Part shown: one piece after another, positions 1-23,090 of the stretch
Position numbering within the stretch: position 1 is the stretch's first letter
How the letters are laid out: every line of letters starts with the position of its first letter
IMG/VR virus record: IMGVR_UViG_3300030107_003218
Coordinates: 5,133 to 28,222 of that record
Source: a virus
DNA length: 23,090 nt
Strand: one strand, 5' to 3'
Made by a program: the position numbers and the translations under genes
Notes under the pieces: generated by a model
Told to the model about the DNA's origin: nothing
The model's input: only the letters and a program-made list of their open reading frames with translations
The model's database searches: none

Positions 1-625
1 CCTTGATGGATCTTTCTCCACGAAACTTGCAAAGCAGTTAGATGACTACGGGGACGAAACAATTGACGCCATGTTTGGTGAAGCAGGACCCTTATTACGT
101 CAACTAACAAAACAATCTGAACTTGTATCTAACAAGGCGATAAAGGGTTTAGGTGGCTTGGCTCCTGCGTCAATAGCCACTGGTCTTAGTCTTGGAGCTG
201 TTCTGAGTGGACCTATGGGAGTTTTAGGAACAGCGGCAGGCTTGTTTGTTATGTCGCGTGCTTTACGAAGCAATTTCTTTTTAAAGCTCATATCTAGACC
301 GAAGGGTGTAAGGCCAGGGACTGGTGAGGAATATGATCAGTTGGGTCGAGCCTTTGAAATAATGTATGAGGGCATAGGGCAAACTGCACCTCGTGCTGAA
401 GCGGACATAGAGGGCACGGTTCCAACTGTTCAACCACCACAACCAGCGGCTACGGTAAGTTCAACAAGACAGACCACTGATCCAAATGTGTTTAAACCTT
501 TGACGATCAATCCACCAAACGTACAGCCTGGTGGGGCAGGCACGGCTGGAGGAGTTTCACCACTTTTATTACCTGATCCTGCGACACAAGCGTTGGCGCA
601 GAGTCTAGGAAGGATAACACGATGA
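1..625 (+). CDS. Partial CDS, C-terminal part of a virion-type hydrophobic protein
   Basis: The reading frame is open from base 2 with no start codon in the window, so the gene begins upstream; the first ATG at 71 is probably internal. The visible protein has an amphipathic N-terminal part and a Gly/Ala/Leu/Val-rich hydrophobic stretch of about 35 residues (codons around 155-265) that could cross a membrane. A Pro/Gly/Thr/Gln-rich low-complexity tail follows. This composition fits phage internal (ejected) virion or tail-associated proteins, but no named family is recognised. The stop overlaps the endolysin start as ATGA, so the two are translationally coupled. The open ORF at the far right of the window has similar composition and a compatible frame (see findings). 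Confidence 0.7.
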   Translation, partial: LDGSFSTKLAKQLDDYGDETIDAMFGEAGPLLRQLTKQSELVSNKAIKGLGGLAPASIATGLSLGAVLSGPMGVLGTAAGLFVMSRALRSNFFLKLISRPKGVRPGTGEEYDQLGRAFEIMYEGIGQTAPRAEADIEGTVPTVQPPQPAATVSSTRQTTDPNVFKPLTINPPNVQPGGAGTAGGVSPLLLPDPATQALAQSLGRITR

Positions 626-1068
626 ACAAAGATAAATTACGCGAAGAAATCGCGGAAGATGAAGGGTGCAAATACGAGATATATTTGGACCATTTAGCTC
701 TGCCAACGTGTGGTGTGGGTCATTTAATTACTGAAAGTGACGAAGAGTACGGTAAGCCCGTTGGCACAGTTGTAGAACAAGAGCGAGTGAGAAATTTGTT
801 CGCGTTGGACATAGCTGTAACGATTGACGAATGCAAAGTATTGTATCCTGACTTTGACGACTTGCCGGAAGAAGCACAGCATATCATCTGCAATATGATG
901 TTCAACATGGGTCGGCCTCGACTGTCCAAGTTCAAGGGCATGAAAGCTGGCGTTGATGCTAGGGACTGGGACAAAGCAGCGGATGAGATGGTTGACTCGC
1001 GCTGGTACACCCAAGTTCCGAACCGAGCTAGGCGCTTGGTTGACCGGATGAGGGCGTTGGCCGACTAA
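622..1068 (+). CDS. T4-type endolysin (GH24 lysozyme, muramidase)
   Basis: This 148-aa protein hydrolyses the glycosidic bonds of peptidoglycan to release progeny. The T4 lysozyme catalytic triad is readable: E14 in the DEG motif, D23 in YLD and T29 in PTCGVGH match T4 E11, D20 and T26. A later NMMFNMG segment and an SRWYTQVPNRARR segment match the T4 fold (T4 has INMVFQMG and SRWYNQTPNRAKR). It has no signal peptide, so it should need a holin or other membrane lesion to reach the wall, and no holin is adjacent. The start overlaps the preceding stop as ATGA. The 3' end overlaps a convergent minus-strand gene by 4 nt. Length is close to the usual T4 type (about 164 aa). Confidence 0.93.
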   Translation: MNKDKLREEIAEDEGCKYEIYLDHLALPTCGVGHLITESDEEYGKPVGTVVEQERVRNLFALDIAVTIDECKVLYPDFDDLPEEAQHIICNMMFNMGRPRLSKFKGMKAGVDARDWDKAADEMVDSRWYTQVPNRARRLVDRMRALAD

Positions 1069-1232
1069 TCTTCCTCAGATGCCATTAGTTTGTTCAGGTT
1101 GCTTTGCGCCTGAAGCAGGCTGTTCACGAACTCATCCAGATCCTGCGTATCAGACAGGCATATCTCTGGGTGCTTCCATACTTCGTCTATGAGTTCGGCT
1201 AACTTCACCTGAACGTTTTTTAACGCTGTCAT
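1065..1232 (-). CDS. Small protein, last gene of the replication operon
   Basis: A 55-aa ORF not previously listed because of its size. Its ATG overlaps the DNA polymerase stop as ATGA (1229-1232), the same coupling used throughout this operon, which is the main reason to call it real. The product is acidic and predicted to be mostly helical, with heptad-like Leu spacing (segments around VKLAELIDEVW and FVNSLLQAQSNLNKL). No family is recognised. Its position directly after polA suggests a polymerase-associated or DNA-metabolism helper, which is inference only. It converges with the endolysin gene and overlaps it by 4 nt, leaving no room for a conventional intergenic terminator. Confidence 0.7.
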   Translation of the reverse strand: MTALKNVQVKLAELIDEVWKHPEICLSDTQDLDEFVNSLLQAQSNLNKLMASEED

Positions 1233-3127
1233 CCTACCTGCCCCCAGTTGTCCCCTAATTCCTGATCGACCTTGCTTGGCACCTTGAGTTCCATGCTTGT
1301 CTCCATGATCTCCTTGATTCTTGTCGCTTGCTCCTCGGACTCGACATTGAAGCAGAGTTCGTCATGCACCGTGAGCAAGGGCACCAAACCTTCCTTGTAG
1401 CACTCTGCCATAGCAACCTTGGTTTGATCTGCCGCAGAGCCTTGTATAAGCCTGTTCAGCGCCTTGTAAGTAAAAGCCCTACGCAATACAGGACCGTACT
1501 CTTTCTCGGCCTCCTCGCGCTTCATAGGCTTGTTATAGCCAAATGTTTTTGGCTCCCACATATCAAACCTGCATAGCCGTCCCGATATCGTTCTTATCTG
1601 TCCATATTTACTAGCTTGCGCTGACACCAGATCAGCCAGACCCTTCACGAATGGGACTTTGTTATGATAAGTGTTCAAAAGTTCCTTGGCTTGTGTTGTA
1701 TCAATATCCATCGTATGTGACAACTTACCCACGCCCATACCGTACATGATACCAAGATTGACGGTCTTTGCCTGCTTACGACTAATACCTGCCATGTCAG
1801 CCACCATTTGATGGAAGTCAGCATCGCCTTCATGATACTGTGCCACAACGTCATCAATCATTGAACTCCGATACTTCTGACCCACACTAGCGCACCAATG
1901 CACCAAGAGCCTTGGTTCCTGACTTGAATAGTCAAAGCTGCCCCACTTGCACCCTTCGTCTGGCACAAACAGGCCACGGATCATGGCCTTAATCTCTGGA
2001 TCTCGTGCAGGAATTTGCTGGAGGTTTGGATTGCTGGACGAAAATCTACCTGTGACCGTGCCACCATCGTCAGACCGAAGCTGATGAAACTCGCAGTGTA
2101 TGCGTCCGTTATGTGCAAACTTGAAGATGTTATCAATAAAGGTATTGGTTGCCTTGTCTAGTTCACGCAATCGTAAAACCTTTGCCGCGATAGGATGTGG
2201 ACAGGCTTGCAGAAATGCCTTGGTAAAGGAGGGCTGTCCGTTGTTCGCTGTCTTGTTGTAATACACTCCGTAATGCTCAAACACACACGCCACGCTTCTT
2301 GCTACCCATGGTTCTACGATAATACCTGTCTCATATTTGATTTCCCTGATAAGATCCTTCTTTCTCCAATGCAATGTATCCTTGACCTTTTCGGCGTTAT
2401 CAATGTCTACCTTTACACCCTTCTCACGCATATCCAACAGAACTGGTATCAAAGATGTTTCTAAGTTGAACACATCCATAAGGCTTTGCTTTTGCAGTTC
2501 GATCTTAAAATGATTCCATAGCTTGAGTGTAAGTTCGGCATCCTTCTCGGCATATGCACCAACGAACCGTGAGTTGAGCCGCCACATCTCGCCTTTGGGA
2601 TCAAATCCGTAATCTTCTGCCGCTGCACGCAACGTTCTTTCGTCTTTGCGCTCGTTTAAGTAATCTTTTGCCAAGTTATTAAGACTGTAACTAAACCTGT
2701 TCTCATTCAGCAATGGCGCGGCTACCATGGTGTCGATGATCTTTCCTTGGATCTTGACTCCTGCCCACCGCAACCAGCCTGCATCATAGGTGGCATTATG
2801 CATGACCTTTGGAATGTCAGGCGTGGCAAGCTGTTCTGCCAGCCACTTCATAACCTTGTTTTGTGGAATGTTACCGCCGCCCTCATGTGCAATGGGGTAG
2901 TATCCAACAAAGTCTCCGGCAGCAATCGCCACACCAACGATGAAACCATCACCTCGTGCCCACCCTGGACCTAGGGTCGTAAGGTTAGGATCACTAGTCT
3001 CCAAGTCGATAGCCATGAACTTACAATCGCGCAGGTCTGGAAATACCTCTGGCGGCACCCAGTCTTTCTCGATCGTGTCCAAATCCAACCTGTTTAGGAA
3101 TGTAATCTGGCTACTTTCCTTTGCCAT
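1229..3127 (-). CDS. polA: Family A DNA polymerase with 3'-5' exonuclease
   Basis: A 632-aa replicative polymerase. The N-terminal DnaQ-like exonuclease carries Exo I (D41, E43 in DLET), Exo II (N111, D115 in HNATYD) and Exo III (Y192, D196 in YAEKD). The polymerase domain carries motif A (D399 in DYSSQEPR), motif B (R450, K454, L458, Y462 in RKQAKTVNLGIMYG) and motif C (HDE 588-590). No 5'-3' exonuclease domain is present, as is usual for phage enzymes. The residue matching E. coli Pol I F762 is Leu (L458). The ATG at 3127 is preferred over a TTG one codon upstream, because GGAG sits six bases before it. The gene overlaps the DUF6378-like gene upstream by 17 nt and the 55-aa gene downstream by 4 nt. 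Confidence 0.96.
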   Translation of the reverse strand: MAKESSQITFLNRLDLDTIEKDWVPPEVFPDLRDCKFMAIDLETSDPNLTTLGPGWARGDGFIVGVAIAAGDFVGYYPIAHEGGGNIPQNKVMKWLAEQLATPDIPKVMHNATYDAGWLRWAGVKIQGKIIDTMVAAPLLNENRFSYSLNNLAKDYLNERKDERTLRAAAEDYGFDPKGEMWRLNSRFVGAYAEKDAELTLKLWNHFKIELQKQSLMDVFNLETSLIPVLLDMREKGVKVDIDNAEKVKDTLHWRKKDLIREIKYETGIIVEPWVARSVACVFEHYGVYYNKTANNGQPSFTKAFLQACPHPIAAKVLRLRELDKATNTFIDNIFKFAHNGRIHCEFHQLRSDDGGTVTGRFSSSNPNLQQIPARDPEIKAMIRGLFVPDEGCKWGSFDYSSQEPRLLVHWCASVGQKYRSSMIDDVVAQYHEGDADFHQMVADMAGISRKQAKTVNLGIMYGMGVGKLSHTMDIDTTQAKELLNTYHNKVPFVKGLADLVSAQASKYGQIRTISGRLCRFDMWEPKTFGYNKPMKREEAEKEYGPVLRRAFTYKALNRLIQGSAADQTKVAMAECYKEGLVPLLTVHDELCFNVESEEQATRIKEIMETSMELKVPSKVDQELGDNWGQVG

Positions 3128-3380
3128 CAACCTCTCCTCCGAGACTTGCGTACCCTGCTAGATCAACCCACGAATCTGTATGCGTGGGCGTAACGCTTAG
3201 TCTAGCAAGTTTCAAGGCTATAAGACACTGATAAACTTGAGAAACTGTGATCTCTTGATCTAGGATTGCAGACCACAGTTTTGCAACTCGGACATGATTG
3301 TCGTATGCATCACCGTAGATCTCGGCTCTTGCACCGTTAACCAAGTCTTTTGCCTGATCCAGTAACTTGTCACGTTTCAT
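3111..3380 (-). CDS. DUF6378-like small phage protein
   Basis: An 89-aa protein with the pattern NGARAEIYGD, then a LWSAIL segment, LKLARL and a terminal DSWVDLAGYASLGGE segment. I associate this pattern with the uncharacterised phage family DUF6378; the assignment is from memory. The family is alpha-helical and often lies near nucleotide-metabolism or replication genes, but its biochemical role is unknown. The start overlaps the SF1 helicase stop as ATGA, and the end overlaps the polymerase start, so it is co-translated with the replisome genes. Confidence 0.75.
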   Translation of the reverse strand: MKRDKLLDQAKDLVNGARAEIYGDAYDNHVRVAKLWSAILDQEITVSQVYQCLIALKLARLSVTPTHTDSWVDLAGYASLGGEVDGKGK

Positions 3381-4897
3381 ATCTTGTACCTATACGGTGA
3401 TTGTGATTCCACGACATGCAAGTTATGCCGCGCTCGTGTAACAGCGGTATAGAACACTCGGTGTTCATCATCCTGTTCAGGATTGTTCACCGCCGGCCAT
3501 GAAGAGTCAGTTAGCAACAGGACGTTGTCGTCCTCGCCGCCCTTCATGCGGTGTATGGTAGATAGACTGATACGAGGCTTTGTAAGATCCTCACCACGGC
3601 GCCGAACAGCGCCCATGTATCGGATGTCCTCGTTGGACATATTGACCACTACCTCTGGTCTTGTGTCCTGTGGTGCAATCAACCCATGCTCTGCAACCAG
3701 ATTGTCATAGTTGTGTGTGCCCTGCGGATCGACAGCATCAAATGTTTTTGCTGCGGCACGTTTCAATAGTGCCTTACTCCCTGTCTTTGGCATGTAGGTG
3801 TACATCTTCTTGATCTCACCCACATTAGCAGTCTGCCCCTTTGACAGTCGCTCCCATACGTTCATGGCCTCAAGCAGTTCAAGCGAGATCACAGACTTAC
3901 CAAACCGTTCAAATAAATATCCGTCATCGCGTAAAGTATGGTGAATTTTGTTCAAGGCTTTGTTGGTTCTAGCCATAATTGTCCACGAACCTTCATCAAT
4001 ATTCACATCATACCAATTCATGTGAAAATCTACGCTTCCGTCCTCATCGCGTGGACGCCAGTTCTTTTCCTGTCTGTATTGTATCCTGTCCACAATCTCA
4101 TTAGCCAAATCAAAGACCGTCCTTGGCACACGGTAACTTTTATTCAATACTGTCTTGTTGTCACAAGCGTTCATGAAACTATGCAAATCAACACCATTCC
4201 AACGGTGGATGCACTGGTCATCATCGCCTGCATACCAAACCCTTTCGGCTCGTTCCTTTAATATGTTTACCTGTTGCCATTGCAGCGGCGTTAAATCCTG
4301 CGCTTCATCCACGATCAACACTTCAAGCGCAGGTCCTGTCGCTTGCTGCACGAATAGTTCAATCATGTCTGTAAAATCAAACTTACCAGTATCAGATTTG
4401 TATTCTTTATATATCGCATCCACACGGCGTAGCATTGACCAATACAGATCATAGTCCCCAAGGTCGTTGTACTCTTCCTCCAAAGACACACAGCGTAATT
4501 TGGCACGGCTAATGACATTTAAGTAACGATTGCCCTCTCTCATAGATATGGGTATCAGACCCTCTTCCATGACCTCTGCGGTGCTACGATCAAACTCCAT
4601 ACCTAACGTGTTGCTCAACACACGAAGATCACTAGGTTGTATCGTTTCGTGCTTCTCCATGCCCAGCCAATTGAAGCCTATCGAGTGTAGTGTCCTGAAC
4701 CACGGAACATCCTTTTCGGTAAGCTGGAGCGTTGAACTCACACGCGATCTGGCTTCTTCTATCGACTTACGAGAGAAGGACACAAAGCCAATACGATCAG
4801 GCGGTGTGCCATTAGCCAACTCTTGGCGCACGATCTCAATCATGGTGTGCGTCTTACCGCAACCAGGTGGACCAAAGATGAGTGACTCTTCAGCCAT
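3377..4897 (-). CDS. UvrD/Rep-like SF1 DNA helicase
   Basis: A 506-aa ATP-dependent DNA helicase. Visible motifs in order: Walker A GPPGCGKT (9-16), a THS-like RTLHSIG element near residue 68-74, Walker B VDEAQD (196-201), motif III GDDDQCIHRW (224-233), motif IV SYRVP, motif V STIHRMKGGE, and motif VI VFYTAVTRARHNL near the C terminus. The ATG at 4897 is chosen over an ATG at 4936: it overlaps the upstream HTH stop by 8 nt, has GGGA upstream and places Walker A at the usual N-terminal position. The shape resembles phage Dda/UvrD-type helicases that assist replication or recombination. It may supply the unwinding activity, since no DnaB-type helicase is seen. Confidence 0.92.
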   Translation of the reverse strand: MAEESLIFGPPGCGKTHTMIEIVRQELANGTPPDRIGFVSFSRKSIEEARSRVSSTLQLTEKDVPWFRTLHSIGFNWLGMEKHETIQPSDLRVLSNTLGMEFDRSTAEVMEEGLIPISMREGNRYLNVISRAKLRCVSLEEEYNDLGDYDLYWSMLRRVDAIYKEYKSDTGKFDFTDMIELFVQQATGPALEVLIVDEAQDLTPLQWQQVNILKERAERVWYAGDDDQCIHRWNGVDLHSFMNACDNKTVLNKSYRVPRTVFDLANEIVDRIQYRQEKNWRPRDEDGSVDFHMNWYDVNIDEGSWTIMARTNKALNKIHHTLRDDGYLFERFGKSVISLELLEAMNVWERLSKGQTANVGEIKKMYTYMPKTGSKALLKRAAAKTFDAVDPQGTHNYDNLVAEHGLIAPQDTRPEVVVNMSNEDIRYMGAVRRRGEDLTKPRISLSTIHRMKGGEDDNVLLLTDSSWPAVNNPEQDDEHRVFYTAVTRARHNLHVVESQSPYRYKI

Positions 4898-5111
4898 CGC
4901 TCTTTTCCCTTGGCCTTGCCTTGATCCATTCTTCAATTTCGGTGCGTAACCAACGTGTCGTACTGTTCTTGTCGTTTTCAGGTCCGAGCACGAGAGGTTT
5001 TGGGAAATGTCCTGTTCTCACCCATTTGTATATGGTTGTTCTTGCCACTCCCAAGGCTTCTGCCACTTCACCAACCTTGAGATACTCTTCGTTATCAGAA
5101 GGGTATGTCAT
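4890..5111 (-). CDS. AlpA/MerR-like helix-turn-helix DNA-binding protein
   Basis: A 73-aa protein that is essentially one winged HTH: EYLKVGEVAEALGVARTTIY, then a KWVRTGHFPKP turn and a RWLRTEIEEWIKAR helix. This is the classic layout of AlpA regulators and of excisionase-like HTH_17 proteins. It may act as a transcriptional regulator or as a recombination or replication accessory factor. The gene sits between primase and helicase in a replication operon. No integrase is in the window, so an excisionase role has no partner here. The start has GAGGAG seven bases upstream and lies inside the last codons of the primase gene. Confidence 0.85.
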   Translation of the reverse strand: MTYPSDNEEYLKVGEVAEALGVARTTIYKWVRTGHFPKPLVLGPENDKNSTTRWLRTEIEEWIKARPREKSDG

Positions 5112-6627
5112 TTTCTTTCTCCTCTATTGGTAGGTCGATTTCGGTGTTGTCAAACTCTGGTACAAACCAGACGCGAAGATTTTTCCATTGACCTGTATCT
5201 TCGTCCTTAAACTTGTAGACGGTATTACACTCATTCCCACCGTTTATATCTTTGAGCCGCTGTTGTATCTGTGGACGCTTGAGTTCTCTAAAACCTCTGT
5301 TACGCAAGAACTCCATCAGTCCCTTCAATGTGAACATCGTTAAGTCTGTCTCCGTCCATGGTTTACCCAACACCATCTCCTGCGGTGACTTTGCCCTAAT
5401 GCGGCTGTTACAATAGATCTCCAGTAATTCTTCAAACTGTCCTTTGATCGTAAGTTCTTTTGGAACCTCAACATGCGTTGCCTGTTCCAGAAGTTTGTTT
5501 ACATATATTTGCCACTCAGCGGCTTTCATAACTGGCGGCATTACATCTAGTTGTTCCATGCAAGCACGTTGGAATTGCAGCGGCATTTGTAACTGTTCGG
5601 TGGATAACTCTAGGCGCCTGCCATCAACATCAAGAAAGTACAATCGAGGCTCTGACTTTTGTATTGTCAGGCCGGTGATGCCTGGCATAGATGAGTTCTT
5701 ACCCACACCATACTTTGCCTCTCGGCATGCGGCCTTGTCACAGTGACTGCCCATGGGTTCTTCTTTACACAGGTAGCCGTATTCTTTTTTCTTATGCTGG
5801 TTTTGTATGGTGACGATTTCACCGGCTGGCAGAGATGGCTTGCAATACTTCTGGTTCCACTTCTCTAGTGTTTGTTCCCATGTATCTGGATGCATCATCT
5901 TTGCGGCTACAGCGGCATGAAACATGACCTTGTTTCTCGTGCCATCAGGTACAGAGGTCGCAAACATAATCCGAAGACATGGCGGCATCTCCTTTAGTTC
6001 ATCATCGTCACTTGTAAAATCTAAACTCCGTAAGTCCTCCAAGGTAGTCGTGACCCTGTCCACATAGTTCAGGAATCGTTCAAGCGATAGTTCCTCGCCC
6101 TTCTCATTGACTGCATAACGTAAGGTATTCTCCGAGTCGAAGTATGGCAGGTTGATGAAGTTGCCCACATCGCCACGCTCGGCAAGGATCTTGTTTTGTT
6201 TTGGAAACACCTCACAGCCGCCGTAACCAAGCACAGCGGCAAACTCGGTCAGATGATCTCTCATATCAGTGGCAGTGATCCAGTCCTTGGTAAACAAGAA
6301 CAGGTGTGCTCCTCCTGATTTTGACCGGCAAACAACCAGTGGTAATTTAAAACGGCGACACTTCTTGAGTATGGCGACATGATCAATTGGATATGTATCA
6401 ATGTCTAACGCACCAAACTTACACATGTTCTGATCATTGATGGGAATAGATCCGACTCCTGTCCCACCTTCCAAATGACCTTTGATCAGATCCATCGTCA
6501 TTGGTTCTCGTACAATATAACTTTGTGCCTCTGTCTTACCGTTCTTCCTTACATTCCCCACTGTAGTTTGACCGTGTGCAACGCTTGATCCTTCAAACGC
6601 CGCCGCAAAGCGGTCAGCTAAACTCAT
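5095..6627 (-). CDS. Archaeo-eukaryotic-type (AEP/TOTE-like) DNA primase
   Basis: A 510-aa protein expected to make primers for the family A polymerase. The AEP core is visible: metal-binding D75 and D77 in FGALDIDTY, the SxH-type element CRSKSGGAHLFLF (H108), and EVFPKQNKI around residues 139-147 followed by GNFINLPYF. This set resembles primases of TOTE elements and many phages. A Cys cluster near the middle (CKEEPMGSHC, then AAC) could bind zinc. The C-terminal end is acidic and finishes in NDIPF, like the tip of an SSB tail. The ATG at 6627 is preferred to one at 6669 because GGAG lies about 8 nt upstream and the longer start would run through the preceding hairpin. Confidence 0.85.
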   Translation of the reverse strand: MSLADRFAAAFEGSSVAHGQTTVGNVRKNGKTEAQSYIVREPMTMDLIKGHLEGGTGVGSIPINDQNMCKFGALDIDTYPIDHVAILKKCRRFKLPLVVCRSKSGGAHLFLFTKDWITATDMRDHLTEFAAVLGYGGCEVFPKQNKILAERGDVGNFINLPYFDSENTLRYAVNEKGEELSLERFLNYVDRVTTTLEDLRSLDFTSDDDELKEMPPCLRIMFATSVPDGTRNKVMFHAAVAAKMMHPDTWEQTLEKWNQKYCKPSLPAGEIVTIQNQHKKKEYGYLCKEEPMGSHCDKAACREAKYGVGKNSSMPGITGLTIQKSEPRLYFLDVDGRRLELSTEQLQMPLQFQRACMEQLDVMPPVMKAAEWQIYVNKLLEQATHVEVPKELTIKGQFEELLEIYCNSRIRAKSPQEMVLGKPWTETDLTMFTLKGLMEFLRNRGFRELKRPQIQQRLKDINGGNECNTVYKFKDEDTGQWKNLRVWFVPEFDNTEIDLPIEEKENDIPF

Positions 6628-6640
6628 AATATACTCCACG

Positions 6641-6667
6641 AAAAATGGGGGAGGTTGCCCTCCCCCC
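6641..6667 (-). terminator. Intra-operon hairpin terminator/attenuator between SSB and primase genes
   Basis: In the minus direction a perfect 8-bp G+C-rich stem (GGGGGAGG / CCTCCCCC) with a GCAA tetraloop is followed by ATTTTT. It lies between the SSB-like stop (6673) and the primase start (6627). It has the form of an intrinsic terminator but the genes beyond it are expected to be needed, so partial termination that lowers primase relative to SSB is likely. Confidence 0.75.
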
Positions 6668-6672
6668 AATTA

Positions 6673-7479
6673 CTAGAAGGGGATGTCGTCATCCTTAAGA
6701 TCATCCGTGTCGTCATCCTTAAGATCCGTTTTTTTGATCTCTGGATCCGCTGCGGCTTTGACCTCGCCTTTAGCAATTGATTCGCGGAATGACTTTGCTT
6801 CATCGAACAATGCCTTGTCCTGTACGAAGCCGACTTTTTCAACTTGCCAGTTGTACCAAGTGCCCATTTGGTTGGACTCCTCGGTGGTCGAAAGTTTCCA
6901 CATTGTGGCAAACAACGCTGGTGTTCTCATCTCACCCTTTGCGTCCTTTACCTTTTGCATAGCAATCTGTGTCTTCCAACGCCGACTGACCTTCAGTTGG
7001 GTTGACTTCATATCCACGATTGCCGGTTGATGCATGCCATCCTCCCCAAGGACAATGCAGTAGTGTTGATCTGACTTAACCAACTCGTTGCCGTTGGGCA
7101 AAATTTCTTTTGCACCATTACGCTCGGTGTTTGCCAGATCTGGATCGGTGACGACTCGCTCTCCAACAAAGCCGCCACCTTGGTCAAGCGGTATGAACTC
7201 CAAGTATTTTGTTTCTTGGAAGCATGGGATGACCGTAATGCCATCTTCGCCCGTCCAAAACTGTCCAGTCACAGTATTAAAAATATTTGACTGTATCGCG
7301 CCTGGTATAAACGCTGGGTCGCTCTTCTTAATCTGTGGAGACAATGCCTGTATCACACGGATGAACGGTATCTGCAATTCTGACGTATCGTAATCCACGC
7401 CCATACCAGCAGTTGACATGATGTCGTCCATCAATTCGGCTGGCAGACCAGCCTCTTCTTTTTTTACTACGTTACTCAT
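6673..7479 (-). CDS. Putative single-stranded DNA-binding protein with acidic SSB-type tail
   Basis: A 268-aa protein with a mixed alpha/beta body (about 1-220) and a strongly acidic C-terminal tail carrying two DLKDDD units, ending in DDDIPF. That tip is the hallmark of bacterial SSB, where it recruits partner proteins. The body does not read as a classic bacterial SSB OB-fold by eye, so this is probably a phage-specific ssDNA-binding protein. Its place immediately before primase fits that role. The start overlaps the upstream stop as ATGA with AGGAGG well placed. An uncharacterised phage DNA-binding protein is the alternative. Confidence 0.65.
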   Translation of the reverse strand: MSNVVKKEEAGLPAELMDDIMSTAGMGVDYDTSELQIPFIRVIQALSPQIKKSDPAFIPGAIQSNIFNTVTGQFWTGEDGITVIPCFQETKYLEFIPLDQGGGFVGERVVTDPDLANTERNGAKEILPNGNELVKSDQHYCIVLGEDGMHQPAIVDMKSTQLKVSRRWKTQIAMQKVKDAKGEMRTPALFATMWKLSTTEESNQMGTWYNWQVEKVGFVQDKALFDEAKSFRESIAKGEVKAAADPEIKKTDLKDDDTDDLKDDDIPF

Positions 7480-8048
7480 TTATTCCTCCTAACCTCGGCA
7501 ACTCTAGCTACAAATGCTCCAAACAAATCCAGATCAATAGGTCTACCCTCTCGAACAGACTCTTTCACAAACGCTTTAAGTGTCATTGAGTGGACATGTT
7601 CTTTTTGTTCTGGGTGAAAACCCTTCTGTTCAAGGTCATACATGACATCGCCAGCTTGGTTGTCTTGCCCACGACCAAACGACACGATGATGTCGTTCTT
7701 GATTATGTCGTCATGACCATGTTCTCGGAGCCAATTGAAAGCCTCCTGCTTCCGGTCAGCAGGGATTGACGCAGACACAAACGCCTTCAGTTTGACGGTC
7801 ACACCGTCAACGTCCAAACGCTCTATACCCATCTCATCCATGAGCATAGGTATCTGTTCAAACGCCATCCTCTGTTTTTCTTGTTTCAGTGCTTTAAGAT
7901 GTGTCTCAGCGTCTTCGATTTGCTGGTTCACGTTATTAAGCTGGCGCACCAGGCCAGATAATTGTTTACCTCCATCAGCCCCGACATTGTCGAGTGTCGC
8001 TGCATCAGCAAACATTTCTTCTTCAAAGATTGTTTCACTCTGCTTCAT
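7476..8048 (-). CDS. Uncharacterised coiled-coil protein, first gene of the replication operon
   Basis: A 190-aa protein. Residues about 28-65 form a likely coiled coil (segment LVRQLNNVNQQIEDAETHLK and onward), followed by a conserved-looking globular part with FNWLREHGHDDIIKNDI, HVHSMTLKAFV and a FGAFVARVAEV end. The coiled coil followed by a small domain resembles Gp157-type and related phage recombination-associated proteins, but I cannot assign a family. The start at 8048 is chosen from several in-frame ATGs: longer versions run into the divergent promoter and helicase leader, while GAGG lies about 11 nt upstream of this ATG. It is the promoter-proximal gene of a seven-gene leftward operon. 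Confidence 0.75.
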   Translation of the reverse strand: MKQSETIFEEEMFADAATLDNVGADGGKQLSGLVRQLNNVNQQIEDAETHLKALKQEKQRMAFEQIPMLMDEMGIERLDVDGVTVKLKAFVSASIPADRKQEAFNWLREHGHDDIIKNDIIVSFGRGQDNQAGDVMYDLEQKGFHPEQKEHVHSMTLKAFVKESVREGRPIDLDLFGAFVARVAEVRRNK

Positions 8049-8075
8049 AGCAAGTACATCCTCTTCAGGTTTGTG

Positions 8076-8104
8076 TTGACGAAACCATTTCGCACAACTA
8101 TGTT
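8076..8104 (+). promoter_or_regulatory. Candidate sigma70-type promoter for the SNF2 operon
   Basis: TTGACG (8076-8081) and TATGTT (8099-8104) are separated by 17 bp, just upstream of the AGGAGG (8111-8116) and ATG (8124) of the helicase gene. It lies in the 75-bp gap between divergent operons. The leader would be only about a dozen bases long, so the assignment is tentative. Confidence 0.4.
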
Positions 8105-8123
8105 CAACATAGGAGGACATCGG

Positions 8124-9584
8124 ATGACTGTCAACTACAAATTCAAAACTACACCATATGCACATCAGATCGAGGCATTGGATCGTAGTATCGACAGGGC
8201 TTCCTTTGGTTTTTTCATGGAGATGGGCACTGGTAAGTCGAAGGTGTTGATTGACACCATCGCAACGCTTGCCGATCAGCAGAAGATCAGCTTTGCATTA
8301 ATCATTGCACCCAAAGGCGTGTATCGCAACTGGATAAACAAAGAGATACCTCAACATTTTTGTGATGATGTGCCGCATCAAGTGTTGGCATGGCAGGCAA
8401 CTCAAACACAATCATATAAAAAAGAGGCAAAGGCTTTCTTTTTTAGCGAGGATCCTGCTGTAAAAATCTTCGTCATGAATGTGGAGGCGTTTTCTAGTGC
8501 CAAGGGTAAGGCAGCCGGCGAATGGATGGCTGAAAGATTCGGGCGCAATGCACTTATAGCTGTAGACGAATCGACTACGATCAAGAACCATAAGGCAAAG
8601 CGCACAAAGTCTCTAATCAAGATCGCGGCAAAGTTCAAGTACAAACGCATCCTGACAGGATCGCCTGTCACAAAATCTCCAATGGATCTGTTCGCACAGT
8701 TTCAATTCCTCAATCCTGATATTTTAGGCTTTGAATCATTCTATGCGTTCCAGAACAGGTATGCCGTGCTTCAAAAGCGCAGCATGGGTGCACATAGCTT
8801 TCAACAGGTGCTTGGCTACCGAAACTTGGAAGAACTGACCGCAAAGATAGATCCGCACATCTATCGGGTATTGAAGAAAGATTGTCTGGACCTGCCAGAC
8901 AAAACCTACACCGTGCGTCATGTATCTCTGACCATGGAGCAGATTCGTATGTACAAGGATTTACAGAAGGAAGCCATCACGCTTCTGGACAACGGTGACT
9001 TAGTGTCCGCACCACAGATCATCACGCAGATGTTACGACTGCAACAGATCCTGTCGGGGCATATCAAGACTGATGACGGTGATCTGCTTGAAGTGCCAAC
9101 ACAGCGGCTCGGTGCCATGATGGAATGTATCGAGGAGATATCGGGCAAGATCCTTATCTGGTCACGATTCAGGTATGATATCGTCAAGATCCGTTCGGAA
9201 CTTGCAAAGGTGTATGGTGAAACATCAGTTGTATCTTACTACGGCGACACGACAGAAAAAGACAGGCAACTTGCCATCGACAATTTTCAAGATGGGGACG
9301 CTCGGTTCTTTGTAGCTAACCCAGCCACCGCAGGATTTGGCCTCACGCTGACCACGGCCAACACAGTGATCTACTATGCTAATGACTTTAATCTTGAAAC
9401 ACGAACTCAGTCAGAGGATCGCTGCCATCGTATAGGTCAGAAAAACCCAGTGACGTATATTGATTTGATTGCTGATGGGACGATTGATGAGAAGATCATC
9501 AAGGCGCTCCGTGGTAAGATAGATATAAGCGCACGAGTTCTTGGAGAGGAGGCACGAGAATGGTTGACATTAGTCCCACGGTAG
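8124..9584 (+). CDS. SNF2-family DEAD/DEAH-type helicase/translocase
   Basis: A 486-aa SF2 ATPase of the SNF2 type. Motif I is GTGKS (35-39), motif II is DEST (148-151), motif III is TGSP (178-181). The second RecA domain has the NPATAGFGLTLT stretch (399-410) and motif VI QSEDRCHRIGQ (429-439), which is diagnostic of SNF2 proteins. Phage homologues are compact, lacking chromatin-binding domains, and are thought to remodel protein-DNA complexes or branched DNA during replication and recombination. The start at 8124 has a perfect AGGAGG seven bases upstream; the ORF remains open further upstream without a better start. It heads the rightward operon leading into the deazaguanine cassette. Confidence 0.94.
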   Translation: MTVNYKFKTTPYAHQIEALDRSIDRASFGFFMEMGTGKSKVLIDTIATLADQQKISFALIIAPKGVYRNWINKEIPQHFCDDVPHQVLAWQATQTQSYKKEAKAFFFSEDPAVKIFVMNVEAFSSAKGKAAGEWMAERFGRNALIAVDESTTIKNHKAKRTKSLIKIAAKFKYKRILTGSPVTKSPMDLFAQFQFLNPDILGFESFYAFQNRYAVLQKRSMGAHSFQQVLGYRNLEELTAKIDPHIYRVLKKDCLDLPDKTYTVRHVSLTMEQIRMYKDLQKEAITLLDNGDLVSAPQIITQMLRLQQILSGHIKTDDGDLLEVPTQRLGAMMECIEEISGKILIWSRFRYDIVKIRSELAKVYGETSVVSYYGDTTEKDRQLAIDNFQDGDARFFVANPATAGFGLTLTTANTVIYYANDFNLETRTQSEDRCHRIGQKNPVTYIDLIADGTIDEKIIKALRGKIDISARVLGEEAREWLTLVPR

Positions 9585-9793
9585 AAGGCACAATTGATAT
9601 CCTGATCGACTACAAGAAGGGTGGACTGACACTCGCACAGGCGGTTGATCGTTTTTCAAAGCTGACCGGCATAGATCAAAACATATCTGAAAAATATATT
9701 CGGGAGTTGGGTCGTGACAATATCATATCGCTCAATAGTAAAAGACAGGATCGGGCAGGCAAGTCGGAGAAGACAAATGATAAGGGAGGGTGA
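9560..9793 (+). CDS. Small uncharacterised protein
   Basis: A 77-aa protein whose ATG lies inside the end of the SNF2 gene (25-nt overlap) and is preceded by GGAGAGGAGG at ideal spacing. Residues 1-55 look like a compact helical domain (VEGTIDILIDYKKGGLTLAQ and on to YIRELG), and the C terminus is a Lys/Arg/Asp-rich tail. No family is recognised. The strong ribosome-binding site and tight packing support a real gene. Confidence 0.65.
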   Translation: MVDISPTVEGTIDILIDYKKGGLTLAQAVDRFSKLTGIDQNISEKYIRELGRDNIISLNSKRQDRAGKSEKTNDKGG

Positions 9794-9971
9794 TGGCGCC
9801 CTGTCACAGTTGATATCGGATGGGTTATGCCCTCGATGTCATACAGTGATGCCGCCTGTAGAGGTGCATGGTCATGTGCAATGTACCGTATGTAAACTAA
9901 TCATTAACGAGTGTTGTCAAGGAGAGACATCACAAGAGTCAATAAAGGAGAATAAAAATGAATTGGATTGA
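9777..9971 (+). CDS. Small zinc-ribbon protein
   Basis: A 64-aa protein with two CxxC knuckles, CPRC (C18, C21) and CTVC (C36, C39), separated by 14 residues: a typical zinc ribbon. The ATG at 9777 is chosen because GGAG lies seven bases before it; an in-frame ATG 63 nt upstream has no such site. It overlaps the preceding gene by 17 nt and the transporter gene by 14 nt. Zinc ribbons of this size in phages often bind nucleic acid or a polymerase, but no specific role can be given. Confidence 0.7.
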   Translation: MIREGDGALSQLISDGLCPRCHTVMPPVEVHGHVQCTVCKLIINECCQGETSQESIKENKNELD

Positions 9972-10488
9972 CATGATTAAAAATAAATCAGTGATGCTTT
10001 ATAAATATACAATAGCTTACATAGCAACAATGGTTTTAGTAAATGTAGGATTTGAATATATACCATTACTTAAAATGACTTGGCTTGGATCAGAAGAAAA
10101 ATATCCACCTATGGCACTTGTAGTTGGATTAATTTTTATTCTGCGTGACTACTCACAAAGAGAAATAGGTCACAAAGTATTAGGGGCAATGGCAATAGGC
10201 GGGGTTCTAAGTTACGTTATGGCAAGTCCTTTTGTTGCATTGGCTTCAGTTGTAGCTTTTGTAGTAAGTGAGTTAGTTGATTGGGCATACTATACATGGA
10301 GCAAAAAATCACTCAGAGAAAGAATATTAATATCTAGCTTGCTGTCTACACCAATAGACTCAGCAGTATTTCTATTAATAATCAACCACTTCACAATCAT
10401 AGGCACAATGGCAATGTTTCTCAGTAAGATGATAGCTGCTGTAGCTATTTGGTATTGGTTAGGAAAACGAGATGCAAAAACGATCTAG
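9958..10488 (+). CDS. yhhQ: VUT/YhhQ-type queuosine-precursor (preQ0/preQ1) transporter
   Basis: A 176-aa integral membrane protein with about five hydrophobic segments. Family landmarks are LRDYSQREIGHKVLG (the RD-rich conserved loop), VVAFVVSELVDW and SSLLSTPIDSAVFL; the acidic SELVD and TPIDS positions are typical of VUT (PF02592) proteins. Cellular YhhQ imports the 7-deazaguanine precursors preQ0 and preQ1. Here it would raise the cytoplasmic preQ0 pool in the infected cell, feeding the two genes that follow. It has a strong AAAGGAG site and overlaps queC by 17 nt. The DNA is clearly more AT-rich than the helicase gene upstream, suggesting recent acquisition. It is shorter than cellular YhhQ (about 220 aa). 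Confidence 0.85.
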   Translation: MNWIDMIKNKSVMLYKYTIAYIATMVLVNVGFEYIPLLKMTWLGSEEKYPPMALVVGLIFILRDYSQREIGHKVLGAMAIGGVLSYVMASPFVALASVVAFVVSELVDWAYYTWSKKSLRERILISSLLSTPIDSAVFLLIINHFTIIGTMAMFLSKMIAAVAIWYWLGKRDAKTI

Positions 10489-11020
10489 TGTCGTCATGCT
10501 AAGCGGTGGAATTGATAGTTGTGTGTGTTTGCATACAGCTATCAATCCTGTTGCTTGTGTTGGCATAGACTACGGACAACCACATAAAATTGAATTAAAA
10601 TATGCAGAACAAATAGCTAGTGATTTTGATTTGCCTTTTACAGTTATATCAATACCTTTGATTACTAAAAGTAATGATGTTGTTTTTAACTGTCGCAATG
10701 CAACCATAGCGTGTCTAGGTGCTAGTTATGCAAGTTCTATCGGTGCAACCACAATTATCATGGGAAGTAATTGGTCAGATTGGGATAGATTTCCTGATTG
10801 TAGACCTAATTTTTATAATAATTTAAGAAAAACATTTTTATCTGCTGAATATTCTGTGTCTATCGCTACTCCGTTAATTAACATGACTAAAACCGAAGTC
10901 GTAAATTTAGCCAAAAAACATCAAATAGATTTATCGAAAACTTATAGTTGTTATGAAGGCAAATATGAACCTTGCAATGTTTGCCTTGCTTGTAGAACAA
11001 GAAAAGAAGCAGGAGCATGA
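10472..11020 (+). CDS. queC: QueC, 7-cyano-7-deazaguanine (preQ0) synthase
   Basis: A 182-aa enzyme that converts 7-carboxy-7-deazaguanine to preQ0 using ammonia and ATP. The PP-loop is SGGIDS (11-16). FPDCRPNFYNNL matches the PDCRPEF motif of QueC. The zinc site is C160, C168, C171 and C174 (CYEGKYEPCNVCLAC), with the usual spacing. It is about 40-50 residues shorter than E. coli QueC, mostly by loss of the segment before the VFNCRN element. It lies between the transporter and the DpdA-like gene, with overlaps on both sides. QueD, QueE and FolE are not in the window, so the substrate must come from the host or from genes elsewhere. Confidence 0.92.
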   Translation: MQKRSSVVMLSGGIDSCVCLHTAINPVACVGIDYGQPHKIELKYAEQIASDFDLPFTVISIPLITKSNDVVFNCRNATIACLGASYASSIGATTIIMGSNWSDWDRFPDCRPNFYNNLRKTFLSAEYSVSIATPLINMTKTEVVNLAKKHQIDLSKTYSCYEGKYEPCNVCLACRTRKEAGA

Positions 11021-11703
11021 TCCATTATCACGGCACACCACTAACACCAAGAGAGATGCTTCTCCGCATGGCGGGGAAGCACTTCTGTGTTTCTTTTGCT
11101 AGTCCTTGGGATGCTAGTATTTGTTTGGATATCGGGCAGTCAGTTATGTGGGACAACGGAGCATTTACCACATATACCCAAGGCAAGGAATTTAGGATTA
11201 ATGAATTTTACGAATGGGTTGAACCCAAACTGGGTCATCCTCACTGGGCTGTAATTCCTGATGTGATTGGAGGCAGCGAAGAAGAGAATCGCGTGCGTCT
11301 TAAAACTTGGCCTTTTCCTAAAACTTTTGGCGCACCTGTATGGCACATGCATATGGACACTGATTATCTGCTTTATCTTTGTGACAACTATCCAAAGGTC
11401 TGTTTTGGCAGTAGTGGAGATTTTTGGAAAATAGGAACAATACGTTGGCAACAACGTATTGATGAGGCTTTTAATGAATTATCAAAGCATCATAGGCACA
11501 TGCCGTGGATTCATATGCTACGAGGTTTGTCGCAAGCTGGTAACAGATGGCCTTTCGCCTCGGCTGACAGTGTTAATGTAGCACGAAATTTTAAAGATCG
11601 GACACAATGTCCAGAGCACATGGCTCGTAGAATAGATTCCATACAATGTCCTATTGATTGGGATGAGAAGTCTGCCATACATCAAATGGAGTTAGCGATA
11701 TAA
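11017..11703 (+). CDS. DpdA-like tRNA-guanine-transglycosylase-related DNA base exchange protein
   Basis: A 228-aa protein with features of the short phage DpdA/TGT group: WDNGAF (45-50), a HWAVIPDVIGG strand (76-86) with Asp82, VCFGSSGDFW (128-137), WIHMLRGL (164-171) and SADSVNVARN (182-191), the last being characteristic of DpdA relatives. Such proteins swap guanine in DNA for preQ0 or a derivative. Asp46 and Asp82 are the candidate catalytic acids. It starts inside the queC stop (ATGA), completing a transporter-synthase-transferase cassette. It lacks the C-terminal zinc site of bacterial TGT. It is followed by a strong terminator. The family call is from motif memory; an uncharacterised TIM-barrel protein is the alternative. 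Confidence 0.75.
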   Translation: MIHYHGTPLTPREMLLRMAGKHFCVSFASPWDASICLDIGQSVMWDNGAFTTYTQGKEFRINEFYEWVEPKLGHPHWAVIPDVIGGSEEENRVRLKTWPFPKTFGAPVWHMHMDTDYLLYLCDNYPKVCFGSSGDFWKIGTIRWQQRIDEAFNELSKHHRHMPWIHMLRGLSQAGNRWPFASADSVNVARNFKDRTQCPEHMARRIDSIQCPIDWDEKSAIHQMELAI

Positions 11704-11747
11704 AGAACAAACGTTGGTTTGATCACAGTCGGTTCAAACACAAGCGC

Positions 11748-11790
11748 AAAAAAATAGGGCGCTTCGTAAAGCGCCCTAGGATTATTTTTT
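11748..11790. terminator. Bidirectional intrinsic terminator
   Basis: A perfect 10-bp stem (TAGGGCGCTT / AAGCGCCCTA, 11755-11764 with 11769-11778) with a CGTA loop. On the plus side it is followed by ATTATTTTTT and on the minus side by a run of seven T. It separates the rightward DpdA operon from the leftward AT-hook operon, whose last stop is at 11782-11784. Confidence 0.9.
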
Positions 11791-11961
11791 CTTCTTCGGG
11801 GGACGACCCCGCTTCTTTTTCGGGGCTTTCCCATCCTTCCAAGCCTCGTTGATGGTCGGGGTCTTCTTGTTGTCACCAACTAGCCGACCCTTCTTATCCC
11901 TAGCTCTTTCGGGTTCCGAAAAGCATGTCGGGAAAAGTAGTCTTAAAAATTTATCTATCAT
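11782..11961 (-). CDS. Small AT-hook protein (C-terminal hook)
   Basis: A 59-aa protein with a C-terminal AT-hook, KKKRGRPPKKKK, preceded by a short segment containing TPTINEAWKDGKAP. AT-hooks bind the minor groove of AT-rich DNA through the RGRP core. The start overlaps the preceding AT-hook gene by 11 nt and the stop abuts the bidirectional terminator. It is the last of three consecutive AT-hook genes. No other domain is recognised; a nucleoid-associated or DNA-compaction role is inference. Confidence 0.75.
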   Translation of the reverse strand: MIDKFLRLLFPTCFSEPERARDKKGRLVGDNKKTPTINEAWKDGKAPKKKRGRPPKKKK

Positions 11962-12178
11962 TTACTTTCTCCAGTTGTTTTTCCCGATCACCTAATGTTT
12001 GAACGTTTCGGGCGAAATAGGTTTGTTTAATTATGACAGCAAGTTGTCGAGCAATCGTCCGATCCTCCATTCCGGCTAACTCCCTGATCATTTCATAAAC
12101 CTCTATCGGGACAGCAACGTTACGAAACGTTGCCTTTTCATCCTCCTCTTTTGAAGGTCTTCCTCTTTTCGGGGGCAT
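11951..12178 (-). CDS. Ribbon-helix-helix-like protein with N-terminal AT-hook
   Basis: A 75-aa protein: the AT-hook MPPKRGRPSKEE at residues 1-12, then a segment ATFRNVAVPIEVYEMIRELA with the beta-strand-helix pattern of an RHH (CopG/Arc-like) domain, ending in a charged helix. RHH proteins dimerise and bind operators; adding an AT-hook would extend contacts into AT-rich flanks. It starts immediately after the upstream stop (TAA-ATG, with AGGAGG inside the previous gene). A host or phage transcription regulator is the likeliest role. Confidence 0.8.
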   Translation of the reverse strand: MPPKRGRPSKEEDEKATFRNVAVPIEVYEMIRELAGMEDRTIARQLAVIIKQTYFARNVQTLGDREKQLEKVNDR

Positions 12179-12400
12179 TTAATCCTCCTTTCTTGGTCTG
12201 CCACGTTTTTTCGGGGCGGGGGCAGCCTGCACATAAACCTGATGTTCTGGGTCATATACAAGATTATTTTGATCGGCGACCTGGACTAGGTTCGCAATCA
12301 CTCGCATGTCGGTATCCTCCAAAAGATACCGAATCAGCTTGCCTCGCAGCAGGTTCAACGTGTCGTTGACCAAATATTTAGTCTCTACTGACATACTCAT
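12179..12400 (-). CDS. Small protein with C-terminal AT-hook
   Basis: A 73-aa protein. Residues 1-55 are predicted helical (TLNLLRGKLIRYLLED, then IANLVQVADQNNLVYDP) and the last 12 are an AT-hook, PKKRGRPRKED. The AGGAG site is only about 2 nt from this ATG, so the second ATG two codons later (12394) may be the true start. Its AT-hook lies a few codons from the N-terminal hook of the next gene, separated only by a stop and a start. No family is recognised for the helical part. Confidence 0.75.
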   Translation of the reverse strand: MSMSVETKYLVNDTLNLLRGKLIRYLLEDTDMRVIANLVQVADQNNLVYDPEHQVYVQAAPAPKKRGRPRKED

Positions 12401-12432
12401 GTCTCCTCTTACAATAAAATTATTTTTTATTA

Positions 12433-12624
12433 TTATTGTCCCTGTTTATAGCTTGTTTTTTTACAATCAACAAGCCTCATTGTTTTCGCCTCGTAATATT
12501 TTGGACGCATCTCAGCGATTTCATACAAGCATTGCCACATTTCATCATGTTGCTTGGCGCCTGTGACCCAGTAACATGCGTCCGCATTACAAATTAAAGC
12601 GATGGCGATGTACTTTTCGATCAT
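12433..12624 (-). CDS. Small uncharacterised protein
   Basis: A 63-aa ORF with GGAGGAG seven or so bases before the ATG and an ATGA overlap with the upstream zinc-ribbon gene. The sequence has an N-terminal hydrophobic strand (YIAIALICNADACYWV) and a basic C terminus. No domain is recognised. Confidence 0.65.
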   Translation of the reverse strand: MIEKYIAIALICNADACYWVTGAKQHDEMWQCLYEIAEMRPKYYEAKTMRLVDCKKTSYKQGQ

Positions 12625-12887
12625 CGGTACTCCTCCATCGCGGCTTCGATCTCCGCGTCTGACATTCTGTCAAAGTCCAAATCCTCAAACTTGGGCTTTG
12701 CAATTCGTGTCTTTCGGATCGGTGCATGCTTTGGCAAAACTGGTTCTTTAACCTGTTCCACAACCAAGACCTCGATAGTCGAGAACCTGTTACCGCATTT
12801 CAAACACCTGCGGCGCCTTCGGATTGTGCCATCCTTCGGGCGACTGTCCTTAACAACTGTGTCGGACTTACACCTAAAACATCTCAT
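12621..12887 (-). CDS. NrdR-like zinc-ribbon protein lacking the ATP cone
   Basis: An 88-aa protein whose first 40 residues match the N-terminal zinc ribbon of the ribonucleotide-reductase repressor NrdR: MRCFRCKSDT, VVKDSRP, IRRRRRCLKCGNRFSTIE, with C3, C6, C28 and C31. NrdR continues with an ATP-cone that senses dATP; here it is replaced by a Lys/Pro-rich linker and a short acidic helix (MSDAEIEAAMEEYR). The protein may bind NrdR boxes without nucleotide control, or be a general DNA-binding ribbon. A GAGG lies seven bases before the ATG. Confidence 0.8.
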   Translation of the reverse strand: MRCFRCKSDTVVKDSRPKDGTIRRRRRCLKCGNRFSTIEVLVVEQVKEPVLPKHAPIRKTRIAKPKFEDLDFDRMSDAEIEAAMEEYR

Positions 12888-12896
12888 GGCAACACC

Positions 12897-13223
12897 TCAG
12901 TGAGCCGTAGCTTCGACAGCTTCGCCATAAACACTGTCGGGCAAACTCTCATCAATTTCGCATTGGATGTCATGATATTTGCAATATCCAATCACAGTGT
13001 ACATTTCCGGTTCAGGCGCTGGAAATGAGTGGATCACGACAGCCTGTTTCACAACCTCTTTTGAATTGTGATCCCTGCGCCTGGATACGATGTATTGCAT
13101 CCAATAATCCGAACTTTCGCCGGCTGCCCAGGCATAATGTGTGCCCAGTTCGCCCTCGCCCTTACTAACGAATGTTCCTGCCACTGATGACAGGAAGCTG
13201 ATTGTCCAATCTGAATCACTCAT
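12897..13223 (-). CDS. Uncharacterised protein
   Basis: A 108-aa protein of mixed composition, with an acidic C terminus and a MYTVIGYCKYHDIQC segment. An upstream ATG at 13265 would lengthen it by 14 residues, but the ATG at 13223 has GGAGG about six bases before it and overlaps the upstream stop by only 8 nt, as is usual in this operon. No family is recognised. Confidence 0.7.
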   Translation of the reverse strand: MSDSDWTISFLSSVAGTFVSKGEGELGTHYAWAAGESSDYWMQYIVSRRRDHNSKEVVKQAVVIHSFPAPEPEMYTVIGYCKYHDIQCEIDESLPDSVYGEAVEATAH

Positions 13224-13371
13224 CATTTCCCTCCACATGTTCAACAAATCTTCTTCGTGCTTCATGATAAACCTCGATCACGCTCTCGCCATGCTTCGCG
13301 CACCATTCTTCTTGCGACATGAACATGGCATCCTCCTCCATGTCCATTAACCATTCTTTTACTCTTCCCAT
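13216..13371 (-). CDS. Small uncharacterised acidic helical protein
   Basis: A 51-aa ORF starting at an ATG with GGAGG five bases upstream; in-frame ATGs at 13383 and 13449 are alternatives. It is predicted to be helical (segments EWLMDMEEDAMFMSQEEW and VIEVYHEARRRFVEHV). It overlaps the zinc-ribbon ORF on the same strand by about 110 nt in another frame, and which frame is used downstream of 13371 is uncertain. Its downstream neighbour starts within its stop region. Confidence 0.5.
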   Translation of the reverse strand: MGRVKEWLMDMEEDAMFMSQEEWCAKHGESVIEVYHEARRRFVEHVEGNDE

Positions 13372-13480
13372 TTCTTCCTCCATAAATCTGGAACCAACAG
13401 TCTGTGCAGAGGAATATCTTGCCGTCCTTTGCATCGGCTTTATTATCACAGTTGTTACATTTACTTATCGACAGCATCAT
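13262..13480 (-). CDS. Small zinc-ribbon protein, long overlap with next gene
   Basis: A 72-aa ORF whose N-terminal part has CNNC (C8, C11) and CTDC (C25, C28), a zinc ribbon. Residues after about 36 are Arg/Gly/His-rich and look like the shadow of the other frame. Possible readings are a real 72-aa protein overlapping the 51-aa gene, or a single gene broken by a frameshift near 13371. The start overlaps the methyltransferase stop by 20 nt. Confidence 0.5.
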   Translation of the reverse strand: MMLSISKCNNCDNKADAKDGKIFLCTDCWFQIYGGRNGKSKRMVNGHGGGCHVHVARRMVREAWRERDRGLS

Positions 13481-14810
13481 GTATTCCCTTCAACAAGTGA
13501 CAGATAACATCAATGGTAAACCCATTTCCTAGCATGCGATAGCGTTGGGTGTTTGAAACGTGCGCGGTGTAGTTGTCCGGCACTGTTTGCAAACGCTCAC
13601 ATTCAACAGGCGTCAGCTTGCGCCAACGCAATTCACTCTCGCTTACAACCACATTGTCCTTATCAACGGTTGTCAGACAGTTTGACTTGTCATCTGTGCG
13701 TGTCTCAACCTTTTGTGTAAATGGAACTGACTTGTCATCATCCATACGGTCACCCTTATAATTCAGCCTCCGGTTGACAATGCGACCCATTACAAAATTG
13801 TTTTGTTCCCATGCCGAACCGCTCACGGTTGGAACTTTACCGTCTTTTGCTTTAATACCGCCTTGGTTCTTACCCCTTGGCACTTGCAATATTTTCGGTT
13901 CAAGATTGCCACCAGATGCCGCCGCCAATGTCGGCGCCTTGCCATCAGGATGATAAACCCTGCGGTTATAATCATGACCTTTAAGATCGGCTTGCCCTGC
14001 CATGACCAAACTTTCGTTTGTTTCCGGTTCGCCAAAATCAAATGACATTTGCCGCGTTTCTTTGAAATAGTTATATGGCACGCCCTTATGTATGTTGGCC
14101 GTGAGCGTGAATGACTTTTCGGTGTCGGGCGTTTGCTCATATCCATCCGCTCTTCTTGATCCGGCTTGTGACCACTTATCATTGCCACGCTCCATATACG
14201 CGACAGACTTCATGCTATGATAATGTTCTTCGCCTATCTCGCTCACATCCTGCAAAATGTCTTTAAGATATATACGTTTGTTTTCGGGCAACGACTTGAC
14301 TGGGATGTTTGTCCAATACAAACGATCCCGATTCTGCGCCGATACGATATTGGAATTTATCCGAACAGGTTTTACGCCCAACTGTTCGTTGATAACGTCC
14401 TGATACAATTGTTTCATCGGAACGTTTTCCAACAGGAAATACTTGGGCTTTAACGCCCTCAACAGGCGAACGAATTCAAAAAATAATTTGCTCCGCTCAT
14501 CATCAAAGTTCAATTGCTTGCCAGCAAACGAAAAACCTTGGCAAGGTGAGCCGCCTATCAATAAATCTATTTGCCTTCTATATGCACCTTTTTCTATATC
14601 CTCACCATTATGAGCAACAAACAATCTACCATCTATAGTTTCAAGTTTGGTCACATCACCCACATGCACCGTGTCAGGATAGTTTGCCTTTGCAACTTGG
14701 ATCGCGTACTTGTCGATCTCACTTGCGAAATAATTTGTAACAGGAAAGCCTGCCCTATCAAGGGCAAGCCTTCCACATGACATACCGTCAAACAGAGATA
14801 AAACGTTCAT
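13461..14810 (-). CDS. dcm: DNA (cytosine-5) methyltransferase
   Basis: A 449-aa C5 methyltransferase that adds a methyl group from SAM to cytosine in DNA. Motif I is LFDGMSCG (6-13), motif IV GGSPCQGFS carries catalytic C90, motif VI is LENV (127-130), motif VIII is QNRDRLYW (159-166), and motif X is RMLGNGFTIDV near the C terminus. The region between VIII and X (about 200-395) is unusually long and holds the target-recognition domain. The ATG at 14810 shares one base with the upstream stop (TAATG). No restriction endonuclease is adjacent, so it is probably an orphan enzyme protecting phage DNA. The target sequence cannot be read from the protein. Confidence 0.95.
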   Translation of the reverse strand: MNVLSLFDGMSCGRLALDRAGFPVTNYFASEIDKYAIQVAKANYPDTVHVGDVTKLETIDGRLFVAHNGEDIEKGAYRRQIDLLIGGSPCQGFSFAGKQLNFDDERSKLFFEFVRLLRALKPKYFLLENVPMKQLYQDVINEQLGVKPVRINSNIVSAQNRDRLYWTNIPVKSLPENKRIYLKDILQDVSEIGEEHYHSMKSVAYMERGNDKWSQAGSRRADGYEQTPDTEKSFTLTANIHKGVPYNYFKETRQMSFDFGEPETNESLVMAGQADLKGHDYNRRVYHPDGKAPTLAAASGGNLEPKILQVPRGKNQGGIKAKDGKVPTVSGSAWEQNNFVMGRIVNRRLNYKGDRMDDDKSVPFTQKVETRTDDKSNCLTTVDKDNVVVSESELRWRKLTPVECERLQTVPDNYTAHVSNTQRYRMLGNGFTIDVICHLLKGIHDAVDK

Positions 14811-15289
14811 TACCAACTCGCTTGATATTCAACAGAGTGCCAGAACATTTCGTTTTGCTGATCACCGTCCAACCAGCTAGCGGCTCTCTCAAAAATCTCC
14901 GCATCTTCATCGGCACATTCTCGTAATTCGTCCCACCATTCCTTATCACCAAAGAAGAACCCACCACATCTATCGTTCGGCGGTAGCGGAGTAGAGGCAT
15001 CGCCCCTCAACACACTAGCGATCCATCGCAAATCTTCGGCATGCAGATCAATCGGACGACAATTATCTTCGCCGTTAGCAAAAGCATCAACGATAAGTTG
15101 ATGCAGAGGCGCATGCTTACGCCAATACCCCAACTCAAGTTTTTCGCTGGTGCGCTTATAATCATCGACAAAGACTTCATTAATCGGAATAATCCCACCA
15201 TCTTCATCGCGTAGGATATTACCGTTATCATCTCTCGCGTATTGAGTGCGCTGAAATTTATCTCCAGTCAGATACATATCTAGTCCCAT
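14810..15289 (-). CDS. Phage protein of the MGLDMYL type, unknown function
   Basis: A 159-aa protein beginning MGLDMYLTG, a start shared by a widespread family of unknown function in phages and bacteria (recalled). Other visible elements are LELGYWRKHAPLH, then NCRPIDLHAEDL. It is acidic and has two Trp-rich patches. Start and stop are both TAATG junctions, so it is coupled to the gene before and to the methyltransferase after. A second in-frame ATG nine bases upstream has no support. Confidence 0.7.
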   Translation of the reverse strand: MGLDMYLTGDKFQRTQYARDDNGNILRDEDGGIIPINEVFVDDYKRTSEKLELGYWRKHAPLHQLIVDAFANGEDNCRPIDLHAEDLRWIASVLRGDASTPLPPNDRCGGFFFGDKEWWDELRECADEDAEIFERAASWLDGDQQNEMFWHSVEYQASW

Positions 15290-15489
15290 TATCCCCAATC
15301 CTTTCTATCTTCCTCGTTATCCCAACCATCCTTGTATTCGGCAATTTGTTGTTCAGTCATAAAGATCTGATGAACCCGACCCCCCATCGCAACGCCCTTA
15401 CCTGTGCCGTAAGGATAATAATGTGGTTCGTACTGACGACCATAATATCTGTCAGCCGAACCACGATCCCTTGGACTACCGTTTTTCAT
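15289..15489 (-). CDS. Small phage protein, Tyr/Gly/Arg-rich
   Basis: A 66-aa protein with GSADRYYGRQYEPHYY near the N terminus and a MTEQQIAEYKDGWDNEEDRK stretch near the C-terminal end. The pattern recurs in phages, but I cannot name a family or role. AGGAGC precedes the ATG, and the stop shares a base with the next start (TAATG). Confidence 0.65.
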   Translation of the reverse strand: MKNGSPRDRGSADRYYGRQYEPHYYPYGTGKGVAMGGRVHQIFMTEQQIAEYKDGWDNEEDRKDWG

Positions 15490-15490
15490 C

Positions 15491-15763
15491 TCACGCTCCT
15501 ATGTGCACATAATAACCGTGACCAAAAACGTCATAAAAGATTTCGCCATCACGCTCCATCTCCTTAACGATTTCCAACCCACCGCCTGTGAAATAACAAA
15601 CAGCCTTATCGGCGCAATCAAAATCAGACGCAGGGATGGTTGCTTGAATGCATTCCTTCCAGTTGTCTGGATCACAAATCTCCGAAAACATATCCTGCAA
15701 CTGATCGCGAGTGTATCCACCCAATGCCGCATCCATAAGTTTTTGCATTGTTTCCTGATCCAT
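15491..15763 (-). CDS. Uncharacterised acidic protein
   Basis: A 90-aa acidic protein: an N-terminal helical part (ETMQKLMDAALGGYTRDQLQ) and a C-terminal beta-rich part with AVCYFTGGGLEIVKEM and GHGYYVHIGA. The ATG at 15763 is chosen over a TTG two codons upstream. It follows the preceding stop closely and its own stop is one base from the next ATG. No family is recognised. Confidence 0.65.
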   Translation of the reverse strand: MDQETMQKLMDAALGGYTRDQLQDMFSEICDPDNWKECIQATIPASDFDCADKAVCYFTGGGLEIVKEMERDGEIFYDVFGHGYYVHIGA

Positions 15764-15765
15764 GA

Positions 15766-16284
15766 TCAAACACCCTCATTCCAAATTGCCAAGGCGTCTG
15801 CTTCCGGCATGTCATTCAATACCTGATAAGCTGGATATTTGTTTTTGATGTGATCGACATAACGCTGATCAATTTTGCGAACACCCTTAAAGGTCATGTA
15901 ACGTATCGCCTTTGGATCATCAGATGTCGGATCAACAAACACGACTTTTGATTTCATGTATTTTTTGAAATCTTTGTGAGACAGCCATTTGTTGACTTGC
16001 TCACCGCACCAAACTTCCATGGACATATCATTCCATGAATCATCAAAATCCATGTGATACTTAGGATGATCAGACCTGATACGAGACTCTAAGTCATGCC
16101 AGATTTTGTAGTCACCACCAAAATTATCAGAACCGCCTTGACCGTCATTCGATACATAGCCAATCCTTTTGCCGTTGAAATACACACTAGCCTCAAAGCA
16201 ATGTGTTTCATGTGACGCAAATTCAGAATGCTTGATACCCCTCAACGCGAGTATGTCACCATTCTTAAAAGTAAAACTAAACAT
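15766..16284 (-). CDS. Uncharacterised phage protein
   Basis: A 172-aa protein. The N-terminal half is beta-rich (FSFTFKNGDILALRGIKHSE; CFEASVYFNGKRIGYVSNDG) with a conspicuous Gly/Asp segment GQGGSDNFGGD; the C-terminal half is charged and helical. The start shares a base with the upstream stop (TAATG). No family is recognised. Confidence 0.7.
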   Translation of the reverse strand: MFSFTFKNGDILALRGIKHSEFASHETHCFEASVYFNGKRIGYVSNDGQGGSDNFGGDYKIWHDLESRIRSDHPKYHMDFDDSWNDMSMEVWCGEQVNKWLSHKDFKKYMKSKVVFVDPTSDDPKAIRYMTFKGVRKIDQRYVDHIKNKYPAYQVLNDMPEADALAIWNEGV

Positions 16285-16454
16285 TATTCATCCTCCATTA
16301 CTTTACTAAACTTGATGCATGTGCCATGGCACTTGTCACAATCAACAACGTCACCATGTGCATCCGACACGAAACCATGACCAGCGCACCAGTCACAGTA
16401 AACAACATATTCGCTCCGCGAACCACGAACCTCGATCCTTTGTACTGCTTGCAT
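16284..16454 (-). CDS. Small DnaJ-type zinc-finger protein
   Basis: A 56-aa protein with two CxxCxGxG-like repeats, CDWCAGHG (C20, C23) and CDKCHGTC (C39, C42), as in the zinc-finger region of DnaJ. Such mini-zinc fingers are frequent in phage auxiliary operons; their partners are unknown. The ATG at 16454 has GGAGG five bases upstream; a TTG four codons before it would lie inside that site. It is the first gene of the long leftward auxiliary operon. Confidence 0.75.
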   Translation of the reverse strand: MQAVQRIEVRGSRSEYVVYCDWCAGHGFVSDAHGDVVDCDKCHGTCIKFSKVMEDE

Positions 16455-16473
16455 ATTGTCCTCCAAAAACTAA

Positions 16474-16479
16474 AGTATA
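16474..16479 (-). promoter_or_regulatory. Candidate -10 element of the auxiliary operon promoter
   Basis: TATACTTTA reads leftward at 16471-16479, about 20 bp before the first gene's start. The same 9-mer precedes the gene at 18883. No good -35 is found 15-19 bp further up, so the promoter may need an activator, possibly one bound to the adjacent TGTAACAAG array. Confidence 0.4.
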
Positions 16480-16547
16480 TTTAATTGTTATACCAATACG
16501 CGCTACAACATGCAACCTATATATAGTGTCTTATGGTTTTGGTTCAA

Positions 16548-16816
16548 TTTGTTACATTTGTTACAGTTCTCCCGTGAAAAAAAACTTTTGAAAATTTTTT
16601 CAAATGGGGTGTAACAAGTGTAACAAGTGTAACAAGAGTTCTTGAAATATAAGCGCAGCGCCTGTTTGACCTTGTTACACTTCTCACGATTTTTGTTACA
16701 CTTGTTACACTTCTAAGGCGTTTTTCCCCTGTTTTTGAGATTTTTAGAAATTTTTACCCAATAAAAATTTGCAAAATCGTCACTCTATACGATACAAGTG
16801 TAACATGAGTGACAAG
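16548..16816. repeat. Array of TGTAACAAG 9-mers in both orientations (operator, origin or packaging site)
   Basis: The 350-bp divergent gap 16455-16804 holds no gene but is full of a 9-bp unit. In plus orientation: three perfect contiguous copies at 16610-16636, TGTAACATG at 16799-16807 over the terS start codon, and weaker copies directly before and after it (16790-16798, 16808-16816). In minus orientation: TTTGTTACA twice in tandem at 16548-16565, CTTGTTACA at 16671-16679, and a tandem pair at 16692-16709. An AT-rich dyad (TTTGAAAA-TT-TTTTCAAA, 16587-16604) lies between the first two blocks. Contiguous 9-bp repeats in two orientations plus an AT-rich core fit an iteron origin, a multi-site operator controlling both operons, or a TerS recognition (pac/cos) site. 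Confidence 0.85.
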
Positions 16817-17383
16817 AACACCGACATTCTTGCAGATGACATAGACGTAGCGACTGGACGCAAACTGACAAATCGTCAAAAAGAGTTTGCTCGTTTATAT
16901 GTTGAAGGTATTTACTCCAACGCTGAATGCGCGAGACGGGCTGGATATGCTTCTGCATCAGCCGCTAGCATTGCCGGTCATTTACTAGCCGGCAAAAAAT
17001 TTCCTCATTTAATCGATCACATACAAGAGTTACGCGAAGAGCGTGAACGCAGATATGGCGTCACGATCATTGGTCAACTAAAACGGCTACATGATTTGTC
17101 TGCTGGCGCCGAAGAAGCTGGACAATTTTCAGCCGCTATAAATGCAGAAAAGATACGATCTGCACTTGGTGGGTTGACTGTCGATAGGCGTGAACAGATT
17201 CACCAGCTTGACGATTTGTCACGAGAAGAGATCACCGCAAGACTGTCACAACTTAGACAACAATATCCTCAAGCATTTATTGAGGGTGAATTTACAGAGG
17301 TCAAAGATGCCGACACCAGAGGTGAACTTTTGGAACACGTTGAAACGAAACCTACCAAAGAACTGTCACACAACGCGAATTGA
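16805..17383 (+). CDS. terS: Terminase small subunit
   Basis: A 192-aa DNA-packaging protein. The N-terminal domain has the terminase-2 pattern LTNRQKEFARLYVEG, then NAECARRAGYASASA and the following LLAG element, an HTH for recognising packaging sites. A helical charged segment (REERERRYG) follows, then an oligomerisation-type region and an acidic tail. It would bind pac/cos DNA and load the large subunit. No terminase large subunit follows; the next gene is a nuclease. The ATG at 16805 has no clear Shine-Dalgarno site and sits inside a TGTAACAAG-like repeat, so expression may be autoregulated. A TTG at 16769 is an alternative start. Confidence 0.88.
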   Translation: MSDKNTDILADDIDVATGRKLTNRQKEFARLYVEGIYSNAECARRAGYASASAASIAGHLLAGKKFPHLIDHIQELREERERRYGVTIIGQLKRLHDLSAGAEEAGQFSAAINAEKIRSALGGLTVDRREQIHQLDDLSREEITARLSQLRQQYPQAFIEGEFTEVKDADTRGELLEHVETKPTKELSHNAN

Positions 17384-17768
17384 AAACCGCCATGGTGGTG
17401 GCGTTCCTGACGTACATATAGTATGGGCAGGGCTTGTGTTTTGGTTAGAATTAAAAACAACAAAAAACAATACTGTCAGACTGTCTCCAAATCAAATTGC
17501 TTGGAATACCGCGTATTCGCGTTCGGGGGGCTTGTCTTTCATCTTGGTTAAGCACCTCTCTTCGGGCGACCTATTTTTGTTTCGGGGTTCGGGATCATTG
17601 GATGTCGGGCGTTCGGGACTGGCGGCAGAAGCCGTGTTCCAAGGTTCGGGGTACGATAACCTATGGGCAGCAATTCGGGAGTCGGGTTCGGGGTTCGGGA
17701 CTTCGGGGTTCGGGGATCATCGAGCCTTGGACCAGGGGTCAGGGGCTGGGGCACCAGTACAACAGTAA
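17307..17768 (+). CDS. VRR-NUC family nuclease with repeat-encoded C-terminal tail
   Basis: A 153-aa protein. Residues 1-92 are a VRR-NUC (PD-(D/E)XK) domain: E5, RIENRHGGGVPD with D35, ELK with E48 and K50, and Q63 in SPNQIAW. Such nucleases cut branched or structured DNA and accompany phage helicases. Residues from about 93 on are Gly/Ser/Phe-rich (FRGSGS, QGSGY, SGSGFGTSGFG) and are the translation of the TTCGGGG repeat cluster. This tail is not part of the family, so the repeat seems to have invaded the 3' end of the gene. The ATG at 17307 has AGAGG six bases upstream and overlaps terS by 77 nt. The ORF is open upstream without a supported start. Confidence 0.8.
   Translation: MPTPEVNFWNTLKRNLPKNCHTTRIENRHGGGVPDVHIVWAGLVFWLELKTTKNNTVRLSPNQIAWNTAYSRSGGLSFILVKHLSSGDLFLFRGSGSLDVGRSGLAAEAVFQGSGYDNLWAAIRESGSGFGTSGFGDHRALDQGSGAGAPVQQ
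17521..17718 (+). repeat. TTCGGGG repeat cluster 1 (G-rich on plus strand)
   Basis: Around ten irregular copies of TTCGGG(G), the densest at 17581-17592 and 17684-17715, interspersed with unique sequence. The cluster overlaps the 3' coding part of the VRR-NUC gene and lies just beyond the leftward terminator at 17798-17817. The same unit recurs at 18985-19014 and 20131-20179, always G-rich on the plus strand. Confidence 0.85.
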
Positions 17769-17790
17769 CGATAAGCTGTGCCTGGCCGAT

Positions 17791-17817
17791 AGTAAAAGAG
17801 GAGGCTTACGCCTCCTC
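17791..17817 (-). terminator. Leftward intrinsic terminator
   Basis: An 8-bp stem GAGGAGGC / GCCTCCTC (17798-17805 with 17810-17817), loop TTAC, followed in the minus direction by TTTT. The stop codon of the last gene of the unit lies in the loop. It ends the 18883-17806 unit. Confidence 0.8.
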
Positions 17818-17982
17818 CCTCAAAAACTCTTTCAACCGTTTCTCCGGTTCGTCTAGGTATTGAAACAAACACTCAATAGCCGTGTAGTCTCGGTACTTAA
17901 CATCTTCGAGAATCTCATTAACCACATCGGTTAACAGGTTTAAATCAATTTCTTGATCAGGATCCAAGTGTCTATTTGTCAT
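17806..17982 (-). CDS. Small acidic protein, last gene of its unit
   Basis: A 58-aa ORF too short for common cut-offs. Its ATG overlaps the upstream stop as ATGA and its TAA lies in the terminator loop, which strongly supports it. The protein is acidic and helical (LNLLTDVVNEILEDV; then YLDEPEKRLKEFLREEA). Its neighbour upstream has a similar acidic helical character, and the two may work together. No family is recognised. Confidence 0.7.
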   Translation of the reverse strand: MTNRHLDPDQEIDLNLLTDVVNEILEDVKYRDYTAIECLFQYLDEPEKRLKEFLREEA

Positions 17983-18284
17983 GATGATTCCTCTTTTAAT
18001 TCTTGATACATACGTCCACTTGAAAACAAATCTTCTATGTTTTCAATAATGCAATTTTGATAGAGATCCTCTGCCGTTGTGTGAAGTGTTAGTTGAAACG
18101 GAAAAGATTTAGCATTTTGTATATCATCTAGAATCATTTCCAAATCTTCATAGTTTGGGCAATCCTCCAAACCATCCTCTCGATACATTTCTAGATGTGC
18201 TTCAATTTCATTCGTGACAGCGTCCGCAATCTTCTGAGAGTTTATTTTTCCGCCATACAATTCTTGAATCACTACTGACATCAT
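17979..18284 (-). CDS. Uncharacterised acidic protein
   Basis: A 101-aa acidic protein, largely helical, with KIADAVTNEIEAHLEMYRED, then a CPNYEDLEMILDDIQNA stretch. The ATG at 18284 overlaps the upstream stop as ATGA and has GGAGG eight bases before it; the longer ORF start at 18341 lies inside the upstream gene without support. No family is recognised. Confidence 0.7.
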   Translation of the reverse strand: MMSVVIQELYGGKINSQKIADAVTNEIEAHLEMYREDGLEDCPNYEDLEMILDDIQNAKSFPFQLTLHTTAEDLYQNCIIENIEDLFSSGRMYQELKEESS

Positions 18285-18883
18285 TTTACTGCCTCCACAA
18301 TAGTTGTTACGCCATTGTTTATTGTGTAGCACAATAAACAATCTTTACATTTTTGACCGGTGCAATTTTGGTCAACGTCACTACCTTTTGAAACATTGTT
18401 AAACGTGCGGTCAAAATGTTTTGGCGGTTCATTCATTACCGCGTCAATGCGTGGGTTTGAATAAATCAAGATAAGATTCGCGGGTTTGTCATTCTTCGCG
18501 TAAAAATCGTTGATCAGATTTTTGCGCTTAGTCCACAATGCAAAATCACAATGTGGATTGTGTATCGTGATATTGTGCAGATTTTCTAAATGAATGCGGT
18601 TGATTAACTCGCCATGGCCTGAAAATCTGAAAAACGCGTCTAAAATAGTTGGTAGCATATGCGGAGGAATCAGCCCTCCCGATAATATGTCGCTATTTTT
18701 TTGCCATGCGGGCACGCAATTTTTACGCAAACCTTGTAGCATTTCGGCAGAATAACATTTTGTGCAGATGATATCATCCTTGCCGCTATTGTACATTTTC
18801 ATGCAAAATTCGTTAGATAACGTATTTGTATTTAATGCTTTGAAACCGGACAATTTGCCGGTCATATTTGATATTTTCAACAT
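18281..18883 (-). CDS. GP88-like Cys-rich phage protein
   Basis: A 200-aa protein resembling the phage GP88 family of unknown function: an N-terminal NTLSNEFC...CTKCYSAEM segment, a central HCDFALWTKRKNLI segment and a C-terminal cluster NCTGQKCKDCLLCY. The CxxCY and CxxxxCxxCxxCY patterns suggest a bound metal or iron-sulfur cluster. The ATG at 18883 has GGAGG eight bases upstream and is preferred to one at 18898. It is the first gene of a three-gene unit. The family link is by memory and moderate. Confidence 0.65.
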   Translation of the reverse strand: MLKISNMTGKLSGFKALNTNTLSNEFCMKMYNSGKDDIICTKCYSAEMLQGLRKNCVPAWQKNSDILSGGLIPPHMLPTILDAFFRFSGHGELINRIHLENLHNITIHNPHCDFALWTKRKNLINDFYAKNDKPANLILIYSNPRIDAVMNEPPKHFDRTFNNVSKGSDVDQNCTGQKCKDCLLCYTINNGVTTIVEAVK

Positions 18884-18912
18884 TGTTAAAGCCTCCATTA
18901 TTTAACAAGTAA

Positions 18913-18941
18913 AGTATAAGCAAAAAACAAACCAAAAACAA
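18913..18941 (-). promoter_or_regulatory. Candidate promoter of the GP88-like unit
   Basis: Read leftward: TTGTTT (18936-18941), 17-bp spacer, TATACT (18913-18918), then TTA, about 30 bp before the ATG at 18883. The T-rich spacer and the TTGTTT element resemble the candidate promoter before 20053. Confidence 0.5.
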
Positions 18942-18984
18942 GCGCAATCATTCGGGAGATTAGCCAGGAAAATCGGGTAGCAGC

Positions 18985-19014
18985 GGGTTCGGGGTTCGGG
19001 GTTCGGGGTTCGGG
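18985..19014 (+). repeat. TTCGGGG repeat cluster 2, G-quadruplex motif
   Basis: Five G-tracts of 3, 4, 4, 4 and 3 bases separated by exactly TTC, in 30 bp: a textbook G-quadruplex-forming motif on the plus strand. It is intergenic, between the terminator at 19024-19047 and the promoter of the 18883 unit. Confidence 0.92.
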
Positions 19015-19015
19015 A

Positions 19016-19047
19016 TAATAAAAACGGGGAGCCTCGAGGCTCCCCGT
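19016..19047 (-). terminator. Leftward intrinsic terminator (24-nt perfect palindrome)
   Basis: ACGGGGAGCCTC and its exact complement form a 24-nt palindrome at 19024-19047, followed in the minus direction by TTTATTAT. It ends the 20053-19096 unit. Confidence 0.8.
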
Positions 19048-19049
19048 CC

Positions 19050-19070
19050 TACTAGTATGGAGGACTAGTA
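19050..19070. repeat. Inverted repeat TACTAGT-N7-ACTAGTA
   Basis: Perfect 7-bp arms around ATGGAGG, between the last gene of the unit (stop at 19096) and its terminator. It could be an operator or an additional RNA hairpin; no function is evident. Confidence 0.6.
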
Positions 19071-19095
19071 TTTAATCCTCGTGACCAGCTGGGTT

Positions 19096-19200
19096 CTAAT
19101 CCTCATCCTTAATGGCTATGTAAAACATTGCTACCAGTGCGACAGCATAGAAGATGAGACAGCCTATCATAAACAGGCTGTCCCATTGGATGTTATGCAT
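19096..19200 (-). CDS. 34-aa single-pass membrane peptide
   Basis: A 34-aa ORF: a short N-terminus (MHNIQWD), one hydrophobic segment of about 22 residues (SLFMIGCLIFYAVALVAMFY and two more), and a charged tail IKDED. The ATG overlaps the upstream stop by 8 nt. The topology fits a small phage inner-membrane protein, perhaps holin-like or a host-membrane modulator. The ORF is very short, so the call rests on position and hydrophobicity. Confidence 0.5.
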   Translation of the reverse strand: MHNIQWDSLFMIGCLIFYAVALVAMFYIAIKDED

Positions 19201-19423
19201 TGCCATAGAGTTTGTCCGACTCTTCGTCAGTCAGATTGAATCTACCGCAGGGTGATTTTGTCCGATCTGTTATCATGATTCCGTCATGTTCAAATGCTTT
19301 GCGCTTTTGCGGAATGTTTGTTAACCCCAAAAGTTTTTGCGTAACAGTTGGGAGGGGCTTGGGCTGTTTGATGATATGCCTTTCGCCTTTCTTATCTGGC
19401 CGTGTCACATAGACGTATGTCAT
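19193..19423 (-). CDS. Uncharacterised basic protein
   Basis: A 76-aa basic protein with a Lys/Pro-rich N-terminal region (KQPKPLPTVTQKLLGL) and a C-terminal CGRFNLTDEESDKLYG. GAGAGG lies about eight bases before the ATG. No family is recognised. Confidence 0.65.
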   Translation of the reverse strand: MTYVYVTRPDKKGERHIIKQPKPLPTVTQKLLGLTNIPQKRKAFEHDGIMITDRTKSPCGRFNLTDEESDKLYGNA

Positions 19424-19435
19424 GATGCTTTCCTC

Positions 19436-19834
19436 TCAACCACATTCTGCTTCAAACACGCATTGCCCGTGCTCAGTAATAGACCCTAGAATTTTAGAGC
19501 CTAAACGATGCCTTGCATACCATTTTAAAAGATGATTAACGCCCTCCTCCGTGAAACGAAAAGGATGCGTATGCTCATTAAGATATTCTCTCAACTGTTC
19601 ATTATTGTAAGTGCTGTTGATTTCAAAAAACTTATCTAAATGAGGCTTGGCATCGCCTAATTCCTTAAGACATTTTTCCAAGCCATCACGCACACCAGAT
19701 TCATCATCTTCATAAAATGAATATTCAAGACGCTCAGGTTGATAGCCTGTTACGCCAAAAAAATCTGCATCATCGGTTGGTTGCACAGCAAACCAAAACT
19801 TGCCTTCAATATCGCCTTGATAATATCGTCCCAT
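19436..19834 (-). CDS. Uncharacterised phage protein (MGRYYQGDIEGKFWF type)
   Basis: A 132-aa acidic protein beginning MGRYYQGDIEGKFWFAVQPT, a start I recall from other phage and bacterial proteins of unknown function. The middle is helical (LEKCLKELGDAKPHLDKFF) and the C terminus ends in CVFEAECG. AGGAGG is at ideal spacing before the ATG. Confidence 0.72.
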   Translation of the reverse strand: MGRYYQGDIEGKFWFAVQPTDDADFFGVTGYQPERLEYSFYEDDESGVRDGLEKCLKELGDAKPHLDKFFEINSTYNNEQLREYLNEHTHPFRFTEEGVNHLLKWYARHRLGSKILGSITEHGQCVFEAECG

Positions 19835-19843
19835 TTTATCCTC

Positions 19844-20053
19844 CTATAGCATTTCTATCATATCTGCGAACAAATCTTCGCAGTCTGCATGCGTCCGATA
19901 TTGACCATCATTCACCTGTTGCTGAACCATCATCATCATTTGTGCAGTTTTGAAATGAGGCGTTGTGTCTGTCACCTTATTACCATCTGCATTTGCAATG
20001 TAATAATCACAAGGTAAATTAGGCGTATTATATTGCTTTATCTGATATTCCAT
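19844..20053 (-). CDS. Uncharacterised protein
   Basis: A 69-aa protein with an N-terminal beta-rich part (PCDYYIANADGNKV), a Met-rich stretch (TAQMMMMVQQQV) and an acidic end. The ATG at 20053 has GGAGG five bases upstream; the ORF start at 20080 lies in the promoter leader. First gene of its unit. No family is recognised. Confidence 0.65.
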   Translation of the reverse strand: MEYQIKQYNTPNLPCDYYIANADGNKVTDTTPHFKTAQMMMMVQQQVNDGQYRTHADCEDLFADMIEML

Positions 20054-20085
20054 TTTGTCCTCCATATAGACAGTTAACATGAATC

Positions 20086-20113
20086 ATTATATACAAAAAC
20101 AATCAAAAAACAA
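20086..20113 (-). promoter_or_regulatory. Candidate promoter of the 20053 unit
   Basis: Read leftward: TTGTTT (20108-20113), 16-bp T-rich spacer, perfect TATAAT (20086-20091), then GGAGG and the ATG at 20053. It lies right next to TTCGGGG repeat cluster 3. Confidence 0.6.
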
Positions 20114-20123
20114 ACAAAATCCT

Positions 20124-20179
20124 GGGTGTCGGGTTCGGGTTCGGCTCGGTCATTATTCGGGTTCGGTTCGGGTTCGGGA
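20124..20179 (+). repeat. TTCGGGG repeat cluster 3
   Basis: GGGTGTC followed by several TTCGGG units, some shortened to TTCGG, with six G3 tracts in 56 bp on the plus strand. It lies between the stem-loop cluster and the promoter of the 20053 unit, the same arrangement as cluster 2. Confidence 0.85.
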
Positions 20180-20238
20180 CTGGTTGCTTTAGTCACCAGT
20201 AGGGCACCGCCCTCTGCTATGGTAGTAAGACCATAGCA
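20179..20238. other. Three consecutive stem-loops
   Basis: ACTGGT-N10-ACCAGT (20179-20200), AGGGC-ACC-GCCCT (20201-20213) and TGCTATGGT-N6-ACCATAGCA (20215-20238) follow each other without gap. They sit in a 263-bp gene-free stretch (20054-20316), together with repeat cluster 3 and the terminator. A structured leader or trailer RNA, or protein-binding dyads, are possible. Confidence 0.6.
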
Positions 20239-20254
20239 TATAAAATCTGGACAC

Positions 20255-20281
20255 AAAAAAAGAGGCGCCTAGCGGCGCCCC
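20255..20281 (-). terminator. Leftward intrinsic terminator
   Basis: Read leftward: an 8-bp stem based on GGCGCC-GCTA-GGCGCC (one G-U pair; plus-strand 20262-20269 with 20274-20281), followed by seven T (20255-20261). It ends the 21172-20317 unit. Confidence 0.85.
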
Positions 20282-20316
20282 TCATCTTATCGTTGTTCAA
20301 ACACCAGCTGGTGTCG

Positions 20317-20502
20317 TTATCGGCGCCTCATAATATGTAACAAGATGGCGCAACCAAAAGCGGCGCCGGCATATACGATCATTGCTAATCGCATCAGTTG
20401 ATCAGTGAAATTGTCGAGCGGATCCACCAGCCCGTACAATGCTTGCACGGTAGCTAGCAGGATTAATCCTGCTAGCACCATCGAGATTTTAACGACTCGC
20501 AT
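20317..20502 (-). CDS. Small two-helix membrane protein (holin candidate)
   Basis: A 61-aa protein with two hydrophobic helices (about 6-26, ISMVLAGLILLATVQALYGL, and 37-57, AMIVYAGAAFGCAILLHIM), a short acidic linker and a basic RRR end. This hairpin layout and size fit class II holins, which would supply the pore that the signal-less endolysin needs. However, it is on the other strand and far from the endolysin, so another membrane role is possible. The ATG at 20502 has GAGG six bases before it and overlaps the upstream stop by 14 nt. Confidence 0.6.
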   Translation of the reverse strand: MRVVKISMVLAGLILLATVQALYGLVDPLDNFTDQLMRLAMIVYAGAAFGCAILLHIMRRR

Positions 20503-20797
20503 GGTATGCCTCGCGCCATTCTGGCGTGCATTCAACTAGATGAAAGTATTTCAATATTTCATCCTTCTGCTCATCGCCGAATTCCCATGATCCATATGTT
20601 GCCGCAGATTTCCCTGCGGTGAACCAACGCGAATTAGGATCAGCTTTGCAATTATCCGGCTTTTTATATGTCTTCAACACGGCAATAGTAATTTCTCCCA
20701 AATCGCCAGACATTGCCTTATAAATTGCATATGGCTTTTCTTTTCCCATGTTGAAATTAGGAATGGAAATTGATTTTCCAAAAGGATTTTTAGACAT
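20489..20797 (-). CDS. Uncharacterised protein
   Basis: A 102-aa protein with N-terminal MSKNPFGKSISIPNF, a central SGDLGEITIAVLKTYKK and SRWFTAGKSAATYGSWEFGD. The C-terminal end is helical (EILKYFHLVECTPEWREAYH). GGAGG precedes the ATG. No family is recognised. Confidence 0.68.
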   Translation of the reverse strand: MSKNPFGKSISIPNFNMGKEKPYAIYKAMSGDLGEITIAVLKTYKKPDNCKADPNSRWFTAGKSAATYGSWEFGDEQKDEILKYFHLVECTPEWREAYHASR

Positions 20798-20824
20798 TGT
20801 TTAGCCCTCCATTGGCTAGGTTGC

Positions 20825-20847
20825 GGCGCCGGCATTATGCCGGCGCC
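20825..20847. other. Long G+C-rich hairpin between two genes
   Basis: GGCGCCGGCA and its complement give a 10-bp stem with a 3-base loop. No U-run follows on either strand, so it is not a classical terminator. It could set relative mRNA levels of the flanking genes by blocking exonucleases. It shares the GGCGCC core with the terminator at 20255-20281. Confidence 0.6.
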
Positions 20848-20854
20848 TAGGTTG

Positions 20855-21172
20855 TTATTTCCAATTTGGCTTTGATGCCTTGCGGCCTTTACCGACGCGG
20901 ATGTAGGGATGGCTTGAACCGTCCGGCATATCAATAACGTCAGTGATGCAAAAGCCATGTTTCTCGGCTATTGCTTTGAACATGGCAAGTGTAGGTGCCA
21001 AATCTATTGGCTTGCCTACTTCGCGTGGGTCGGCCTCACCCGAATTAATAGCCTGTATTTCTATTGCTTCGCGAATGTCTGTCCACATTTTAACCATTTC
21101 ATCAGCGAATTCAAACTTGCCTTTAGTATCAAGTTTGTTGAACTGATGCGCTCTTGGAAATTTTGTAGTCAT
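20855..21172 (-). CDS. Uncharacterised protein
   Basis: A 105-aa protein with a helical N-terminal half (KFEFADEMVKMWTDIREAIE, then PTLAMFKAIAEKHG) and a C-terminal SSHPYIRVGKGRKASKPNWK, basic at the end. GGAGG is well placed before the ATG. First gene of its unit. No family is recognised. Confidence 0.68.
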   Translation of the reverse strand: MTTKFPRAHQFNKLDTKGKFEFADEMVKMWTDIREAIEIQAINSGEADPREVGKPIDLAPTLAMFKAIAEKHGFCITDVIDMPDGSSHPYIRVGKGRKASKPNWK

Positions 21173-21499
21173 ATCTAACCCTCCATAGTTAGTTTGCTTT
21201 GGGGTCGCTTGGCTATTGCCTTCCGATTTCCCTTAATGTCTTACGACATTAACACAACATCGCACTACATACAACACATAATCCACAAATAAAACACAAG
21301 TTTTAATCTATCACCTGATAGGGGTTACTTGGGTTTATCGGGCGGGGTGCGTCAAATATTTGACCCCCTACCCCCTTGACAAAAAAACGGGTCGGCGCCA
21401 CCCACCCACCCGCCCTAGTCGGGTACATTTATTCCTGTGTTTTTCCATTCGACCAAGGTTCAGGTTGCAAGATCCACAATTAAATTGTAGGAATGGCCT
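21173..21499. promoter_or_regulatory. Divergent intergenic region with two palindromes
   Basis: A 327-bp gene-free region between leftward and rightward units. It contains a perfect inverted repeat TTAATGTC-TTAC-GACATTAA (21233-21252), probably in the leader of the leftward unit, and a 14-bp perfect palindrome GTCAAATATTTGAC (21351-21364), a good operator candidate. A TTGACA at 21376 has no -10 at the right distance. The strand is strongly G/C-skewed around 21340-21415. Confidence 0.55.
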
Positions 21500-21931
21500 A
21501 TGGAGTCCCAGGCGCCAGAAAAAAATTCAGATGTAAATTCATTTGAGATGTTAGGTCGAATGTTACCGTTACTGGTGACGGCACCCGTGTATCAAGACAG
21601 GAGCATCTCGGAACTTGGCACACGGATCATGGCTGCTGTGGCGAGTGGTAAGATACGATATTACTTTCGTGGGCGCAGTTTGATTGGTTTTGTGACTTGG
21701 GCTTACTTCACATCTGAGGAGGCACGCACTTCGGAGTTTGACTGGAATGAGGTATTGATGCGGAGTGAGGGGGAGGAGTTGTGGATAGTAGACATGGTAG
21801 GGCTAGATAGTGTACTCTACATTGGTAGAGACATTCGCCGTTATTTGAGTGAAACGACAAATCATAAAGTTGCGTATTGGCGCAGGAGCAAAAACGGGCG
21901 CAGGCTCGGCAAGGCTTGGAGACTTAGATGA
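21500..21931 (+). CDS. HlyC-like (RTX toxin-activating) acyltransferase homologue
   Basis: A 143-aa protein resembling HlyC toxin-activating lysine acyltransferases: LGRMLPLLVTAPVYQDRSIS aligns with the HlyC N-terminal helix, LIGFVTWAYFTSEE with its AYCSWANLS, and GEELWIVDMVGL with its RKWFIDWIAPFG. Asp98 matches catalytic HlyC D92. The residue facing catalytic H23 appears to be Tyr31, so the classical acyl-ACP activity may be lost or altered. AGGA lies seven bases before the ATG. It is coupled by ATGA to a virion-type gene, suggesting action on, or assembly with, a structural protein. HlyC-like domains occur in some phage structural clusters, but their role there is unclear. Confidence 0.7.
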   Translation: MESQAPEKNSDVNSFEMLGRMLPLLVTAPVYQDRSISELGTRIMAAVASGKIRYYFRGRSLIGFVTWAYFTSEEARTSEFDWNEVLMRSEGEELWIVDMVGLDSVLYIGRDIRRYLSETTNHKVAYWRRSKNGRRLGKAWRLR

Positions 21932-23090
21932 AAGCTATCTTCCCAGAACTAAAGAAGAGTTGGAACGATGCCTGTCCCGTGATTGCGATAGAGCGTAATC
22001 CGTGGGAAGAGCAATATTACTGCTTTGATAGTGGTCCTGATGATGGCGCTGGCAGTGGCGCACCAGGTGATGAAAGACCAGACACTGTGACTTCTGGCAA
22101 TCAGCCAAAAGACACAGGATTATCGTTTAGCACTCCTAAAGATGATGGTGGTGTCGATAGACGAGACAGTTACCAAGGAAAGGCAACCACTTTTGGTGTA
22201 GATGGCAGATCTATTACGGGTAGCGCGGAAGGGGATGCAAAACTCGGCTATACGTCTGCACCTGGATCTGGGAAGCCTGGTCCTAACTATGATGCGTTGA
22301 ACGCGGCGACAGCCGAGCAAAAAGCGGCAGCGAAAAACACAGCTGCCCAATTTGACGGGAAGGATTTGACTTCTCGCACAAACGCGAGGAACGCTGTTGC
22401 AAATACTTTGGCGAATTACGAACCTGGGGATGTTACGAGATCTGGCAACTTCACGGATCAGGGGGCAGAAAAGGCGCAGGCGAACATTCAAGCGGCTTTA
22501 GATGCAAGAGCCGCTATGACGTACTCGCCTAGCGTGCAGGGTGTTGCCGACCAGGTTTTAGGAGCACCTACCTTTACGGGTCTGCCAAATCAAAGGGGCA
22601 TCACCCCTCCAACAACGGGCGTAGGACCACGACCCACGGTTAACTTATCCGTTGTAGGTAAAGGTCCTTTAAACCCTGCTTTATCTAATGTTCCTGCAAA
22701 TATTTTAGGTAGAAGAGCCATAAGCCCCACACCTCTTGAAATTGGAGGGGTCACTGTAGACAACGCCACCGCTATTGCTGAACTTCAGAATAGAGCTTTG
22801 GCGGGAGACGAGCAAGCAAAAGCGGAACTTGATGCTGCTGTACAAGCAGGAATAAACACAGCTGGTATGGTTGGCATTCCTAGTGTTAATGCAGGGATAA
22901 CTCCCACGGGCGTAGTAGGGGTAGCCCCTGGAGGTATTGCCACTGCTCCGCAAGCAACAGCGGCGAATGTTTTGGCTGGCATTCAGGAAAATATAGCAAA
23001 AGCAGCAGAAAACTTTACGCCTGGGGTAAGTCAACCAGGACAGGATCCTAATTTCTTTAGTGATTTAACTCAAGCGGCGGCTCCTGCTGA
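21928..23090 (+). CDS. Partial CDS, Ala/Gly/Thr/Pro-rich virion-type protein (runs off the window)
   Basis: This frame starts at an ATG overlapping the acyltransferase stop (ATGA) and stays open through at least 387 codons to the window end. The first 30 residues (MKAIFPELKKSWNDACPVIA onward) are distinct; the rest is low complexity, rich in Ala, Gly, Pro, Thr and Gln, with stretches such as ALNAATAEQKAAAKNTAAQF. This suits a long tail, fibre-like or internal virion protein, but no family is recognised. The incomplete last codon (GA) is completed by the first base of the window and continues in the open frame there. Confidence 0.75.
   Translation, partial: MKAIFPELKKSWNDACPVIAIERNPWEEQYYCFDSGPDDGAGSGAPGDERPDTVTSGNQPKDTGLSFSTPKDDGGVDRRDSYQGKATTFGVDGRSITGSAEGDAKLGYTSAPGSGKPGPNYDALNAATAEQKAAAKNTAAQFDGKDLTSRTNARNAVANTLANYEPGDVTRSGNFTDQGAEKAQANIQAALDARAAMTYSPSVQGVADQVLGAPTFTGLPNQRGITPPTTGVGPRPTVNLSVVGKGPLNPALSNVPANILGRRAISPTPLEIGGVTVDNATAIAELQNRALAGDEQAKAELDAAVQAGINTAGMVGIPSVNAGITPTGVVGVAPGGIATAPQATAANVLAGIQENIAKAAENFTPGVSQPGQDPNFFSDLTQAAAPA

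Follow-up and report, generated by a model that had tools for sequence, protein, structure and literature searches.

A probable phage cassette for 7-deazaguanine DNA modification with an exchangeable precursor module beside a short DpdA

Modification of DNA with 7-deazaguanines is established in phages, and several types of DpdA are named; the names DpdA3 and DpdA4 reportedly come from a 2023 paper. In phage CAjan, deletion of dpdA abolished dPreQ0 and restored sensitivity to restriction (PMC6884629). By LC-MS, dADG made up 0.02% of G in the DNA of phage 7-11 (PMC6884629) and 0.13% in that of MED16 (PMC8306585), and most of the enzymes tested on MED16 DNA could still cut it (PMC8306585).

The window analyzed here is a stretch of 23,090 nucleotides, positions 5133 to 28222 of a 28,222-base IMG/VR viral record that is classed as linear and is probably a fragment. 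No isolated phage matched the window in a megablast search. At 9958-11703, three overlapping plus-strand genes follow one another in the order transporter, QueC, and DpdA-like protein (Table 1). The first two genes overlap by 17 bp and the last two by 4 bp (ATGA), and the same gene order was found on four other viral contigs (L090 to L093). A sequence-only reading had assigned these positions and families, and profile searches bore it out for every gene (PF02592, PF06508, and phrog_887). It also placed the genes in a phage and gave base exchange of the DpdA type as their likely role, which is likewise supported by the family, alignment, and fold matches described below.

Table 1. Positions of the cassette genes and of other features in the window and at related loci.
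Feature	Location	Coordinates	Strand	Basis or remarks
SNF2-type helicase	Window	7962..9584	+	Upstream of cassette; synteny with L001, L002, L003, L015, L018, L062
Zinc-ribbon-like ORF, 85 aa	Window	9714-9971		
Hydrophobic membrane protein of 176 aa, predicted VUT/YhhQ-type transporter of a 7-deazaguanine precursor	Window	9958..10488	+	PF02592, phrog_4899
Imported block, transporter plus QueC	Window	9970..11016	+	Nucleotide identities and GC
Compact QueC, 182 aa, predicted CDG to preQ0 synthase	Window	10472..11020	+	PF06508, 1.2e-41
Short DpdA-like guanine transglycosylase, 228 aa	Window	11017..11703	+	phrog_887, alignments, predicted fold
C5 cytosine DNA methyltransferase	Window	13461-14816		PF00145, 5.1e-47; near cassette
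Repetitive Gly/Ser/Arg-rich frames	Window	17548-17768		GSGVRG type; end of ORF 17190-17768
Protein with sub-threshold match to Gp88	Window	18281-18898		PF17338
phrog_37496 members (candidate mini QueF-like)	Related loci	L017:6828-7067; L001:7714-8001; L082:5765-5995		41 loci
Second small conserved ORF	RHph_X2_30, Pam5, L047	L082:5512-5757; L084:6678-6938; L047:8683-8925		Between transporter and DpdA genes
QueD-like proteins	Bradyrhizobium contig, Polaromonas MAG, Caulobacter phage DMCA	L104:5627-6049; L113:1424-1852; L083:5705-6001		Adjoin short dpdA; DMCA copy 98 aa
PAPS-reductase-like PP-loop proteins	Two Acidobacteria genomes, Neomegalonema MAG	L119:3938-4777; L126:3875-4777; L105:4072-4809		Just upstream of short dpdA; recognized by eye

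The transporter scored 29.5 bits against PF02592 (cutoff, 27.2; E value, 1.1e-6) and matched phrog_4899 with an E value of 1.7e-33, while its score against the stricter equivalog model TIGR00697 was 27.7 (cutoff, 50.95). It is 44 to 46% identical to proteins annotated as preQ0 transporters in Seurat/CAjan-type coliphages, and its predicted substrate is a free 7-deazaguanine base, with preQ0 favored. The QueC protein is 31 to 32% identical to many phage QueC proteins, has 2pg3 (8.9e-18) and 3bl5 (3.1e-13) among its PDB sequence matches, and scored 135.3 bits against the NCBIfam equivalog TIGR00364, which has a cutoff of 150.3. Motifs were scored by alignment against the signature defined in PMC13329287. 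The full canonical set (SGGxDS, YxQxHxxE, RN, PDC, Lys, and Tyr) was found, in the form of SGGIDS in the PP-loop, YGQPHKIE, RN, FPDC, K140, and, following the first zinc Cys, the essential Tyr. Two of the three departures are that only RN is kept of VPxRN and that YPDC has become FPDC; the Y131F variant of E. coli QueC keeps partial activity (PMC13329287). The sequence-only reading had described an intact PP-loop and zinc site. SGGIDS and all four zinc cysteines are indeed intact, but the zinc spacing is C-x7-CxxCxxC rather than the canonical C(x)8CxxCxxC.

The third protein matched phrog_887, annotated as queuine tRNA-ribosyltransferase, with an E value of 2.5e-43, and 102 phage records match it; searches of Pfam and NCBIfam gave no match. 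In an hhalign comparison, the short DpdA profile aligned with CAjan DpdA over 94 columns (E value, 1.5e-5), and the protein is 31% identical to MED16 DpdA and 29% identical to 7-11 DpdA by alignment. Residues D46, D82, G131, H166, and D184 are conserved among its relatives and the named DpdA proteins, with the three aspartates kept in 49 relatives and likewise in the named DpdA sequences of the alignment. These aspartates may be the equivalents of TGT D102/D280, the E. coli TGT row of that alignment being unreliable. No TGT came up when PDB sequences were searched with the DpdA profile, and hhalign of the profile with E. coli TGT gave no alignment; the proposed link to TGT comes through intermediate sequences and the predicted fold. 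The AlphaFold2 model had a pLDDT of 78 and a pTM of 0.80, with the D184 loop below a pLDDT of 50. Foldseek placed generic TIM barrels on top, and TGT was recovered by VIA re-alignment, in which 2ash aligned over 199 residues at 3.3 Å (Z 12.0) and TGT entries ranked as a block (Z 11 to 12) above unrelated barrels. The model and profile matches support a TGT-type TIM barrel that is DpdA-like, in line with the sequence-only reading. The suggestion that its small size might mark a divergent subgroup did not hold up, since the 7-11 (234 aa) and MED16 homologues are also short and dADG has been published for their DNA, which makes short DpdA a known type.

Membership in the TGT superfamily would also suit an enzyme acting on RNA, with host or phage tRNA as the target and the transporter and QueC feeding tRNA modification during infection, and the MED16-type DpdA does cluster with proteobacterial TGT-like proteins (PMC8306585). 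We consider this unlikely, however. The chain ends before the C-terminal zinc region of TGT, and no CxCxxC...H motif is present in the 228-aa protein; the 7-11 and MED16 homologues coincide with modified DNA; and no tRNA genes were found in the window. Another reading starts from type IV CBASS, where a QueC-like and a TGT-like gene also form a pair, Cap9 and Cap10, and would have the window proteins join 7-deazaguanine to protein, perhaps as a counter-defense. Indeed, Cap10 (9ntn, Z 12.7) was the top VIA match of the DpdA model, tied with TGT, and the window QueC is Cap9-sized, has Cap9-like zinc spacing, and has Cap9 (9nto) as its third PDB match. The residues that define Cap9 are missing, however: QueC has CY...CRTR and the canonical YGQPHKIE (YxQxHxxE) where Cap9 has CE(x)6CxxCxxCxD and Y/FxQ(x)5E. 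Furthermore, no CD-NTase or effector match was obtained among the window proteins scanned (part of the window ORFs), and in most relatives the TGT-like gene occurs with no QueC. A Cap9/Cap10-like role is thus scarcely credible here.

The neighborhoods of the short dpdA were compared across 80 viral relatives, five QueC relatives, and 39 bacterial contigs, giving 125 loci with the window. The closest short DpdA proteins in bacteria are mostly on alphaproteobacterial contigs. Since the loci were picked by similarity to the window DpdA and include many near-duplicates (76 clusters at 90%), the counts hold for the short-DpdA clade only. Of the 125 loci, 92 have a transporter gene adjoining dpdA; among the 80 viral relatives the number is 75, and two of the remaining five stop at a contig edge. 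The most frequent order was transporter-QueFL-DpdA (32 of 125), followed by transporter-DpdA and DpdA-transporter (25 each), DpdA with no other searched gene close by (16), QueFL-DpdA (13), transporter-QueC-DpdA (5), DpdA-transporter-QueFL (4), and QueD-QueE-QueC-DpdA (2, the same contig twice); other arrangements accounted for 3. QueD-like and PAPS-reductase-like proteins also occur beside some short dpdA genes (Table 1). The linkage of transporter and DpdA is kept across many unrelated flanks. Host queuosine synthesis uses both QueC and YhhQ, and the window pair might be imagined to do no more than boost precursor, raising host queuosine with the DpdA gene incidentally adjacent. Some phages do carry pathway genes without DpdA (PMC6884629). 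The persistence of the linkage over so many flanks and the 4-bp overlap of QueC and DpdA in the window nevertheless make this very unlikely. A 2019 survey found YhhQ not to be correlated with any phage group (PMC6884629), and the linkage in the short-DpdA clade is therefore an addition to it.

The locus is recombinant. The transporter and QueC genes have a GC content of 34 to 35% in a 45% GC genome and are 89% and 86% identical at the nucleotide level to those of L090, a 34% GC phage contig that is otherwise largely unrelated to the window. The left break lies between about 9932 and 10002, and the right break is the QueC/DpdA overlap. Beyond that overlap, the first 150 nucleotides of dpdA are 86% identical to those of L001 versus 69% to those of L090. 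L001 is a syntenic 45% GC sibling with a cassette of transporter, mini QueF-like protein, and DpdA. Its polymerase, methyltransferase, and SNF2 helicase are 72%, 72%, and 70% identical in amino acid sequence to those of the window; within the cassette, the figures are 87% for DpdA and 51% for the transporter. On contigs L091 to L093, the same two genes for transporter and QueC accompany a different DpdA (60 to 61% amino acid identity). The identities to L090, the GC contrast, and this pairing with another DpdA indicate that transporter and QueC moved as a pair. The pair is thus a recent import beside a resident dpdA and would, most simply, have displaced a transporter and a mini QueF-like gene.

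A second sibling, L015, shares SNF2, primase, and terminase genes with the window and has QueD (PTPS, 3.2e-18), QueE (phrog_2076, 1.9e-44), and QueC before dpdA, with no transporter at the cassette. Import and synthesis therefore take each other's place beside the same DpdA, and supply or finishing genes are exchanged around a fixed DpdA. Two points go beyond the sequence-only reading: the recent import of the transporter-QueC pair and the usual partner of the short DpdA, which is a transporter, either alone or together with a mini QueF-like protein.

That small protein, of about 80 aa and belonging to phrog_37496, adjoins the short dpdA in 51 of the 125 loci. The family carries no functional name in the PHROG annotation and no naming of it was found in the literature searched; QueF-like annotations do occur in other phages, e.g., MMDA13. 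Cys13-Pro14, Tyr22, Glu35, Glu52, and His71 are invariant. The family profile matched the archaeosine synthase QueF-like 5jyx among PDB sequences (E value, 1.6e-5), and the predicted structure (pLDDT 95) has a T-fold of beta-beta-alpha-alpha-beta-beta order with 5jyx/5k0p as its best PDB match (E value about 1e-4). From profile and model, phrog_37496 is predicted to be a miniature archaeosine synthase (QueF-like) whose product would be either archaeosine, an amidine, or preQ1, an amine; this would give the unnamed family a function. No such protein was found in the whole 28.2-kb record, and the zinc-ribbon-like ORF just upstream of the cassette was rejected as the missing one because it did not match the QueF-like profile. 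Another small conserved ORF, of 81 to 86 aa and GGxExRFxIERxDGxPI type, lies between the transporter and DpdA genes in a few loci (Table 1); the one member scanned had no Pfam match.

By profile searches, the other window genes include a family A DNA polymerase, a UvrD-type helicase, an AEP-type primase, and a small terminase. The SNF2 helicase gene upstream of the cassette marks a conserved locus across sibling phages. DpdE is the helicase of bacterial dpd islands, and the SNF2 protein matches the PADLOC DpdE model (E value, 1.3e-37); ZorD scores better, and the protein is probably a generic phage SNF2 helicase. The C5 cytosine methyltransferase is also present in the closest siblings, and the phage may thus have two kinds of DNA modification. 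The Gly/Ser/Arg-rich frames and the protein with the sub-threshold Gp88 match (Table 1) lie farther along. Searches of the 28.2-kb fragment (record G000) turned up no FolE, QueD, or QueE; their absence, put forward earlier for the phage, stands for the fragment and not as a claim on the phage.

Taken together, the cassette is likely a phage 7-deazaguanine DNA modification unit with an exchangeable precursor module. In the scheme that we infer, which covers the enzyme activities, a DNA rather than RNA target, the base identity, and an anti-restriction benefit, the transporter would supply the infected cell with a free 7-deazaguanine base, most likely preQ0, and the compact QueC would convert host CDG to preQ0. 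The short DpdA would then put preQ0 in the place of guanine in phage DNA, so that dPreQ0 would be sparse or partial, and hydration of the inserted preQ0 could yield the amide dADG. On the best reading of the genes, the window phage would insert preQ0 or its amide into its own DNA; sibling cassettes would yield an amidine or amine derivative. The modified DNA might gain some protection from restriction or from other DNA-recognizing defenses. With the modified base at only 0.02 to 0.13% of G in 7-11 and MED16, and with most tested enzymes still cutting MED16 DNA, that protection may be weak.

If the preQ0 model holds, preQ0 took over from the QueF-like product as the predicted base through the swap. 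A broader proposal, which we put forward tentatively and with somewhat less than even confidence, is that one DpdA is kept while the DNA chemistry is changed by module swaps, from transporter plus mini QueF-like protein (a predicted archaeosine-type amidine or preQ1-type amine) to transporter plus QueC (preQ0) or QueD-QueE-QueC, with phrog_37496 comprising unusually small archaeosine-synthase-like enzymes that act with DpdA on DNA. The near-constant transporter linkage in the short-DpdA clade, with supply or finishing genes exchanged at one junction, matters for which precursor genes go with which DpdA and for DpdA phages that lack the pathway. Module exchange also offers a direct route to testing how phages alter their DNA base.

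Compared with known systems, the mini protein of the sibling cassettes shares the T-fold and the Cys-Pro and Glu positions of archaeosine synthase QueF-like (5jyx/5k0p), but it is phage-borne and adjoins DpdA. The short "singleton" DpdA proteins of Salmonella 7-11, SEN1, Shigella SfI, and Pantoea MED16 are homologous to the window DpdA, of similar length, and have the same Asp and His positions, but they are only 29 to 36% identical to it, and neither a transporter nor QueC was detected beside dpdA in 7-11, SfI, or MED16. CAjan (Seuratvirus/Queuovirinae) adds FolE, QueD, and QueE and has a DpdA of 306 aa, whereas the window fragment has the transporter and QueC only, with a DpdA of 228 aa. Combining import with synthesis, which the sequence-only reading had thought unusual, is already seen in CAjan with its preQ0 transporter and FolE-QueD-QueE-QueC-DpdA, and the window resembles that phage in its transporter, its QueC, its TGT-like DpdA, and the predicted dPreQ0.

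Follow-up and report, generated by a model that had tools for sequence, protein, structure and literature searches.

Between the small and large terminase genes (terS and terL) of an uncultured phage family that is related to known sea phages lie arrays of a short, repeated word. The arrays run on one strand, keep their place from genome to genome, have a polarity that is independent of transcription and switch from one word to another within homologous flanks, and the class of word does not follow the terS tree. We tentatively favor an explanation in which these are directional arrays bound by a putative protein reader, a real possibility that in our judgment falls somewhat short of probable.

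Repeat Arrays in the Window

The DNA analyzed here (the window, 23,090 nucleotides) belongs to a virus record of 28.2 kb that is collinear with uncultured phages. The original prediction described three clusters of a telomere-like 7-bp unit, all G-rich on the same strand. The one-strand clusters are real: of 31 copies of TTCGGG in the window, 30 are on the plus strand (shuffle mean 8.8, largest 16), and so are all 13 copies of TTCGGGG (shuffle mean 2.0). TCGGG outnumbers its complement CCCGA by 46 to 7, and the three clusters hold 24 of the 46 TCGGG and none of the seven CCCGA. Array 1 (17522..17714, plus strand) has 13 TCGGG cores and lies mostly within the 3′ end of an open reading frame, which therefore has an array-encoded tail (containing GSGFGTSGFGDHR); array 2 (18951..19014, plus strand) has six cores, four of them as tandem TTCGGG(G), and array 3 (20128..20178, plus strand) has five. 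A core unit (TTCGGG/TCGGG) is indeed shared by the three, but the strict 7-mer did not survive, as the spacing varies from 5 to 8 bp; among 14 genomes with TCGGG-type arrays, cores are 7 bp apart in 88 cases, 6 bp in 49, 5 bp in 19 and 8 bp in 13. The term telomere-like is supported by nothing more than the appearance of the repeat unit. Local assembly error is ruled out as the source of the clusters because the arrays recur at matching positions in independent contigs. A looser scatter of TTCGGG is also found at 11795-12215, within small genes.

The small terminase, TerS (16805..17383, plus strand), matches PF03592 Terminase_2 with 32 bits (cut-off 26.1) and phrog_51, terminase small subunit (4.5e-12). 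The gene carrying array 1 in its 3′ end (17307..17768, plus strand) encodes what we take to be a VRR-NUC-like or Hjc-like nuclease; it matches phrog_93 (endonuclease) and phrog_5702/843 (resolvase), its top match is phrog_2165, labeled DNA helicase, and Pfam Hjc scores 16.1 bits, under the cut-off of 21.1. Arrays 1 and 2 are separated by a GP88-like gene (18281..18898, minus strand; PF17338 at 17.8 bits, under the cut-off of 24.4), and arrays 2 and 3 by a small gene (19436..19834, minus strand; phrog_33624). Each cluster had been placed beyond a leftward intrinsic terminator, which a stem-plus-T scan and a folding test bear out: minus-strand terminators lie at 17798-17817 by array 1 (fold z −4.6), at 19024-19047 by array 2 (−4.5) and at 20261-20282 by array 3 (−5.3), each folding better than 200 of 200 shuffles, and a stock terminator scan of the window found, of these three, the one by array 3 alone (at 20260-20283). 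T-rich promoters following clusters 2 and 3 can be read by eye but are absent from a stock scan.

Conservation of Place among Relatives

Most relatives have arrays at equivalent places, which extend towards terL from the 3′ end of the nuclease gene adjoining terS, and the equivalence holds down to about 60% TerS identity. The counterpart of array 1, which begins about 140–400 bp past the end of terS in related loci, is the most constant and stays within or next to a coding tail; even in G029, whose terS is at a distance of 25 kb, the nuclease 3′ end has a small TTCGGG array. Genome-wide, TCGGG-type clusters concentrate in the region after terS. The Poisson scores used in surveying the arrays are rough, with a motif-blind test serving as the control: a strong one-stranded k-mer (log10 p of at least 8) was present within the first 2 kb following terS at 78 of 103 loci, as compared with 4 of 86 regions before terS and 3 of 32 regions 4.5–6.5 kb after it. 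The 103 loci are not all distinct, since some records stand under two locus identifiers (e.g., L221/L360, L214/L372). Eighteen of the 103 fall under a log10 p of 6.6 and are without a strong repeat, so the arrays are dispensable or replaced there.

A named relative, 023Pt_psg01, whose DNA polymerase is 53.8% identical, has other repeats in its terS–terL stretch: within the first 50 kb of its 59.8 kb, all 5 copies of GGGCCCACCC and all 10 of GCTCGC lie there, as does one of the three copies of the reverse complement GCGAGC. HTVC023P has, by eye, different repeats again near terS and the nuclease gene. Contig searches for more loci gave one with an hlyC-based query and three with a DNA pattern. 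A literature search, which covered work on HTVC023P-type phages in part, found no account of such arrays.

Two Motif Classes That Switch in Place

The arrays fall into two classes, TCGGG and YTGCG, each common to all arrays of one genome. Word variants across genomes include TTCGGG, GGTCGGG, CCTGCGGC and CTTTGCGAC, and a switch takes place in situ in every array of a genome. L374 and G017, for example, have TTCGGG where G026 and G034 have CTGCGGCC; the flanks can be aligned, and the downstream gene is the same (85–86% protein identity). Class was assigned by counts after loci with less than 800 bp following terS had been dropped, which gave 39 TCGGG, 32 TGCG and 3 without class. On a terS tree of 73 rows the class changes six times, with at least one or two changes forced by well-supported branches; in a set of 23 genomes, with G029 counted as TCGGG on its small array alone, there are four changes on the best tree, two of them independent and well supported. 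Motif class is thus independent of the terS tree.

This bears on whether the arrays could be a packaging (pac or cos) site bound by TerS, in the manner of the pac boxes of SPP1 and SF6. The position of the arrays, near the terminase genes with terS on one side and terL on the other, would suit such a site, and SPP1 pac likewise has direct repeats, three sets of them by the small terminase gene (PMC4737164). However, class does not co-vary with the TerS tree, TerS recognition-helix regions differ among phages that share a word, the arrays spread across about 3 kb towards terL, and immediately before terS there is another, separate repeat, TTGTTACACT. In SF6 itself, the DNA-binding domain of TerS showed little preference for the boxes (PMC4737164). 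Overall, we consider a TerS-bound site improbable.

The arrays could also be a neutral or selfish repeat that grows by slippage, is copied by recombination between intergenic spots and survives only where genes tolerate it. The spacing of units is not the same in all arrays and genomes, sub-variants differ from array to array (a CCCGAAA run is confined to one of the arrays of L011), and a strong repeat is missing from the 18 loci mentioned above, all of which would fit. Less readily explained are the strict one-strand polarity, the positions kept in distant relatives, the repeated in-situ switches between two related classes, and the most constant array remaining in or by a coding tail. We regard neutral spread as a credible but unlikely explanation. 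A neutral repeat copied between arrays could, it should be said, also yield the class shared by the arrays of a genome.

Polarity Independent of Transcription

The arrays keep a strict one-strand polarity across genomes, and this polarity is set by the genome and is independent of the direction of transcription. In G018 and G019, one array each lies beyond a plus-strand terminator and the strand of the repeat is unchanged; the inter-array gene of G018 is a homologue (47% identity) of a gene that is on the opposite strand in G012. Association with terminators is partial: by a simple scan, 26 of the 42 TCGGG-type arrays found in 14 genomes are no more than 150 bp past a minus-strand terminator, as had been proposed, but most terminators have no array, with only about three or four of the ten same-direction terminators of G003 followed by one.

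The original prediction envisioned a G-quadruplex on the template strand of leftward transcription, acting as an insulator or roadblock to polymerase. Cluster 2 does fit the quadruplex consensus, with five G-tracts separated by TTC, as do 28 of the 42 TCGGG-type arrays, and the minus-strand terminators that precede 26 of the 42 would be in keeping with the idea. Yet none of 25 homologously placed TGCG-type arrays fits on that strand, and the polarity is the same where the terminator points the opposite way. What remains of the insulator proposal is that arrays sit at transcription-unit boundaries and do so again in relatives; its leftward-transcription mechanism is largely refuted, and we give it hardly any credence. 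The leftward RNA of TCGGG-type arrays would be C-rich (CCCGAA), which lends some appeal to a back-up terminator of the Rho/rut kind. That candidate was rejected, given that TGCG-type arrays are G-rich in the leftward direction and that polarity is not tied to the terminator.

Stoperators of Cluster A mycobacteriophages resemble the arrays in being asymmetric sites in phage intergenic spaces (PMC9283540); they are 13-mers whose orientation follows transcription, whereas the words described here are tandem hexamers whose orientation does not.

Late Proteins and Candidate Readers

Motif class agrees with the type of one large late protein in every one of 23 genomes, a concordance that derives from few independent switches: all 17 genomes of TCGGG type that were checked have family A, and all 6 of TGCG type have family B. 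With two well-supported independent switches (four on the best tree), there are too few for a test of this link. G017 is a case in point, as it has TTCGGG arrays and core genes (polymerase, primase, helicases, TerS, nuclease) that are all nearest to TGCG-type genomes; among its ORFs of more than 100 aa, two adjacent late ORFs alone match TCGGG-type genomes better, and the larger is family A. A protein neighboring family A matches a “DNA ejection protein” (phrog_4287, 2.2e-9). Four family-B genomes (G046, G050, G051 and G052) show no clear TGCG-type array. The predicted structure of late protein A has a mean pLDDT of 56.7 and a pTM of 0.33, no solved relative of it was found, and Pfam and PHROGs gave nothing usable.

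Compared by eye, none of the three candidates for a reader, a ribbon-helix-helix protein, an AlpA-like HTH protein and TerS, tracks class cleanly. The first, which also has an AT-hook-like part (window 11951-12178), is present in many relatives; it was rejected on not being found in the array-bearing G018, G019 and G029 and on having residues, by eye, that are common to both classes (e.g., G017 and G031). The AlpA-like protein (window 4890-5111) was rejected on a recognition helix that is near-identical in G017 (TCGGG) and G034 (TGCG). A known system of the ribbon-helix-helix kind that resembles the arrays is parS of pSM19035, where tandem non-palindromic 7-bp units at several promoters of one replicon are bound by omega (ParB) (PMC9499535). 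The phage arrays differ from it in their 5–8 bp spacing, in having one array in a gene tail and in that the protein was not found in those three array-bearing genomes. A spacing of 5–8 bp is also looser than would be expected for cooperative binding.

An iteron-like replication origin, with direct repeats by T-rich DNA bound by an initiator, can be weighed in the same light. T-rich stretches are found next to arrays 2 and 3, and SPP1 oriR likewise combines direct repeats with an AT-rich element, in a moron segment that has transcription signals on either side (PMC6316719); the phage segment is similarly moron-like. It differs from oriR in having several arrays with a switching motif and no initiator found. 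There is no T-rich neighbor by array 1, the most constant one, no initiator tracks class, and some relatives are without arrays, such that an origin appears very improbable.

A Possible Genome End

Contigs tend to break at a CACCCACCC element, at about 21.40 kb in the window, which may be a genome end: 5 of 19 cases lie within 40 bp of a contig end (Poisson p 3.5e-7). The arrays lie 1–4.5 kb from this place, and the last one stops about 1 kb or more short of it.

Chi sites of RecBCD/AddAB vary from one bacterium to another; they are short, asymmetric words with strand polarity, are dispersed rather than tandem in known cases, and are recognized in the orientation that points towards a DNA end. 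The phage word might accordingly be a putative signal for the host enzyme near one genome end, halting degradation and favoring recombination, with its class following the host. The words are indeed short, asymmetric and often G-rich, their class is matched by a family of late proteins with a possible bearing on host range, and 5′-TTCGGG-3′ points to the end, though only if the end is near 21.4 kb, where contigs break. Those breaks, however, may reflect a strong quadruplex sequence, and in contrast to known Chi sites the words form tandem arrays in one part of the phage genome, at one end only. On balance, a Chi-like signal seems unlikely.

A Putative Directional Reader

In the protein-reader explanation, a trans-acting factor would read a short, directional, non-palindromic word on the DNA, its polarity fixed by the genome and not by a local transcript. 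The arrays would occupy DNA that tolerates them, at transcription-unit boundaries and in codons of the nuclease tail between terS and terL, and a change of reader would lead to all arrays being rewritten in place. As a working mechanism, the factor may be met by an incoming or processed DNA end, with the arrays acting at or near a genome end; it could be a virion protein delivered with the DNA or a host enzyme that senses polarity, which would tie it to either the DNA-delivery module or the host. In its most specific form, the arrays would be a rewritable polarity code at one genome end, spelled in one word for a host or co-delivered reader and replaced throughout upon a change of DNA-delivery module and perhaps of host; we put this forward as a rather unlikely conjecture.

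If the arrays are neutral, they clearly exemplify the concerted turnover of a repeat that keeps its strand and place. If a reader exists, they form, over many phages, a natural series in which DNA words are paired with proteins, and close relatives that differ in word (G017 and L374 as compared with G024, G026 and G034) could lead to it. Were that reader a host end-processing enzyme, phage sequence alone would give the recombination signals of uncultured bacteria.

Arrays and Their Gene Setting

The window spans positions 5133-28222 of a virus record 28,222 bases long. Its plus strand holds 30 of its 31 copies of TTCGGG, against a shuffle mean of 8.8, and the right half of the record has 30 copies against 6.1 in shuffles, where the maximum was 13. 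Clusters 1 (17522-17714), 2 (18951-19014) and 3 (20128-20178) contain 13, 6 and 5 TCGGG cores, respectively, and CCCGA is absent from all three. The original prediction of one-stranded clusters at three loci, with leftward terminators nearby, is thus borne out, the terminators being found at 17798-17817, 19024-19047 and 20261-20282 (fold z -4.6, -4.5 and -5.3).

Cluster 1 lies within the 3′ end of the ORF of a presumed VRR-NUC/Hjc-like nuclease, an ORF that comes immediately after the small terminase gene terS (Pfam Terminase_2, 32 bits against a cut-off of 26.1; also phrog_51). Clusters 2 and 3 are intergenic and precede genes that read leftward. The large terminase gene, terL, of relatives is on the far side, past hlyC. 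The HlyC-like gene of the window (21500-21931; RTX toxin acyltransferase family, PF02794, 41.2 bits against a cut-off of 25) has counterparts directly ahead of the terL region in several related phages. A DNA methyltransferase gene (13461-14816; phrog_116, 5.4e-73) is near terS, and a related family occurs in most genomes compared. The small protein encoded at 11951-12178, conserved across many of these phages and without a family match, is presumably ribbon-helix-helix-like with an AT-hook-like start. Phage 023Pt_psg01 (MW574966) has an unannotated homologue of the nuclease gene between terS and the next annotated gene (about 15000-15400 of locus L160).

Conservation in Relatives

A search with a GP88-like protein as query gave 49 loci, in most of which the same word is clustered on the same strand. 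Within the parts that each record covers, the order hlyC, arrays, nuclease, terS ... polymerase, lysin is common to the TCGGG-type genomes compared, except for terS of genome G029. In that genome (L258-L260) terS stands about 25 kb away from the usual site, where the structural genes end, and the nuclease gene has stayed, along with its small array. Genomes of 54-58 kb restrict clusters of the word almost entirely to between two and four sites, which with few exceptions fall in the hlyC-terS stretch; among these exceptions is a methyltransferase-like coding sequence of G018. At most loci the arrays lie about 140-400 bp from the end of terS, then at 0.9-1.7 kb, with more up to about 3.6 kb. That they mark a replication origin is very improbable.

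A control set of 131 loci (L163-L242, L360-L410) was analysed with no motif preset. Of the stretches after terS, 103 were usable, and 78 of them had a repeat at log10 p of at least 8, compared with 4 of 86 before terS and 3 of 32 farther downstream; a level of 6.6 gave 85, 20 and 5, leaving 18 of the 103 loci below it in the motif-blind test. Most of the 20 cases before terS are a different repeat, of the GTGTGACA/TGTNACA type, and GTGTGACA and similar repeats precede terS in many relatives. The window has related repeats, TTGTTACACT and TGTAACAAGTG, in both orientations immediately upstream of terS and at its start (16546-16803). By position these are a better candidate for pac or an operator than the TTCGGG arrays, whose reading as packaging sites is quite doubtful.

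Polarity and Quadruplex Potential

The further proposal, that a quadruplex on the template of leftward transcription makes the arrays insulators, is not supported. In G018 and G019, one array lies beyond an oppositely pointing terminator, and the repeat strand is unchanged relative to terS and polymerase; the G018 gene at that array is a homologue of a G012 gene on the opposite strand (47% identity over 153 positions). Polarity therefore belongs to the genome and not to the transcript. Reading the arrays as Chi-like is rather improbable. In the second class, TGCG, the strand that is G-rich in TTCGGG arrays carries a C-rich word; richness in G is therefore not the conserved property, and a quadruplex fits on that strand in 0 of 25 TGCG-class arrays versus 28 of 42 TCGGG-type arrays.

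Switching of the Word

A terS alignment search supplied further loci, as the best 80 of at least 599 matched stretches, and by local k-mer search the words repeated in this stretch differ among relatives (TTCGGG, GGTCGGG, CTTTGCGAC, CCTGCGGC, CCTGCGCC, ACCCTGCGACC). They are nearly always one-stranded and mostly of the TCGGG or YTGCG class, and one class is common to all arrays within a genome. L374 and G017 have TTCGGG arrays, and their relatives G026 and G034 have CTGCGGCC arrays, ahead of the same gene (protein 85-86% identical), with similar promoter-side flanks that end near AAGCT(T) beside the array. By this comparison, the word has switched in place.

The switch is independent of terS and local transcription. 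Polymerase, primase, helicases, TerS and nuclease of G017 are closest to TGCG-type genomes; the terS tree (73 rows) needs 6 changes of class, 1-2 of them forced by well-supported branches, and for a 23-genome set the terS tree needs 4 and the nuclease tree 3. Among G017 ORFs longer than 100 aa, just two, late and side by side (759 and 1101 codons), are closer to TCGGG-type genomes; the genes flanking this pair have matches of 87% and 93% in a TGCG-type genome. The larger belongs to family A (about 1080 aa), present in 14 of 29 phage records scanned, a set in which many records lack this part of the genome. Of the 14, 13 are of the TCGGG type; the other, G016, lacks a usable array region. In a further check of 19 records, three of which belong to that set of 14, nine gave A at threshold and ten gave family B (about 1380 aa); one of the nine A matches, in G050, is marginal (66 residues), and this genome is assigned to B. 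Among genomes with both class and family assigned, all 17 carrying A are TCGGG-type and all 6 carrying B are TGCG-type. No clear array of either class was found in G046, G050, G051 and G052, which have B; G049 has A and was analysed without its array region, and neither family was found within the 16.8 kb of G043, the record of L374. The 297-aa neighbour in G018 has a hit to phrog_4287 (DNA ejection protein, 2.2e-9), and B has one to phrog_22602 (virion structural protein, 6.8e-18).

The arrays are thus real, conserved and one-stranded, stand at fixed places, and change word in all arrays of a genome together. We infer that a factor reads them on the DNA and that this reader is linked either to the host or to delivery of the DNA. 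The independent class switches on well-supported branches number only 2, both concordant with A/B and too few for statistics, and it is possible, though unlikely, that the arrays are neutral repeats. The literature search results contained no description of such arrays.

A Possible Genome End

A conserved segment at about 21,368-21,415, between array 3 and hlyC, contains GTCAA..TTGAC repeats and CACCCACCCACCCGCCC, the latter a very strong quadruplex motif on the minus strand. Next to it is the word GGGTAGATTYATTCMCRKG, with two bases different in the window. Among the 19 contigs containing this word, 5 have it within 40 bp of one end of the fetched piece, with 0.14 expected from contig sizes; four start at the CACCC side, and L020 stops about 40 bp past the word. 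The 57-kb genome G027 lacks about 75 bp exactly at this place. The contig breaks may reflect a genome end that has a short terminal repeat, or else the assembly may have broken at the very stable quadruplex GGGCGGGTGGGTGGG. If the genome does end there, the arrays would occupy its last 1-4.5 kb, with 5′-TTCGGG pointing at the end.
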